From: Sphingomonas suaedae | GTDB taxonomy: Bacteria > Pseudomonadota > Alphaproteobacteria > Sphingomonadales > Sphingomonadaceae | DNA: 64,000 nucleotides | Assembly: GCF_007833215.1 (NCBI RefSeq) | Contig: NZ_CP042239.1 | Span: forward strand, 1,736,001-1,800,000 | Reading direction: 5' to 3' | Shown: positions 1 through 64,000 of the stretch, one piece after another | Layout of the letters: each line of letters starts with the position of its first letter | Position numbering within the stretch: the stretch's first letter is position 1 | The notes under the pieces: model-generated | Databases searched by the model: none | The model's input: only the letters and a program-made list of their open reading frames with translations | Told to the model about the DNA's origin: nothing | Translations under genes and position numbers: made by a program

Positions 1-358
1 CGTCGCACGCGCCCCCGCCCGCCTCGCGCCAGCGGCGTATCTGCTGCACACTGCTCAGTACCGGTCGGACATTGCGCGCCGCCAACGCCGCCGGCAGATC
101 CGCGTCGCGCACCCCGTGCAGGACCGAGACGGCGACATCCTCCTCCGCAAGCGCCAGCGCCTCGCGCCAGGTCGCGACAAAGAAGTCGCGGCACCCTGCC
201 CCGGCCAGCCGGCGCACCACGTCGCGTGCGCCCAGCCCATAGCCATCGGCCTTCACCGCCGCGCCGCACGCCGCCGATCCGCTCATCGCGGCCAGCGTGC
301 GCCAGTTGGCGGTCAGAGCGTCGGAGTCGAGGCGCAGGCGAAGGGGCGAAGGGATCAT
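1..358 (-). CDS. alr: Alanine racemase, N-terminal part (cut by window edge)
   Basis: Only the first 119 codons are in the window. Alanine racemase interconverts L- and D-alanine in the cytoplasm and supplies D-Ala for peptidoglycan. The reading frame from the ATG at 358 contains AAVKADGYGLG at residues 33-43, the signature around the PLP-binding lysine, here K36, at the expected distance from the N-terminus. The preceding bases (AGGCGGGGGAT just before the ATG) give a plausible ribosome binding site. The gene follows the MFS transporter on the same strand with a gap of about 35 bp, so the two may be cotranscribed. The catalytic tyrosine and dimer domain lie outside the window. Identification is firm from the motif; full length cannot be judged. 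Confidence 0.88.
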   Translation of the reverse strand, partial: MIPSPLRLRLDSDALTANWRTLAAMSGSAACGAAVKADGYGLGARDVVRRLAGAGCRDFFVATWREALALAEEDVAVSVLHGVRDADLPAALAARNVRPVLSSVQQIRRWREAGGGACD

Positions 359-393
359 ATCCCCCGCCTAGGATCGCCCCGCGATTCCCGCAA

Positions 394-1992
394 TCACGCG
401 TGAACCAGATCGCGTTCCTTGAGCAGAAACACCGTCACCACCAGCGCCATCGCGACGACGATCCAGGTGTACCACAGCCCCGAATAGGGATCGCCGCTCT
501 TCGCGACCATATATTGACTGATGAGCGGCAGGAATCCGCCAAAATAGCCCGTCCCGATATGATAGGGAATCGACATCGAGCTATAACGGATGCGCGGCGG
601 GAACAGCTCGGTCAGCAAGGCTGCAACCGGGCCGTATGTCGCTCCGGACAGCGCCGCCAGCGCGACGATCGCGATCAGGATCAATATCAGATCGACCGCT
701 CCTGGCGTCACCCGCTCCAGCGAATAGCCCGAATCGGCGAGCGCCGCATCGATATCGACCGCCGTGTTCGACACGACCGGAATGCTGCCGATCGCCACCG
801 ACGCCGAGGGGGTCACCGCCTGGCTGTAGGGAATGCCCTTTTTCGACAGATAGTCCATCAACTGGCCGCATGTCGTCGCCTGCCGCGCGGCAAAGGGATC
901 ATAGGCGCAGTCGGGGCCGGAGACGACCACCGGCGACCGCTTCGCCGCCTCCGCCAGACCCGGATTGGCGGCGTGACCCATCGCCCAGAACAGCGGGAAC
1001 AGCATCAGCAAGGTGAAGCCATAGCCGATGATGATCGGCTTCTTGCGTCCGATCCGGTCGGACAATTTGCCGAACAGGATGAACCAGAACAGCCCCGCCG
1101 CCGCGCCCCCCGCCGCCAGCAGCTGCGCGGTGACCGCCTCGACCCGCATCGGCCCCTGCAGGAAGGAGAGAACCGAAAAGGTCGCTGTGTACCAGATCAC
1201 CGTCAGCCCCGCCGCGATGCCGAACAGCGCCACGAACAGTCGGCGCAGATTGCCGGGATAGGTGAAGCTTTCCTTGAGCGGATTGCGCGCCACCTCGCCC
1301 GACGCCTTCATCGCCCGGAAGACCGGACTCTCGGACAGTTTGAGGCGCATATAGAGCGAGATCGCCAGCAACGCGATCGAGAAGAGGAAGGGCAGCCGCC
1401 AGCCCCATGCGTCGAACGCGCTCTCGGGCATCGCAAATCGGGTCGTCAGCACCACCGCGAGGCTCAGGATGAAGCCTGCCGACACGCTCGCCTGAATGAA
1501 ACTGGTGTGATAGCCCGCACGCCCCGGCGGCGAATGCTCCGCGACATAGATCGCCGCGCCGCCATATTCGCCGCCCAGCGCAAGTCCCTGAAGGATGCGC
1601 AGCCCGATGACGATGATCGGCGCCGCCGCCCCGATCGAGGCATAGGACGGGACCAGTCCGACCCCCGCCGTCGCGACGCCCATCAGCGTGATGGTGACAA
1701 GGAAGGTGTATTTGCGCCCGAGCTTGTCGCCCAGATAACCGAACAGCACCGCGCCGAGCGGACGGAAGCCGAACCCGACCGCAAACCCCGCCCAGGCGTA
1801 CAGCGCCTCCATGACCGGTGATGATGCGGCGAAGAAGGTCCGTCCGATAATCCCCGATGCGGCGAGCGTCCCGTAGATGAAGAAATCATACCATTCGAAC
1901 ACGGTGCCGAGCGAGGAGGCGGTCACCACCTGCCGCATCTCCGCTTTGCTCGGCTCGCGCTGTACGACGCCCTCGTCCGCTATGCTCGCCAT
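394..1992 (-). CDS. MFS transporter, metabolite:H+ symporter (MHS/ProP-like) type
   Basis: A 532-residue inner-membrane transporter. The start is placed at the ATG at 1992 (MASIADEG); an upstream in-frame ATG at 2049 would add 19 residues coming from the repeat region. The N-terminal segment with EWYDFFIYGTLAA and the loop GDKLGRK are typical of the MHS family (ProP, ShiA, KgtP), which import organic acids or osmolytes with protons. A second cytoplasmic loop has KLSDRIGRKK. Unusual is a roughly 90-residue hydrophilic stretch between two late membrane helices, carrying two cysteines (GPDCAYD and TTCGQL), which should face the periplasm. Substrate is unknown. It lies just upstream of alr on the same strand. 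Confidence 0.85.
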   Translation of the reverse strand: MASIADEGVVQREPSKAEMRQVVTASSLGTVFEWYDFFIYGTLAASGIIGRTFFAASSPVMEALYAWAGFAVGFGFRPLGAVLFGYLGDKLGRKYTFLVTITLMGVATAGVGLVPSYASIGAAAPIIVIGLRILQGLALGGEYGGAAIYVAEHSPPGRAGYHTSFIQASVSAGFILSLAVVLTTRFAMPESAFDAWGWRLPFLFSIALLAISLYMRLKLSESPVFRAMKASGEVARNPLKESFTYPGNLRRLFVALFGIAAGLTVIWYTATFSVLSFLQGPMRVEAVTAQLLAAGGAAAGLFWFILFGKLSDRIGRKKPIIIGYGFTLLMLFPLFWAMGHAANPGLAEAAKRSPVVVSGPDCAYDPFAARQATTCGQLMDYLSKKGIPYSQAVTPSASVAIGSIPVVSNTAVDIDAALADSGYSLERVTPGAVDLILILIAIVALAALSGATYGPVAALLTELFPPRIRYSSMSIPYHIGTGYFGGFLPLISQYMVAKSGDPYSGLWYTWIVVAMALVVTVFLLKERDLVHA

Positions 1993-2056
1993 CCAGAATC
2001 CCCCAATCCCTTTGAGGCAAAGGTTTAGCGGGTTGGGAGGGGGCGGCAAGCACCCA

Positions 2057-2201
2057 AAATCCTCCCCTGCAAGGGGAGGGGGACCGCCGCGAAGCGGTGG
2101 TGGAGGGGTGTCCCCGTTTCAAAGTGCGCGTGACCTAACAACCGGCGACACCCCTCCGTCAGCGCTTCGCGCTGCCACCTCCCCTTACAGGGGAGGATTT
2201 A
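2057..2201. repeat. Paired inverted REP-like repeat
   Basis: The outer arms AAATCCTCCCCTGCAAGGGG and its near-complement ending at 2201 are inverted, and each arm contains its own small CCCCT/AGGGG palindrome. Inner segments (CCGCGAAGCGG; GCGCTTCGCGC) form further hairpins. The block fills the divergent gap between the MFS transporter and the FAD protein. It looks like a bacterial interspersed mosaic element built of two opposed REP units. Confidence 0.7.
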
Positions 2202-2234
2202 AAACCGCACCATTCCCCCCTAAAGCGCCCCGCT

Positions 2235-3848
2235 ATGCTCCGTCTCTCCGGCCTGTCCCTCCCGCTGAACCACGCGCCCGAAGCGATCCCCGCCGCGATC
2301 TGCGACCGGCTCGGCATCGTGCGCGCGGATTTGCTCGGCTGGACGCTGTTCAAGCGCGGGAACGACGCGCGCCGTCGTACCGCGATCCAGCTGGTCTACA
2401 CCTTCGACCTCGACCTCGCCGATGAAGCCGCCACCCTCGCGCGCTTCGCCGGGGACAAGGACGTCCGCCCGACCCCGGACATGACCTACCGCCCGCCCGT
2501 CACCGCTCCGCTCGCCTGGTCGGGGAAGCGCCCGGTCGTGATCGGCGCCGGTCCCTGTGGCCTGTTCGCCGGGCTGATCCTCGCGCAAATGGGGTTCAAG
2601 CCGATCATCCTCGACCGCGGCAAGGTCGTGCGCGAGCGGACCAAGGACACCTGGGGCCTGTGGCGCCGGTCGCAGCTCAACCCCGACAGCAACGTCCAGT
2701 TCGGTGAGGGCGGCGCGGGCACCTTTTCCGACGGCAAGCTCTATTGCCGGGTCAAGGACCCCCGCTTCCTTGGCCGCAAGGTGCTGGAGGAGTTCGTCAA
2801 GGCCGGCGCGCCCGACGACATCCTCTGGGAAGCGCATCCGCATATCGGCACCTTCCGCCTGGTCACGATGGTCGAAAGCCTGCGCGCGACGATCGAGGAT
2901 CTCGGCGGCGAATATCGCTGGCAAACCCGCGTCGACGATATCGAACTGGACGCGGACCGCGCCATTCGCGGCCTGCACCTGCATGACGGCGGCTTTCTCG
3001 AAACCGATCAGGTCGTGCTCGCGGTCGGCCACAGCGCCCGCCCGACCTTCGAAATGCTCCACCGTCGCGGCGTCCATGTCGAGGCCAAGCCCTTTGCCAT
3101 CGGCGTCCGCATCGAACATCCCCAGGCATGGATCGACACCGCCCGCTTCGGCAAGTGCGCGAAACACCCCGATCTCGGCCCCGCCGCCTATAGCCTGGTC
3201 CACCACGCCGCTAACGGGCGCAGCGTGTACAGCTTCTGCATGTGCCCGGGCGGCCGCGTCGTCGCCGCGACCAGCGAGGAAGGGCGCGTCGTCACCAATG
3301 GCATGAGCCAATATTCACGCGCCGAATTCAACGCTAATTCCGGCCTCGTCGTCGCGATCGACCCCGCGCGCGATTATCCCGACGGCCCGCTCGCGGGTAT
3401 CGCGCTTCAGCGGCAGTTCGAAGACCTTGCCTATGTCACGGGCGGCTCCAGCTACAATGCCCCGGTCCAGCGTGTCGGCGACCTGCTCGCCGGCCGCCCC
3501 TCCACCGCGATCGGCGAAGTGATCCCCAGCTACAAGCCGGGGGTCACTCCGACCGATCTCTCGCAATGTCTTCCGCCCTTCGTGACCGACGCATTCCGCG
3601 AAGCGCTACCCGTCTTCGGCCGACGTATCGCCAATTACGACCATCCAGACGCGATCATGACCGGGGTCGAGACGCGCACCTCCAGCCCGGTCCGCATCAC
3701 GCGCGGGACCGACCTTCAGAGCCTCAACACGCCGGGCCTGTTCCCTGCGGGTGAAGGCGCGGGCTATGCCGGCGGCATCCTTTCCGCCGCGATCGACGGA
3801 ATCAAGGTGGCAGAAGCGGTCGCGCACGCTATCGTCGCGCCACGTTGA
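2235..3848 (+). CDS. FAD-dependent oxidoreductase of the COG2509 family
   Basis: A 537-residue cytoplasmic flavoprotein. The dinucleotide-binding signature VVIGAGPCGLFAG is at residues 101-113, after an N-terminal domain of about 95 residues typical of this family. A conserved NPDSNVQFGEGGAGTFSDGK stretch follows around residue 155, and the C-terminal GEGAGYAGGILSAAIDG closes the FAD site. COG2509 proteins are widespread and annotated as uncharacterised FAD-dependent dehydrogenases; the substrate is not known and none is suggested by the neighbours. Start at the first ATG after the repeat pair. Length fits the family. Confidence 0.85.
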   Translation: MLRLSGLSLPLNHAPEAIPAAICDRLGIVRADLLGWTLFKRGNDARRRTAIQLVYTFDLDLADEAATLARFAGDKDVRPTPDMTYRPPVTAPLAWSGKRPVVIGAGPCGLFAGLILAQMGFKPIILDRGKVVRERTKDTWGLWRRSQLNPDSNVQFGEGGAGTFSDGKLYCRVKDPRFLGRKVLEEFVKAGAPDDILWEAHPHIGTFRLVTMVESLRATIEDLGGEYRWQTRVDDIELDADRAIRGLHLHDGGFLETDQVVLAVGHSARPTFEMLHRRGVHVEAKPFAIGVRIEHPQAWIDTARFGKCAKHPDLGPAAYSLVHHAANGRSVYSFCMCPGGRVVAATSEEGRVVTNGMSQYSRAEFNANSGLVVAIDPARDYPDGPLAGIALQRQFEDLAYVTGGSSYNAPVQRVGDLLAGRPSTAIGEVIPSYKPGVTPTDLSQCLPPFVTDAFREALPVFGRRIANYDHPDAIMTGVETRTSSPVRITRGTDLQSLNTPGLFPAGEGAGYAGGILSAAIDGIKVAEAVAHAIVAPR

Positions 3849-3894
3849 CGCAGGCCGAGACGCCAACCGCAAGGGCCGAACCGAATTGACGGAC

Positions 3895-5694
3895 ATGATC
3901 GCGGCTCTCTTCGCCACCTATCAACCGGCCATCGGCCTGATCTTTCTCTTCGCCTTGTTCACCGCCTTTGCGACTGAACGACTGCCGCCGGTGACGATCG
4001 CGGTCTTCGGCGCGGGCGTGATGATCGCGCTCGGTTGGCTCACCACGCCTCAGATTACCGCCTCCTTCGCCAATTCCGCCCCCATCACCATCGCTGCGTT
4101 CTTCGTCCTGTCCGGCGCGCTGGTGCGGACAGGGATCATCGAGGCGGTGGCGAGCGCATTGGTGCGCCGCGCCGCCAATCACCCCCGCCGCACCGTTGCG
4201 GAGTTGCTGACCGGTGCCGGAGTGGCGCCGGCATTCATCAACAATACGCCGGTGGTGATCGTGCTGATTCCGCTGGTCCGCCGGCTGGCGCGCGCGGTCA
4301 ACATTCCGGCCACGCGGCTGCTGATCCCGCTATCCTATCTCTCCATTCTCGGCGGGACGCTGACGCTGATCGGCACATCGACCAATCTCCTGGTCGATGG
4401 CGTCGCGCAGGCGAACGGTCAGGCTGGTTTCGGCATCTTCGAGATGACCGGCGTCGGGCTGGTCACGATGGCCGTCGGCGCGTTCACGCTGTTGCTGCTG
4501 GGCCGCCACCTGCTCCCGTCGCGACCCGATAACGACATTTCCGAGCGCAACCAGCTAAGGTATCTGACCGAGCTGGACTTGACCGAAGACCTGCTGACCC
4601 GTGCGTCAACGGTCGCCGATCTCGGTTTCCTGCGGCGCGGCGGCATCAAGCTGATTTCGATCGTTCGCGCGGGATCGCATCTGCGCTCGCCCGAGGCCGA
4701 CACGGTCCTGCTGTCCGGCGATCGGCTGGTCGTGTCGAGTACCGCAGACGAGCTGGATGGTCTCGCGCGCAGCCATGACGTGATCGTGGGCCTTCAGAAT
4801 GTCGGCGCGCCGATCAAGCTCGCCTCGGACGAGCGGGCGGATGACGTGCGCCTGATCGGCCTCACGGTTGCGCCGTCGCACCCGACGCTGGGCCGCCATC
4901 TGCGCGACATTCCTTTCCTCTCGAACCTGCCCGCCCGCATCCTCGGCATCGGTCGGCCGCGCCACCTGCCCGGGCCCGACCTGGGATCGGTCCGGTTGCG
5001 CGCCGCCGACAATTTGCTTGTCGCCGCAGGACAGGACGCCGCCGCTGCCTTGCGCGAGAATACCAACCTCATCACCGAAGATACCAGCGCCGTCCGTGCC
5101 TTTCGCCGCCGCCGCGCCCCGATCGCGTTGCTGACGCTCGGGGCGGTGGTTCTGTTGGCCGCGCTGGAAGTCGCACCGGTGATGACGCTGGCGCTGATCG
5201 GTGTCGGGATCGTCCTGCTGACTGGCTGCATCGACCCGGACGAGGCGTGGCGGTCGATCGACGGCAGCGTCCTGGTCTTGATCTTCGCGATGCTGGGCAT
5301 CGGCAGCGGTCTCGAACGGATCGGCACGGTTCAGCTGATCGTGGACGCTGTGTCGCCCTGGCTGACGATGCTCTCCCCGCTCGGCGTGCTGTTGGTGCTC
5401 TATTTCCTGACGTCGTTGCTCACCGAAACGGTGACCAACAATGCGGTCGCGGTGCTGATGACGCCGATCGCCATCGGGCTGGCCCAGGCGACCGGGCAGG
5501 ATCCCCGCACGCTGATCTTCGCGGTCATGTTCGCAGCCTCGGCCAGCTTCGCGACGCCGATCGGCTATCAGACCAACACCATGGTCTATGCCGCCGCCGA
5601 CTATCGGTTTTCCGACTTTCTGAAGATCGGCATCCCGATGAATTTGAGCGTCGGCGTCTCCACCTGCGTTGCGATCCACTATCTGATCGGCTGA
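3895..5694 (+). CDS. SLC13-family permease with two TrkA-C (RCK_C) domains
   Basis: About 599 residues. The first ~190 residues are hydrophobic and include FINNTPVVIVLIPLVRR and GTSTNLLVDG, typical of the anion permeases of the SLC13/ArsB superfamily. Two soluble TrkA-C-like domains follow (about residues 210-290 and 300-375; the first contains SPEADTVLLSGDRLVVSST), then a second hydrophobic half with LTETVTNNAVAVLMTPIAIG and SFATPIGYQTN. This arrangement is known from sulfate, tungstate and dicarboxylate permeases, so a divalent-anion role is likely but the substrate is not determined. Start is either ATG 3895 or TTG 3886. It precedes the ars operon on the same strand, but spacing and a putative operator suggest a separate unit. 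Confidence 0.8.
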   Translation: MIAALFATYQPAIGLIFLFALFTAFATERLPPVTIAVFGAGVMIALGWLTTPQITASFANSAPITIAAFFVLSGALVRTGIIEAVASALVRRAANHPRRTVAELLTGAGVAPAFINNTPVVIVLIPLVRRLARAVNIPATRLLIPLSYLSILGGTLTLIGTSTNLLVDGVAQANGQAGFGIFEMTGVGLVTMAVGAFTLLLLGRHLLPSRPDNDISERNQLRYLTELDLTEDLLTRASTVADLGFLRRGGIKLISIVRAGSHLRSPEADTVLLSGDRLVVSSTADELDGLARSHDVIVGLQNVGAPIKLASDERADDVRLIGLTVAPSHPTLGRHLRDIPFLSNLPARILGIGRPRHLPGPDLGSVRLRAADNLLVAAGQDAAAALRENTNLITEDTSAVRAFRRRRAPIALLTLGAVVLLAALEVAPVMTLALIGVGIVLLTGCIDPDEAWRSIDGSVLVLIFAMLGIGSGLERIGTVQLIVDAVSPWLTMLSPLGVLLVLYFLTSLLTETVTNNAVAVLMTPIAIGLAQATGQDPRTLIFAVMFAASASFATPIGYQTNTMVYAAADYRFSDFLKIGIPMNLSVGVSTCVAIHYLIG

Positions 5695-5743
5695 GCTCCA
5701 TCCTTCGACGAGTCTCGAAACGGCTCTTGCCGATCGCAAGATC

Positions 5744-5774
5744 ATTCGATATTTCCACAATTATGGAAACGAAT
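5744..5774. promoter_or_regulatory. Putative ArsR operator overlapping the arsR start codon
   Basis: Half-sites TTTCCA (5752-5757) and TGGAAA (5764-5769) are exact inverted repeats, with ATTCG (5744-5748) and CGAAT (5770-5774) outside them. The right half contains the arsR ATG at 5763. ArsR-family operators are typically AT-richer dyads in the promoter of their own operon, so autoregulation is expected. There is no obvious Shine-Dalgarno directly before this ATG. Confidence 0.5.
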
Positions 5775-6101
5775 CGCGACACCCAGGCCGTGGCCGCCCT
5801 CTCCGCACTGGCGCAGGAGCATCGCCTCGCCCTGTTCCGCCTGCTGGTTCAGGCCGGGCCTGACGGGCTTCCCGCAGGTGCCATCGCCGACACGCTCGGC
5901 ATCCCGGCCTCGTCGCTCTCTTTCCATCTCGGCCATCTCAATCGTGCAGGGCTGGTCAGCCAGACGCGGCGGGGCCGGTCGCTGATCTATGCCGCCGATT
6001 ATGGCGCGATGAACGCTCTGCTCGGCTATCTCATGGAAAATTGCTGCGGCGGCGCGGAGTGTGCGGCGCCGTCCATTCAGCCCGAAAGGAAAACCGCATG
6101 A
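5763..6101 (+). CDS. arsR: ArsR-family arsenite-responsive repressor
   Basis: A 112-residue winged-helix repressor (HTH around residues 36-62, with SSLSFHLGHLNRAGLV as recognition region). Cysteines C94, C95 and C100 near the C-terminus (MENCCGGAEC) match the pattern of the C-terminal As(III) site described for Acidithiobacillus ferrooxidans ArsR (C95, C96, C102) rather than the N-terminal CVC site of the E. coli plasmid protein. It heads a four-gene arsenic operon; its TGA overlaps the next ATG by 4 bp (ATGA at 6098). A dyad covering its start codon is the likely operator. Upstream in-frame codons belong to a chance extension over the permease gene. Confidence 0.9.
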   Translation: METNRDTQAVAALSALAQEHRLALFRLLVQAGPDGLPAGAIADTLGIPASSLSFHLGHLNRAGLVSQTRRGRSLIYAADYGAMNALLGYLMENCCGGAECAAPSIQPERKTA

Positions 6102-6568
6102 AGCGGATGCATGTCCATGTCGGCGTGACCGATCTCGATCGCTCGATCGCCTTTTACTCCACCCTGTTCGGCGCGCAGCCGAGCGTCGCCAAGCCCGATT
6201 ACGCCAAATGGATGCTCGACGATCCACGCGTCAATTTCGCCATCTCCAGCGGCAACCATGCCGCGACGGGCATCGAGCATCTCGGCATCCAGGTCGAGCA
6301 TGGGGATGAGCTGGTCGAGGTCTATAGCCGCCTCAAGGCCGCCGACCGCCCCGTTATGGAGGAAGGCGCGACCACATGCTGCTACGCCAAATCGGAAAAG
6401 AGCTGGATCGCCGATCCCGACGGCGTCGTGTGGGAAGCGTTCCTGACCGAAGGCGAGGCGACCGTCTATGGCGATTCTCCGGCCCTCTCCGCGCTGTCGG
6501 ACACTGCGCGCGCCGACGCCTGCTGCGCCCCTCAGCTTGCCCCGGCGCCCAAAGCTGCCTGTTGCTGA
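6098..6568 (+). CDS. arsI: ArsI/CadI-type VOC (glyoxalase-fold) protein, probable organoarsenical C-As lyase
   Basis: A 156-residue vicinal-oxygen-chelate protein. H5, H61 and E113 sit where ArsI enzymes place their Fe(II) ligands, and a vicinal cysteine pair C94-C95 (ATTCCYA) corresponds to the pair that binds trivalent organoarsenicals. ArsI uses O2 and Fe(II) to cleave the carbon-arsenic bond of trivalent methyl- or aromatic arsenicals. Annotation pipelines often call this family cadmium-induced CadI. The tail carries two more cysteine pairs (ADACCAP and the terminal AACC), possibly extra metalloid-binding sites. Translation is coupled to arsR by an ATGA overlap. Activity on organoarsenicals is inferred, since arsenic operons also carry CadI-like proteins of unproven function. 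Confidence 0.8.
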   Translation: MKRMHVHVGVTDLDRSIAFYSTLFGAQPSVAKPDYAKWMLDDPRVNFAISSGNHAATGIEHLGIQVEHGDELVEVYSRLKAADRPVMEEGATTCCYAKSEKSWIADPDGVVWEAFLTEGEATVYGDSPALSALSDTARADACCAPQLAPAPKAACC

Positions 6569-6578
6569 GGATCACGCG

Positions 6579-7013
6579 ATGTCAGGGCCGGTCGATATCG
6601 TCATCTACCACAACCCGGACTGCGGCACGTCGCGCAACGCGCTGGCGATGATCCGCAATGCCGGAATCGAGCCGCATGTGGTCGAATATCTGAAGACGCC
6701 GCCCAGCCGCGCGCTTCTGGTCGAACTGCTCGCCCGCGCCGGGGCCACCCCGCGCGACTGGCTGCGTGAAAAGAGCACGCCTTACGCCGAGCTCGGCCTC
6801 GACGATGCGACGCTGTCCGATGACGCGTTGCTCGACGCAATGACGGCGCATCCTTTGCTCATCAATCGCCCGATCGTCATCTCCCCGCTCGGTGTGGGGC
6901 TGTGCCGCCCGTCCGAAGCGGTGCTTGACCTGCTCCCCACCGCCCAGCGCGGCGCCTTCGCCAAGGAAGATGGCGAGCAGGTCGTCGACACAACCGGCAC
7001 CCGCATCGCCTGA
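6579..7013 (+). CDS. arsC: Arsenate reductase, glutaredoxin-dependent ArsC
   Basis: A 144-residue thioredoxin-fold protein that reduces As(V) to As(III) in the cytoplasm with glutathione and glutaredoxin. The catalytic cysteine is C15 in [10 protein letters not shown], close to C12 of the E. coli plasmid enzyme. The arginine triad of the family is plausibly represented by residues in the middle and C-terminal half (LINRPIV around residue 110; LCRPSE). Length matches the family. It sits ten bases downstream of arsI and ten upstream of acr3, so product As(III) is made next to its exporter gene. Confidence 0.92.
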
Positions 7014-7023
7014 CAGGATCATC

Positions 7024-8073
<1,050 letters not shown>

Positions 8074-8080
8074 AGTGATC

Positions 8081-8107
8081 GGCGGCCGGCGCGACCTGCC
8101 GACCGCC
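8081..8107. terminator. Weak hairpin between convergent acr3 and exported-protein genes
   Basis: GGCGG-C-CGGC pairs with GCCG-A-CCGCC (one mismatch) around a 7-base loop. It sits in the 51-bp gap between two convergent stop codons. There is no T-tract, so rho-independent termination is doubtful. Confidence 0.35.
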
Positions 8108-8124
8108 AATGGGTGGGCAGTGCG

Positions 8125-9135
8125 CTAAAAACGACCGACCCGCAATGCTAGCAACAGCGTATGCTCATCCTTGCCGACCAGCGGATCGCTACCGTTGGTG
8201 TAGGTCAGCCCCATGCCGGCATACCAGCCGGTGCCGCGCTTGCCGCCCTCCAGAACCGGCCGCAGGAAATACCAGTTGAGTTCGGCGGTGAACAATTCGG
8301 CCGACCGCTCGATGCCAGGGCGACGGGTCGCCGAGGCCGCCAATCTCTGACGGATCTGTGCCGACAGTTTGAGCTCGACGGCGGGGTCGATGAAGCTCGG
8401 GCTGATCGTCGCAACCATGCCCAACAGACCCGACGTATACCCTCCCCGGGCTACGATACCCGTCTTGGTATCGATCGTGTTCTCCGACAGCTCATCATGC
8501 GAGAGGCCGATGATCGGTGCCAGCGAATAGGCAAATCGCGGCTTGCCATCGGCATGGACCATCGCCTCGAAATCGGGGTGTGTAAGGCCGATGACGAGAC
8601 TGGTTCGCAGGCTTTCCTTGTGCTGGATGCCGCACTGTCGTGCCGCGGGGGTTGCGACACAAACCGCGCTGTCCAGCACGGGATATGCCGCAGTCCGCGC
8701 GTATCCGACTTCGACCAGCGCGGTGAAGTCCAGCCCGCACGGCTTGCCGTCCCCGCCCCTGGACGGGTGGCGCAGGCAGGAAATCGAGTCGATCAGATCC
8801 AGCTTTCCGCCAAGCTCCAGATTATCCTGTTTGCTCTTTGGCGCCGAGTTGCGATTCCAGACGAGGACGGGTCCCAACGCCAGGTCGCGCGACCCGATCG
8901 CCGACGTCAAGGTCCAGCTTACGTCCGCATTGACCTGAACGTTGATACTGTCCTCGCCCTCGAAATCCGCGCGATAGCTCACATAAGCCGGGGAAGCGCC
9001 GGGAAGCTTGGCCGGAGATTTCCCCTCGGTCAGCTTGAGTTCGGCACTCTGGGCCTGAGCGAGCGAAGGCACGATCGTCGCGGCCATGCCGACGAGGAGC
9101 GTGCGCGCGATCAACTTATGCATCGACATCGACAT
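8125..9135 (-). CDS. Exported, probably outer-membrane beta-barrel-like protein of unknown function
   Basis: About 336 residues from the first of three closely spaced ATGs (9135, 9129, 9123). The N-terminus MSMSMHKLIARTLLVGMAA continues to SLAQAQ, a clear signal peptide. The mature protein has many alternating hydrophobic/polar stretches (for example WYAGMGLTYTNG and HTLLLALRVGRF) and ends in phenylalanine, as outer-membrane beta-barrels usually do. Four cysteines (SCLRH, PCGLD, AVCVA, QCGIQ) are unusual for a barrel and may form loops with disulfides. I do not recognise a family. It overlaps the end of the small upstream gene by up to 20 bp, so the two are probably made together. Confidence 0.65.
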   Translation of the reverse strand: MSMSMHKLIARTLLVGMAATIVPSLAQAQSAELKLTEGKSPAKLPGASPAYVSYRADFEGEDSINVQVNADVSWTLTSAIGSRDLALGPVLVWNRNSAPKSKQDNLELGGKLDLIDSISCLRHPSRGGDGKPCGLDFTALVEVGYARTAAYPVLDSAVCVATPAARQCGIQHKESLRTSLVIGLTHPDFEAMVHADGKPRFAYSLAPIIGLSHDELSENTIDTKTGIVARGGYTSGLLGMVATISPSFIDPAVELKLSAQIRQRLAASATRRPGIERSAELFTAELNWYFLRPVLEGGKRGTGWYAGMGLTYTNGSDPLVGKDEHTLLLALRVGRF

Positions 9136-9367
9136 ACTCCACCGTTCTGCCAAGCGTCGTCGCCGTAGTGATCGTCCCCTTTTTGAGGCCCTTCTTTCCC
9201 TTGGTGCCGCGCAATTCGTTGACGAGGCGCTCCAGCCGCCTGGTTTCCACCGGACCAAGCCAGGTGCCGATCGGCGTCTCGTCGGGCGACGACGCCGTCT
9301 TGGGCGGGCTGTTGCCACGCATCTGGTCAATCGCGTAGCAAATTACTTCTCTTGTTGTTACTGCCAT
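9116..9367 (-). CDS. Small hypothetical protein upstream of the exported protein
   Basis: 83 residues, hydrophilic and basic in the middle (GTKGKKGLKKG), with no signal peptide, membrane segment or recognised motif. The 3' end overlaps the start region of the following gene, a layout that argues it is truly translated and coupled to it. A 7-bp inverted repeat lies about 22 bp upstream of its ATG. Function unknown; a regulatory or cytoplasmic partner role for the exported product is only a guess from position. Confidence 0.55.
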   Translation of the reverse strand: MAVTTREVICYAIDQMRGNSPPKTASSPDETPIGTWLGPVETRRLERLVNELRGTKGKKGLKKGTITTATTLGRTVEYVDVDA

Positions 9368-9389
9368 GAACCGTCCCCGATTGTCGTCT

Positions 9390-9408
9390 GAAAGTCAGGT
9401 CGACTTTC
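9390..9408. promoter_or_regulatory. Inverted repeat upstream of the small hypothetical gene
   Basis: GAAAGTC (9390-9396) and GACTTTC (9402-9408) form an exact dyad with a 5-base spacer, 22 bp before the ATG at 9367. Position suggests an operator or a 5' leader hairpin. No regulator can be named. Confidence 0.35.
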
Positions 9409-9520
9409 GTCGGGTTCGATCTGTATCGATTGGTAAGGGAAACAATCGGCAAACATTCGTGAAGCAAGCGTGAAAAGCTACGCTTCGGATATTGGCGAGT
9501 ATAGTTGGGGGGATCGCAGC

Positions 9521-12127
<2,607 letters not shown>

Positions 12128-12141
12128 TTCTTCTTCTGTCT

Positions 12142-12238
12142 CCCTCTCCCCTTCAGGGGAGAGGGTCGGGGAGAGGGGCATGAAGGAGGGGGCGTCGCAC
12201 TGCCCCTCTCCCAACCCTCTCCCCTGAAGGGGAGAGGG
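12142..12238. repeat. Paired inverted REP-like repeat between the two metH genes
   Basis: Arms CCCTCTCCCCTTCAGGGGAG and its complement ending at 12238 enclose a short unique centre. It is a sequence variant (CCCTCTCCCC rather than CCCCTCCCC) of the 111-bp element found at 13308 and 30311. It fills the gap between the homocysteine module and the remaining MetH modules, where it could form an mRNA hairpin. Confidence 0.75.
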
Positions 12239-12247
12239 CTAATCGCG

Positions 12248-13294
12248 TCAGACCGCCATCACGAACGGCTCCAGCCCCGCCAGCCGCGTCCGCACCTCAG
12301 GCGTCGGGATCGCGCGCGGGGGCAACTCCTTCACCGCCTCGGCAATCGCGCGGATATGCTCCGGCGTCGACCCACAGCATCCGCCCAATATATTGACCTG
12401 CGCCGCATCGGCCCATTCCTTCACCAGCCCCGCGGTGGTGTGCGGTTCCTCGTCATAGGCACCCAGCTCGTTCGGAAGCCCGGCATTGGGATAGACCATG
12501 ATCAGCGTGTCGCAGAGCGCCGACAGCGTCTTCACATGCGGCCGCAGCTGCTCCGCCCCGAACGAGCAGTTCAGCCCGATCGTTACCGGCTTGGCATGGC
12601 GGATCGCCGCCCAGAACGCCTCGACCGTATGGCCGGACAGATTACGCCCCGACAGGTCGGTCAGCGTCATCGACATCATGATCGGCAGGTCGCGGCCCAG
12701 ATCGTTCGCCGCTTCGATGCACGCCATCACGCCGGCCTTGGCGTTCAGCGTATCGAACACCGTCTCGATCAGGATGAAGTCCACCCCGCCCTCGACCAGC
12801 GCGTCGATCTGCTCGCGATACACGTCCTTCAGCGTATCGAAATCGATCTCGCGATAGCCCGGATCGTTGACGTCGGGCGACAGCGACAGCGTCTTGTTGG
12901 TCGGGCCGAGCGCCCCGGCGACGAAGCGCGGACGGCCATCCTTCGCCTCGAACTCGTCGGCAATCTGGCGCGCCATCTTCGCGCTTTCGACATTGATCGC
13001 GCGCACCAGATGCTCGGCGCCATAATCGGCCTGGCTGATCCGGTTGGCCGAGAAGGTGTTCGTCTCGGCGATATCGGCCCCCGCCTCGAAATAGGCGCGA
13101 TGGATGCTGGCGGGCACCTCCGGCTTGGTCAGCGCGAGGATGTCGTTGTTACCCTTCTGGTCGTGCCCCAGATTGAGGGCGCCCGCATAATCGGCCTCGG
13201 ACAGCTTCCAGTTCTGGATCTCGGTCCCGAACGCCCCGTCGGTGATCAGGATGCGCTCGGCGGCCTCGGCCAGCAGTTTCTCGCGTGGTGTCAT
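12248..13294 (-). CDS. metH: Methionine synthase homocysteine-binding module (separate protein)
   Basis: A 348-residue homocysteine S-methyltransferase barrel corresponding to the N-terminal module of one-chain MetH. The zinc ligands are visible in GLNCSFG and GGCCGS. The entry sequence ITDGAFGTEIQ and the ADIAETNTFSAN segment are typical of MetH rather than of betaine- or S-methylmethionine-dependent enzymes. Start is the ATG at 13294; longer reading frames run into the flanking repeat. It acts with the downstream gene product, which brings methylcobalamin. The two-piece arrangement is known in sphingomonads and other alphaproteobacteria. Confidence 0.92.
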   Translation of the reverse strand: MTPREKLLAEAAERILITDGAFGTEIQNWKLSEADYAGALNLGHDQKGNNDILALTKPEVPASIHRAYFEAGADIAETNTFSANRISQADYGAEHLVRAINVESAKMARQIADEFEAKDGRPRFVAGALGPTNKTLSLSPDVNDPGYREIDFDTLKDVYREQIDALVEGGVDFILIETVFDTLNAKAGVMACIEAANDLGRDLPIMMSMTLTDLSGRNLSGHTVEAFWAAIRHAKPVTIGLNCSFGAEQLRPHVKTLSALCDTLIMVYPNAGLPNELGAYDEEPHTTAGLVKEWADAAQVNILGGCCGSTPEHIRAIAEAVKELPPRAIPTPEVRTRLAGLEPFVMAV

Positions 13295-13307
13295 GTTCTT
13301 CTTCCTT

Positions 13308-13418
13308 AGCCCCTCCCCTTCAGGGGAGGGGTTGGGGTGGGGCCTATCCACTAGGCACGTCGGTCTCGGTGAGACTGAGACGCCCCACCCCCAACCCCTC
13401 CCCTGAAGGGGAGGGGCT
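13308..13418. repeat. 111-bp paired palindromic element, copy 1
   Basis: Outer arms AGCCCCTCCCCTTCAGGGGA and its complement bound a central segment containing GTCGGTCTCGGTGAGACTGA. The copy at 30311-30421 is the same length, lies in the opposite orientation and differs at only about three positions. Here it fills the metF to metH gap. Confidence 0.85.
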
Positions 13419-13425
13419 CAATCGG

Positions 13426-14346
13426 CTAAGCCGCCACGCTCTTCGCCCCGGCCGTCGGTCGCACGCCCAGCAAATGGCAGATCGCGTAGCTCAGTTCGGC
13501 GCGGTTGAGCGTATAGAAGTGAAACTGCCGCACCCCGCCCGCATAAAGGTTGCGGCACAGTTCCGCCGCCAGCGTCGCAGCGACCAGCTGGCGCGCGGCG
13601 GGGCGGTCGTCCAGCCCCTCGAACAGCCGCGCCATCCATGCCGGCACGTCGGTGCCGCACATCGCCGACATCTTCTGGACCGCGGCAAAGCTCATCACCG
13701 GCATGATCCCCGGCACGATCTCCGCATCGATCCCCGCCCCCGCCGCCGCATCGCGAAAGCGCAGAAAGGTATCTGCCTCGAAAAAGAACTGCGTGATCGC
13801 GCGGTTCGCACCGGCGTCGATCTTGCGCTTGAGGTTATCCAGGTCATGCGCCGCATCGGGCGAATCCGGGTGGCATTCGGGATAGGCGGCGACCGAAATC
13901 TCGAACGGGTGCAGCTTGCGCAGCCCCGCGACGAGGTCGGCGGCATTCTCATAGCCGCCCGGATGCGTCGCATATTTCTCGCCCGCCCGCGGCGGATCGC
14001 CGCGCAGCGCGACGATATGGCGCACGCCCGCCGCCCAATATTCCTCGGCCACCGCATCGATCTCGACGCGCGTCGCCTCGACACAGGTGAGGTGTGCCGC
14101 CGCCGCGATCGACGTCTCGCGCGCGATCCGGGCGACGGTATTGTGCGTCCGCTCGCGCGTCGTCCCGCCCGCGCCATAGGTCACGCTCACGAAACGCGGG
14201 TTCAGCGGCGAAAGCGTCTGGATCGACTCCCACAGCGTCTCTTCCATCTTCTCCGTCTTGGGCGGGAAGAATTCGAAGCTCACATCGATATCGCCGGCCA
14301 CGTCCGCGAACAGCGGCGGCGCTGACGGGTCCAAATTCACACTCAT
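13426..14346 (-). CDS. metF: 5,10-methylenetetrahydrofolate reductase
   Basis: 306 residues, the usual length of bacterial MetF. It reduces methylene-THF to 5-methyl-THF with FAD, supplying the methyl donor for the methionine synthase encoded just downstream. SFEFFPPKTEKM near residue 23 carries the catalytic glutamate region, and VTYGAGGTTRERT and ALRGDPP are typical MetF segments. Its ATG overlaps the stop of the upstream regulator by 4 bp, implying translational coupling. Operon order regulator-metF-metH-metH ties folate and methionine cycles together. Confidence 0.95.
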   Translation of the reverse strand: MSVNLDPSAPPLFADVAGDIDVSFEFFPPKTEKMEETLWESIQTLSPLNPRFVSVTYGAGGTTRERTHNTVARIARETSIAAAAHLTCVEATRVEIDAVAEEYWAAGVRHIVALRGDPPRAGEKYATHPGGYENAADLVAGLRKLHPFEISVAAYPECHPDSPDAAHDLDNLKRKIDAGANRAITQFFFEADTFLRFRDAAAGAGIDAEIVPGIMPVMSFAAVQKMSAMCGTDVPAWMARLFEGLDDRPAARQLVAATLAAELCRNLYAGGVRQFHFYTLNRAELSYAICHLLGVRPTAGAKSVAA

Positions 14347-15317
14347 GCTGCCTTCACCTCACCCACTGGCAGTTGTTCACCCGGCTGCCCCGCCTTGCGG
14401 CCCAGCCATAATTTCACGGTCAGCGCGCCGCCCTCCAGCGTCTGGGTCTGCACCGGTGCCAGCCCCGCCTTGCCGAACCAGCCGAGCATCTGGTCGTCCG
14501 AAAAGCCAAGCCGCACATGCCCCTCGCGCGTCCGCAATTCCTCGCGGTCATGCGGCGCAAAATCGACGATCAACAGGCGACCGCTTGGCGACAGCACCCG
14601 CGCAGCTTCGCCGATCGCCGCCCCCGGCTGCTGCGCGAAATGCAGGACATGGTGCAGGATCGCCGCATCCGCCTCGCCATCGCTCATCGGCAGCGCATAG
14701 AGGTCCGCCTGGCGCAGCTCGGCATTGCCGATCCCCTGCTCCGACAGTTTCGCGCGCGCCAGCCGCAGCATTTCCGACGACCGGTCGATCCCCAGCGCGC
14801 TTTCCGCACGTGGCGCGAACAGTTCCAGCATCCGGCCGGTACCCGTGCCGATATCGATCAGTCGCGCGATTCCGGCATCGCCCAGCGCATCGCCCATCGC
14901 CGCCTCGACCTGTTCCTCGGCGACATGGAGCGATCGGATCGCGTCCCATTCGCCCGCATGAGCCTCGAACCATTCCGCCGCCGCCGCCGCGCGATCGGCG
15001 CGCACCGCCGCCAGCCGCGCGCTGTCCGCGACCGCCCAATGATCCTCGCTCTCGCTCCGCCAGGCGTCGATCGCAGCAAGCACCGGCCCCGTGCGTTTCG
15101 CATCGCCCAGTGCGACGAACACCCAGCTGCCTTCCTTGCGCCGCTCCGCCAGCCCCGCGTCGCACAGGATTTTCACATGGCGGGACACGCGCGGCTGGCT
15201 CTGCCCCAGCACCTGCGCCAGCTCGCCCACGCTCAGCTCCATCAGCCGCAGCAGCGCAAGGATGCGCAACCGCGTCGAATCCGCAAGCGCGCGAAAGGAT
15301 TCGAGTGCCGTGTTCAT
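14343..15317 (-). CDS. ArsR-type regulator fused to a SAM-dependent methyltransferase domain (SahR-like)
   Basis: A 324-residue fusion. Residues ~1-85 are an ArsR/SmtB winged helix (LADSTRLRILALL; VGELAQVLGQSQPRVSRHVK). Residues ~130-300 are a class I methyltransferase fold with the SAM/SAH-binding glycine loop LIDIGTGTGRMLEL. Regulators of this type heading metF/metH operons have been described as SahR, proposed to sense S-adenosylhomocysteine and control the methionine cycle; I assign that by architecture and context, not by search. No metal-binding cysteine pair of the ArsR kind is evident. A perfect 20-bp palindrome begins ten bases before its start codon, consistent with autoregulation. 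Last codons overlap metF. Confidence 0.82.
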   Translation of the reverse strand: MNTALESFRALADSTRLRILALLRLMELSVGELAQVLGQSQPRVSRHVKILCDAGLAERRKEGSWVFVALGDAKRTGPVLAAIDAWRSESEDHWAVADSARLAAVRADRAAAAAEWFEAHAGEWDAIRSLHVAEEQVEAAMGDALGDAGIARLIDIGTGTGRMLELFAPRAESALGIDRSSEMLRLARAKLSEQGIGNAELRQADLYALPMSDGEADAAILHHVLHFAQQPGAAIGEAARVLSPSGRLLIVDFAPHDREELRTREGHVRLGFSDDQMLGWFGKAGLAPVQTQTLEGGALTVKLWLGRKAGQPGEQLPVGEVKAA

Positions 15318-15326
15318 GGCATAGAG

Positions 15327-15346
15327 ATATAAAGATATCTTTATAT
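15327..15346. promoter_or_regulatory. Perfect 20-bp palindromic operator upstream of the methionine operon
   Basis: ATATAAAGATATCTTTATAT is an exact palindrome, strikingly AT-rich against its surroundings. It ends nine bases before the ATG of the ArsR-methyltransferase regulator, so bound repressor would block both ribosome-site formation and promoter clearance. It is the best candidate binding site for that regulator. Confidence 0.75.
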
Positions 15347-15392
15347 GCGGTCAATGCAGGTTAGACAGCACCCACCCGCGCGCGCCAGCCGT

Positions 15393-15500
15393 CGTCACCC
15401 CCGCGAAAGCGGCAGCCCATCTCCCCGACTGCCCACGTCCCGCACCGGTGTGATGCGCCGATCGTGCTGGAGAGGGACGCCCGCTTTCGCGAGGTGGCGT
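15393..15500. repeat. Degenerate inverted REP pair without a gene
   Basis: The left unit (15393-15424) matches 27 of 32 positions of the repeat that flanks the GIY-YIG gene at 33721. The right unit (15469-15500) is an opposed, more decayed version. The 44-bp centre has no coding potential. It occupies the gap between the methionine operon promoter and the glycosyltransferase stop. Confidence 0.5.
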
Positions 15501-15528
15501 ATGAGAGCCTATGCCCGCCAGGCGATGA

Positions 15529-16551
15529 TCAAGCCGCGCGCGCTTCCTCGACGATCGGCACCAGCGCCGACAGAAACTGCGCCGCGCTCGCTTCCCAAGT
15601 GAAGCTGGCGCCATAGGCCGCGCACGCCGCCCGGTCTCGGGTCAGCGCCGCCGCGATGGCGACATCCAGGTTGGCGTTCATCGCGCCGGTCTCCGGCGTC
15701 AGAATATCGACCGGCCCCGTTACCGGATAGGCGGCGACCGGGGTCCCGCACGCCAGCGCCTCGATCATCACCAGCCCGAACGTGTCGGTGCGGCTTGGAA
15801 AGACGAAAACATCGGCCGCAGCATAGGCACTCGCCAGCTCCGTCCCGAACAACGGCCCCAGGAACCGCACCTCGGGATAGTTCGCCTCCAGCGCGGCCCG
15901 CGCCGGGCCATCGCCGACCACCACTTTCGTCCCGGGATGACCTGAGGCCAGGAACGCCTCCAGATTCTTCTCGACCGCCACCCGACCGACATAGAGTTGC
16001 ACCGGCCCGTCCAGCACCGCCATCGCCGGATGCTTCGCCAGCCCGGGTCGGAAATTGGAGAGGTCCACCCCCCGCCCCCAATGCCGAACCTGGCTCAGCC
16101 CGTGCGCGACCAGCGCCTCGCGGATCGAGGGGGTGGAGGCGAGGATCGACTGGGCGGGGGCATGGAACCAGCGGATATAACGCCACACCCATTCCGCCGG
16201 CACGCCCGAACGCGCCTCGACATAATCGGGGAATTGCGTGTGATAGGCGGTGGTGAAGGGAAAATCATGCTTCAGGCACCATCGCCGCGCCGCGACGCAC
16301 ACCGGCCCTTCGGTCGCCAGATGCACCGCATGAGGCGAAAACGCGTCGAGCAGGTCGCCGATCGTCCGGCTGCGGACCATCGCCAGCCGAATTTCGGGAT
16401 AGGTCGGGCACGGCACGGAATAGAACCGCTCGGGCGAGATCACGAGCACCTTGTGCCCCTGTTCCTCGAGCACCCGCTTCACCGACTGCAGCGTGCGAAC
16501 GACCCCGTTCACCTGGGGCTCCCAGGCGTCGGTTACGATCGCGATCCGCAT
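15529..16551 (-). CDS. GT4-family glycosyltransferase
   Basis: 340 residues with a two-Rossmann GT-B layout. The N-terminal acceptor domain starts MRIAIVTDAWEPQVNGVVRT, a hallmark of the GT4 subgroup that includes MgtA-like glucosyl/mannosyltransferases acting on diacylglycerol or phosphatidylinositol. The nucleotide-sugar domain has LYVGRVAVEKNLEAF and the E-x7-E motif in RTDTFGLVMIEALACGTPV. It lies 11 bp beyond, and partly inside the tail of, the LpxH-like phosphoesterase gene on the same strand, suggesting a shared envelope-lipid role. The start ATG 16551 was chosen because upstream codons are only the overlap with that gene. Acceptor and sugar are unknown. Confidence 0.85.
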   Translation of the reverse strand: MRIAIVTDAWEPQVNGVVRTLQSVKRVLEEQGHKVLVISPERFYSVPCPTYPEIRLAMVRSRTIGDLLDAFSPHAVHLATEGPVCVAARRWCLKHDFPFTTAYHTQFPDYVEARSGVPAEWVWRYIRWFHAPAQSILASTPSIREALVAHGLSQVRHWGRGVDLSNFRPGLAKHPAMAVLDGPVQLYVGRVAVEKNLEAFLASGHPGTKVVVGDGPARAALEANYPEVRFLGPLFGTELASAYAAADVFVFPSRTDTFGLVMIEALACGTPVAAYPVTGPVDILTPETGAMNANLDVAIAAALTRDRAACAAYGASFTWEASAAQFLSALVPIVEEARAA

Positions 16552-16562
16552 CTCCGCGTCAC

Positions 16563-17447
16563 TCAAGCCGCTTCGCGCTCCTCGACCCTCTCCGGGCCGA
16601 GGTCGCGCGCGGCGATCTCGTCGGCCCAATGGAGAATTTCCATCCGGCCATCGTAATGCTCGACAAGAGCGGTGCAACCCTCGACCCAGTCGCCGTCATT
16701 ATAATATTCGATGCCGTCGATCGTGCGCATCTCGGCGGTGTGGATATGCCCGGCAACGACCCCGTCGACGCCGCGCGCACCCGCCTCTTTCGCGACGATT
16801 TCCTCGAACCCACAGATGAATTCGACCGCGTTCTTCACCTTCTGCTTGGCGTGCTTGGACAGCGACCAATAGGGCAGGCCGCGCCAGCTGCGATATTTGT
16901 TGCACCAGCGGTTGAGCGCCATCACCGCCGTGTAGGCAGCATCGCCGACATGCGCGAGCCAGCGGTGCGACAGGGTGATCGCGTCAAACTCGTCACCATG
17001 CAGCACGAGCAGCCGGCGCCCGTCGGCGGTTTCGTGGATCGCCTGGCGCTTGATCTCGACGCCGCCGAACGACAGGCCCGTGAACTGACGGAAAATCTCG
17101 TCATGATTGCCGGGGATATAGATCACCCGCGCACCGCGCTTGGCCCGCTTCAGGATGCGCCAGACGATGTCGTTATGCGCCGCAGGCCAGTAGAATTTCT
17201 TCTTGAGCTGCCACCCGTCGATGATGTCACCGACCAGATAGATCATGTCGCTGTCGACATGATCCAGAAAATCGATCAGCATCGCCGCATTGCAGCCGCG
17301 CGTGCCAAGATGGATGTCGCTGATCCAGATCGTCCGGTATTGACGCCGCTCCGACACGGTCTTTTCCGGAATCGACGGATTGGAAGCTGTGAAGTCGGCG
17401 ATATCCGCGACATTGCTATCGAACGGAAGTCGAGTGATCGTGGCCAT
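16563..17447 (-). CDS. Calcineurin-like phosphoesterase, LpxH-like family
   Basis: 294 residues with the full metallophosphatase motif set: SDIHLG, GDIIDGW, GNHDE, HGDEFD and GHIHTA. This form of UDP-2,3-diacylglucosamine diphosphatase-like protein (COG2908) is common in alphaproteobacteria, which often use LpxI for lipid A, so the true substrate may be another envelope phospho-ester. The phosphoesterase is followed closely by a GT4 glycosyltransferase, a pairing that recurs in this group. No signal peptide; the first 35 residues are a poorly conserved extension. Confidence 0.82.
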   Translation of the reverse strand: MATITRLPFDSNVADIADFTASNPSIPEKTVSERRQYRTIWISDIHLGTRGCNAAMLIDFLDHVDSDMIYLVGDIIDGWQLKKKFYWPAAHNDIVWRILKRAKRGARVIYIPGNHDEIFRQFTGLSFGGVEIKRQAIHETADGRRLLVLHGDEFDAITLSHRWLAHVGDAAYTAVMALNRWCNKYRSWRGLPYWSLSKHAKQKVKNAVEFICGFEEIVAKEAGARGVDGVVAGHIHTAEMRTIDGIEYYNDGDWVEGCTALVEHYDGRMEILHWADEIAARDLGPERVEEREAA

Positions 17448-17502
17448 GGTCGCCCCGCGCTGTTCCCTTGCCTGCGGGTGCCTATGGCGACGGAATGTTA
17501 CA

Positions 17503-17519
17503 GCTCGAATCGTTCGAGC
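17503..17519. promoter_or_regulatory. Inverted repeat in the gap before the phosphoesterase gene
   Basis: GCTCGAA and TTCGAGC (exact, 3-base spacer) lie between the GST stop codon and the phosphoesterase start on the same strand. Could be an operator or part of the leader; no T-tract follows in either direction. Confidence 0.3.
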
Positions 17520-17531
17520 GTCACCAGACTG

Positions 17532-18146
17532 TCATGCGTCTATAGGGATATACCCTCGGATCGCCGCGACCCGAGCGATCCAGGCGCGCACCGCCGGAAA
17601 TGGCGACAATGCAAAGCCGCCCTCTTCGGCGACGTGCGTATAGGCATAGAGGCAGATATCGGCGAGGCTCGGCGCATCGCCGACGAACCATTCCCGCCCG
17701 CCCAGATGTTCGTCCATCAGCCTGAGCGCCGCCAAGCCAGCCGCGCGCTTGCCCGGCAGCAACGCGCGCTGAAGGTCGTCGAGATTCGCCTCGCCCACCC
17801 AGCCCATCCAGAACCGCACGGTCGCGATGTTGGGCTCGTGATTATACTGCTCCCAGAACATCCAGCGCAGCATGTCCGCCCGGTCGAACGGGTCGGCGGG
17901 AATCAGCGCGCTCCCATCGGCCAGGTAAAAGCACGCCGCATTGCTCTCCGGCAGAAATCGATCGCCATCCTGCAACACCGGAATCCGTCCATTGGCGTTG
18001 ACATTGGCGAGAAACGCGGGCGTCCGCGTCTCCCCCGCCATGATGTCATAGCCGCGCCGTTCGATCGCCGTGCCGGTCAGCGCGGCGGTCAGCCGAATCT
18101 TGTAGCAATTCCCCGACGGCGCATATTCATGCAGGATCAGCGGCAC
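17532..18146 (-). CDS. Glutathione S-transferase family protein
   Basis: About 204 residues. A thioredoxin-like N-domain (PLILHEYAPSGNCYKIRLTAALTG, with GRIPVLQDG and LPESNAACFYLAD forming the glutathione site) is followed by an all-helical domain ending PFPAVRAWIARVAA. Substrate unknown. The start is set at GTG 18146, because the longer ATG at 18176 only adds an arginine-rich stretch translated from inside the flotillin gene in another frame. Even so the start lies about 20 bp inside the flotillin 3' end, indicating coupled translation. Confidence 0.82.
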   Translation of the reverse strand: MPLILHEYAPSGNCYKIRLTAALTGTAIERRGYDIMAGETRTPAFLANVNANGRIPVLQDGDRFLPESNAACFYLADGSALIPADPFDRADMLRWMFWEQYNHEPNIATVRFWMGWVGEANLDDLQRALLPGKRAAGLAALRLMDEHLGGREWFVGDAPSLADICLYAYTHVAEEGGFALSPFPAVRAWIARVAAIRGYIPIDA

Positions 18147-19842
18147 CGCCCGTCTCCGTCGGTTTCGCTGCCGCACCGAGCGAGACGTCGCCGGCCGCCG
18201 CCGCGCCCTTGACCAGCCCGTCGAGCGAGCCGCCGTCGAAACCCAGTTCCTTCATCAGCCCGTCCAGCATCGGCGCCTGCGCGCGATAGCGCAGCGCCGC
18301 CGCGACCGCGGAATCGGCGAGGTTGCCGTCGCCATTGCCGCCGCCGCTCGCCGCACCGGCACCGCCAGCGCCGCCCGACGTGAGCCCGTCGACCTGGACG
18401 ATCTTGATGCTGTCGATCGCCTCCATCGGCTTGGCCGCCTCGCGGATCACCTCGGGCAGCACCTTGAGCAGCGCGAGCTTGGTCTGGAGCGAGATCTGGT
18501 CGGAGGACAATAAATTCGCCGCCTCGTTGATCGCCCGCTGGCCCGCCGCCTCGACCTCGAACCGCACCCGGTCCGCCTCGGCGCGCAGCTTCGCCGCCTC
18601 GGCCTCACCCTCCGCGACCAGCCGCGCGGCTTCCGCGCGATCGGCTGCCGCCTGTTTCTCGGCCTCGGCTTCGACCTTCACGCCGATCGCCGCACGCTCC
18701 GCCTCACGCGCCGCGTCGATCAGTTCGATGCGCTTGGTACGCTCGGCGATCTCGGCCTCGCGCGCGGTCGAAACCTGCTCCTCGGCGACCACCGCCGCCG
18801 CGCGTGCCTTGTCGGCCTCGGCGCGCGACTGGCTTTCCTCGCGGCTCTTGTTCTGCACCGCGATCTGCTGTTCCTGCCGGGCAAGCTCGAGCGCCAGGGT
18901 CTGTGCGATCTGCGCTTCCTTGACCGCACGGTCGGCCTCGATCTGCGAGCTGTCGATCTGTTTCTTCGCCTCGATCCGCGCCTGGTCCGCCTCGCGGGTG
19001 CGCAGCGCCTGTTCCTGCGCCACTTCCGACGCCTGCGCCGCGCGCTTCAGCTCGATCTCGCGCTCCTGCTCCAGCCGCGCGAATTCGGTGTCGCGGCCGA
19101 TCAGAAAGGACTGGCGCTCGGCCTCCAGATTCTTGGTCTCGATCTGGACGCGGGTATCCTGTTCGATGTCGTTGCGCGTCTTTTTGCGCAGTTCGATCTG
19201 CTCGGTCAGCTTGGTCAGGCCCTCGGCGTCGAACGCGTTATTGGCGTTGAAATGCTCGATCGACGTCTGGTCGAGCCCGGTCAGCGACACCGATTCCAGC
19301 TCCAGCCCGTTCATCGCCAGATCGGCGGACGACACCTGCTGCACCTTCTGCACGAACTCCGCGCGCTGCTCGTGCAGCTGGTTCATCGTCATCCCGGCCG
19401 CGACCGAGCGAAGCGCATCGACGAACTTGCCCTCGACCAGTTCCTTCAGCGCATCGGGATTCATCGTCCGCATACCCAGTGTCTGCGCGGCGGTCGCGAT
19501 CGACTGGCTGTCGGGCTTCACCCGCACATAGAATTCGGCCTTCACGTCGATCCGCAGCCGGTCGAGCGTGATCAGCGCATCGGCGTTCTTGCGCTCGACC
19601 GCCAGCCGGACGGTGTTCATGTTGACCGGCATCGTCTCATGGAACACCGGCAGCACCAGCGCGCCGCCGTTGATGACCACCTTTTCGCCGCCAAAGCCGG
19701 TGCGGACGAAGCCGATCTCCTTCGATGCGCGCTTGTACAGCCGCGCGATCACCAGCCCGACGATCAACAGCGCCAGCAAGCCCATGCCCGGATAGATCAG
19801 ATAGGGCAGGATCGATCCCCCCGTCGTCGCCACGTCCTGCAT
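18127..19842 (-). CDS. Flotillin-like SPFH membrane protein (YqiK type)
   Basis: 571 residues. One N-terminal membrane helix (YPGMGLLALLIVGLVIARLY), an SPFH/band-7 domain (about residues 45-220), then a very long charged coiled coil rich in E, A, K and R (about 220-460), and a glycine-rich flexible linker with a C-terminal tail. Flotillins oligomerise in the inner membrane and organise microdomains. The preceding gene encodes a YqiJ-type NfeD/OB-fold partner, the standard gene pair. No enzyme activity is expected. Confidence 0.9.
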   Translation of the reverse strand: MQDVATTGGSILPYLIYPGMGLLALLIVGLVIARLYKRASKEIGFVRTGFGGEKVVINGGALVLPVFHETMPVNMNTVRLAVERKNADALITLDRLRIDVKAEFYVRVKPDSQSIATAAQTLGMRTMNPDALKELVEGKFVDALRSVAAGMTMNQLHEQRAEFVQKVQQVSSADLAMNGLELESVSLTGLDQTSIEHFNANNAFDAEGLTKLTEQIELRKKTRNDIEQDTRVQIETKNLEAERQSFLIGRDTEFARLEQEREIELKRAAQASEVAQEQALRTREADQARIEAKKQIDSSQIEADRAVKEAQIAQTLALELARQEQQIAVQNKSREESQSRAEADKARAAAVVAEEQVSTAREAEIAERTKRIELIDAAREAERAAIGVKVEAEAEKQAAADRAEAARLVAEGEAEAAKLRAEADRVRFEVEAAGQRAINEAANLLSSDQISLQTKLALLKVLPEVIREAAKPMEAIDSIKIVQVDGLTSGGAGGAGAASGGGNGDGNLADSAVAAALRYRAQAPMLDGLMKELGFDGGSLDGLVKGAAAAGDVSLGAAAKPTETGGAADPA

Positions 19843-19845
19843 CGT

Positions 19846-20442
19846 CTAAACCCCCAATCTCGGCAGATGATGATCGCCATAAGCGATCGCACGAAAGACG
19901 CCGCCCTCGCGCCGCACCAGCAGCACGCGTTCGCCTTCCTCGAAAATCTGGTCGGCATTATCGGGCTCGACCATCAGATAATGCGCCTGGCCGTGCCAGT
20001 CTTCGACGCGCGCCCGTGCGGGTGATCCGGTCGCAGCGCGTCCGGTAACGATATGCGCCTGGCTTCCGACCAGATCGCCCACATCGATCGCCGTCGTGTG
20101 ATCCTGCGGCAGGATCGGCGCGAGCAGCCGCGCCGACAACCCCGTAGCGGGCAGCGCCAGCGCTCCCGCCCCCGGCACCGCGATCCACCAGGGCAACAGC
20201 GTTCCGGCAACGTCCGCCGCGATCTGCTGCCCCACCAGCCCGATCAGCCCGAAGCTCGCCAGCAGCAGCACCAGCACCACCAGCAACGGCACCCGCCCGA
20301 ATCCCATCCAGTCGAGCCAGTCGGGCGCGTCGAAATCCGCGTCGCCGGACAGCCCGATCGCTTGCACGAGTCCCAGCAGCAGCATCAGGACGAGCGCCGA
20401 TACGAAGACGATATTCTCCGGCGCGAGCAGAAAGGCGAACAC
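19846..20442 (-). CDS. YqiJ-like membrane protein with C-terminal OB-fold domain (flotillin partner)
   Basis: 198 residues: three or so membrane segments (IVFVSALVLMLLLGLVQAIG; LLVVLVLLLASFGLIGLVG; a third near residue 95) followed by a soluble beta-rich domain of about 80 residues (GSQAHIVTGRA to AIAYGDHH). This is the NfeD-like architecture that accompanies flotillins and is thought to anchor or modulate their assemblies. It ends three bases before the flotillin ATG, so the pair is one operon. Confidence 0.82.
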   Translation of the reverse strand: MFAFLLAPENIVFVSALVLMLLLGLVQAIGLSGDADFDAPDWLDWMGFGRVPLLVVLVLLLASFGLIGLVGQQIAADVAGTLLPWWIAVPGAGALALPATGLSARLLAPILPQDHTTAIDVGDLVGSQAHIVTGRAATGSPARARVEDWHGQAHYLMVEPDNADQIFEEGERVLLVRREGGVFRAIAYGDHHLPRLGV

Positions 20443-20447
20443 GTAGA

Positions 20448-20479
20448 AACCCCCGATTCGCCGCTCAGTCTAGGGGGTT
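20448..20479. promoter_or_regulatory. Inverted repeat upstream of the yqiJ-flotillin pair
   Basis: AACCCCC (20448-20454) and GGGGGTT (20473-20479) are exact complements separated by 18 bases, in the 68-bp gap between the quinone oxidoreductase stop and the YqiJ ATG. It may be a terminator-like stem for the upstream gene or an operator. Confidence 0.3.
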
Positions 20480-20510
20480 GCCACGCCCCCCGCTATCGAA
20501 TCCGGACGGC

Positions 20511-21506
20511 TCAGACGGTCAGCACGATCTTTCCCATATGCGCGCCGCTCTCCATCCGGCGATGCGCTTCCGCCGCCTCGGCGAGCGGATAGGTCCGGTC
20601 GATCGCCGGGCGCAGACGCCCGTCCGCCACGAACGGCCATACCGTACGCGCCAGTTCGTCGGCGACCAGTGTCTTGAACGCCACGTCCCGCGCGCGCAGC
20701 GTCGATCCGGTCAGCGTCAGGCGGCGGCGCATGATCTCGAACACCGGCACGGTCGCCATCGCGCCGCCCTGCACCGCGATCGATACGTGACGCCCGTCTT
20801 CGGCCATGCACTTGATGTTGCGCGCGACATAGTCGCCGCCCACCATGTCGAGCACGACATCCACGCCGCGCCCCTCGGTCAGGTCGCGAACGCGCGACAC
20901 GAAATCCTCGGTCTTGTAGTTGATCGCGTGATCGGCACCGTGCCTCAGGCAGGCGGCGACCTTCTCGTCGCTCCCGGCCGTCACGATCACCTTGACCCCG
21001 AACAGCGTGCATAGCGAAATCGCCATCGTGCCGATCCCGCTCGTCCCGCCATGGACCAGCACCGTATCCCCCTCGCTCGCATAGCCGCGCTCGAAGAGGT
21101 TGGTCCACACGGTGAACAGCGTCTCGGGCATTGCCGCCGCCTCGACCATCGACAGCCCCTCGGGCACCGACAGACACTGGCCGAGCGGCGCGACGGAATA
21201 TTCGGCGTAACCGCCCCCCGCGACCAGCGCACACATCGGCTGGCCAATCATCTCGGGCGGAACATCGTCGCCGACCGCGACGATCTCGCCCGCCACTTCG
21301 AGTCCCGGTATCGAGGTCACCCCCGGCGGCGGGGGATAGCCGCCCATCCGCTGAAGGACGTCGGGCCGGTTCACCCCGGCGGCGGCGACGCGGATCAGCA
21401 CCTCGCCCGGCCCGGGCACCGGCACCGGTCGCTCCACCGGCACCAGCACCTCCGGCCCGCCGGGCTGCGCGGGATCGATGGCCGTCATAAGCTCGGGCAG
21501 ATGCAT
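20511..21506 (-). CDS. NAD(P)H:quinone oxidoreductase, PIG3/zeta-crystallin type (MDR superfamily)
   Basis: 331 residues of medium-chain dehydrogenase fold lacking the zinc-site cysteines, as in quinone oxidoreductases. The catalytic-domain segment AGVNRPDVLQRMGGYPPPPG and the nucleotide-binding loop VHGGTSGIGTMA are characteristic of the PIG3 branch. It would reduce quinones with NADPH in the cytoplasm. Divergently transcribed from a DUF1192 gene, a conserved neighbourhood in alphaproteobacteria. Confidence 0.88.
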   Translation of the reverse strand: MHLPELMTAIDPAQPGGPEVLVPVERPVPVPGPGEVLIRVAAAGVNRPDVLQRMGGYPPPPGVTSIPGLEVAGEIVAVGDDVPPEMIGQPMCALVAGGGYAEYSVAPLGQCLSVPEGLSMVEAAAMPETLFTVWTNLFERGYASEGDTVLVHGGTSGIGTMAISLCTLFGVKVIVTAGSDEKVAACLRHGADHAINYKTEDFVSRVRDLTEGRGVDVVLDMVGGDYVARNIKCMAEDGRHVSIAVQGGAMATVPVFEIMRRRLTLTGSTLRARDVAFKTLVADELARTVWPFVADGRLRPAIDRTYPLAEAAEAHRRMESGAHMGKIVLTV

Positions 21507-21635
21507 GATATTCCCCCTGTCTCGCCGTGAATCGCGGCGTCATGGGGCCACGTCAAGGCCGCACCTGCGCAGATCGATCACCATCGGCACAGGCGGTGCT
21601 TGACAGGCGGAGGCGCGCGCCCGACCTTGGGCACC

Positions 21636-21830
21636 ATGGACTCGGACGATCTTCCCCGCCGAACCAACGATCCCGCCGCTCAGCTCGCGCGCCAGGACCT
21701 CGATCCGCTGTCGGTGGCGGAGCTTGAGGAACGCATCGCCCTGCTTGAGGCCGAAATCGCGCGCTGCCGTGGCAGGATTGAACATGCCGTTAACCATCGC
21801 GCAAGCGCGGATGCCCTATTCAAACGATGA
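21636..21830 (+). CDS. DUF1192 family small protein
   Basis: 64 residues, acidic N-terminus followed by a helix-forming segment (DPLSVAELEERIALLEAEIARC) with heptad leucines that could form a coiled coil, as is typical of DUF1192. Cytoplasmic, function unknown. The ATG at 21636 is preferred to an upstream start at 21600 that yields a glycine-rich leader. It lies opposite the quinone oxidoreductase gene and before clpA. Confidence 0.75.
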   Translation: MDSDDLPRRTNDPAAQLARQDLDPLSVAELEERIALLEAEIARCRGRIEHAVNHRASADALFKR

Positions 21831-21959
21831 GTGGAGCACCGAACCCCGGGCGTCACGCTATAAGACTCTCCGGGGCAGGTGCGGCGCTTGATGCACGGTA
21901 CGGGGCTCCCGACATAGGGGATGCACGGGCCGCGTATGGCCCGACTGGAGTTGACCTCA

Positions 21960-24275
21960 ATGCCTAGTTTCGCTTCCGCCCTCGAATCCACCCTCCACCG
22001 CGCCCTGGAAGCGGCCAGCGCGCGCCGCCACGAATATGCGACGCTCGAGCATCTGCTGCTCGCGCTGGTGGACGACGAACATGCCAGCAAGGTGATGGGC
22101 GCGTGCGGGGTGGACCTGGGCGAACTCCGCACCACCGTCGCCCATTATCTCGATACCGAGCTTCAGGCGCTGCGCGTCGACCAGACCACCGACCCCTCGC
22201 CGACCAGCGGCTTCCAGCGCGTGGTCCAGCGCGCGATCCTGCACGTCCAGTCCTCGGGCCGCGACGAAGTGACCGGTGCCAACGTCCTCGTCGCCCTGTT
22301 CAGCGAGCGCGAAAGCTATGCCGTCTATTTCCTGCAGCAGCAGGATATGAGCCGCCTCGACGCGGTCAGCTATATCAGCCACGGCGTCGGCAAGGGCAGC
22401 CAGCCGACCGAGGCGACGCCGCCCAAGGGCGCGGACGAGGAAAAGCCCGCCAAGGGCGACGGCAAGAAGGGCGAGAGCGCGCTCAAGCAGTTCACCGTCA
22501 ACCTCAATGAGAAGGCCAGGTCAGGGAAGGTCGACCCGCTGATCGGCCGCGGGCCGGAAGTCGACCGCACCGTCCAGATCCTGTGCCGCCGGTCCAAGAA
22601 CAACCCGCTCTATGTCGGCGATCCCGGCGTCGGCAAAACCGCGATTGCCGAGGGCCTGGCGCGCAAGATCATCGAGGGCGATGTGCCCGACGTGCTCAAG
22701 GAAGCCGTGATCTACTCGCTCGACATGGGGGCGCTGCTCGCCGGCACCCGCTATCGCGGCGATTTCGAGGAGCGGCTGAAGCAGGTCGTTTCCGAACTCG
22801 AAAAGCTGCCCCATGCGGTGCTGTTCATCGACGAGATCCACACCGTGATCGGCGCGGGCGCGACCTCGGGCGGCGCGATGGACGCCTCGAACCTGCTGAA
22901 ACCCGCTCTGTCGGGCGGCACGATCCGCTGCATCGGATCGACCACCTACAAGGAATTCCGCAATCACTTCGAAAAGGACCGCGCGCTGCTGCGCCGGTTC
23001 CAGAAGATCGACGTCAACGAACCGACGGTCGAGGATACGATCAAGATCCTTGCCGGCCTGCGCTCGGCGTTCGAGGACCATCACAACGTCAAATACACCC
23101 CCGACGCGATCAAGTCGGCGGTCGAGCTGTCGAGCCGTTACATCAACGACCGCAAGCTGCCCGACAAGGCGATCGACGTGATCGACGAGGTCGGCGCGAT
23201 GCAGATGCTCGTGCCGCCCAGCCGCCGCAAAAAGACGATCACCCCGCGCGAGATCGAGGCGGTGATCGCGACCATGGCGCGCATCCCGCCGAAGACCGTG
23301 TCCAGCGACGACACCCGCGTGCTCGCCAACATCGAGACCGACCTCAAGCGCGTCGTGTTCGGCCAGGACAAGGCGATCGAGGTGCTGTCGAGCGCGATCA
23401 AGCTCAGCCGCGCGGGCCTGCGCGATCCGGAAAAGCCGATCGGCAACTATCTGTTCTCCGGCCCGACCGGCGTCGGCAAGACCGAGGTGACCAAGCAGCT
23501 CGCCGAACTGCTCGGCATTCCGCTGCAGCGTTTCGACATGTCCGAATATATGGAGGCGCACTCGGTCAGCCGCCTGATCGGCGCCCCTCCGGGCTATGTC
23601 GGCTATGATCAGGGCGGCCTGCTCACCGATGCGGTCGATCAGAACCCGCATTGCGTGCTCCTGCTCGACGAGATCGAGAAGGCGCATCCGCAGCTGTTCA
23701 ACATCCTGCTTCAGGTGATGGACAACGGAAAGCTGACCGATCACCACGGCAAGTCGGTCGATTTCCGCAACGTCATCCTCATCATGACGACCAATGCGGG
23801 CGCCAGCGACATGGCAAAGGAGAGCATCGGCTTTGGCGAAATGAGCCGCGAGGATGTTCAGGAAGACGCGGTGAAGAAGCTCTTCACCCCCGAATTCCGC
23901 AACCGGCTCGATGCGATCGTGCCGTTCGACTATCTCCCGACCAAGGTGGTCGAGCGGGTGGTGGAGAAGTTCATCCTCCAGCTCGAACTCCAGCTCGCCG
24001 ACCGCAACGTCCACATCGCGCTGGACGACGCGGCGAAGGCCTGGCTCACCGAACGCGGCTATGACAAGCTCTACGGCGCGCGCCCGATGGGCCGGTTGAT
24101 CCAGGAAAAGATCAAGCAGCCGCTGGCCGAGGAGCTGCTGTTCGGCAAGCTCGTCCATGGCGGCGAGGTCGAGGTGAAGCTCAAGGACGGCGCCCTGACC
24201 TTCGCGATCACCCCGGCGCCGCCGAAACGCCCGAAAAAGGGCGGCAAGAGAGCGGTGCCTGCCAAGGCGAAGTGA
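21960..24275 (+). CDS. clpA: ATP-dependent Clp protease ATP-binding subunit ClpA
   Basis: 771 residues, normal ClpA length. The Clp N-domain (residues ~1-145) is followed by two AAA+ modules with Walker A GDPGVGKT at 220-227 and GPTGVGKT at 501-508. There is no ClpB-type middle coiled coil. ClpA unfolds substrates, including N-degron proteins delivered by ClpS, and feeds them to ClpP. The C-terminal tail is lysine/proline-rich (PPKRPKKGGKRAVPAKAK). ClpS, often just upstream in alphaproteobacteria, was not found in the gap before this gene. A strong terminator follows. Start ATG 21960 begins the conserved MPSFASALE. Confidence 0.95.
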   Translation: MPSFASALESTLHRALEAASARRHEYATLEHLLLALVDDEHASKVMGACGVDLGELRTTVAHYLDTELQALRVDQTTDPSPTSGFQRVVQRAILHVQSSGRDEVTGANVLVALFSERESYAVYFLQQQDMSRLDAVSYISHGVGKGSQPTEATPPKGADEEKPAKGDGKKGESALKQFTVNLNEKARSGKVDPLIGRGPEVDRTVQILCRRSKNNPLYVGDPGVGKTAIAEGLARKIIEGDVPDVLKEAVIYSLDMGALLAGTRYRGDFEERLKQVVSELEKLPHAVLFIDEIHTVIGAGATSGGAMDASNLLKPALSGGTIRCIGSTTYKEFRNHFEKDRALLRRFQKIDVNEPTVEDTIKILAGLRSAFEDHHNVKYTPDAIKSAVELSSRYINDRKLPDKAIDVIDEVGAMQMLVPPSRRKKTITPREIEAVIATMARIPPKTVSSDDTRVLANIETDLKRVVFGQDKAIEVLSSAIKLSRAGLRDPEKPIGNYLFSGPTGVGKTEVTKQLAELLGIPLQRFDMSEYMEAHSVSRLIGAPPGYVGYDQGGLLTDAVDQNPHCVLLLDEIEKAHPQLFNILLQVMDNGKLTDHHGKSVDFRNVILIMTTNAGASDMAKESIGFGEMSREDVQEDAVKKLFTPEFRNRLDAIVPFDYLPTKVVERVVEKFILQLELQLADRNVHIALDDAAKAWLTERGYDKLYGARPMGRLIQEKIKQPLAEELLFGKLVHGGEVEVKLKDGALTFAITPAPPKRPKKGGKRAVPAKAK

Positions 24276-24298
24276 TCCGCGCCTGAGCTGAGAAACGA

Positions 24299-24330
24299 AG
24301 CCGCCCCGGTTAAAGCCGGGGCGGTTTTGC
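24299..24330 (+). terminator. Rho-independent terminator after clpA
   Basis: CCGCCCCGG (24301-24309) pairs exactly with CCGGGGCGG (24316-24324) around a 6-base loop, followed by TTTTGCTTT. The AAG/CTT flanks extend the pairing. Confidence 0.85.
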
Positions 24331-24614
24331 TTTGCCACCGCTTCTCTTAGCCCCTCCCGCCTTCAGGGGAGGGGGTGGGGGAGGTCTTCTTTCTTCTTTT
24401 TCCTCCGCAACAAACGCGCGGCTTCAAATCCGGACGCGGCCATACCCCACCACCTCTCCCCCTTTCCGTCATGCTGAACTCGTTTCAGCATCCACCGCGT
24501 AACAAGCGACTGAGCCGCTGGCGGAGAGGTGGATACCGAAACACGTTCAGGATGACGGAGGGATGCGCAGCCGAGGGATTGCCATGTCGGCTGATCGGCC
24601 CGCACTATGGCCGC
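24331..24614. repeat. Repeat-filled gap between clpA and the rhomboid gene
   Basis: No gene is seen. A half copy of the CCCCTCCC/GGGGAGGG element sits at 24351-24376, followed by a T/C-rich run. An inverted pair of 31-nt arms (24466-24496 and 24528-24558, about 25 matches) begins CCGTCATGCTGAACTCGTTT. These are interspersed REP-like repeats. Confidence 0.7.
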
Positions 24615-25787
24615 ATGAGTGACACGCGAGGCGAGTTGGCAATCCGGTCGCGGCATGGGCTGCTACGCGACATAATCCCAATCTACAGTATCCGTCAGCT
24701 TATCCTCAACCTAGCGGCACTCTGCCTTATCCTGTCGCTTAGCGTCTGGGCCCTACCAAAAAATCCCGTCCTCTTGATGGCGATTATGCTGGGCTGGGTG
24801 TTTCAGTTCGCATCGCGCCCAACGGTCATGGCTGTGTCGGATGGACAAGCGATGTGGCTTGAAGGCGTGCTGGCAGCTCAAGGCTTCTACGAAAAGTCCG
24901 ACGTGGACGGCAGTTGGCGGCTGGCTGACATCAATTGGTGGAGCCACTTTCCGCACCAATTCATCAGGTTCGACCGCGGCGAACAAGTGATCGTGATTGC
25001 CCCGCGCGACGTGATGGAGTCGATCCGCTCAAGCATCGAGCTTATCGAAGAGCATACCGAACTCACCTTTTCCGCAGAGGATCTGCCGTTCGTGTTCGAG
25101 TCCCCCGAGCCCGAGTCTGACCTGCCCTGGCACATGCACGTACCAGGTGCCTTGCTCGGCACGATTTGCGTGGGGGCATTTCTGGGATGCCTGTTCAGCG
25201 GCCAAATGGAGAGGATGTCAGAATGGGGTGTATCGGCGGCCGCGTTAAGCGCGGGGCGCATCGACACGGTAATCCTGCACATGTTCGCCCATGGCAGCGT
25301 CATGCATCTGGTGATGAACATGACCGCACTTGCCGCGATCGGGCCCGCGCTGACGTCCCGCTTGGGAACATTGCCGCTTAATTGGCTCCGTTTCTGGGCC
25401 GTGTTTGTGTTGAGCGCGTTCGCAGGTGCCGCGCTATTCCTCACCCTTCACCCCACAGGCACGGTGCCGATGGTTGGCGCTTCCGGCGGACTGTACGGCT
25501 TGATCGGGTTGCTGATCCGACTGCCCGCCATTGGCGAGCCGATGCTTGAGGTAACGTCACGCAACATCCGCCGGGCCGCATGGGATCTCGCAAAACAGAA
25601 CGCGTTTCTCTTCGCGCTGCTCGCTCTCATGACATGGTCCAGCGGCTCTGCCGGAGGCCTCGCGTGGGAGGCGCATCTGGGCGGGTTTCTGTTCGGACTG
25701 CTGATCGGGCCGAAGCTGCTACCGCAGTCGCCTAGTCCAAAGATGCCTGCAGCGGCGGTTGCCTCAATCACGGCATCCGCTGACTAG
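24615..25787 (+). CDS. Rhomboid-family intramembrane serine protease with extended N-terminal region
   Basis: 390 residues. The C-terminal half has the rhomboid core: HMFAHGSVMHLVMNM (the HxxxHxxxN-like helix), the serine motif GASGGLYG with S290, and the histidine motif AHLGGFLFG with H354, making a Ser-His dyad. The N-terminal half contains two extra hydrophobic segments (about residues 28-66) and a soluble beta-rich region of about 110 residues, a layout sometimes seen in annotated rhomboid proteins. Codon use is visibly AT-richer than neighbouring genes and the upstream gap is full of repeats, so acquisition by transfer is possible. The start ATG 24615 is chosen because everything before it is repeat sequence. 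Confidence 0.82.
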   Translation: MSDTRGELAIRSRHGLLRDIIPIYSIRQLILNLAALCLILSLSVWALPKNPVLLMAIMLGWVFQFASRPTVMAVSDGQAMWLEGVLAAQGFYEKSDVDGSWRLADINWWSHFPHQFIRFDRGEQVIVIAPRDVMESIRSSIELIEEHTELTFSAEDLPFVFESPEPESDLPWHMHVPGALLGTICVGAFLGCLFSGQMERMSEWGVSAAALSAGRIDTVILHMFAHGSVMHLVMNMTALAAIGPALTSRLGTLPLNWLRFWAVFVLSAFAGAALFLTLHPTGTVPMVGASGGLYGLIGLLIRLPAIGEPMLEVTSRNIRRAAWDLAKQNAFLFALLALMTWSSGSAGGLAWEAHLGGFLFGLLIGPKLLPQSPSPKMPAAAVASITASAD

Positions 25788-25830
25788 CTAGCGCGTCGAC
25801 TGTTGGAGCACTGCCGCAACTCCACCAACC

Positions 25831-26220
25831 TCAACGCCGAACCACAATCACCGTCGTCGCCACCGGCGGCGGCGGCGCATACCACGCCGCGGGCCGCACG
25901 CACCGGTCCCGGCACGCCCGCAACTGCACCGCGCGCTCCACCGCCAGCCGTCGCCAGGCGCGCGCCTTGCGGATCAGCCGGTCCACCTGCCATTCGGTGC
26001 TTTCCCACGCGCCATCGCGGCAGGCGCGGTCCCATCCGCAGATGCGGTCGATGCCCTTGTCGATCCGCGCGGCAAGGATATCGATCCCCGCCTCGGTCGA
26101 AAGGTCCAGCCCCGCCGCGGGCACGGCGATCTGCCGCGTCTCGTAACGGTCGCGTGCATCGGCCGACGCAACAGGGACCAGGACTGCGGCCGATACCGCC
26201 AGAATGAGCAATCGATTCAT
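25831..26220 (-). CDS. UrcA family secreted protein
   Basis: 129 residues. The signal peptide MNRLLILAVSAAVLVPVASA leads into YETRQIAVPAAGLDLSTEAG and two cysteine-containing helical regions (RICGWDRACRDG; LRACRDRCVRP), the pattern of UrcA proteins common in sphingomonads and caulobacters. Expected location periplasm, function unknown. Start ATG 26220; the longer frame to 26307 is spurious. It is divergent from the diguanylate cyclase gene across 183 bp that must hold both promoters. Confidence 0.75.
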   Translation of the reverse strand: MNRLLILAVSAAVLVPVASADARDRYETRQIAVPAAGLDLSTEAGIDILAARIDKGIDRICGWDRACRDGAWESTEWQVDRLIRKARAWRRLAVERAVQLRACRDRCVRPAAWYAPPPPVATTVIVVRR

Positions 26221-26403
26221 ATACGCCTCGCTTACAAGACCATAGCGTCTTGGCCGCGGCGCGTTAACCATCGTGTGTGAGCGCGCGTCCCGCCTTCGGA
26301 CAGGCAATGCGTTGCCAGCGCCTCCCCGGCCCTCATTTCGCTCTTCGTTGAATCACGAGAAAATTTACCACTTGTTCGCGTTCCGGACGATAGAGCCGGT
26401 CCA

Positions 26404-28077
26404 ATGATGCGGGCCGTTGCAGCGCTGATCTGGATCGCGTTCACGCTCGCCGGGGCGTGGGCACCCCCCGCTTATGCCAATGCCTCGGGGTGGAGCGCGG
26501 GCACCACCGGCCGCCCGCTCGCCGTCTGCATCCGCCCCGCCCGGCCCGGCGACGACCCGCGCGCCATCGTCCGCGATCTGGCGGGATTCGATTGCGCGAC
26601 GCCGCAACAGCAGTTCGGCCCCGGCGATTTCTGGGTCGTTTCCCAGCCGATCGGCGAACGCTCCCGCTCGCGCCGCCCGCTCGCCGCGCGGATCGGCAGC
26701 GTGTGGCAGGAACGGGTGACGCTCCATGTCCTCTATGCCGATGGCCGGATGCGCATCGCGACCACGCAAAATACCAGTCGCCGTATCCAGATCGGCGCCG
26801 TGGTCGAGGACCCCCTGCCCCGCCTGCCCGTCGCGGTCGATCGGCTGTTGTGGAAGATCGAGGGGTCGGCGAACATGCGCGGGATCCTCATCAATCCGCG
26901 GCTCGCGACCCAGGCGGAAAGCCATCGCGCCAATCTCGCGATGACGCTGCTCTATGGTGCGTTCGGCGGGCTGTGCATCGCGCTGCTGGTCTATAATCTC
27001 GCTCTCTGGGCGTCGCTGCGGCACCGTTTCCAACTGGCCTATGGCCTGATGATCGCGGCGCTGATGGCCTATGCCGTGACGTCCTCCGGCGCACTCGCCT
27101 GGGCGATGCCGGACATCGACAACAATATCCGGCTGCGGATCAACTATCTGCTGCTCAGCATCGCCGCCGCGTCCGCCTTGTGGTTCGCGCGCACCTTTTT
27201 CGAAACGCATATCTTCGGGCCGCGCCTGCGCCGCCTGATCCGCTGGACGATCGCCGCGCTGTTGCTGACCGGGGCCGCCGTCGCGCTGTTCGCGCCGCTC
27301 ACGCCCCGCCTCTTCGACGCGGCGTATAGCTGGGTATTTGTCGGCACCTTCGTCACGGTCGCGGCGATCATCGTCTCCGCATGGCGCCGCCGCTCCAACT
27401 TCCTCTGGCTTTTCGCTATCGCCTGGGCCGCGCCGATCCTCGCGGCCGGGATGCGCGTCTTCGCCAGCCTGGGTCTCATTCCGTGGAGCTTTCTCCTCGA
27501 CAACTCCACCTTGCTGTCGATGGCGGCGGAGGCGCTCATCTCCTCGGTCGCCATCGCCTATCGCATTCGCCTGCTCAGCCGCGAGCGCGACCAGGCGGTG
27601 GCGGCGGAGACGGTCGCGCGTCGCCTTGCCGATATCGATCCGCTGACCGGCCTGCTCAACCGCCGCGCCTTTCTCGGCCAGGCGATCGGGCGGCACGGAC
27701 CGCAGACGTTGCTGGTGCTCGACCTCGACCACTTCAAACAGGTCAACGAAACGATCGGCCATGACGGCGGCGATGAAGTGTTGCGGATCGTCGCGCGGAC
27801 GCTCCGCGCGCTGGCCCCGCCCAACGCCCTGATCGCGCGCGTCGGCGGCGAGGAGTTCGCCGTCGTGACCGACGCCGCCCATCCGCTCGATCCCGAAGGA
27901 CCGCTCGACCGGCTTCGCTCGACCCGTATGCCCTTCGACCTGCCGGTCACCGCCAGCATCGGCACTGCCACCGGCCCGCTGGCCAACGAAAAACAGTGGA
28001 AGGCGCTCTACCGCGCTGCCGACCGCGCGCTCTTCGCCGCCAAGGCCGCCGGACGCGATCGCGCCAAAGCGGCCTGA
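26404..28077 (+). CDS. Membrane diguanylate cyclase with 7TM sensor region
   Basis: 557 residues. A signal peptide (AGAWAPPAYA) and a periplasmic domain of about 150 residues precede seven hydrophobic segments (about residues 180-390), the 7TMR-DISM type layout, then a C-terminal GGDEF domain. The domain contains DPLTGLLNRRAF, DLDHFKQVN and the active-site loop RVGGEEFAVV (GGEEF about 481-485), so cyclic-di-GMP synthesis is expected. The usual RxxD inhibitory site before GGEEF is replaced by PPNA, so feedback inhibition at the I-site is probably lost. The ligand sensed in the periplasm is unknown. Confidence 0.88.
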   Translation: MMRAVAALIWIAFTLAGAWAPPAYANASGWSAGTTGRPLAVCIRPARPGDDPRAIVRDLAGFDCATPQQQFGPGDFWVVSQPIGERSRSRRPLAARIGSVWQERVTLHVLYADGRMRIATTQNTSRRIQIGAVVEDPLPRLPVAVDRLLWKIEGSANMRGILINPRLATQAESHRANLAMTLLYGAFGGLCIALLVYNLALWASLRHRFQLAYGLMIAALMAYAVTSSGALAWAMPDIDNNIRLRINYLLLSIAAASALWFARTFFETHIFGPRLRRLIRWTIAALLLTGAAVALFAPLTPRLFDAAYSWVFVGTFVTVAAIIVSAWRRRSNFLWLFAIAWAAPILAAGMRVFASLGLIPWSFLLDNSTLLSMAAEALISSVAIAYRIRLLSRERDQAVAAETVARRLADIDPLTGLLNRRAFLGQAIGRHGPQTLLVLDLDHFKQVNETIGHDGGDEVLRIVARTLRALAPPNALIARVGGEEFAVVTDAAHPLDPEGPLDRLRSTRMPFDLPVTASIGTATGPLANEKQWKALYRAADRALFAAKAAGRDRAKAA

Positions 28078-28143
28078 AATCGAGCGAATTCACTTTCCGT
28101 TCAGCCAGAATATGCCTAATGACCGCCCCATCGGGAGGCGGCG

Positions 28144-28356
28144 ATGGACCAGTTGAACAAGCGCAGGATCGCATTGGCCGCGGGCGGCGCATCGCTGCTG
28201 GCGCTCGGCGCAGTCGTCCACCCCTCGGCGGATATCCACATCCTCACCCATGAAGCGACCGACTCCGCACCGCGCAAGATTCAGGCTGCGGTCGATGTCG
28301 GCGTGATGGCGGTTTCGGTACTCTACACCTGGACCGAGCGGACCATTCGCCGCTGA
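28144..28356 (+). CDS. Small hypothetical protein with one hydrophobic segment
   Basis: 70 residues, basic N-terminus followed by an apolar helix (IALAAGGASLLALGAVVHP) and a second moderately hydrophobic stretch near the end (VGVMAVSVLYTW). GGGAGGCGGCG before the ATG is a usable ribosome binding site. It lies between the cyclase and acyl-CoA ligase genes. No family recognised; real expression is likely but not certain. Confidence 0.5.
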   Translation: MDQLNKRRIALAAGGASLLALGAVVHPSADIHILTHEATDSAPRKIQAAVDVGVMAVSVLYTWTERTIRR

Positions 28357-28393
28357 CTTGCGCAGCCCGGGGGCTGTGCTTACACCTGTGTAA

Positions 28394-30112
28394 ATGAGCG
28401 ATCCCGAACGAGTTTGGCCCGAGCACGCCTGGCGTACCGCCTATCGTCATCCCGGCCCTTGGGACCAGACCCTTCCGCCGCTTTCCATGGTCGCCGCGTT
28501 CGAGGAATCGGCGCGCCGCATGGGCGACGCCCCGCTGCTCGATTTCCTCGGCCGCCACTACAGCTATGCCGAGACGCTCGACGGCGCCAACCGCGTCGCC
28601 TGCGGCCTGCGCGCGATGGGCTATGGCAAGGGCGACCGCATCGGCCTGTTCCTGCCCAATGTGCCGCATTATGTCGCCGCCTATTACGGCATCCTCAAGC
28701 TCGGCGCGACGGTGGTCAATTTCTCGCCGCTCTATACGGTGGACGAACTCGCCGACCAGGTCGCCGATAGCGGCACCCGCCTCCTCTTCACGCTCAGCGC
28801 CACCGCCTTGCTCCCCACCGCGGTCAAGGTGCTGGAGGCCAGCGCACTCGAACGCCTCGTCGTCGGATCGGTCGCCGGCGCGCTGCCCGCGACCAAGTCG
28901 ATCCTCTACCGCATGTTCAAGCGAAGCGAGGTCGCAGAAAAGCCCGACGACCCCCGCATCACCGCCTTCTCGCAACTCATCGCCAATGACGGCGCGTGCG
29001 AGACGGTCGAGATCGACCCGCAGACCCATCTCGCGCTGATCCAATATACCGGCGGCACCACCGGCGTGCCCAAGGGCGCGATGCTCACCCACCAGAATCT
29101 GTCCGCCAATGCCCGCCAGGTCGCCCGGCTCGACCCCGAACTCGGCACCAGCCATGACAAGGTGCTCGGCGTCCTCCCCTTCTTCCACGTCTTCGCCAAC
29201 ACCTGCGTCCTCAACCGCACCGTGCTGACCGGCGGGGAGATCGTGATGCTCCCCCGCTTCGACGCGGCACAGGCGCTCGCCGCGATCGACCGCACCCGCC
29301 CCGTCGCGCTCCCCGGCGTGCCGACCATGTTCCAGGCGCTGATCGACCATCCGAAGTCGGCCTCGACCGACTGGTCCAGCCTCAAATACTGCATCTCCGG
29401 CGGCGCCCCCCTCCCCGCCGAGCTCAAGAAGCGCTTCGAAGCCGCGACCGGCGCGACGCTGATCGAGGGCTATGGCCTGTCCGAAAGCTCCGGCGTCGTC
29501 TCCGCCAACCCTTATCAGGGCGAGGGCAAGTCCGGCACGATCGGCCAGCCCATCGTCGCCACCCGCGTGCGGCTGGTCGACAAGGAAGATCCCTCACGCG
29601 ACGCGCCGGACGGCGAACCGGGCGAGATCGTCATCGCCGGACCGCAGGTGATGGCCGGATACTGGAACCGCCCCGACACCGACGGCTCCACCTTCTGCCA
29701 CGACGCCACCGGCCAGCGCTGGCTGCGCACCGGCGATGTCGGCCAGATCGACGCAGACGGCTTCATCCGCATCGTCGACCGGCTCAAGGACATGATCTCG
29801 GTCGGCGGATTCAAGGTCTTCCCGAAGCATGTCGAGGAAGTCCTCTACCGCCACCCCGCGGTCAAGGAGGTGCTGGTCGTCGGGATGCCCGACCCCCGCC
29901 TCGGCGAAATCCCCCGCGCCTATGTCGCGCTGAACGCCGACGCGGAGGCGGTGACCGGCGAGGGGCTGCGCACCTGGCTCAACCCCCAGGTCGGCAAGCA
30001 TGAGCGCGTCGACGCGGTGGTGGTTCGGGAGAAACTGCCCAAGACGATGATCGGGAAGTTGAGTCGCAAGGATTTGCTTCTGGAAATCGCGGCGGAGGCG
30101 GCGGCCTCTTAA
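28394..30112 (+). CDS. Long-chain fatty-acid/acyl-CoA ligase (AMP-forming)
   Basis: 572 residues of the ANL superfamily. Motifs: the P-loop-like YTGGTTGVPK at residues 218-227, EGYGLSESSGV around 358, GDVGQIDADGFIRIVDRLKD near 450, and the C-terminal adenylation lysine in KTMIGKLSRKDL. The enzyme activates a carboxylic acid to acyl-AMP and then acyl-CoA. FadD-type long-chain substrates are likely from overall similarity, but exact chain length is not readable. A hairpin with T-rich tail follows at 30132. Confidence 0.88.
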   Translation: MSDPERVWPEHAWRTAYRHPGPWDQTLPPLSMVAAFEESARRMGDAPLLDFLGRHYSYAETLDGANRVACGLRAMGYGKGDRIGLFLPNVPHYVAAYYGILKLGATVVNFSPLYTVDELADQVADSGTRLLFTLSATALLPTAVKVLEASALERLVVGSVAGALPATKSILYRMFKRSEVAEKPDDPRITAFSQLIANDGACETVEIDPQTHLALIQYTGGTTGVPKGAMLTHQNLSANARQVARLDPELGTSHDKVLGVLPFFHVFANTCVLNRTVLTGGEIVMLPRFDAAQALAAIDRTRPVALPGVPTMFQALIDHPKSASTDWSSLKYCISGGAPLPAELKKRFEAATGATLIEGYGLSESSGVVSANPYQGEGKSGTIGQPIVATRVRLVDKEDPSRDAPDGEPGEIVIAGPQVMAGYWNRPDTDGSTFCHDATGQRWLRTGDVGQIDADGFIRIVDRLKDMISVGGFKVFPKHVEEVLYRHPAVKEVLVVGMPDPRLGEIPRAYVALNADAEAVTGEGLRTWLNPQVGKHERVDAVVVREKLPKTMIGKLSRKDLLLEIAAEAAAS

Positions 30113-30131
30113 GCCCCCCCTTCTTCTAAAG

Positions 30132-30178
30132 CCCCTCCCGCTCGCGGGAGGGGTCGGGGAGGGTCTTCTTCTTTTTTT
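30132..30178 (+). terminator. Terminator-like palindrome after the acyl-CoA ligase
   Basis: CCCCTCCCGC (30132-30141) pairs exactly with GCGGGAGGGG (30144-30153). A T/C-rich run ending in seven T residues lies 10-25 bases downstream. It may terminate the ligase mRNA, although the stem is also a common intergenic repeat. Confidence 0.5.
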
Positions 30179-30310
30179 GAGGCAGCCCCCCACACCCCGT
30201 TTGTGCTGAGCTTGTCGAAGCACCGTTCCCGCCCTCAACGAGCGCAGGCTGCGGCCCTTCGACAAGCTCAGGGCAAACGGAGGTTGGGACCCGGCAGTTG
30301 AGGCACTCTA

Positions 30311-30421
30311 AGCCCCTCCCCTTCAGGGGAGGGGTGGGGGGTGGGGCGTCTCAGTCTCACCGAGACCGACGTGCCAAGAGGATAGGCCCCACCCCAACCC
30401 CTCCCCTGAAGGGGAGGGGCT
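30311..30421. repeat. 111-bp paired palindromic element, copy 2
   Basis: Reverse complement of the element at 13308-13418, equal in length, with about three differences. Arms AGCCCCTCCCCTTCAGGGGA inverted at both ends; the centre carries the same GAGACCGACGTGCC segment. Confidence 0.85.
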
Positions 30422-30672
30422 TAAGAAGGCCGCACCTCATCCTTCCAACCCATGACCGCCGGCACCCCGCGATCCATCCGTCACCCCGGCCCTGTGCCGG
30501 GGTCCACCCCACCCCACGCCCAGCGACAGACCCTCGCGCACCGCGCCGGCCTCCCGGTAGACCCCGGCACAAGGCCGGGGTGACAACTGGAGAAAATCGA
30601 GCATTTTCATATGAATCGCTCTCGGTAGAGAGGCATCATTGATGTCCATCCACCGGCTGATATTCTGTCGTC

Positions 30673-31047
30673 ATGTCGAAGACGCGCCTATTTTGCTTTG
30701 GATACGAAACGCCAACGCAGTTCGTGAATAACGCGACCAATGGCTGGGACGATGAGAATAGCGCTGCCATCTGGATAAAGGCCGCGTCAGACGAGGCAGC
30801 CATAGAGTGGGGCCGTGTCGTTGCCGCAAGCTTCGTGTCACACTTGTTTGAAGGAGCCGACAAGAACGGTTACTCATGGGTGAGCGCAAACTTCGCGCAT
30901 TGGATCGAGACTGACCCAAACATCTTAGCCCATGCGACCGAGATTCCGATCATCACAGCCGGGGAAATGCCAGACTTTGTTGCCCTATCCCGCAGTACCT
31001 ATCCGACCGCCCCCCTCACCCCCGCATCTCAGCCTTCAAATTCATAA
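30673..31047 (+). CDS. AT-richer orphan protein of unknown function
   Basis: 124 residues (MSKTRLFCFGYETPTQFVNN at the start), soluble, with several tryptophans (NGWDDEN, WIKAAS, YSWVSANFAHWIE). Base composition is clearly lower in GC than all neighbours, codons such as AAA, ATA and TTT are common, and a repeat cluster borders the 5' side. Together this suggests a recently acquired gene. The 3' end overlaps the stop region of the convergent aldehyde dehydrogenase by 32 bp. I recognise no family. Confidence 0.6.
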   Translation: MSKTRLFCFGYETPTQFVNNATNGWDDENSAAIWIKAASDEAAIEWGRVVAASFVSHLFEGADKNGYSWVSANFAHWIETDPNILAHATEIPIITAGEMPDFVALSRSTYPTAPLTPASQPSNS

Positions 31048-32374
31048 ACTCATGCAGCCCCCACGGCCCCAGCTCGCGGCCATGGCCCGACAGCTTGACC
31101 CCGCCGAACGGCGCGCCCGGCACTGACGCGAGCATCTGGTTCACCGCGGTCATCCCCGCCGCGATATCGCGCACCAGCCGCGCCTGCTCGTCGGCGTCGT
31201 TGGTCCACACGCTCGACCCCAACCCATAGGGCACTTCGTTCGCCAGCCGGATCGCATCGTCCAGCGACTCCGCCCGGAACAGCATCGCGACCGGCCCGAA
31301 AATCTCCTCCTTGGCAAAGTCCGCCTCGGGATCGACCTCAGTCAGCACCCCCGCGTGCATCCACGCCCCATCGCGGTCGATCTTCTCTCCGCCATGCAGC
31401 GTCGCCCCCGCCGCCACCGCACGCTCCAGCTGCTCCAGCACCGTATCGCGCTGCTCGACGCTCGACAGCGGCCCCATCTCGACCCCGTCTTCCATCGGAT
31501 CGCCGATCTTCACCGCATCCATCGCCGCGACAAATTTCTCGGCGAACGCCTCGTACACATCGGCATGGACGATCATCCGCTTGGCGCAGATGCAGCTCTG
31601 CCCGGCATTCTGAATGCGCGCCTTCACCGCCGTCTTCACCGCTTCATCCAGATCAGCCGAGGGCATCACCACGAACGGGTCCGATCCGCCCAGCTCAAGC
31701 ACCACCTTCTTGAGCGCGCGCCCGGCCGCCTCCGCAACCTTGGCCCCCGCCCCCTCGCTCCCGGTCAGCGTCACCGCGACCACACGTTTGTCGGCGATGA
31801 TCCGCGACACCTTGTCCGACTTCACGGCCAAGTTCTGGAAAAGCCCGTCCGGCGCCCCCGCCGCGCTCACCATCTGCTGGATCAGCGCCGCGCACCCCTG
31901 CGTCAGCGAGGCGTGCTTCAACAACCCGACATTCCCCGCCAAAATCGTCGGCGCCAGCCAGCGCACCACCTGCCAGTACGGGAAATTCCACGGCATGATC
32001 GCCAGCACCGGCCCCAGCGGCAACCAGTGCGTCACCGCCCGCCCGGTCGGCAGCGCGAGCTCCTCGCCCTTCAGAAACTCAGGCCCATGCTCGACATAGT
32101 AACGGAACCCGGAAACGCATTTCTCCACCTCGGCCACCGCCGACACCAGCGTCTTGCCCATCTCCCGCGTCGCGGTTTCCGCCAGATGCGCCTTGTTCGC
32201 CTCGAACCGATCGGCAATCGCGGTCAGCAGCGCGGTCCGCTGCTCAACCGGACTCACCCGCCACGATGCGAACGCCGCCTCGGCGCGCACCAGCGCCGCC
32301 TCGACGCCGTCGCCGTCCAGTTCCTCGAACGTCTCGCCCGTCTCGCCCGTCGCCGGATTGATGCTGGTAAACAT
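31016..32374 (-). CDS. NAD(P)-dependent succinate-semialdehyde/aldehyde dehydrogenase
   Basis: 452 residues of the aldehyde dehydrogenase superfamily. The general-base glutamate is in [11 protein letters not shown] (around residue 225) and the nucleophilic cysteine in [12 protein letters not shown] (around residue 260). The N-terminal [11 protein letters not shown] and overall length resemble the Sad/GabD branch that oxidises succinic semialdehyde to succinate. The start ATG 32374 follows an inverted repeat pair; the longer frame runs through that repeat. Substrate specificity is not provable from motifs. Confidence 0.85.
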
Positions 32375-32399
32375 GCGCGCTCCTTCGATGTCCTTGCTT

Positions 32400-32469
32400 T
32401 CCTGCGAAAGCAGGAACCTAGGGCCACACGCACTGCCGCCCGGGACCCTGGGCTCCTGCTTTCGCAGGA
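32400..32469. repeat. Inverted REP pair between aldehyde dehydrogenase and xseB
   Basis: Arms TCCTGCGAAAGCAGGAACCT (from 32400) and its near-complement (32446-32469) are opposed; each includes a CCTGC/GCAGG hairpin. The pair occupies the divergent promoter region of the two genes. Confidence 0.65.
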
Positions 32470-32553
32470 GAACACGCTGATGGCGCCATTCTACAGTCCA
32501 CCGCCCAATCGCGGGAGGTTGAATTGGTTCCCCTGCCATCGCATAGCATCGCC

Positions 32554-32799
32554 ATGACCGACGATATCGACATCGCTTCCCTGTCCTTCGAAGATGCGCT
32601 CAAGGAACTGGAGCGGATCGTCAGTCGGCTGGAAAGCGGCGACGCGCTGCTGGACGAGGCGATTGCGCTGTATGAACGCGGCGATGCGCTGCGCCGTCAA
32701 TGCGCCGCCCGGCTCGATGCGGCACAGGCCCGGATCGAGGCGATTCGCGCCGACGCCAACGGCAATGTCACCGGCACCACGCCGTTCGCAGCAGGATGA
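32554..32799 (+). CDS. xseB: Exodeoxyribonuclease VII small subunit
   Basis: 81 residues, the usual XseB size. The conserved core SFEDALKELERIVSRLESGD and LYERGDALRRQC is present. With XseA it degrades single-stranded DNA and takes part in mismatch and other repair. xseA is not in the window. Its stop overlaps the ispA start by 4 bp (ATGA at 32796), the common xseB-ispA arrangement. Confidence 0.93.
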   Translation: MTDDIDIASLSFEDALKELERIVSRLESGDALLDEAIALYERGDALRRQCAARLDAAQARIEAIRADANGNVTGTTPFAAG

Positions 32800-33707
32800 G
32801 CACCCAGGTGGCGGACGCCAGCCTCTCGCTCCAGGCCGCGCTCCGCGATGTCGCGGCGGAGGTCGACCGCCAGTTCGACCATCTCCTCGCCGTCCCCGCC
32901 GATCCCCGCGCGCGGCTCTATGAGGCGATGCGCCATGCCGCGATCGGCGGCGGCAAGCGGCTCCGCCCGCTGCTCACCTTCGCCACCGCGCAACTCTTCG
33001 CGGTCGATCGCATCTGTGCCGCGCGCGCAGCCACCGCGATCGAGTGCATCCATGTCTATTCGCTGATCCATGACGATCTGCCGGCGATGGACGATGACGA
33101 CATGCGCCGCGGCAAGCCGACGGTGCACAAGGCATTCGACGAGGCGACCGCGATCCTCGCCGGCGATTGCCTCCACGCGCTCGCCTTCGAGATTCTCGCC
33201 GATCCCGCCACCCATGCCGATCCCTTCGTCCGCAACGAACTGATCGCCGATCTCGCCCGCGCCTCCGGCCCATCGGGCATGGCGGGCGGCCAGATGATGG
33301 ACCTGATGGCCGAGGGGCAGAGCTTCGACCTCGCCACCGTCACCCGCTGCCAGGCGCTCAAGACCGGCGCGCTGATCGCCTGTTCGGTCGAGGCCGGCGC
33401 GATCCTCGGCCGCGTCCCGCCGGAAGGCCGTACGGGCCTGCGCGGCTATGCCCGCGACATCGGCCTCGCCTTCCAGATCGCCGACGACATCCTCGACGTC
33501 GAGGGCGATCAGGACGCGGTCGGCAAACAGCTGCGCAAGGACGAAGCGGCGGGCAAGGAAACCTTCCTCACCCTGCTCGGCCTCGACCGCGCCCGCGAAC
33601 AGGCGCGACTGCTCGTCAACCAGTCGATCGCCCACCTCCACAGCTACGGCCCCGAAGCCGACCTCCTCCGCGCCATCGCCCGCTTCGTGCTGGAACGGGA
33701 CCGGTGA
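32796..33707 (+). CDS. ispA: Farnesyl diphosphate synthase (short-chain polyprenyl synthase)
   Basis: 303 residues. It condenses IPP with DMAPP/GPP to farnesyl diphosphate for quinones, undecaprenol and carotenoids. The first aspartate-rich motif is HDDLPAMDDDD and the second is QIADDILDVEGD; the GKRLRPLL segment binds IPP. Coupled to xseB by an ATGA overlap. The dxs gene that often follows in this operon type is absent here; instead a repeat-bounded GIY-YIG gene follows. Confidence 0.93.
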   Translation: MSTQVADASLSLQAALRDVAAEVDRQFDHLLAVPADPRARLYEAMRHAAIGGGKRLRPLLTFATAQLFAVDRICAARAATAIECIHVYSLIHDDLPAMDDDDMRRGKPTVHKAFDEATAILAGDCLHALAFEILADPATHADPFVRNELIADLARASGPSGMAGGQMMDLMAEGQSFDLATVTRCQALKTGALIACSVEAGAILGRVPPEGRTGLRGYARDIGLAFQIADDILDVEGDQDAVGKQLRKDEAAGKETFLTLLGLDRAREQARLLVNQSIAHLHSYGPEADLLRAIARFVLERDR

Positions 33708-33714
33708 GGACACG

Positions 33715-34121
33715 CCTCACCGTCATCCCCGCGAACGCGGGGACCCATCTCCCGAACGCGCGTCGAGCGTAACGGCGAGATGGGCGGCTGGGTTTACATC
33801 CTCGCCAACCGCAAGAACGGCACACTCTACACCGGCGTTACCGCCGACATCGCCGCCCGAATGGTCCAGCACCGCGAAGGCACAGGCAGCCGATTCACCG
33901 CGCGCTATGGCGTGACCCGCCTCGTCTACGCCGGACCCCACGACGACATCACCGCAGCCATCGCCCGCGAAAAGGCGATCAAGAAATGGCGACGTGCCTG
34001 GAAAATCGAGCTGATCGAGCGCGACAATCCCGATTGGCGCGACTTGTTTTTCGACATCAACCGCTGATTGTGCTGTTAGCGCAGGAGATGGGTCCCCGCG
34101 TTCGCGGGGATGACGATGAGG
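33715..34121. mobile_element. Candidate REP-bounded GIY-YIG element
   Basis: Perfect 32-nt terminal inverted repeats (33721-33752 and 34084-34115) extend outward by six more bases with one mismatch, giving 38-nt arms. Each arm contains the palindrome CCCCGCGAACGCGGGG. The 331 bp between the 32-nt arms hold one intact GIY-YIG gene and little else. No target-site duplication is visible. The right edge lies ten bases before the coaD ATG and appears to supply its GAGGG ribosome binding site. The layout resembles REP-associated transposase (RAYT) units, with a GIY-YIG nuclease in place of the tyrosine transposase. Confidence 0.6.
33780..34067 (+). CDS. Single-domain GIY-YIG nuclease-like protein
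   Basis: 95 residues, just the GIY-YIG domain: the first motif is WVYILAN, the second LYTGVT (Y17, G19), with R27 in AARMVQHREG and a glutamate in AREKAIKKW, the expected catalytic set of the YhbQ/UPF0213 class. Such proteins are small nicking or structure-specific DNA nucleases, mostly uncharacterised. Enclosed by exact inverted repeats and inserted between ispA and coaD. Start ATG 33780 is 27 bases inside the left repeat. Whether it acts on its own flanking palindromes is an inference. Confidence 0.82.
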   Translation: MGGWVYILANRKNGTLYTGVTADIAARMVQHREGTGSRFTARYGVTRLVYAGPHDDITAAIAREKAIKKWRRAWKIELIERDNPDWRDLFFDINR

Positions 34122-34131
34122 GCTTTGATTC

Positions 34132-34638
34132 ATGACCACTCGCACCGGCGTCTATCCCGGCACCTTCGATCCGATCACGCTCGGCCATATGGACATCATC
34201 CGCCGCGGCGCGAAGCTGGTCGACCGGCTCGTCATCGGCGTCACCACCAACCCGTCGAAGAATCCGATGTTCAGCGTCGCGGAGCGGATGGACATGGTCC
34301 GCCGCGAAGTGGCGGATATCGAAGGCGAAATCCATGTCGTCAGCTTCGATTCGCTGCTGATGGACTTTGCCGAGCGCGAGGGGGCGAGCATGATCGTGCG
34401 CGGCCTGCGCGCCGTCGCCGATTTCGAATATGAGTATCAGATGGCGGGGATGAACCAGCAGCTGAATGGCCGGATCGAAACCGTCTTCCTGATGGCCGAT
34501 GTCTCGCTCCAGCCGATCGCCAGCCGCCTGGTCAAGGAAATCGCCCTGTTCGGCGGCGAGATCCGCAAATTCGTCCCCGCCACCGTGCGCGACGAGGTGG
34601 TCGCGCGGGTCGAGAAGATCGGCCGCAAGGGCAGCTGA
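34132..34638 (+). CDS. coaD: Pantetheine-phosphate adenylyltransferase
   Basis: 168 residues, normal for CoaD. The nucleotidyltransferase motif GTFDPITLGH is at residues ~10-19 and the RGLRAVADFEYE segment follows at about 88. It makes dephospho-CoA from 4'-phosphopantetheine and ATP, the penultimate step of CoA synthesis. Its ribosome binding site GAGGG overlaps the outer edge of the GIY-YIG element. Confidence 0.95.
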   Translation: MTTRTGVYPGTFDPITLGHMDIIRRGAKLVDRLVIGVTTNPSKNPMFSVAERMDMVRREVADIEGEIHVVSFDSLLMDFAEREGASMIVRGLRAVADFEYEYQMAGMNQQLNGRIETVFLMADVSLQPIASRLVKEIALFGGEIRKFVPATVRDEVVARVEKIGRKGS

Positions 34639-34726
34639 CCGCGCCGCGAAAAATCCACTTTCCTACAAGCGTCGATCCACAATATGTTCGTCCGCTCGAT
34701 CGGTCGGGCGATCCGATCTGTGGGGC

Positions 34727-34771
34727 AAAGCTGACAGGATGAGGCGCGTTTCGCGTAACTTTGTCAGCTTT
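34727..34771. promoter_or_regulatory. Long-spaced inverted repeat downstream of coaD
   Basis: AAAGCTGACA (34727-34736) and TGTCAGCTTT (34762-34771) are exact complements. The 25-base interior contains the smaller hairpin CGCG-TTT-CGCG. It lies within the 235-bp gap before the cyclophilin gene. It could be a terminator without a clean T-tract, a leader structure or an operator. Confidence 0.45.
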
Positions 34772-34873
34772 CGGGGCGGTTTGATCCTGGGTGGCTGCGC
34801 CCGCCGCATTCACTTTGCCGCAAGCGGCGATTTGCTCTAAGCCGCTCCAGTTTTCAGTCCGGTGGGGATTTCG

Positions 34874-35527
34874 ATGCGTTTTGTTGCCCTGTTTCTCGCC
34901 CTGCTGACGTCGCTGATCGCGATGCCGGCCGCCGCCCAGATCGTCCCCCCGCCCGCCGGCCGCGCCGCCCCGCCGCCGACCACGGACAAGGAAAATCTGT
35001 GGATTCTCGACCTCTCGACGGGCGGGCGCGTCACCATCTGGCTGCGTCCCGATGTCGCGCCCAAATTCGTCGAACGGGTCAAGACGCTCACCCGCCAGAA
35101 CTTCTATGACGGCCTGGTCTTCCACCGCGTGATCGAAGGCTTCATGGCGCAGGGCGGCGATCCCAAGGGCAATGGCACCGGCGGCAGCGACCTTCCCGAC
35201 GTGCCCAAGGAATTCAACTATCTCCCGCACGTCCGCGGCGCCGTCGCGGCGGCGCGCGCGGAGAGCGAGGACAGCGCGAACAGCCAGTTCTTCATCATGC
35301 TCGTCCCCCGCCTTCAGCTCGACCAGAAATACACCGTGTTCGGTCGCGTGATCGACGGGATGCAATATGTCGACGCGATCCCGCGCGGCGAGCCGCCCGC
35401 GAACCCCGCCCGCGTCCTCCGCGCCTATATCGCCGCCGACAATCCGCCGCCCTACACGCCGATGGCCGCCGCGCCCGCGCCGACCCTCGACGCCCCCGCC
35501 GCGCTGCCCCCCGGCCCCGGCAAGTGA
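34874..35527 (+). CDS. Periplasmic peptidyl-prolyl cis-trans isomerase (cyclophilin)
   Basis: 217 residues. The signal peptide [21 protein letters not shown] precedes a cyclophilin core with [21 protein letters not shown] and SQFFIML. It catalyses proline isomerisation during folding of exported proteins. The C-terminal 30 residues are Pro/Ala-rich. A GTG at 34862 would add four residues; the ATG at 34874 gives the better signal peptide. queA follows after 34 bp. Confidence 0.9.
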
Positions 35528-35531
35528 GCGT

Positions 35532-35552
35532 CCGCCCGGTCCTGCCGGGCGG
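35532..35552. promoter_or_regulatory. Hairpin between cyclophilin gene and queA
   Basis: CCGCCCGG and CCGGGCGG pair exactly around TCCTG, ending nine bases before the queA ATG. No T-tract. It may limit read-through or partly mask the queA ribosome site. Confidence 0.35.
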
Positions 35553-35561
35553 CGACCAGGC

Positions 35562-36599
35562 ATGAACGTCGACCTGTTCGATTTCGACCTGCCGCCGGAG
35601 CGGATCGCGCTGCGCCCCGCCAGCCCACGCGATTCGGCCCGGCTGCTACGACTCGACGGAGAGCGGACCGAAGACCGCAGCGTCGCCGACCTCCCCGCCC
35701 TGCTCCGCCGCGGTGACCTGCTCGTCTTCAACGACACCCGCGTCATCCCCGCCCAGCTCGAAGGGATGCGCGGCGAGGCCAGGATCGGCGCCACCCTCCA
35801 CAAGCGCGAGGGGCCGCGCCACTGGATCGCTTTCATCCGCAACGCCAAAAGGCTGCGAGTCGGGGAGACGATCGACTTCGGCAATGGCGTCACCGCCACC
35901 GCCGAAGCGCGCCACGACGACGGCAGCTACACCCTGTTCTTCCCCGGCGACGAGCCCGTCGAGCTGCTGCTGGAGCGCGCCGGCCGGATGCCGCTCCCGC
36001 CCTATATCGCCGCAAAACGCCCCACCGACGCCCGCGACGCCGACGATTACCAGACGATGTTCGCCAGCGAACCCGGCGCCGTCGCCGCACCCACCGCAGC
36101 GCTGCACTTTACCCCCGCGCTGATGGCCGCGCTCGACGCCGCCGGGATCGGTCACACCACGCTGACCCTGCATGTCGGCGCGGGCACCTTCCTGCCGGTC
36201 AAGGCCGACGACACCGACGACCACCGGATGCACGCCGAATGGGGCCGCATCGATGCCGCCACCGCCGACCGGCTCAACGCCGTCCGCGCCGCCGGGGGCC
36301 GGGTGATCGCCGTCGGTACCACCAGTCTGCGACTGATCGAAAGCGCCACTGGCGAAGACGGCACGATCCGCCCTTTCGAAGGCGACACCGCGATCTTCAT
36401 CACGCCCGGCTATCGGTTTCGCGGCATCGACGGCCTGCTGACCAATTTCCACCTCCCCCGCTCGACTCTGTTCATGCTGGTCTCGGCACTGATGGGTCTG
36501 GATCGGATGCAGGCGGCCTACCGCCATGCCATCGCCGCAAATTACCGCTTCTATAGCTATGGCGATGCCAGCCTGCTGCTTCCCGGAGACCCGCCCTGA
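35562..36599 (+). CDS. queA: S-adenosylmethionine:tRNA ribosyltransferase-isomerase
   Basis: 345 residues, standard QueA length. It builds epoxyqueuosine on tRNA from preQ1-tRNA and SAM. The N-terminal [16 protein letters not shown] and the segments [22 protein letters not shown] and [16 protein letters not shown] are family signatures. tgt, the enzyme for the preceding step, lies 2.5 kb downstream. The stop codon overlaps the putative non-ATG start of the EF-hand gene. Confidence 0.95.
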
Positions 36600-37099
36600 T
36601 CCGCCTGCTCCCCCTTACCCTTCTCGCCGCCACCCCGGCCGTTGCGCAGGAGCGCCCGGCACCGCCGCCCCCGGGCGAGGCGATGGCAACCCCGATCCCG
36701 CTGATGATCGCCGAGCCGGTGGCGATGGCGATCGCTGCGTTCGATTCCGACGGCGACGGGCTCGTCACCCGCGCCGAGTTCGACGCCGGGGTCGCGCGCA
36801 GCTTCCAGGCTTCTTCAAAAGGCGAGGCGTCGGTCGGCTATATCGGCTTTGGCGACTGGTCCGAACGCTGGCTCGGCAATCGCAATGCGCTCCCCAGCCC
36901 GTTCGAGGTCGATCAGGATGGCGACAACCGCATCACCCTTGCCGAATTGCAGGCGCGGTTCGCATTGTTCTTCAGCCGCTTCGATGCCGACAAGGACGGA
37001 GTCCTGCGGCGTAGCGAATTGCTCACCGTGCGCCCCGTCGCCCAGCCCGGCGGGCGCCCTGGCGAAGGCGAAAACCGTCGCCCTCAGCGCCGCCGCTGA
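36596..37099 (+). CDS. Exported EF-hand calcium-binding protein with a non-ATG start
   Basis: About 167 residues if begun at CTG 36596 (or ATC 36599). Only that frame supplies a signal peptide, [17 protein letters not shown], followed by a Pro-rich linker. The first ATG (36683) would leave a protein without it. Three EF-hand loops are clear: [26 protein letters not shown] and [13 protein letters not shown]. The putative CTG start overlaps the queA TGA as CTGA, typical of coupled genes. The role is probably periplasmic Ca2+ binding. Start codon choice is inference. Confidence 0.7.
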
Positions 37100-37147
37100 G
37101 ACTGGCGTGGATGCGCTAGCATCACATGCTGCACTGCGGTTAAGGTG

Positions 37148-38100
37148 ATGCCGATGCACGGCTCACACCATCACCACGGCCCCGCCGCACATGGCCACGG
37201 GCATCATGGCCATAGCCATGCGCCAAGGGATTTCGGACGCGCCTTTGCGATCGGTACGATTCTCAATCTCGGCTTCGTGCTGGTCGAGGGGCTTGCGGGA
37301 ATCGCCACCGGGTCGATGGCGCTACTCGCCGATGCGGGCCATAATCTTTCGGATGTGCTCGGCCTGCTGATCGCCTGGGGCGGCGCCTCGCTCGCCCGGC
37401 GCCCCGCCTCGCGCCGCTTCACCTATGGGCTCAGCAGCTCGACGATCCTAGGCGCGCTGGCCAACGCCGTATTGCTGCTGTTCGCGGTCGGCGCCATCGC
37501 CCTTGAGGCGGTGCGGCGATTCAGCGACCCGACCCCCGTTCCGGGCCTGACCGTCATGATCGTCGCAGGCGTCGGTATCGTCATCAACACAGCCACCGCG
37601 ATGCTGTTCGTGCGCGGCGCCAAGGACGATCTCAACATCCGCGGCGCCTATCTCCACATGGCGGCGGATGCGGCCGTGTCGGCGGGTGTGGTCGTCGCAG
37701 GCGGCCTGATCCTGCTGACCAACGCCGCGTGGATCGATCCCGCAATCAGCCTGTTGATCGTTATCGTCATCCTGTGGAGCACCTGGGGCCTGCTGCGCGA
37801 TTCGGTGGTGATGGCGCTCCACGCCGTCCCGCCGGGGATCGATCCGGACAAGGTCGAGGCGTCGATCGCTGGGCTGCCCGGCGTCACCCGTGTCCACGAT
37901 CTGCACATCTGGCCGATGAGCACGACCGAGGTGGCGCTCACCGCGCACCTGTTGATGCCAGGGGGGCATCCGGGCGACGCCTTCCTCCACGACGCGCAGC
38001 ACAGGCTGGCGCATGACTTCGGCATTCGCCATACAACGTTGCAGATCGAGATGGGCGATCATGATCCATGCGGTCTTCAATCCGGCCATGGCGGGCGCCC

Positions 38101-38104
<4 letters not shown>
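37148..38104 (+). CDS. Cation diffusion facilitator (CzcD/ZitB-type metal efflux)
   Basis: 318 residues. A His-rich N-terminus (HGSHHHHGP and HGHGHHGHSH) is followed by six membrane segments. The metal-site signature LLADAGHNLSDVLGLL (HxxxD) is in segment II and AYLHMAADAAVSAGVV (HxxxD) in segment V. A soluble C-terminal dimer domain ends in DLHIWPMSTTEVAL. It exports Zn2+ and perhaps Co2+/Cd2+ by proton exchange. Start may be GTG 37145, ATG 37148 or ATG 37154; AAGG precedes. The stop overlaps the HAD gene by 4 bp. Confidence 0.9.
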
Positions 38105-40255
<2,151 letters not shown>

Positions 40256-40305
40256 TTGCGCGTGCTGCGTCACTGTCCTACTTCTGCGCGATCAAGGAGT
40301 ATCCA

Positions 40306-40515
40306 GTGACCGACAAGACCGACGACGACGCCGAAATCGCCAACGAAATCACCGCCACCGCCCGCCAGGCGCGCGAAGTCGCCGAGCGGGCGGAAGGAAC
40401 GCCCCGACCCGGCGACGCAAGGAAATGGCCGCTGGCGAAAATCGGCATCGGTATCGGTTCGGCGGCACTCGCCGCCGCCGTGATCTACGCCGCGCGCAGC
40501 CGCAAGAAAGACTGA
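40306..40515 (+). CDS. Small single-pass membrane protein
   Basis: 69 residues from a GTG start preceded by AAGGAG. An acidic/alpha-helical N-terminal half is followed by one membrane segment (IGIGIGSAALAAAVIYAA) and a short basic tail. Size and form are those of small inner-membrane proteins of unknown function in sphingomonads. Located between tgt and the M16 peptidase gene. Confidence 0.6.
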   Translation: MTDKTDDDAEIANEITATARQAREVAERAEGTPRPGDARKWPLAKIGIGIGSAALAAAVIYAARSRKKD

Positions 40516-40546
40516 CCCCCTTCCCTCCCTTCGGAGACCAAGCCCT

Positions 40547-43390
40547 ATGCGTCTGACCCGCACCGCCCTGTTCCTGGGTGCCGCCCTGCTCCCCTTCTCC
40601 GTGCAGGCACAGCAAGCGGCCCCCGTCCCTGCGGCGCAGAAGCAGGAGCAGATCGCCGTCGCACCGCTCGATTTCACCGAGCGGACGCTGCCCAATGGCC
40701 TCAAGGTCTATGCGATCCGCGACACTTCGACGGCCAATGTCTCGGTCCAGGTCTGGTACGATGTCGGCAGCAAGGACGATCCGGCGGGCAAATCGGGCTT
40801 TGCCCACATGTTCGAACATCTGATGTTCAAGGGTACGCGCAACCTGGTCGACGAGCAGATGGACCGGCTGACCGAGGATGTCGGTGGCTATAACAACGCA
40901 TCGACCAACGCGGATTATACCAACTATTACGAGGTGGTCCCGGCCAACCATCTCGAGCGCCTGCTGTTCGCGGAAGCCGACCGCATGGCGAGCCTCGTCG
41001 TCGACGAAAAGGTCTTTGCCTCCGAACGCGATGTGGTGAAGGAGGAACTGCGCAGCCGCGTGCTGGCGCAGCCCTATGGCAAGCTCTTCTACGTCTATTT
41101 CCCCAACATCTCCTACAGCGTTCACCCCTATGCCCGCCCCGGAATCGGCAGCATCGAAGACCTGGACGCCGCGAATATCGATGATATTCGCGCCTTTCAC
41201 GCGACCTATTACCGCCCCGACAACGCCGTGCTGGTCGTGGCCGGCAATTTCGATCCGGCGCAGCTGGACAAATGGGTAGACAAATATTTCGCGCCGATCG
41301 CCAAGCCGAACCGGCCGATCCCGCGCGTGACTGTCAGCGAACCGGCTCGCACCACGGCGGTGCGTCAGACGGTCTATGAACCCAATACGCCGCTCCCCGC
41401 CGTGCTGCTCAGCTATCAGCTTCCGCCCGATAACCACCCCGATCTTCCCGCGCTCACCGTCCTCGACGGCATCCTGTCGGGTGGCGAGAATTCGCGGCTC
41501 TACCGCAACCTCGTCTATCGCGACCAGCTCGTCGCACAGGCGGACACCTTCCTCGATTCGCGCCAATCGACCGGCGCCTACGCCATGTACGCGATCCTGG
41601 CCGGCGGAAAGTCGGCACAGGATGGCGAGGCAGCGATGCGGCGCGAAATCGCAGCGCTTCGTGATACGCCGGTAAGCGACGCCGAACTCGCCGAGGCGAA
41701 GAACGAAATCCTCACTTCGGCGCTGCGCAGCCGTGAGACCGCGGAAGGCAAGGCATCGACCCTTGCCGCCTCGATCATCATCGATCGCGACCCGCGCCAT
41801 AGCGACCGCCAGCTTGCGGAGATCGCCCGGGTCACCGCCGCCGACGTCCAGCGCGTCGCGCGCAACTATCTGGGCGACAACCAGTCCGCTGCGATCATCT
41901 ACCTCCCCGATGCGATGGCACAGGGCGCGAAGGGGGACAGCGTTGGCGTGGCATCGACCGTCAAGGTCGCGCCACTCGTCGCGCCGAAGGACATCGTCAT
42001 CCACACTGCCGCGAGCGAAGCGGAACGGATTGCCGTCCCAGCTCCTGCCGCGCCGGTCTCCCCCATCATTCCCGTCGCGAACGAGACCAGGCTCGCCAAT
42101 GGGATACGGGTGATCGTGGTCGAAAAACGCGATCTTCCGATCGTCACCGCCACCGTGGTGGCCCCCGCGGGCGGCGCGAGCGATCCGCAGGGCAAGGCAG
42201 GGACCGCCGCGCTCACCGCCGAACTGTTGACCAAGGGTACGGCGACCCGCTCGGCCGAACAGATCGCGCAGCAGATCGAATCGCTCGGCGGCTCGATCGG
42301 CGCGGGCGCGGACTGGGATGCCGCCTTCGCCACGGTTACCGTCAAGGCCGATCAGGTCGAACCCGCGCTGACCGTGCTCGCCGATGTCGCGCGCAATCCG
42401 GCCTTCGCTCAGGAAGAGCTGGAGCGCGCCCGCAAACAGACGCTGGACGGCGTTACCGTCCAGCTCAAAGACCCGGCAGCGCTCGCCGGGATCGTCGCGA
42501 ACCGCGCAGTGTTCGGCGCGGCACCCTATGGCCACATGCTGTCGGGCAACCCGACCTCGCTGCCAAAAATCTCGCGCAGTGACATCGCGGATGCCTATGG
42601 TGACGCGTGGCAGCCAGATAAGGCAGCCCTCGTGATCGTGGGCGACATCGCACAAAAGGATGCCGTCGAGCAGGCGAAGAAGCTGTTCGGCGACTGGAAA
42701 GCGGACACACGCATCAGGGCCGCGACGGCGGCCGCCACGCCAAGCCCCCGGGTGATCGTCGTCGACCTGCCCGAAGCCGGTCAGGCTGGCGTGGTCGTCG
42801 CCCGCCCCGGCATCGCACGCGACGACAAGGATTTCTACGCCGCACAGGTCGCCAATGCCACGCTCGGCGTCGGCTTCACCTCACGCCTCAACCGCGAAAT
42901 CCGCATCAAGCGCGGCCTCGCTTATGGCGCGGGCAGCAGCGTCGATGCACGCCGCGCTCCGGGGATCGTCACCGCATCGACTCAGACCAAGAACCCCTCC
43001 GCGCCCGAAGTCGTCGCGCTGATCGCCGCAGAGATGAAGGCGCTGGGTGCCGCCCCGGTCCCCGAGACTGAACTCGATTCGCGCAAGGCCGTATTGGTGG
43101 GCAGCTTCGGCCGCCGGATCGAGCGCACCGACGGAATCGCCGGGGCGCTCGCCGATTATGTCGCCGACGGCGTCCCCCTGGATACGTTGCAGACCTATAT
43201 CCCCGCGATCCAGGGCGTCGATCCGGCAGCGGTGCAAGCGGCGGCGAAGAAGGTGCTCGATCCCAGCAGCGCCAGCATCGTCGTAGTCGGCGATTCAAAG
43301 CAGTTCGTCGACGCGCTTCGCAAGACCTATCCGCAGTTGGAGGTAATTCCGGCCAGCGCCCTGAATCTCGACAGCGCCACGTTGAAGTGA
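40547..43390 (+). CDS. M16-family zinc metalloprotease (pitrilysin type, two-domain)
   Basis: 947 residues, one chain with two M16 halves. The signal peptide MRLTRTALFLGAALLPFSVQA indicates export. The inverted zinc motif HMFEH (H87, E90, H91) is in the N-terminal half, with FAEADRM further on as third-ligand region. The C-terminal half (from about residue 515, ETRLANGIRVIVVEKRDL) repeats the fold but lacks the HxxEH motif, as usual for the non-catalytic half. Expected to degrade peptides in the periplasm. Confidence 0.9.
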   Translation: MRLTRTALFLGAALLPFSVQAQQAAPVPAAQKQEQIAVAPLDFTERTLPNGLKVYAIRDTSTANVSVQVWYDVGSKDDPAGKSGFAHMFEHLMFKGTRNLVDEQMDRLTEDVGGYNNASTNADYTNYYEVVPANHLERLLFAEADRMASLVVDEKVFASERDVVKEELRSRVLAQPYGKLFYVYFPNISYSVHPYARPGIGSIEDLDAANIDDIRAFHATYYRPDNAVLVVAGNFDPAQLDKWVDKYFAPIAKPNRPIPRVTVSEPARTTAVRQTVYEPNTPLPAVLLSYQLPPDNHPDLPALTVLDGILSGGENSRLYRNLVYRDQLVAQADTFLDSRQSTGAYAMYAILAGGKSAQDGEAAMRREIAALRDTPVSDAELAEAKNEILTSALRSRETAEGKASTLAASIIIDRDPRHSDRQLAEIARVTAADVQRVARNYLGDNQSAAIIYLPDAMAQGAKGDSVGVASTVKVAPLVAPKDIVIHTAASEAERIAVPAPAAPVSPIIPVANETRLANGIRVIVVEKRDLPIVTATVVAPAGGASDPQGKAGTAALTAELLTKGTATRSAEQIAQQIESLGGSIGAGADWDAAFATVTVKADQVEPALTVLADVARNPAFAQEELERARKQTLDGVTVQLKDPAALAGIVANRAVFGAAPYGHMLSGNPTSLPKISRSDIADAYGDAWQPDKAALVIVGDIAQKDAVEQAKKLFGDWKADTRIRAATAAATPSPRVIVVDLPEAGQAGVVVARPGIARDDKDFYAAQVANATLGVGFTSRLNREIRIKRGLAYGAGSSVDARRAPGIVTASTQTKNPSAPEVVALIAAEMKALGAAPVPETELDSRKAVLVGSFGRRIERTDGIAGALADYVADGVPLDTLQTYIPAIQGVDPAAVQAAAKKVLDPSSASIVVVGDSKQFVDALRKTYPQLEVIPASALNLDSATLK

Positions 43391-43398
43391 TTCCAAAG

Positions 43399-43420
43399 CC
43401 CCTCCCCCTCAGGGGAGGGG
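43399..43420. repeat. Half copy of the CCCCTCCCC palindrome after the M16 gene
   Basis: CCCCTCCCC and GGGGAGGGG pair exactly around CTCA, eight bases after the stop codon. Could end transcription, though no T-tract follows. Confidence 0.5.
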
Positions 43421-43468
43421 CGTGGTTGCGGGGCCCTTCATCCCTAATATTAGCTTAACTATCAATCG

Positions 43469-43491
43469 TTTCACCTTGGGACGCGGTGAAA
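43469..43491. promoter_or_regulatory. Inverted repeat upstream of the cell-wall hydrolase gene
   Basis: TTTCACC and GGTGAAA, exact, 9-base spacer, 31 bp before the first ATG. AT-rich sequence just upstream (TAATATTAGCTTAAC) could be a promoter, so this may be its operator. Confidence 0.35.
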
Positions 43492-43522
43492 TCGGCAGCA
43501 GAAAATAAAGGTCCGCGGCGCT

Positions 43523-44605
43523 ATGGCAGGCTCGGGAAGCCTTCCCGGCGGGACAGACATGCTGCGACGGATGACGCGACTTCAGCTTCGGGGACTGGCA
43601 GCGGCGTTGATCGCGTCGCTGGTCGGTGCCGGATTCTCCGCACATGCCGGCCTGACCGCGCTCCACGCCTCGCAACAGGGCGCGCGCGCCGTCGGTCCCC
43701 AACCGACCGGCTATGAAGCCGACGACCACTTCCCCGGCGCCGCCTTCTACCAGCTCGCGGACGACGGCAGCGGCTCGCCATCGCTGGGATCGACCGGCAC
43801 GGTAGAACTGCCCGATACCCCGGTTCCGGATGATGCAGCGGCGGATCCGACGATCCGTCCCGCCCCGCCCTTCGATTTGCGCGGCTCGGCCCAGGACAGG
43901 GCGCGCGCGCTGCAATGCCTTATCACCGCCATCTATTATGAGGCCGCGACCGAGCCGGAGGATGGCCAGCGCGCGGTCGCGCAGGTTATCCTCAATCGGG
44001 TCCGCCACCCGACCTTCCCCGGCACGGTCTGTGGCGTTGTCTTTCAGGGGTCCGAAAAGTCGGGCTGTCAGTTCAGCTTTGCCTGCGACGGCGCAATGGC
44101 ACGCAAGCCCGAGCGGACTTATTGGGACCGGGCCGCGCGCGTCGCATCGGCCGCTCTGGCGGGCGAGGTCTTCGCACCTGTGGGCATGGCAACGCACTAT
44201 CATACCCACGCAGTGACCCCGCGCTGGAACAAGAGCCTGGTGATGACCGGCGTGTTCGGCGCGCATTTCTTCCACCGTTGGAAGGGCTATTGGGGGACCG
44301 GCGCCGCCTTCACCCAGGCGTATCGCGGCGGCGAGCCGATCCCCGGCCCGACGGCGCGAACCGCCACTGCCCCGGTCGTAGCGAAGCCCGCCCCTGTCCC
44401 CACGTCAGTAGCCGTTGCGGACGCCGTGCAGCGACCCGGCAATCCAATGCTGCGCCCCGCCGCCGAACAGGTGCCTAAGCGGCAGCCTTCGGCCTCCGCG
44501 CGCCGCGAACCCGCCGAGAGCGGCGACGTTCTTGCGCGCTATGCCGCACCCGCGGAATCGCAGATTCTCGACAAGTGGAAGGACAGCGGTCAGCCGATTC
44601 GCTAG
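43523..44605 (+). CDS. Cell-wall hydrolase, SleB/CwlJ (Hydrolase_2) domain
   Basis: 360 residues from ATG 43523, or 348 from ATG 43559 (MLRRMTRLQ), which places the hydrophobic segment LAAALIASLVGAGFSAHAG nearer the N-terminus. The Hydrolase_2 domain (about residues 130-250) shows AIYYEAATEPEDGQRAVAQVILNRV, the glutamate-containing signature of SleB-type lytic transglycosylases, and VCGVVFQG. The Pro/Ala-rich tail is unconserved. Role in peptidoglycan remodelling in the periplasm. Confidence 0.85.
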   Translation: MAGSGSLPGGTDMLRRMTRLQLRGLAAALIASLVGAGFSAHAGLTALHASQQGARAVGPQPTGYEADDHFPGAAFYQLADDGSGSPSLGSTGTVELPDTPVPDDAAADPTIRPAPPFDLRGSAQDRARALQCLITAIYYEAATEPEDGQRAVAQVILNRVRHPTFPGTVCGVVFQGSEKSGCQFSFACDGAMARKPERTYWDRAARVASAALAGEVFAPVGMATHYHTHAVTPRWNKSLVMTGVFGAHFFHRWKGYWGTGAAFTQAYRGGEPIPGPTARTATAPVVAKPAPVPTSVAVADAVQRPGNPMLRPAAEQVPKRQPSASARREPAESGDVLARYAAPAESQILDKWKDSGQPIR

Positions 44606-44642
44606 AGTCGGTTCAGCTTCGTGGGCCAAACTCCAGCACGAA

Positions 44643-44672
44643 ACGGCCCCCGCACATGCGCGCGGGGGCCGT
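44643..44672. terminator. Bidirectional terminator between convergent genes
   Basis: ACGGCCCCCGC (44643-44653) pairs exactly with GCGGGGGCCGT (44662-44672) around an 8-base loop. It lies between two convergent stop codons (44605 and 44697). Flanking T-content is modest (TCCATTCATT on the + side). Confidence 0.7.
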
Positions 44673-44696
44673 CCATTCATTCAGAGACGCCTTGGC

Positions 44697-45293
44697 TTAG
44701 CGGCGACGCTCCCAGTCCCGACGCTCCCACCGGATCTTGCGCGCCAGCGCATCGAAGCGGCGGTCGAGATCCGCCCGCTCTGCCATCGTCAGACCCGGGC
44801 GGCTCTGGCGATAGCGCGCTTCGAGCGCAGCGATGCCGCGAAACTCCGCCCGCAGACGGACAGCCTCGGCGCGGGTGATCTGTCCGCTCCGCACGCCTTG
44901 GTCGATGCGACGATCGAGAATCGCTTGCCGCTGGTTGATGTTCCACCAGCCATTGTCCGCGCCAGGCCGGTTCTGATTGTCGCGGCGTTCGACGCGGATC
45001 TTGCGCGACAGCACGTCGAACCGGCGGTCGAGGTCGCGGCGCTCGGCGATCGTCAGCCCGGGCGCCGACCGGCGATAGCGAACCTCAAGCTGGGCGATCC
45101 CGCGATATTCGGCGCGCAGGCGCGTCGCCTCGGCGCGCGTCAGCTGGCCATTGCGCAGACCCTGGTTGATCCGCTGCTCCAGTTGCGCCTGGCGCTGGTT
45201 GATACTCTGCCACCCGGCCTGTGCGGTCGCGGCAGGAACGGTGGCGGCGGCGATGCCGAGACCGGCGATCATCAATGCAAACTTCTTGTTCAT
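44697..45293 (-). CDS. Periplasmic protein made of two tandem ~80-residue repeats
   Basis: 198 residues. Signal peptide MNKKFALMIAGLGIAAATVPA. The mature part consists of two copies of one unit, starting WQSINQRQAQLEQRINQGLR and WWNINQRQAILDRRIDQGVR, each continuing with LTRAEA or ITRAEA, LRAE(Y/F)RGIA, YR, a GLT motif and DLDRRFD. Each unit is strongly helical and charged and ends with arginine-rich residues. GAGGAG precedes the start. No function known; it may bind an acidic polymer or partner protein in the envelope. Confidence 0.75.
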   Translation of the reverse strand: MNKKFALMIAGLGIAAATVPAATAQAGWQSINQRQAQLEQRINQGLRNGQLTRAEATRLRAEYRGIAQLEVRYRRSAPGLTIAERRDLDRRFDVLSRKIRVERRDNQNRPGADNGWWNINQRQAILDRRIDQGVRSGQITRAEAVRLRAEFRGIAALEARYRQSRPGLTMAERADLDRRFDALARKIRWERRDWERRR

Positions 45294-45488
45294 CGACCTT
45301 CTCCTCATTCAAATCCCTGGCCGCCTCTGCGGCTGTCTCCGTTATTGCCGGCGCATGTCGCAATGATTTGACCGGAATGTCGCTTTTGTGTCGCGGCGTG
45401 TCGCAATCGCGAAAGCTCCGTTCATAATCGTTAACGCACAACGTGTTTTATCTTGCCAAAACACCTCGCATGTCGCATCTTCGCCGTC

Positions 45489-45710
45489 ATGCTTAATCTG
45501 CTCTCGCTCATCGTCGGCATCGTCGCCTTTCCGGTGATGCTGATCGGCCTCATCCCGCTGCTCGGCTGGCTCAACTGGCTGGTCGTTCCGCTCGCGATCC
45601 TGGGCCTAGCCCTTGGCGCCTTGTCGGAGTCGAACACGGGTCGAAACCTCAATATCGTCGTGCTGATCGTCGGCGGCGTGCGGCTCTGGCTCGGCGGTTT
45701 CATCCTCTGA
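45489..45710 (+). CDS. Small hydrophobic membrane protein
   Basis: 73 residues with two membrane segments (LNLLSLIVGIVAFPVMLIG; WLVVPLAILGLALGALSE) and a third weaker one at the end. The ATG at 45489 is preferred to 45453, whose product begins with a non-conserved leader. Common small membrane protein type in sphingomonads; function unknown. Confidence 0.65.
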   Translation: MLNLLSLIVGIVAFPVMLIGLIPLLGWLNWLVVPLAILGLALGALSESNTGRNLNIVVLIVGGVRLWLGGFIL

Positions 45711-45717
45711 TCTGACC

Positions 45718-45750
45718 CAGAGCGGGTCCGGTTTCCCGAACCCCGCTCTG
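45718..45750. terminator. Hairpin between convergent small membrane gene and glycine-zipper gene
   Basis: CAGAGCGGG and CCCGCTCTG pair exactly around a 15-base loop, in the 50-bp gap between two convergent stop codons. Likely shared terminator, no strong T-tract. Confidence 0.55.
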
Positions 45751-45760
45751 TGTCCGAGGA

Positions 45761-46327
45761 TCAGCGGCAGCGCATGTTGCCGCGGTCGATCGACGCGCCA
45801 AGGGCCGCGCCACCCGCAGCGCCCAGCAACGTCCCGAGCACGCTCGAACGTCCGTTGGTCAGCGCATTGCCCAGGAAGCCACCGGCGATGCCGCCGACGA
45901 TCAGGCCCGTCGTCCCGTCGCTGCGACGGCAATAATAACGCCCGTCGCGACCGCGATAGATACGGTCCTGCCGCGTCAGGCGACGTTCGCGATAATAGCG
46001 GCCGTCGCGATAATAATCGTCGGCATAATAGGCGCGCTGGCCGCGCGCAGGGCGGTTCCAGTCGTAGTTGCGATACTGGCGCCAGTCGCGACGATCCGCA
46101 CGGCGATCCTGGCGGGCATCGCGCAGTTCGCGCTGATATTCGCGCTGAGCCTGGCGGCGCTCGCGCGGCGAATCGGCACGGCGCAGGTCGCGGCGATAAT
46201 CGCGCTGCGCATCGCGCACTTCTTCACGATATTCGCGGTTGGAGTCGCGCGGGGTCTGTTGGGCAAGGGCCGGGACGGGGGTCAGTACGACCGATGCCAT
46301 CATCGCGGCGATCATCGGGGTACGCAT
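45761..46327 (-). CDS. Exported glycine-zipper (17 kDa antigen-like) protein with Arg/Tyr-rich middle
   Basis: 188 residues. Signal peptide MRTPMIAAMMASVVLTPVPA. The middle (about 25-125) is extremely rich in Arg, Asp, Tyr and Gln. The C-terminal GLIVGGIAGGFLGNALTNG and LGTLLGAAGGAALGASID form a glycine-zipper 2TM motif, found in envelope proteins. An AGGAG site eight bases before the ATG at 46327 fixes this start. Function unknown. Confidence 0.78.
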   Translation of the reverse strand: MRTPMIAAMMASVVLTPVPALAQQTPRDSNREYREEVRDAQRDYRRDLRRADSPRERRQAQREYQRELRDARQDRRADRRDWRQYRNYDWNRPARGQRAYYADDYYRDGRYYRERRLTRQDRIYRGRDGRYYCRRSDGTTGLIVGGIAGGFLGNALTNGRSSVLGTLLGAAGGAALGASIDRGNMRCR

Positions 46328-46443
46328 TGGATACACTCCTGCAACTTTTGGATGTGCACCAGAACGACCGGGATATTGCGGCGGTTGCGTGAACCGAAAA
46401 CTACCCCGCGTTCATCGCCCGGCCAGCTTCAGATGCCCCAATT

Positions 46444-47268
46444 TCACATGCGTTGCGCGCCCGGATAGGCGAACAGCAGGTCGCTATCGGTGGAGGCGGT
46501 AAGCACCGCGCTGCCGGTTACGGTTACGCACTCTCCCGCCTGCCATGCCACGCCATCGACCTCACCCGCGCCGCGCACCGGAATCAGCCAGCCGGTCACC
46601 CCATGGGGCAGCCGGATCGCCCGATCCCCGCCACCCCAGCGCTCCAGCACGAATTTCGGCCCCTCGACCAATATCGTCCGCCCGGCCTCCACCTCGCCCG
46701 GCGTCGGCGCGGGGGTCCATGGCTCCAGGTCGGCCACCGCGATCCCGTCATCCAGGTGCAATTCGCGCGGTCGCCCATAATCATAGAGGCGATAGGTGGT
46801 TTCGCTGTTCTGCTGCACTTCGATCAGGGTGAGACCGGCCCCGATCGCATGGACCGTACCCGATGGCGCATAAATCACATCACCCGCCCGTACCGGCTTC
46901 CAGTCGAGTAGTCCCTCGATCGATCCATCGATCGCCGCCGCACGCAGGGTTTCGGCGTCCACGCTTTCGCGGGGGCCGAGGGCGATCGTCGAATCGGACT
47001 CCGCGGCGAGAATCACCCAGCATTCGTCCTTACCGCGCGGCAACCCGCGCAGATGCGCCGCATCGTCGTCGGGATGCACCTGCACCGACAATTTTTCGCT
47101 GGTAAACAGATATTTGATCAGCAGGTCCGGCGCGGCATCGCCCGGAGTCTGGAACCACACCTCGCCCACAGGTTCCCCGCCCGGTGCAGGATCGTCAAAC
47201 CCGGGCCACAGGCGATGACGTCCCCAAGGCTTTTCCACACGGTGCGTAGCGAGCAATTGCGCGGGCAT
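46444..47268 (-). CDS. manA: Mannose-6-phosphate isomerase, class I
   Basis: 274 residues, the short class I form. Cupin zinc motifs are KLSVQVHPDD and the PSGTVHAIGAG segment. It interconverts fructose-6-P and mannose-6-P for GDP-mannose and exopolysaccharide. GGAGG lies five bases before the ATG at 47268, a strong ribosome binding site that sets the start; the much longer frame to 47700 is spurious. It is divergent from bamD. Confidence 0.9.
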   Translation of the reverse strand: MPAQLLATHRVEKPWGRHRLWPGFDDPAPGGEPVGEVWFQTPGDAAPDLLIKYLFTSEKLSVQVHPDDDAAHLRGLPRGKDECWVILAAESDSTIALGPRESVDAETLRAAAIDGSIEGLLDWKPVRAGDVIYAPSGTVHAIGAGLTLIEVQQNSETTYRLYDYGRPRELHLDDGIAVADLEPWTPAPTPGEVEAGRTILVEGPKFVLERWGGGDRAIRLPHGVTGWLIPVRGAGEVDGVAWQAGECVTVTGSAVLTASTDSDLLFAYPGAQRM

Positions 47269-47396
47269 CGGTCCTCCAGGAAATGCGCGTCGAAGCATCG
47301 CGACAACGCCCGAATTCTGCGCACCGATCCACTTCACCGCAAGCATCGCCAAAAAACATTTCGCCAGTACGCAACCCTCGGCTAAGAACCTGCGCA

Positions 47397-48266
47397 ATGC
47401 GTATGCTTTCCACCCGCTCGCTCTCGCTGGTCGCTCTTGCCGTGCTGGCCCTTCCCATCGCCGGTTGTGCGCGCGGCGGCGGCACCCGTGCCGACCTGCC
47501 CTATGTCGCCCGCGACGTCGGCACGCTGTACACGGCGGCGAAGGACCGGCTGGACAAGGGGCAGTACAAGCTCGCCGCCGCGCTGTTCGACGAGGTCGAG
47601 CGGCAGCATCCCTATTCGGTCTGGGCGCGCCGCGCGCAGCTGATGGGCGCCTTCGCTTATTATCTCGACAAGAATTACACCCAGGCGATCCAGTCGGCAC
47701 AACGCTTCCTGGCGGTGCATCCGGGTAACCGCGACGCGCCCTATGCCTATTATCTGATCGCGCTCAGCTATTATGAGCAGGTCAGCGACGTAACCCGCGA
47801 CCAGAAGATCACCCAGCAGGCGCTCGACGCGCTGGGCGAACTCAATCGCCGTTATCCCAACACGCGCTACGCCGCCGATGCGCGCCTCAAGATCGACCTG
47901 GTCCGCGACCACCTCGCCGGCAAGGAGATGGAGGTCGGGCGCTATTATCAGACGAAAGGGCAGTGGCTCGCCTCGGTCATGCGCTTCCGCATCGTGATCG
48001 ATCAGTATCAGACGACGACCCACACGCCGGAGGCGTTGATGCGTCTGACCGAAAGCTATCTGGCGCTCGGGATCAAGGACGAGGCGAAGAAGTCGGCAGC
48101 GGTGCTCGGCGCCAACTATCCGGGTACGCAATGGTATGAGCGGGCCTATGAACTGGTCCAGAAGCATGGCGAGCCGGTTCCAGTCCCGGCACTCGCGGCG
48201 CCCGCAGAACGTCCGGTACGCGACGAACCCCAGCGTCCCGCGTCGCCGACCGACGAGACGAACTGA
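47397..48266 (+). CDS. bamD: Outer-membrane assembly lipoprotein BamD
   Basis: 289 residues. Lipoprotein signal with lipobox LPIAGC, then tetratricopeptide-like helices (LYTAAKDRLDKGQYKLAAALFDEV; QHPYSVWARRAQLM; AYYLIALSYYEQV). BamD is the essential lipoprotein of the Bam complex that inserts beta-barrels into the outer membrane. The Pro-rich C-terminal tail is variable. Starts ATG 47397 or 47403. recN follows, a conserved order in alphaproteobacteria. Confidence 0.95.
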   Translation: MRMLSTRSLSLVALAVLALPIAGCARGGGTRADLPYVARDVGTLYTAAKDRLDKGQYKLAAALFDEVERQHPYSVWARRAQLMGAFAYYLDKNYTQAIQSAQRFLAVHPGNRDAPYAYYLIALSYYEQVSDVTRDQKITQQALDALGELNRRYPNTRYAADARLKIDLVRDHLAGKEMEVGRYYQTKGQWLASVMRFRIVIDQYQTTTHTPEALMRLTESYLALGIKDEAKKSAAVLGANYPGTQWYERAYELVQKHGEPVPVPALAAPAERPVRDEPQRPASPTDETN

Positions 48267-48330
48267 GCTTTCGCGCTGCCCCGGTGAATCGCCTCTCCCA
48301 AGGCGGAACAAAAAGGGGTAGTGCGGGCCG

Positions 48331-49992
48331 ATGCTGACCGCATTGTCCATCCGCGACGTGGTGTTGATCGAGGCGCTCGACCTCGACTTCGGCACCGGGC
48401 TTGGCGTGCTGACCGGGGAAACCGGGGCGGGCAAGTCGATCCTGCTCGATTCGCTTGGCCTTGCGCTCGGCGCCCGTGCCGACAGCGGCCTGGTCCGTCA
48501 GGGGGCGTCGCAAGCCGTCGTCACCGCCAGCTTCGAACTGACCGATCCCACAGCGGTCGCGACGTTGCTGGGTGAGAGCGGACTTGACCACGACCCGTCC
48601 GAGCCCCTCACCATTCGCCGCCTGGTAAAGGCCGATGGCGGCAGCCGGGCCTATGTCAACGATCAGCCCGCGTCGGCCGGCCTGCTGCGCGAACTTGGTG
48701 GCCTGCTAGTCGAAATTCACGGCCAGCATGACGATCGCGGCCTGCTCAACCCGCGCGGCCATCGCGCACTGCTCGACAGTTTCGGGCGTCTCGACGTGAA
48801 TGCAGTCGCGACCGCATATCGCAAGCTCCGTGAAGCCGATGAGGCGCTGGCAATCGCGCGATCCGAGCAGGAAACCGCGGCACGGGATCGCGAATGGCTG
48901 GAACATGCGGTGGGAGAACTCCAGGCGCTGGCGCCCGAATCGGGAGAGGAGGCGGTCCTGGCGGAGCGGCGGGCAACGATGCAGCGCGGCGAGCGAATTG
49001 CGGGGGAACTCCAGCAGATCGCCGACCTCCTCGACGGGTCCGATGGAGCGCTGACTCGGCTGCGCCAGGCAGCCCGCATCCTGGAACGGGTTGCCGAGGA
49101 TCATCCGGCGCTCGGCGAAGCGCTCGCCGCACTGGATCTCGCGCTGGTCGAGGGCGGTGCGACGCAAGACAATATCGACACCGCCGCCGAGGCACTGGCG
49201 TTCGACCCTGCTGCGCTGGAGGCGGACGAGGCCCGTCTGTTCGAGTTGCGCGGCCTGGCCCGCAAACACCGCGTCCAGCCCGACGATCTTGCCGATCTGG
49301 CCGAGACGTTCGCCGCGCGGCTTGCCCGGATCGAGGGCGGCGAAGGGACGATCGCCCAACTGGAGGCGCAGGTCTCTGCCGCCGAATCGGCCTATGTCGC
49401 CGCTGCCGAAACCCTGTCGGCCGCCCGATCCGCCGCCGCCGCGCGGCTCGACGCTGCGGTTGCGGGGGAACTGGCGCCGCTCAAGCTCGACGCCGCTAAG
49501 TTTCGCACGACTGTCGAGTCGTTGCCCCGCGACCAATGGTCCGCTTCGGGCCGCGACCGGGTGGAGTTCGAGGTGTCGACCAACCCCGGCGCGCCCTTCG
49601 CCCCGCTGATCAAGATCGCGTCGGGCGGCGAACTCTCGCGCTTCATCCTCGCGCTCAAGGTCGCGCTGGCCGAGGAGGGCGGCGCGCGGACGCTGATCTT
49701 CGACGAGATCGACCGCGGGGTGGGCGGCGCCGTCGCCAGCGCAATCGGCGAGCGGCTGGCGCGGCTGGCGTCGGGGACGCAGCTGCTGGTGGTGACGCAT
49801 AGTCCGCAGGTCGCGGCGCGGGGCGCCCACCATCTGCTGATCGCCAAGAGCCATGACGGGCTGGTGACCCGGACCGGGGTGCGGCAGCTCGACGATGCCG
49901 AACGGCGGGAAGAAATCGCCCGGATGCTGTCGGGTGCGCAGATTACCGACGAGGCGCGGGCCCAGGCCGAGCGGCTGCTCGAAGCGGCCTAG
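48331..49992 (+). CDS. recN: DNA repair protein RecN
   Basis: 553 residues, SMC-like. Walker A GETGAGKS at 29-36; the coiled-coil middle (about 160-350); signature SGGELSRF, then Walker B LIFDEIDRGVGG and VVTHSPQVA at the C-terminus. It acts in double-strand-break repair. The stop codon shares bases with the stop of the convergent lipoprotein gene (CTAG at 49989-49992). Confidence 0.95.
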   Translation: MLTALSIRDVVLIEALDLDFGTGLGVLTGETGAGKSILLDSLGLALGARADSGLVRQGASQAVVTASFELTDPTAVATLLGESGLDHDPSEPLTIRRLVKADGGSRAYVNDQPASAGLLRELGGLLVEIHGQHDDRGLLNPRGHRALLDSFGRLDVNAVATAYRKLREADEALAIARSEQETAARDREWLEHAVGELQALAPESGEEAVLAERRATMQRGERIAGELQQIADLLDGSDGALTRLRQAARILERVAEDHPALGEALAALDLALVEGGATQDNIDTAAEALAFDPAALEADEARLFELRGLARKHRVQPDDLADLAETFAARLARIEGGEGTIAQLEAQVSAAESAYVAAAETLSAARSAAAARLDAAVAGELAPLKLDAAKFRTTVESLPRDQWSASGRDRVEFEVSTNPGAPFAPLIKIASGGELSRFILALKVALAEEGGARTLIFDEIDRGVGGAVASAIGERLARLASGTQLLVVTHSPQVAARGAHHLLIAKSHDGLVTRTGVRQLDDAERREEIARMLSGAQITDEARAQAERLLEAA

Positions 49993-50738
49993 CCGCCGCG
50001 GTTGGCGATCAGATCGATATCGGTGCCGCCATCCCCGCGCGCCGACAGGAACACGACATAGGCCGAATCGTCCTTCGCCCTGGTCCCGCCCAGCACATGC
50101 TGGCCGTCCTTGAGCTGGTGCTCGGCCGAATAGCCACCACGGACGGCTCGGGTGTAGTACCAGTCGATCATCGTCTGGAGCGGTTGCGGCGTCGAGAAGG
50201 TGACGACGCGCAGTCCGCACTGACCACCTTCCGCTCCGGCCGCCTCGATCACCCGGGCCTGGGGATGGAGCGGCATGTCGGCGGGGAGGCGCGCTGCCCA
50301 ACCTGCCGAATAGTTCAACTTCGATGCGCATTCCGACGTGCGGCGGTCCTTTTGCCCCCCGGCGAGACCGGCGAGCGTCACCGACTTGTCCTGGGCGTCG
50401 CAGGCGTCGCACTTGCCCTCCACCGGGTCGGGTGCCTTGAGCAGTTCGCCGTCGGCGGGCATTGCGGCCTTGGCGGCGGCGACGGTGTCCGAGGGGATCG
50501 GCGCCGAATAGGGCTGGCTCGGCGGACGGATCGCGTCCTTGTTGGACTGTTGGGCGAGCTGCGGATCGACCATGATCTGGTCCTGCAGCGCTCCCATCAG
50601 CGCCGGATCGGCCGAATTGCCGCCGATCTCGTCGTCGAGCGCGTCGACATTGCCCGCCTCGCTGCCACCGCCGCACGCGGCGAGCGCCAGCGGCATCAGC
50701 AGGATGGCAATTGCATTCGTCCGACGGCCCATCATCAC
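49989..50738 (-). CDS. Hypothetical lipoprotein
   Basis: About 249 residues with a lipoprotein signal (IAILLMPLALAACGGG). The mature part has four further cysteines (KCDACD, SECAS, QCGLR), a Pro-rich linker, and a conserved-looking C-terminal domain (LPLHPQARVIEA-like segment to DIDLIANRGG). No known family. Start may be 50738, 50735 or 50732. Expected to sit in the periplasmic leaflet of an envelope membrane. Confidence 0.7.
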   Translation of the reverse strand: MMMGRRTNAIAILLMPLALAACGGGSEAGNVDALDDEIGGNSADPALMGALQDQIMVDPQLAQQSNKDAIRPPSQPYSAPIPSDTVAAAKAAMPADGELLKAPDPVEGKCDACDAQDKSVTLAGLAGGQKDRRTSECASKLNYSAGWAARLPADMPLHPQARVIEAAGAEGGQCGLRVVTFSTPQPLQTMIDWYYTRAVRGGYSAEHQLKDGQHVLGGTRAKDDSAYVVFLSARGDGGTDIDLIANRGG

Positions 50739-50815
50739 GCTCCACTCCGGCCGAAAATCGCCGGATTTGGGCCAAGTTGATGACAGGTCAGGGTTAAGGA
50801 AGCGTTGGCAATGCC

Positions 50816-52648
50816 TCAGCCAGCCTTGGCGATCCGCTCCTTCTCGGCAGCGATGAAGATGTCGATCTGGGCGTCGAGCACGTCGAGCGGCACCGCCCCC
50901 TGCTCCAGCACGGCATCGTGGAAGCGCTTGAGGTCGAAGTCGTTGCCCAGTGCCTGTTCGGCCCGCGCGCGCAGTTCACGGATCTTGAGCTCGCCGAGCT
51001 TGTAGCCCAGCGCCTGGCCCGGCCAGCTGATATAGCGATTGACCTCCGCATCGATGTTCGCGGCGGACAGCGCGGTATTGTCGAGCATGAACTTGACCGC
51101 CTGTTCCTTGGTCCAGCCCTTGGAATGGATGCCGGTATCGACGACAAGGCGGCACGCGCGCCACATCTCGTAGGACAGCCGCCCCATCTGCTTTTCGGGG
51201 GTGTCGTACAGGCCCATCTCGATCCCGACACGCTCCGCATACAGCCCCCACCCTTCGGTAAAGGCGGTGAAATTGGCGAGGTAACGGCGGAATTTCGCGG
51301 TCTCCAGCTCCTGCTGCAGCGCGATCTGGTGGTGATGGCCGGGCACCGCTTCATGCGCGGTCAGCGCAGGCAGTTCGTAGAGCGGGCGCTGGTCGAGCTT
51401 CGAGGTGTTGACGTAATAATGGCCGGCCATCCCCAGTTCGGGATTGCCCGGGCCGTAATAGGCGGTGGTCGTCCCCTCCGCCGTCTCCGCAGGGATGCGG
51501 CGCAGGCCATAGGGAAGCCGCGGCAGGCGGTTGAAGAAGCCCGGCATCTTGCCGTCGATCTCCTTCGCCTGCAGCGCGGCGGCGGCCATCAGCTCCTCGG
51601 GCGTCCTGGCGTAATATTTGGGGTTGGTGCGAAGCTCTTCGACAAAGGCTTCGCGCGTGGCGAAGCCGGCGTCCTTCGCCACCTTCTCCATCTCGGCGCG
51701 AATGCGCGCGACCTCGTCAAGCCCGACCTTGTGGATCTGGTCGGCGGTCAGGTCTGTGGTGGTCAGTTGACGGATGCGGAAGGCATAGTAGCGCGCGCCG
51801 TCGGGCTGCGCCGACACCCCCACCGTCTTGGCGCATTTGGGTGCATAGCTGGTGCGATAAAAATCCGCCGCCTTGGCATAGGCCGGGTTGATCACCTCGG
51901 TCACCGTCTTCTTCGCCCGCGCCTGCAGCGCCGCCCATTCGGCGTCGGTGGCATCGACCGGCTTGGTACGGGTGAACGGCGCATAGAAGCGCGATTGGGT
52001 CGCATCCTGCTGGATCACGCCGGTGATCGTGCCTTCGAACCCGACCAGGCTGACGCAGGGCTGGACATAGCCGCCCTTCACCGCCTGCGCCGTGATGTGG
52101 ATCAGCGTATCGTTGGTCGCCGGGAATTTGGCGAGCCGGTCGAGATAGGCGGCATAGTCCGACTTGCGCCGGAACGCCGTCCGCTCCCCCTGCCCCGCCG
52201 CGCCCTGCCAGGGGTTGGAATAGCTGGTGAACAGGATGGTGCGCTGGCCGAAGCCGTTGCCCTCGATGCTTTCGGACAGCAGCCGGCGCAGGATCGCCTT
52301 GTCAGTGCGTTGCGCGGGCGTGAGTCCGGCATCGGGAATGGCGTCGAGCCGCTTCAGGAAAACGGCCTCCGCCTGAGCCCGCCGATCCTCCGCCGCAAGG
52401 CTGACGTCGCCGACCGCGGTCGGATCGATATCGACGCCGACCGATCGTGCGAAGCCCGGATTTTCCTTGAGCACCCAGTCGAAATGATCGTCGAGCAGCG
52501 TGCGGAACTCGTCCGACGGGTTGGCCGCCACCGGGGTGGCCAGCGCAAGCGCCATGACCGCCGTGACGGATGAAGCAGACACTTTAGCGCCTGTGTCACG
52601 CAGGACGGAACGGCCAAAGCGACGACGCCTGATGAGGGATATGTTCAT
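50816..52648 (-). CDS. DUF885 family exported protein, putative zinc-peptidase-like
   Basis: 610 residues from ATG 52648. An N-terminal signal-like segment (SSVTAVMALALATPVAA) suggests export. The core shows LTAHEAVPGHHHQIALQQE, the HExxxGHHxQ feature of DUF885 proteins, followed later by AFTEGWGLYAERVG, another conserved glutamate-containing motif. These are related to zinc carboxypeptidase-like enzymes; substrate unknown. Divergent from the acyltransferase gene by 151 bp. Confidence 0.82.
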   Translation of the reverse strand: MNISLIRRRRFGRSVLRDTGAKVSASSVTAVMALALATPVAANPSDEFRTLLDDHFDWVLKENPGFARSVGVDIDPTAVGDVSLAAEDRRAQAEAVFLKRLDAIPDAGLTPAQRTDKAILRRLLSESIEGNGFGQRTILFTSYSNPWQGAAGQGERTAFRRKSDYAAYLDRLAKFPATNDTLIHITAQAVKGGYVQPCVSLVGFEGTITGVIQQDATQSRFYAPFTRTKPVDATDAEWAALQARAKKTVTEVINPAYAKAADFYRTSYAPKCAKTVGVSAQPDGARYYAFRIRQLTTTDLTADQIHKVGLDEVARIRAEMEKVAKDAGFATREAFVEELRTNPKYYARTPEELMAAAALQAKEIDGKMPGFFNRLPRLPYGLRRIPAETAEGTTTAYYGPGNPELGMAGHYYVNTSKLDQRPLYELPALTAHEAVPGHHHQIALQQELETAKFRRYLANFTAFTEGWGLYAERVGIEMGLYDTPEKQMGRLSYEMWRACRLVVDTGIHSKGWTKEQAVKFMLDNTALSAANIDAEVNRYISWPGQALGYKLGELKIRELRARAEQALGNDFDLKRFHDAVLEQGAVPLDVLDAQIDIFIAAEKERIAKAG

Positions 52649-52799
52649 CACAAAAGGCAAGCAAATCAGCTCCAACATTGCAAGCGCGACCGCCTTCGGA
52701 GACCCGGCGCCCTCGCTTTTGGCTCGTTTCAACAGGTTTGCGCTACAAACCAGTTTTCGATATCTCGATGTTGTGATTGATTCGCACAGGAGGCTTTCG

Positions 52800-54020
52800 A
52801 TGACTGAGACCGGTACGCCGCCGACCCGGCTGCACGCACTCGACGCCGTCCGTGGCGGCGCGTTGCTGCTCGGTGTCGCCTTTCATGCCAGCCTGAGCTT
52901 CGTGCCCGGCCCGCAATTCTGGGTCGTACGCGACGCCGCCGATCCGCTGATCGGCAACTTCACGATCGTCGCGCACATGTTCCGCATGACCCTGTTCTTC
53001 CTGATCGCAGGGTTTTTCGGGCGGATGCTGCTCGAGCGGCGCGGAACCGGCGGCTTCGTCGCGGACCGTGCGAAGCGCATCGTCGGGCCGCTCTTCGCCT
53101 TCTGGCCGCTGGCGCTTGCCGGTATCATCGCGACCTTCGTGTGGGGGGCGGCGGTGATGAACGGCGGCGCGCTGCCGACCAACCAGCCAGCGCCCCCGCC
53201 GCCGACGCTGGCGACGCTGCCGCTGACGCATCTGTGGTTCCTCTATTTGCTCACCCTGTTCTACCTCGCCGCGCTCGCGCTGCGCGGCGTCGCACGACTG
53301 GTGGACCGCGACGGGCGCGTCGCGGCACGCGTCGCCGACCCGCTGGTGGCGGGCGCGATCCGCACCGGAGCGATTACCGTGCTGCTGGCCGTGCCCGCGA
53401 CGCTGCTGCTGGCCGGAACACCGGGATGGATGCCGGTGATGGGTATCCCCACCCCCGATATCGGCCTGATCCCCAATGCGGCGGCGAGCGCGGCTTATGG
53501 AACCGCCTTCCTTGCCGGGTGGCTGCTGCAGCGCCAGCCGGAGCTGCTGAGCCGGGTCGCGGCACGCTGGCCGCTGCACCTGATCGGCGCGGTCCTGCTC
53601 ACCGGCGGGCTGTTGCTGCACATTGCCGGGGTGTCCCCGTTCACGCTGGCGGCAGGGCCAGCCGCCCCCGTGCTGCTCGCCGCCGCCTATATGATCGCGA
53701 GCTGGTGCTGGACGCTCGGGCTGCTGGGTGCGGCGCTGTGCTTCCTCGACGCCGAACGGCCCTGGATCCGCTATGTCGCCGACTCCTCCTACTGGATCTA
53801 TCTGGTCCATCTGCCGGTGGTGATGGCGCTGCAGGTGCTGGTCTATCCGGTCGCGGCCCCGGCACTGGTCAAGTTCGCCATGGTGATCGCGGGCGCTTCC
53901 CTTATCCTGTTCGCCAGCTATCACCTTCTGGTGCGGCGCAGCTTTCTGGGTCGCTGGCTCAACGGTCGCGCCTATCCCCGCGCCGCCCGGTCACAATCGA
54001 TGGAGGTGCAGACCGCATGA
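52800..54020 (+). CDS. Acyltransferase-3/OpgC-like membrane protein
   Basis: 406 residues with about ten membrane segments. The N-terminus (RLHALDAVRGGALLLGVAFHASLSF) has the conserved HALD-RG-A motif of acyltransferase_3 and glucan-biosynthesis OpgC-type proteins, which O-acylate cell-surface glycans at the inner membrane. AGGAGG sits six bases before the ATG. It is coupled to the next gene by ATGA. Acceptor unknown. Confidence 0.82.
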   Translation: MTETGTPPTRLHALDAVRGGALLLGVAFHASLSFVPGPQFWVVRDAADPLIGNFTIVAHMFRMTLFFLIAGFFGRMLLERRGTGGFVADRAKRIVGPLFAFWPLALAGIIATFVWGAAVMNGGALPTNQPAPPPPTLATLPLTHLWFLYLLTLFYLAALALRGVARLVDRDGRVAARVADPLVAGAIRTGAITVLLAVPATLLLAGTPGWMPVMGIPTPDIGLIPNAAASAAYGTAFLAGWLLQRQPELLSRVAARWPLHLIGAVLLTGGLLLHIAGVSPFTLAAGPAAPVLLAAAYMIASWCWTLGLLGAALCFLDAERPWIRYVADSSYWIYLVHLPVVMALQVLVYPVAAPALVKFAMVIAGASLILFASYHLLVRRSFLGRWLNGRAYPRAARSQSMEVQTA

Positions 54021-54634
54021 CCGATCCGGCCCAGAGCGCGCGCGACGACCTCGCCTTCGTCCGCGCGCTGGTGAGCGATGGCGGCGCGGTGCAGGCGTCG
54101 CTGGGAGAAGCGCTGTTGGCAGGCGGGCTGTGCTATGGCGTTCAGTGCATCGCCCAATGGGCGATTTATATCAGCGGCTGGCAGGCGCCGGTAGCGGTGC
54201 ATCTGACCGCCGGGTTTCTCCCTTCGGTGGTGTTTATCGGCCTGATCATCTGGCTTTCGCGGCGCAACCGCGATGCGGTGCCCCATGGCATGGCGTCGCG
54301 GGCACTCAACGCCGCATTCGGCAGTTCCGGCCTTGCCGCGATGACAACAGCGGTGATCTTCGGCTATCTCGCCTGGCGCTATCAGGACATGGGCATCTTC
54401 CTGTTTCACCCGCTGATGATCGCGGTGGTGCAGGGCGCGGTCTGGTATGTGGCGTTCGCGATCCGCCGCCGCGGCTGGCTGGGGCTGGTGTCGATCGGCT
54501 GGTTCGGCGCGGCGATGCTGGGGGCGCTGACGATCGACCGGATGGAAGTGTTCATCCTGCTGATCGGCGTGGCCCTGTTCCTGCTGATGGCACTTCCCGG
54601 CTGGATCCTGATGCGCGGCGCGGCGAATAGCTGA
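54017..54634 (+). CDS. Hypothetical multi-pass membrane protein
   Basis: 205 residues with about five hydrophobic segments. The short N-terminal charged region is followed by GLCYGVQCIAQWAIYISGW; no family signature seen. It is translationally coupled to the acyltransferase (4-bp overlap) and is followed five bases later by an HTH regulator that reads in the same direction. Such membrane protein plus small HTH pairs recur in alphaproteobacteria. Confidence 0.7.
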   Translation: MTDPAQSARDDLAFVRALVSDGGAVQASLGEALLAGGLCYGVQCIAQWAIYISGWQAPVAVHLTAGFLPSVVFIGLIIWLSRRNRDAVPHGMASRALNAAFGSSGLAAMTTAVIFGYLAWRYQDMGIFLFHPLMIAVVQGAVWYVAFAIRRRGWLGLVSIGWFGAAMLGALTIDRMEVFILLIGVALFLLMALPGWILMRGAANS

Positions 54635-54639
54635 CGGCG

Positions 54640-54933
54640 ATGAAGGATTTCGACATCGGCAAGATTGACGACGTGATCCACGGCCGGATGCGGCTGGGGA
54701 TCATGGCCTATCTTGCCGATGCCGAGGTTGCGGAGTTCAACGAACTGAAGGCGCTGTTGCAGGCGACGCAGGGCAATCTTTCCGTGCATCTGCGCAAGCT
54801 CGAGGAGGCGGGCTATATCGCGATCGACAAGAGCTTTTCGGGCCGCAAGCCGCTGACCCGCGCGCGCATGACCCCGGAGGGGCGCAAGGCGTTCGCCGCC
54901 TATCTTGAAGCGCTGGTCAAGCTGATCGCATAA
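54640..54933 (+). CDS. Small winged-helix transcriptional regulator
   Basis: 97 residues, a single winged helix-turn-helix (about 10-80): HGRMRLGIMAYLADAEVAEF, FNELKALLQATQGNLSVHLRKLEEAGYI and a wing with KSFSGRKPLT. This is the HTH_34/MarR-like type without effector domain. It follows the membrane protein gene by five bases and probably regulates this small operon. Confidence 0.82.
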   Translation: MKDFDIGKIDDVIHGRMRLGIMAYLADAEVAEFNELKALLQATQGNLSVHLRKLEEAGYIAIDKSFSGRKPLTRARMTPEGRKAFAAYLEALVKLIA

Positions 54934-55013
54934 GGGGGAACCCGCTCCCCTGCCGTCCGTTGCACCCGCGATCGACAGCCCCCCTCCCCCGGAGACTGCC
55001 GGATGCCGACCCT

Positions 55014-56339
55014 GTGACCACCGAATCGATGCAGCCGCGCCGCACGCTTGGCGCGGTCGATGTGTTCGCGCTTACCGTAGGGATCGTCGTCGGCGCAGGG
55101 ATCTTCCGGACGCCCGCGCTGGTGGCGGGGGTATCGAGCGATGCGACCGTGATGATCCTCGCCTGGGTGGCGGGCGGCCTGCTCTCGATCGTCGGCGCAC
55201 TCTGTTATGCCGAAATGGCCGCCGCCTGGCCGCATATGGGGGGCGACTATCACTTCATCGGCCGCGCCTTCGGGCAGCGCATCGCCTTTCTCTATGCCTG
55301 GGCGCGGCTCGCGGTGATCCAGACCGGATCGCTCGCGCTGCTCGCCTTCATCGTCGGCGACTATCTTCAGGTAGTGCTCCCGCTCGGCCCCGCCGGTCCT
55401 GCAATCTGGGCGGCACTGGCGGTCGTAGCCGTGACCGCGATCAACTGGCTGGGGGTGCGCTGGGGAACGCAGGCGCAGCGCTGGCTGACCCTCGCCGAGG
55501 TGCTGGGGCTGCTCACGATCATCGTCGCGGGTCTTGCGATCGCCCCCGCCGGGGCCGCGCCCGCCGCGCCGGTCGATGGCGGCGGCGCGTTCGGGCTGGT
55601 GATGGTGTTCGTCCTCCTCTCTTATGGCGGGTGGAGCGAGGCGGTCTATGTGTCGGCCGAGATGAAGGACCCGCCGCGTCGCATCGCCGCGATCCTGTGC
55701 GCGGCGCTGGCGCTGGTCACCTTGCTCTATGTGCTGGTCAACCTCGCCTTCCTCAACGCGCTGGGGCTTGCCGGAATGGCCGCAAGCGATGCGGTGGCGG
55801 CGGAGCTGATGCGGCGCGCGCTGGGCGATGGCGGGGCGGCGGTGATCAGCGGCGCGATCGCGATCGCCGCGCTCACCAGCGCCAATGCGACGGCGATCAC
55901 CGGCGGACGCACCGCCTGCGCGCTGGGCCGCCGCTTTGGCGCGCTGCGCTGGCTGGGGCGGTGGGACAGCGCGCGCGACACGCCGGGCAATGCGCTGGTA
56001 GCGCAGGGGGCGATCGCATTGCTGCTGGTCGCGCTCGGCGGACTGGCGCGCGACGGGTTCCGGGTGGCGGTGGAATATACCGCGCCGGTCTTCTGGCTGT
56101 TCCTGTTGCTTGCCGGGCTGTCGCTGTTCGTGCTGCGCGCGCGCGAACCCGGGGCGGTCCGGCCGTTTCGCGTGCCGCTCTACCCCGTGCTCCCCGCAAT
56201 CTTCTGCGCGACGACCGCATATCTGCTATGGTCGAGTCTCGCTTATACCGGCTGGGGGGCGTTGGCGGGGGTGGCAGTGCTGGCTGCGGGCGCCGTGCTG
56301 CTGCTGTTCCTCAGGCCCGAAGAGGAGCGATCGGAATGA
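55014..56339 (+). CDS. APC-family amino-acid permease
   Basis: About 441 residues with twelve membrane segments. GIVVGAGIFRTPALVAG is the typical first-helix motif of APC/LAT transporters. The C-terminal part ends FLRPEEERSE. Start uncertain: GTG 55014 or ATG 55029; the TTG at 54960 gives a non-conserved leader. The stop overlaps the methyltransferase start as ATGA. Substrate unknown. Confidence 0.82.
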   Translation: MTTESMQPRRTLGAVDVFALTVGIVVGAGIFRTPALVAGVSSDATVMILAWVAGGLLSIVGALCYAEMAAAWPHMGGDYHFIGRAFGQRIAFLYAWARLAVIQTGSLALLAFIVGDYLQVVLPLGPAGPAIWAALAVVAVTAINWLGVRWGTQAQRWLTLAEVLGLLTIIVAGLAIAPAGAAPAAPVDGGGAFGLVMVFVLLSYGGWSEAVYVSAEMKDPPRRIAAILCAALALVTLLYVLVNLAFLNALGLAGMAASDAVAAELMRRALGDGGAAVISGAIAIAALTSANATAITGGRTACALGRRFGALRWLGRWDSARDTPGNALVAQGAIALLLVALGGLARDGFRVAVEYTAPVFWLFLLLAGLSLFVLRAREPGAVRPFRVPLYPVLPAIFCATTAYLLWSSLAYTGWGALAGVAVLAAGAVLLLFLRPEEERSE

Positions 56340-56890
56340 AGTTCATGATCCTCGCGGCGGCGGCACTGGTCGCCGGAAGCGCGATCCAGCCGCCGACACC
56401 GCCGACTGCCGTCTCGGCGCCGAGCCAGACGCCGGATGTGATCTACGTCCCCACCCCGCCCGAAGTGGTGGAGGCGATGCTCGACATGGTGGCGTTGCGC
56501 GACGGCGACGTGCTGTACGACCTCGGCTCGGGCGACGGGCGCATCCCGATCGCGGCGGCGAAGCGGGTGAAGGTCAAGGCGACCGGCATCGACATCGACC
56601 CGCAGCGGATCAAGGAGGCCAATGCGAACGCTGCGGCGGCGGGCGTGACCGACGAGGTGACGTTCAGGCAGGCGGACCTGTTCACCAGCGACTTCAGCGA
56701 CGCCAGCGTCGTCACCCTCTATTTGCTCGATACGCTGAACGAGAAATTGCGGCCCAAATTGCTCGCCGAGTTGAAGCCCGGAACGCGGATCGTCAGCCAT
56801 GCCTTTCGCATGGGCGACTGGGAGCCGGAGAAGGAGCAGACGATCAATGGGCGGACGATCTATTTCTGGACGGTGCCGGAGCGCGAATAG
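56336..56890 (+). CDS. Class I methyltransferase-like protein with an N-terminal signal peptide
   Basis: 184 residues. The N-terminus MKFMILAAAALVAGSAIQ is a convincing signal peptide, then a Pro-rich stretch leads into a full Rossmann methyltransferase: YDLGSGDGRIPIAA (SAM-binding), GIDIDPQRIKEANA and a YLLDTLNEKLRPKL segment. Because SAM is not expected in the periplasm, an exported methyltransferase fold is unusual; it may bind another ligand or be retained at the membrane. Coupled to the permease by ATGA. Confidence 0.8.
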   Translation: MKFMILAAAALVAGSAIQPPTPPTAVSAPSQTPDVIYVPTPPEVVEAMLDMVALRDGDVLYDLGSGDGRIPIAAAKRVKVKATGIDIDPQRIKEANANAAAAGVTDEVTFRQADLFTSDFSDASVVTLYLLDTLNEKLRPKLLAELKPGTRIVSHAFRMGDWEPEKEQTINGRTIYFWTVPERE

Positions 56891-56933
56891 GGCAGGCATC
56901 GACCGCGTGCCGTTTCCGCGCTAACGGCGGGCG

Positions 56934-57314
56934 ATGGTCCATCTTCTTCTCGTCATGCTGGGCGGCGCGATCGGCGCCGGTGCACGGCATCTGGTCGGCC
57001 GGGCGACCTTTGCACTGTTCGGGCCGGGGCTGCCGCTCGGCACGCTGACGGTCAATATCCTGGGCGGGTTCGCGATGGGGCTGCTGGTCGGCTGGCTCGC
57101 CGCGCGCGCGGGCGGCGACCAGGCGTTGCGCTACTTGCTCGGCGTCGGCGTGCTCGGTGGGTTCACCACCTTTTCGGCCTTCTCGCTCGAGACCGTGCTG
57201 ATGCTCCAGCGCAACGAATATATGGCGGCGCTGATCTATATCCTCGCCTCGGTGATCTTCTCGATCGCGGCGCTGTTCGCTGGGCTGCAGGTCAGCCGGA
57301 TGGTGGTCGCATGA
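56934..57314 (+). CDS. crcB: Fluoride ion channel CrcB (Fluc)
   Basis: 126 residues, four membrane segments, with GGFTTFSAFSLE and a GTLTVNILGGFAMG motif typical of Fluc/CrcB channels that expel fluoride. No fluoride riboswitch was recognised in the 43-bp gap upstream. The stop overlaps the RluA start by 4 bp. Confidence 0.95.
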   Translation: MVHLLLVMLGGAIGAGARHLVGRATFALFGPGLPLGTLTVNILGGFAMGLLVGWLAARAGGDQALRYLLGVGVLGGFTTFSAFSLETVLMLQRNEYMAALIYILASVIFSIAALFAGLQVSRMVVA

Positions 57315-58450
57315 GCGTCGAGGCGAATGTCCGCCAGTTCACCGTCGCGCTCGACGATGACGGCATCCGGCTCGATCGCTGGTTCAAGCGGCATCTGCCC
57401 GACACCAGCTTCAACATCGTCTCGCGCTGGGCGCGGACCGGGCAGCTGCGCGTCGATGGCGCGCGCGCGACGCCGGGGGATCGCATCCAGGCGGGGCAGG
57501 TGATCCGCGTGCCGCCGGCCGAGGCCGTGACCACGAGCACGGCCAAGCCCAAAAAGGCGCGTCCGCAGCTCTCGCCCGAGCAGATGGAGTTCGCCGAATC
57601 GATGGTGATCCATCGCGACGCGCAGGCGATGGTGCTCAACAAGCCGCCGGGCCTCGCGACGCAGGGCGGTACCAAGACGCACGACCATGTCGACCAGCTG
57701 CTCGACGGCCTCTATTTCGACCTCGATACGCGGCCCAAGCTGGTCCACCGGCTCGACAAGGATACGTCAGGGGCGCTGGTGCTGGCGCGGACGGCACGCG
57801 CGGCGGCCTATTTCTCGAAGAGCTTTTCGGGGCGGACCGCGCGCAAGACCTATTGGGCGATCGTTGTCGGGGTGCCGAGCATCGAGGACGGCTATATCGA
57901 CCTGCCGCTGGGCAAGCAGCCCGGCACCGGCGGCGAGAAGATGCAGGTCGACGAAAAGGACGGCCAGCCCGCGCGCACCCGCTATCGCGTAATCGACCGC
58001 GCCGGCAACCGCGCCGCCTGGGTCGAGCTACAGCCGCATACCGGGCGCACGCATCAGCTGCGCGTCCATATGGCGGCGATCGGCCATCCGATCGTCGGCG
58101 ACGGGAAGTACGGCATGGCCGAAGCGTTCCTGTCGGGCAGTATCAGCCGCAAGATGCACCTGCATTCGCGCCGCATCCGCATCGACCATCCCGATGGCGG
58201 CAAGCTGGACGTGACCGCCGACCTGCCGACCCACTTCGCCGAGACGTTGGTCCAGCTGGGCTTCGACATCGAGGATGGCGAAAAGCTGCCGCCCGACGAG
58301 AAGGCGCCGCCGACCAAGGAGCAGGAAAAGGCCCGCGCGAAGGCCCATGCGAAGACGGTGCGCAAGGAACGGCGCGGCGAACGGCAGGGACGCCGCGACA
58401 CCACGGCGAAAAAGGCAAAGCCCGCGCGGAAGCCGACCAAAAGGCCATGA
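57311..58450 (+). CDS. RluA-family pseudouridine synthase
   Basis: 379 residues: N-terminal S4-like RNA-binding domain (about 10-75, GIRLDRWFKRHLP and RWARTGQLRVDG), then the synthase domain with the catalytic aspartate in VHRLDKDTSG (D about residue 153). PHTGRTHQLRVHMAAIGHPIVGD is also diagnostic. The C-terminal tail is Lys/Ala-rich and disordered. RluC/RluD-type 23S targets are likely but not proven. ATGA overlaps on both sides. Confidence 0.92.
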   Translation: MSVEANVRQFTVALDDDGIRLDRWFKRHLPDTSFNIVSRWARTGQLRVDGARATPGDRIQAGQVIRVPPAEAVTTSTAKPKKARPQLSPEQMEFAESMVIHRDAQAMVLNKPPGLATQGGTKTHDHVDQLLDGLYFDLDTRPKLVHRLDKDTSGALVLARTARAAAYFSKSFSGRTARKTYWAIVVGVPSIEDGYIDLPLGKQPGTGGEKMQVDEKDGQPARTRYRVIDRAGNRAAWVELQPHTGRTHQLRVHMAAIGHPIVGDGKYGMAEAFLSGSISRKMHLHSRRIRIDHPDGGKLDVTADLPTHFAETLVQLGFDIEDGEKLPPDEKAPPTKEQEKARAKAHAKTVRKERRGERQGRRDTTAKKAKPARKPTKRP

Positions 58451-59106
58451 CCCGTCTCGCCGTGTTCGATTGCGATGGGACGCTGGTCGATTCGCAGGCC
58501 AATATCTGCCGCGCGATGGAGGCGTGCTTCGTCCAGCACCGTCTGGAGCCGCCGACGCGCGCGGATATCCGCCGGATCGTCGGGCTGAGCCTGGTCCCGG
58601 CAATCGCGCAATTGCTGCCACAGGCCGAGGCGGCAATGCACGTCGCGATGGCCGAAGCGTACAAAAATGCGTTTCACGCGATGCGGATGGACGCGGCGCT
58701 CGATCCCGAGCCGCTGTTCGATGGCGTTGCCGAGGCGATCGAGGCGCTGAGCGACACGGGATGGCTGCTTGGGGTTGCGACTGGCAAGTCGGATCGCGGG
58801 CTGGCGCTGATCCTGGAGCATCACGGCCTCACCCCCCGCTTCGTCACGCTCCAGACCGCCGACCGCCACCCCTCCAAGCCGCATCCCGCGATGCTGCACG
58901 CCGCGATCGCCGAGGCGGGCGGTGACCCAGCCGAGACGGTGATGATCGGCGACACCAGCTATGACATTGCGATGGCGGTGAATGCAGGCGCGCACGCCGT
59001 CGGGGTTGCATGGGGCTATCACGAAGCGCATGAATTGCACGCTGCCGGTGCGCGCCATGTCCTCGACCATGCCCGCGACCTGTCGGCGCTGCTGGAGGCC
59101 CTGTGA
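58447..59106 (+). CDS. HAD-IA family hydrolase
   Basis: 219 residues. Motif I FDCDGTLVDS, motif II GVATGKSDRG, lysine region DRHPSKPHPAM and motif IV MIGDTSYDIAMA form a complete HAD phosphatase. It resembles phosphoglycolate-phosphatase-like enzymes. Coupled to RluA by ATGA and to the next gene by GTGA. Confidence 0.88.
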   Translation: MTRLAVFDCDGTLVDSQANICRAMEACFVQHRLEPPTRADIRRIVGLSLVPAIAQLLPQAEAAMHVAMAEAYKNAFHAMRMDAALDPEPLFDGVAEAIEALSDTGWLLGVATGKSDRGLALILEHHGLTPRFVTLQTADRHPSKPHPAMLHAAIAEAGGDPAETVMIGDTSYDIAMAVNAGAHAVGVAWGYHEAHELHAAGARHVLDHARDLSALLEAL

Positions 59107-59330
59107 GCAACGATGTGAGCGACGATCCTGCCCGCGCGCGTTATTACATGATGGTCTCGTCACAGATCGTCGCGGTGGCAGGCGCGGTCTTCGGACTCGT
59201 CATCATGGGCAAGGCCGATTCCATGTGGATGCGCATCCTGGGCGCGGCGATCCTGATTTCGGGCCTCTATTGCATCGCCGTGGTGCCGCGCGCGCTCGCA
59301 CGCCGCTGGCGCACGCCGCCGCCCGAGTAG
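59103..59330 (+). CDS. Small two-segment membrane protein
   Basis: 75 residues from GTG 59103, overlapping the HAD stop. Two hydrophobic segments (SSQIVAVAGAVFGLVIMG; MRILGAAILISGLYCIAVVP) and a basic tail (RRWRTPPPE). The GTG start follows the 4-bp coupling pattern of the whole run. Function unknown; located just before the ATP12 gene. Confidence 0.7.
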   Translation: MSNDVSDDPARARYYMMVSSQIVAVAGAVFGLVIMGKADSMWMRILGAAILISGLYCIAVVPRALARRWRTPPPE

Positions 59331-59334
59331 GTAG

Positions 59335-60024
59335 ATGAAACGATTCTGGAAGGACGTCGCGCTGGTTCCGGCGCAGGGCGGGCATGATCTGCAACTCGAC
59401 GGGCGCCCGGTACGGACCCCCGGCCGCGCGCCGCTGACGCTGCCCAGCCCCGCGCTCGCCGAGGCGGTGGCGGAGGAGTGGCGCGCGGTGGGCGAGACGA
59501 TCGATCCGCGGGCGATGCCACTCACCGGCCTCGCCAATGCGGCGATCGACCGGATCGCGCCCGATCCGCACGCCTTCGCCGCAGGCCTTTCCAAATATGG
59601 CGAGAGCGACCTGCTCTGCTATCGCGCGGAGCATCCGCTGGAACTGCAATTGCGCCAGGCGGCGAGCTGGGACCCGTTGCTCGCCTGGGCGAAGGATCGG
59701 CACGGCGCCGAATTGAAGGCGACCAGCGGCATCGTCCATGTGGCGCAATCGCCGGAGGCGATCGACCGTCTCGCGACCGCCGTCGCATCGCGTGCGCCGT
59801 TCGAGCTGGCGGGCCTGTCGCCCCTCGTAACGATCACCGGCTCGCTGGTCGTTGCGCTGGCCCTGCTCGACCGCGCAGCCGATCCCGAGGATGTCTGGTC
59901 CGCCGCCAATCTCGACGAGGACTGGCAGGTCGAGCATTGGGGCGAAGACGAACTCGCCCGCGCGGCCCGTGCCGCCCGCCGCGCCGACTATGACGCGGCG
60001 GTCCGGTTCCTGTCGTTGCTCTAG
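59335..60024 (+). CDS. ATP12-family F1-ATPase assembly chaperone
   Basis: 229 residues. Beginning MKRFWKDVALVP, with DGRPVRTPGR, EEWRAVGETIDPRAMPLTGLAN and YGESDLLCYRAEHP, all typical of ATP12, which assists assembly of the alpha subunit into F1. Alphaproteobacteria retain it as in mitochondria. Last gene of the overlapping run; repeats follow. Confidence 0.9.
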   Translation: MKRFWKDVALVPAQGGHDLQLDGRPVRTPGRAPLTLPSPALAEAVAEEWRAVGETIDPRAMPLTGLANAAIDRIAPDPHAFAAGLSKYGESDLLCYRAEHPLELQLRQAASWDPLLAWAKDRHGAELKATSGIVHVAQSPEAIDRLATAVASRAPFELAGLSPLVTITGSLVVALALLDRAADPEDVWSAANLDEDWQVEHWGEDELARAARAARRADYDAAVRFLSLL

Positions 60025-60049
60025 AACGGCATGACCCAAAGGGGATCTT

Positions 60050-60253
60050 CATTGCAAGCGCAGCGAAGCCACCAAGGGGGTCACGGGACGCACTGGGTTG
60101 CTTCGCTGCGCTCGCAACGACTGCTAGGTTAAGCTGACGTCATCGGAGTTCAGGCCGTCCCCCGGGCGAAGGCCGGGGTCCGGTTCCGAGAGGACTAAAG
60201 CGCGGGCCGACGTCTGTATCGCATCGGTACTGGGCCCCGGCCTTCGCCGGGGA
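60050..60253. repeat. Two consecutive inverted repeat pairs
   Basis: Pair 1: CATTGCAAGCGCAGCGAAGC (from 60050) against its near-complement ending at 60120. Pair 2: arms with core CCCCGG-GCGAAGGCCGGGG from about 60158 and its complement ending at about 60253. Both lie in the 244-bp convergent gap between ATP12 and the next gene. Confidence 0.65.
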
Positions 60254-60268
60254 ACAGGGAGTTGCCGG

Positions 60269-60847
60269 TCAGATCGTCGAGTCCGGTTCGCCCGGTGCCA
60301 TGCGCCCCTTCGGCAGCATCCAGGCGATCGCTGCCCCCGCCGCCAGCCACCCGGCAATCTCGCTGATCCACAGATAGACGAAATAGCCCGTCGGCGCGTG
60401 GTTGAAGATCGGCTGGCCCAGCTGGCTGTAGGCGGTGATCGCCACGGCGAACAGGCCGACCGCGGTGAGCCGCTGTGCAAAGGACATGCCGCCGGTCACC
60501 CGGCTGAGCGCGAACGCCAGCACCAGCGCGCAGACGATGCTCAGGATCAGCCCGCCGACCAGCGACCCGGTATCGGGCAGTGCATAGCCATTGGTGTTGA
60601 ACAGGACGAGCGCGATCGGTCCCTCGCCATAAGCCTGGGTGCCGAGCGGCGTTCCGGGCCAGGGGATCGGATAGGCGCCGCTTCCGTTCGGCCCCAGATG
60701 CTGGGCCAGCACGGACTGGATCGCGACGCTGGCGCTGTCGCCTGCATTGCTGGTCGCCAGCATAGATAGCGGCGTGCCCCAGAAGATGAACCCGACGACC
60801 CACATCGCGATCCCGCCAAGCAGGCCGCCCATCAATATTCTCGGCAT
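60269..60847 (-). CDS. Hypothetical membrane protein
   Basis: 192 residues with about four hydrophobic segments, starting MPRILMGGLLGGIAMWVVGF. A Pro/Gly-rich periplasmic loop (NGSGAYPIPWPGTPLG) separates the first two. No motif identified. It lies downstream of gmk on the same strand. Confidence 0.65.
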   Translation of the reverse strand: MPRILMGGLLGGIAMWVVGFIFWGTPLSMLATSNAGDSASVAIQSVLAQHLGPNGSGAYPIPWPGTPLGTQAYGEGPIALVLFNTNGYALPDTGSLVGGLILSIVCALVLAFALSRVTGGMSFAQRLTAVGLFAVAITAYSQLGQPIFNHAPTGYFVYLWISEIAGWLAAGAAIAWMLPKGRMAPGEPDSTI

Positions 60848-60921
60848 TTCGGCTCTCCCTTGTTTCGGCGCCAGCCTAACGCGTTACGGGAGCGGTGGCG
60901 AAGGGCAAATTGCCTATCGGG

Positions 60922-61605
60922 TCATCGGGTGGCGAGACCCATTTCGATCGCCTCTTCCTGCCGCTCGCGCACGAATCCGATCAGGCCGGGCTTGCGCGAG
61001 CGCTTCTCGCGTTCGGCCTTCAGGATCGTGTGAACCTTCTCGAAACACGCGTCGAGATCGTCGTTGACGACGACATAGTCATAGCCGTCCCAGTGCGACA
61101 GCTCGCGCTCCGCGCGCTTCATGCGATACTGGATCACGTCCTCGCTGTCGGTCGCGCGATCGCGCAGGCGCTTTTCCAACTCGGCCAGCGACGGCGGCAC
61201 GATGAACACGCGCACGACATCGCCGCCCTCGAGCTGGAACAGCTGTTGCGCGCCCTGCCAGTCGACGTCGAACAATACGTCCTGCCCGGCGGCGAGCATC
61301 TTCTTCACCGGCTCGCGCGGGGTGCCGTAGCGATAGTTGAAGACGTGCGCCCATTCGAGAAATTCGTGGCGCGCGGCCAATTCCTTGAATTTCTCGGTCG
61401 TCACGAAATGATATTCGCGGCCGTCCTCTTCGCCCTCACGCATCGGGCGCGTGGTCGCGGAGACCGATACGCCCATGCCCGGCTCGCGCTCGAGCAACTT
61501 GCGCGCGATGGTGGACTTGCCCGCGCCCGAGGGGGAAGACAGGACGAAGAGCACGCCCCTGCGGTCGAATTCGAATTTGGAATCGCGATGCGCCATGCGC
61601 GCCAT
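60922..61605 (-). CDS. gmk: Guanylate kinase
   Basis: About 227 residues. Walker A is FVLSSPSGAGKST; the GMP-binding TTRPMREGEEDGREYHFV and DVLFDVDWQGAQQL follow. It phosphorylates GMP to GDP. Start ATG 61605 or 61596. A very stable 34-bp inverted repeat lies just upstream. Confidence 0.93.
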   Translation of the reverse strand: MARMAHRDSKFEFDRRGVLFVLSSPSGAGKSTIARKLLEREPGMGVSVSATTRPMREGEEDGREYHFVTTEKFKELAARHEFLEWAHVFNYRYGTPREPVKKMLAAGQDVLFDVDWQGAQQLFQLEGGDVVRVFIVPPSLAELEKRLRDRATDSEDVIQYRMKRAERELSHWDGYDYVVVNDDLDACFEKVHTILKAEREKRSRKPGLIGFVRERQEEAIEMGLATR

Positions 61606-61673
61606 TGGCGCGGAGGCAGGCGTCACGTCAAGCGCGGGCGCTTTTTTCCGACCCGGCGCGGCCGGATCGGTTG

Positions 61674-61758
61674 CGGCACCAGCCCGCTCCCCCGCCCGGC
61701 CACCCATCGGCAGGATATTCTGAAATGGGTGGCCGGGCGGGGGAGCGGGCTGGTGCCG
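61674..61758. repeat. Perfect 34-bp inverted repeat (hairpin) between small membrane genes and gmk
   Basis: CGGCACCAGCCCGCTCCCCC and the rest of a 34-bp arm (61674-61707) are exactly complementary to 61725-61758. The 17-base loop is CGGCAGGATATTCTGAA. It lies 19 bp beyond the stop of the 63-residue gene and 68 bp before the gmk start. No T-tract follows on the minus strand. Confidence 0.85.
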
Positions 61759-61776
61759 TTTCGCCGGAAGGCGAAC

Positions 61777-61968
61777 TCAATAGCGGCGGCGGCGACCAGT
61801 AAGCAGCGACCACAGCAGGATCGCTCCGCCGATCACCCAGCCGAACGGGCCCATGCGGGTCAGCGCACGCTGGCCCATCGCCCCGATGATCGCCCCCTTC
61901 ATCCCGTCACGCCCGTCGCGCCGATCGATGGCGCGGCCGAGCAGAGCGGCGAAGAGGGTACGGATCAT
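61777..61968 (-). CDS. Small membrane protein (63 aa)
   Basis: MIRTLFAALLGRAIDRRDG opens this product; a second hydrophobic segment (FGWVIGGAILLWSLLTG) ends in RRRRY. The start overlaps the preceding small gene by 4 bp. Third gene of a coupled cluster of three tiny membrane proteins. Function unknown. Confidence 0.65.
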   Translation of the reverse strand: MIRTLFAALLGRAIDRRDGRDGMKGAIIGAMGQRALTRMGPFGWVIGGAILLWSLLTGRRRRY

Positions 61969-62162
61969 GCCGCGCGCGCCTTCCAGCGGCGCGAGAGATA
62001 GCGCGCGCCGAGCGCGAAGGTCCCGATGACGATCGCGGCGGGGACGACGGTCTTCGCCACCTTCCACGTCGCGACACCGGCGAGCGCGCCGAGCGTGCCG
62101 CCCTCGCCATCGCTCTCATCGATCTTCTGGCCGATATAGCCTGCCACGAGTTCGCCGATCAT
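61965..62162 (-). CDS. Small membrane protein (65 aa)
   Basis: Contains a glycine-rich N-terminal half with acidic residues (MIGELVAGYIGQKIDESDGE) and one membrane helix (VPAAIVIGTFALGARYL) with a basic end. ATGA overlaps with both neighbours. Middle gene of the tiny-protein cluster. Function unknown. Confidence 0.65.
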   Translation of the reverse strand: MIGELVAGYIGQKIDESDGEGGTLGALAGVATWKVAKTVVPAAIVIGTFALGARYLSRRWKARAA

Positions 62163-62293
62163 CGTCCGAATTCCTTGTTGCCGGTGGCGAAATCGAAGAC
62201 TTCGCCGATGCCGCGCAGCCCCGTCCAGAAGGCTGCGCCCGCGAATGCCGCTGCAATGCCGCCGAGCAGCGCCCCGATAACCGATGCGTCCAT
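62159..62293 (-). CDS. Tiny membrane protein (44 aa)
   Basis: MDASVIGALLGGIAAAFAGA forms one glycine/alanine-rich membrane helix, followed by FWTGLRGIGEVFDFATGN. GGAGG lies seven bases before its ATG, a strong ribosome site, and its stop overlaps the next ATG by 4 bp. Short enough to be missed by standard gene callers. First gene of the three-gene cluster. Confidence 0.6.
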   Translation of the reverse strand: MDASVIGALLGGIAAAFAGAAFWTGLRGIGEVFDFATGNKEFGR

Positions 62294-62357
62294 TAACCAA
62301 CCTCCGCTTCGAGGTGGAAAAGCGCGAACGCTCAACCGGTTCCATCGCGGCGCGCGA

Positions 62358-63743
<1,386 letters not shown>

Positions 63744-63750
63744 GCAGCCT

Positions 63751-63780
63751 CCATCATCCCCGCCAAAGCTGGGGTGCGAG
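63751..63780. repeat. Single REP-like unit between fumC and sspB
   Basis: CCATCATCCCCGCCAAAGCT followed by GGGGTGCGAG contains a CCCC/GGGG stem. It resembles the left half of the 33721 repeat. Confidence 0.4.
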
Positions 63781-63796
63781 CGCTGCGACGCAACCC

Positions 63797-64000
63797 TTAT
63801 TTCTTGCGCTTGAAGTCCACCGCGACGACGTTCGACCCATCCTCGACCGGGGCGGCGACGGGGGGTTCGTCGTTTTCCGCCTCGTCATGCGGCTCGGGGC
63901 CGTCGGGGTCTTCGGCGGCCTGGAAGCGCAGCTCGAAATTGACCGCAGGGTCGTGGAATCCGGTGATTGCGGCGAAGGGAATCACCAGCAGCGACGGGAT
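63797..64000 (-). CDS. sspB: SspB family protein, C-terminal part (cut by window edge)
   Basis: The last 67 codons of a gene running off the right edge. The segment [20 protein letters not shown] matches the end of the folded domain of alphaproteobacterial SspB, the adaptor that delivers ssrA-tagged and other substrates to ClpXP. The acidic linker ([14 protein letters not shown]) and the terminal [11 protein letters not shown] match the flexible tail and ClpX-binding (XB-like) motif. It lies upstream of fumC on the same strand. Confidence 0.8.

Follow-up and report, generated by a model that had tools for sequence, protein, structure and literature searches.

A GIY-YIG nuclease gene within two inverted CGTC-tagged palindromes in Sphingomonas suaedae: a putative REP-type element

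In the genome of Sphingomonas suaedae a small gene for a GIY-YIG nuclease stands between ispA and coaD and is enclosed by two inverted copies of a palindromic repeat. This raises the question whether the gene and its repeats belong together as one element or have only come to lie side by side. The question was addressed in the window, by which we mean the whole stretch of 64,000 nucleotides that was analysed, from base 1736001 to base 1800000 of its contig, in the rest of the genome, which is a single 4.15-Mb contig, and in genomes of the genus and of more distant taxa. The preliminary description of the locus had proposed a REP-associated GIY-YIG unit that parallels the RAYT-REP units, and the results given below support this proposal.

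Layout of the unit between ispA and coaD

The features of the locus are given in Table 1. The complementarity of the two 32-nt arms was exact when it was re-checked, and their extension to 38 nt with one mismatch was borne out at 33715-33752 and 34084-34121. Each arm had also been described as holding a hairpin palindrome, and the fold predicted for it is a hairpin with a 4-nt loop and a stem of 7 bp, the basal A being opposite a C. The 22-nt core of the palindrome has 2 exact copies in the window, where 0.01 would be expected even with up to 3 mismatches. An Rfam search across the unit gave zero matches. The GIY-YIG gene is, as had been stated, the only convincing gene inside the unit (Pfam GIY-YIG, E 9e-15; pLDDT 94.6 for the structure model of the 95-aa protein), and further open frames, such as the one at 33723-34145 on the minus strand, overlap it mechanically. 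One claim found no support, namely, that the right edge of the unit provides the ribosome site of coaD. The GAGG in question is at 34118-34121, just beyond the CGTC edge, in sequence that further copies do not have in common, and therefore it probably belongs to the host DNA and not to the unit.

Table 1. Coordinates of the unit, its neighbours, and a degraded doublet of the same class in the window
Feature	Position	Strand	Evidence or remark
Whole unit, CGTC to GACG, 395 bp	33721..34115	+	Doublet length and comparison of copies
Left arm: CGTC tag, 7-bp stem with 4-nt loop, CCCATCTCC tail	33721..33752	+	
Right arm, exact inverted copy of left arm	34084..34115	-	
Single-domain GIY-YIG nuclease gene, 95 aa	33780..34067	+	PF01541, E 9e-15
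Gap of 13 nt, ispA stop to CGTC edge	33708..33720		Counted by eye
Gap of 16 nt, GACG edge to coaD start	34116..34131		
Left neighbour, ispA-type polyprenyl synthetase	32796..33707	+	PF00348, E 1.1e-54
Right neighbour, coaD-type cytidylyltransferase	34132..34638	+	PF01467, E 8.4e-26
Degraded gene-free doublet, same repeat class	15393..15500		ssDNA fold -31 kcal/mol, z -4.2

In an alignment of 34 proteins, Y6, Y17, H31, E64, and N83 are invariant and R27 is present in at least 90%. By sequence the protein resembles UPF0213 and, with modest scores, its modelled fold resembles the catalytic domains of Slx1, UvrC, and I-TevI. None of the three GIY-YIG proteins that were tried against NCBIfam matched a model there. 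Compared with UPF0213/YhbQ, Slx1, the N-terminal domain of UvrC, and the catalytic domain of I-TevI, the protein described here has no extra domain and its gene is not in an intron. The gene is free-standing in an intergenic gap and is encoded neither in an intron nor in an intein as homing endonucleases are. At yhbQ of E. coli no flanking repeat was found, the longest exact match being 8.

Copies of the palindrome elsewhere in the genome

The perfect palindrome CCCCGCGAANGCGGGGA occurs 20 times in the genome and the reversed control occurs 0 times. Two of these copies are in the gene unit, 13 are in eleven distinct gene-free doublets, and 5 are unpaired within 460 bp; thus, 15 of the 20 have an inverted partner at no more than 460 bp, the two in the gene unit included. 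CGTCA is carried by 19 of the 20. The eleven gene-free doublets are inverted, with arms as in the unit, and they fall into two size classes of 90-91 and 107-111 bp. Among the perfect-palindrome copies of this genome, gene-free copies outnumber gene-bearing ones, with 11 doublets to 1. A single intact doublet, when folded as single-stranded DNA, gave a z of -9.8, and the traits of REPINs, namely, inverted doublets, a preferred spacing, and a fold into one hairpin, are present, the fold being taken from this one doublet. The solo repeat that had been pointed out at 15393-15500 is real, yet it is degraded and has mismatches in both palindromes. A search of the genome for a Y1 (RAYT-type) transposase, PF01797, did not find one.

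Flanking repeats of GIY-YIG genes in the genus and in wider taxa

Solo GIY-YIG genes were collected from 41 genomes of the genus, that of S. suaedae included, by fetching part of the solo matches, and this gave at least 100 distinct genes. The 102 rows of the set reduce to 100 distinct genes, since L133 duplicates L022 and L024 is entered a second time in another frame of the same gene. A flanking inverted repeat was counted when its score was at least 15. Such repeats flank 77 of the 100 distinct genes (79 of the 102 rows) versus 0 of 393 control windows, which came from the same loci and had the same geometry, and 47 of the 100 reach a score of at least 25. None of 12 ORFs of UvrC length, which are putative UvrC genes and were taken as the longest such ORF per locus (L121-L132), reached 15. 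Below the threshold are 23 of the 100 genus genes and 14 of the 80 named loci described next.

The named loci are the best 80 of at least 573 confirmed matches and are not a random sample; three of them are also in the genus set. Flanking inverted repeats are present in 66 of these best 80 versus 1 of 433 controls, and in 53 of the 66 a CGTC/TGTC-type tag lies inside the matched arm. The best 80 are mostly from alpha-proteobacteria, with some from beta-, gamma-, and delta-proteobacteria and a few from other phyla; among the four loci from Acetothermia, Planctomycetaceae, Omnitrophota, and Scalindua, that of Scalindua alone passes. A homologue in a Neisseria MAG (L218) has CGTC palindromes on its flanks. 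A gene placed between two inverted REPs, which is a trait of RAYTs, is thus present here.

Palindrome type and protein clade

In the genus set the two arms match within a gene, differ between genes, and follow the protein tree. The arm type is GTTCCCCGGCGAAGGCCGGGGYCCAG in one clade, CGTCATGCTGAACTTGTTTCAGCATCCA in a second, and CGTCACCCCGGNCTTGTNCCGGGGTCCAC in a third, while the more distant group d has the palindrome TTCG..CTGAGC..GTCGAAGG. The protein clade predicts the palindrome (Mantel r 0.57, n = 77, p 1e-4; without group d, r 0.49, n = 57, p 1e-4); this test and the copy-number tests given below were computed without a species tree, and part of their signal is shared descent because 120 of 169 pairs with similar proteins and shared arms are syntenic on both sides. 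Among the genus genes that pass the threshold, a CGTC-type tag is present in 26 of 27 in group a, 7 of 8 in group b, 5 of 22 in group c, and 9 of 20 in group d. The low share of tags places groups c and d mostly outside the CGTC super-family, and therefore the association of GIY-YIG genes with repeats is broader than this super-family.

The load of repeats in the 41 genus genomes, with each gene's own arms subtracted, also goes with the clade. The first palindrome has a median of 35 copies in the 13 genomes with the cognate clade versus 2 in the 28 without it (p 0.001), and the second has a median of 4 in 7 genomes versus 0 in 34 (p 6.5e-5). Five genomes without a classified gene of groups a, b, or c have 0-5 copies of the three patterns and the other 36 have a median of 29.5, where three of the five do have weak unclassified GIY-YIG matches and G012, which is also unclassified, is counted among the 36. 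The clade-c pattern has 79 copies in G029 and 100 in G035, and the collected set contains a clade-c gene from neither of these genomes; G002 has two GIY-YIG genes and 0 copies of the three scanned patterns, the arms of its genes belonging to other classes. When the arms were anchored independently, two of three groups showed covariation of left and right arms among clade-mates. The third group showed no effect (p 0.36), and the second is not wholly one orthologous locus.

Occupied and empty sites

The gap between ispA and coaD was read in 29 relatives (fetched from 40) and at 22 loci besides that of S. suaedae, these being overlapping sets out of 294. That the gene interrupts the ispA-coaD neighbourhood was confirmed in that 0 of the 29 relatives have a GIY-YIG match in the gap, and ispA and coaD are within about 75 bp of each other in 26 of them. 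No match to the sequence of the unit was found in the gap at the 22 loci. Several of these 22 gaps hold unrelated sequence, one (L268, in G200) may hold a remnant of a GIY-YIG end as judged by eye, and in three (L246, L247, and L250, in G026, G250, and G251) a doublet that belongs to another class and lacks a gene sits 13 nt past the ispA stop, which by eye is the same offset at which the unit of S. suaedae begins. The preliminary description had named two patterns that would speak against a REP-associated unit, namely, a conserved ispA-GIY-YIG-coaD order and an arm repeat that is distributed without association with GIY-YIG genes. Neither was found: the order is not conserved in the relatives, and arm repeats do accompany GIY-YIG genes with their type following the clade, while orphan classes that lack a gene also exist.

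A 701-nt query that contained the unit has at least 15 related copies elsewhere in the genomes of the genus. Among the 15 matches listed, the copies start at query bases 104-123, where the unit starts at 122, and nine end at 516-526, where the unit ends at 516, while six end at 455-469, short of the right arm. Seven copies were fetched, of which six are complete and measure 383-397 bp and the seventh has no aligned right arm. When these are taken together with the copy in S. suaedae, the first 33 nt inside the edge have a pairwise identity of 0.78, whereas the 25 nt outside it have 0.28-0.31, which is chance-like. The left edge reads CGTC in seven of the eight copies and GGTC in the other (L273).

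The 169 pairs mentioned above, apart from the 120 that are syntenic on both sides, include 3 that are syntenic on one side and 46 on neither. With 120 pairs syntenic the case for mobility is one of distribution alone, and not every GIY-YIG locus is a freely jumping element. No target-site duplication beyond chance was found among 81 elements (3 nt, 2 versus 1 expected; 4 nt, 0 versus 0.3), and a palindromic target outside the tag showed a weak excess (0.35 versus 0.29, p 0.002). From these sequence comparisons, the GIY-YIG gene appears often to be an old resident at a fixed locus in the genus while the gene-free doublets appear to be a dispersed population, and the subfamily of S. suaedae appears also to have come to occupy different sites as a unit.

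Interpretation of the unit

We consider it somewhat probable that the locus is a REP-type element in which a GIY-YIG gene lies within two inverted copies of the palindrome that its own nuclease recognises. This reading is supported by a discrete unit edged by CGTC and GACG, by related units elsewhere, by gene-free doublets with the same ends, and by a palindrome that follows the clade. We infer the following course of events. Where a strand is exposed, on the lagging strand, in repair, or in DNA uptake, the tagged palindrome would form a hairpin, the nuclease would bind it and nick at or next to the tag, and host repair would copy or join the freed doublet elsewhere. Acting in trans, the nuclease would serve a whole family of doublets that lack the gene, a role like the one ascribed to RAYTs for REPINs. 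The GIY-YIG enzyme probably recognises the palindrome as a hairpin of single-stranded DNA, and the outcome of the putative cutting may be mobilisation, which we favour, or control over DNA uptake or repair, and the two may go together. Since the pairing of enzyme and matching repeat recurs in many bacteria, the GIY-YIG nuclease is a strong candidate for the enzyme by which a large class of these repeats is recognised and perhaps also spread. A wider proposal, which we make tentatively and hold to be somewhat short of probable, is that a second mobile system of the REPIN type has evolved independently and is widespread in proteobacteria, that it consists of the CGTC REPs and related palindromes, and that in it a GIY-YIG ssDNA nuclease replaces the tyrosine transposase. 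We know of no bacterial transposase that uses the GIY-YIG fold.

Relation to known repeat systems

In the parts of the work of Di Nocera, De Gregorio and Rocco (2013, PMC3733652) that are drawn on here, REPs are sorted into two super-families, GTAG and CGTC. CGTC-tagged REPs are described there as having a CGTC tag, a 4-5 nt loop, and a CCA-like tail, and as occurring mainly as head-to-head dimers, mostly in alpha-proteobacteria; the hosts listed include S. wittichii, S. chlorophenolicum, and Bradyrhizobium, and the CGTC-1 repeats of Neisseria are equated with dRS3. In the same parts, RAYTs are reported next to GTAG repeats, no RAYT is reported with CGTC repeats on its flanks, and the enzyme of the CGTC repeats is left open. 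The class in S. suaedae has the unpaired tag at one end, CGTC or TGTC, that marks CGTC REPs, and head-to-head inverted dimers predominate in it too, with 15 of the 20 palindromes partnered. CGTC REPs have a stem of 8-9 bp with A-T in the first positions and a loop of 4-5 nt; the class here has a loop of 4 and a CCCA tail, in keeping with the description, and a predicted stem of 7 bp. What goes beyond the 2013 description, as far as those parts extend, is that many CGTC-type palindromes here flank GIY-YIG genes, as do the mostly tagless palindromes of groups c and d.

With RAYTs, or REPtrons, and REPINs, as portrayed in the portions of Nunvar (2010, PMC2817692) and of Bertels and Rainey (2011, PMC3116915) used here, the system shares a nuclease gene within two inverted REPs, gene-free doublets that form hairpins, and co-variation of enzyme and repeat. 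The latter portray RAYTs, in those portions, as single-copy, apparently not self-moving, and with a phylogeny largely congruent with that of the species, and this picture is similar to that of an old resident gene with dispersed doublets obtained here. RAYTs, so described, are tyrosine transposases related to IS200/IS605 and go with a GTAG tag, whereas here the enzyme is a GIY-YIG nuclease, the tag is CGTC, and the genome has no Y1_Tnp.

No publication that links GIY-YIG enzymes to REP-type repeats was found among the top-ranked literature matches, where subscription papers were mostly outside the scope, and we make no claim that the link is absent from print. A 2025 paper is said to describe Ssn as site-specific single-strand GIY-YIG nucleases that act on the NTS repeats of Neisseria. 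The system reportedly consists of a small GIY-YIG enzyme and a matching dispersed repeat and has thousands of homologues, and cleavage is said to be limited to single-stranded DNA and to have a role in natural transformation. On account of this report, the pairing of GIY-YIG genes and repeats may already be partly in print. What is said to define Ssn, a GIY-YIG domain with a dispersed cognate repeat, has its counterpart here in the domain, the dispersed copies, and the palindrome that follows the clade.

Other explanations

The nuclease could instead serve the host as a site-specific ssDNA nuclease like Ssn. The repeats would then be recognition sites that affect DNA uptake, repair, or gene expression, the arms would regulate or mark their own gene, no repeat would be mobilised, and a new locus would be reached by ordinary recombination between repeats. 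We regard this as possible but rather unlikely. The many related genes at conserved loci, 120 of the 169 pairs, would be in keeping with it, the covariation of arms in two of the three groups is expected if arms are kept for function, and the role that Ssn of Neisseria reportedly has in natural transformation also points this way. In addition, because a doublet of another class lies at the same offset past the ispA stop in three genomes, recombination at a pre-existing repeat could have brought the gene there. However, this explanation alone does not account for the many sites that carry a gene-free doublet of fixed length, nor for the sharp-edged related units at different sites.

It is very unlikely that the genes are passengers, that is, that the repeats spread by replication slippage or through another enzyme and GIY-YIG genes became trapped between two copies. 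The presence of several doublet classes in the same genome, some of them with no cognate gene found, would fit passengers, but such flanks are missing from the controls used, which are the control windows and the 12 ORFs of UvrC length, and the palindrome type tracks the protein tree. That the arms are no more than intrinsic terminators on the two sides of a small gene is scarcely credible, for although the hairpins are GC-rich and intergenic, the 32-nt arms are exact and share a tag and a tail outside the stem, the arm has no T-run, gene-free inverted doublets exist, and such pairs are missing from the control windows.

The association with GIY-YIG genes fills, as a hypothesis, the enzyme gap of the CGTC repeats, which make up one of the two large super-families of bacterial REPs. 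A cognate nuclease would also be a second case, beside RAYTs, in which a nuclease persists together with many tiny repeats. With a cognate nuclease, an orphan repeat class becomes a testable system with many natural pairs of enzyme and site, and the suggested rule is that the target of many small GIY-YIG enzymes can be predicted from the palindromes that flank the gene. Should the Ssn report cover the flanking repeats of the homologues, the pairing is known, and what this analysis would then add is that the unit is discrete, that the doublets exist, that there is a link with the CGTC super-family, and that enzyme and repeat co-vary from clade to clade.

Other repeat classes and GIY-YIG genes in the genome

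Repeats of other classes were also seen in the window. At 24467-24493 there is a lone copy of CGTCATGCTGAACTCGTTTCAGCATCC, and a GIY-YIG gene of the clade cognate to this class was not found in this genome. A gene-free doublet at 32393-32480, TTTCCTGCGAAAGCAGGAACC / GGCTCCTGCTTTCGCAGGAG, resembles the arms of the GIY-YIG genes L047, L053, and L102 of relatives, a clade of which likewise no member was found in this genome. Genome-wide (G000) there is an orphan class of 17 CGTC palindromes of the CCCAGCG..GCTGGG type for which no cognate GIY-YIG gene was found here. Another gene-free doublet, at 30479-30585, is of a further CGTC class, CGTCACCCCGGCCCTGTGCCGGGGTCCACC with an inverted partner, and resembles the arms of the GIY-YIG genes L095, L104, and L113 in relatives.

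The genome has two further solo GIY-YIG genes, each bracketed by palindromes of another class. The third solo gene (L024, G000:C1:2034745-2034918) is split across two reading frames and therefore may be broken; its palindromes persist, and the clade-c pattern has 29 copies in the genome. The second (L022, G000:C1:242560-242778) has palindromes of the CGTCACCCCGGGCTTGACCCGGGGTCCCGCT type on both sides, and its neighbours look by eye like tuf and rpsJ.
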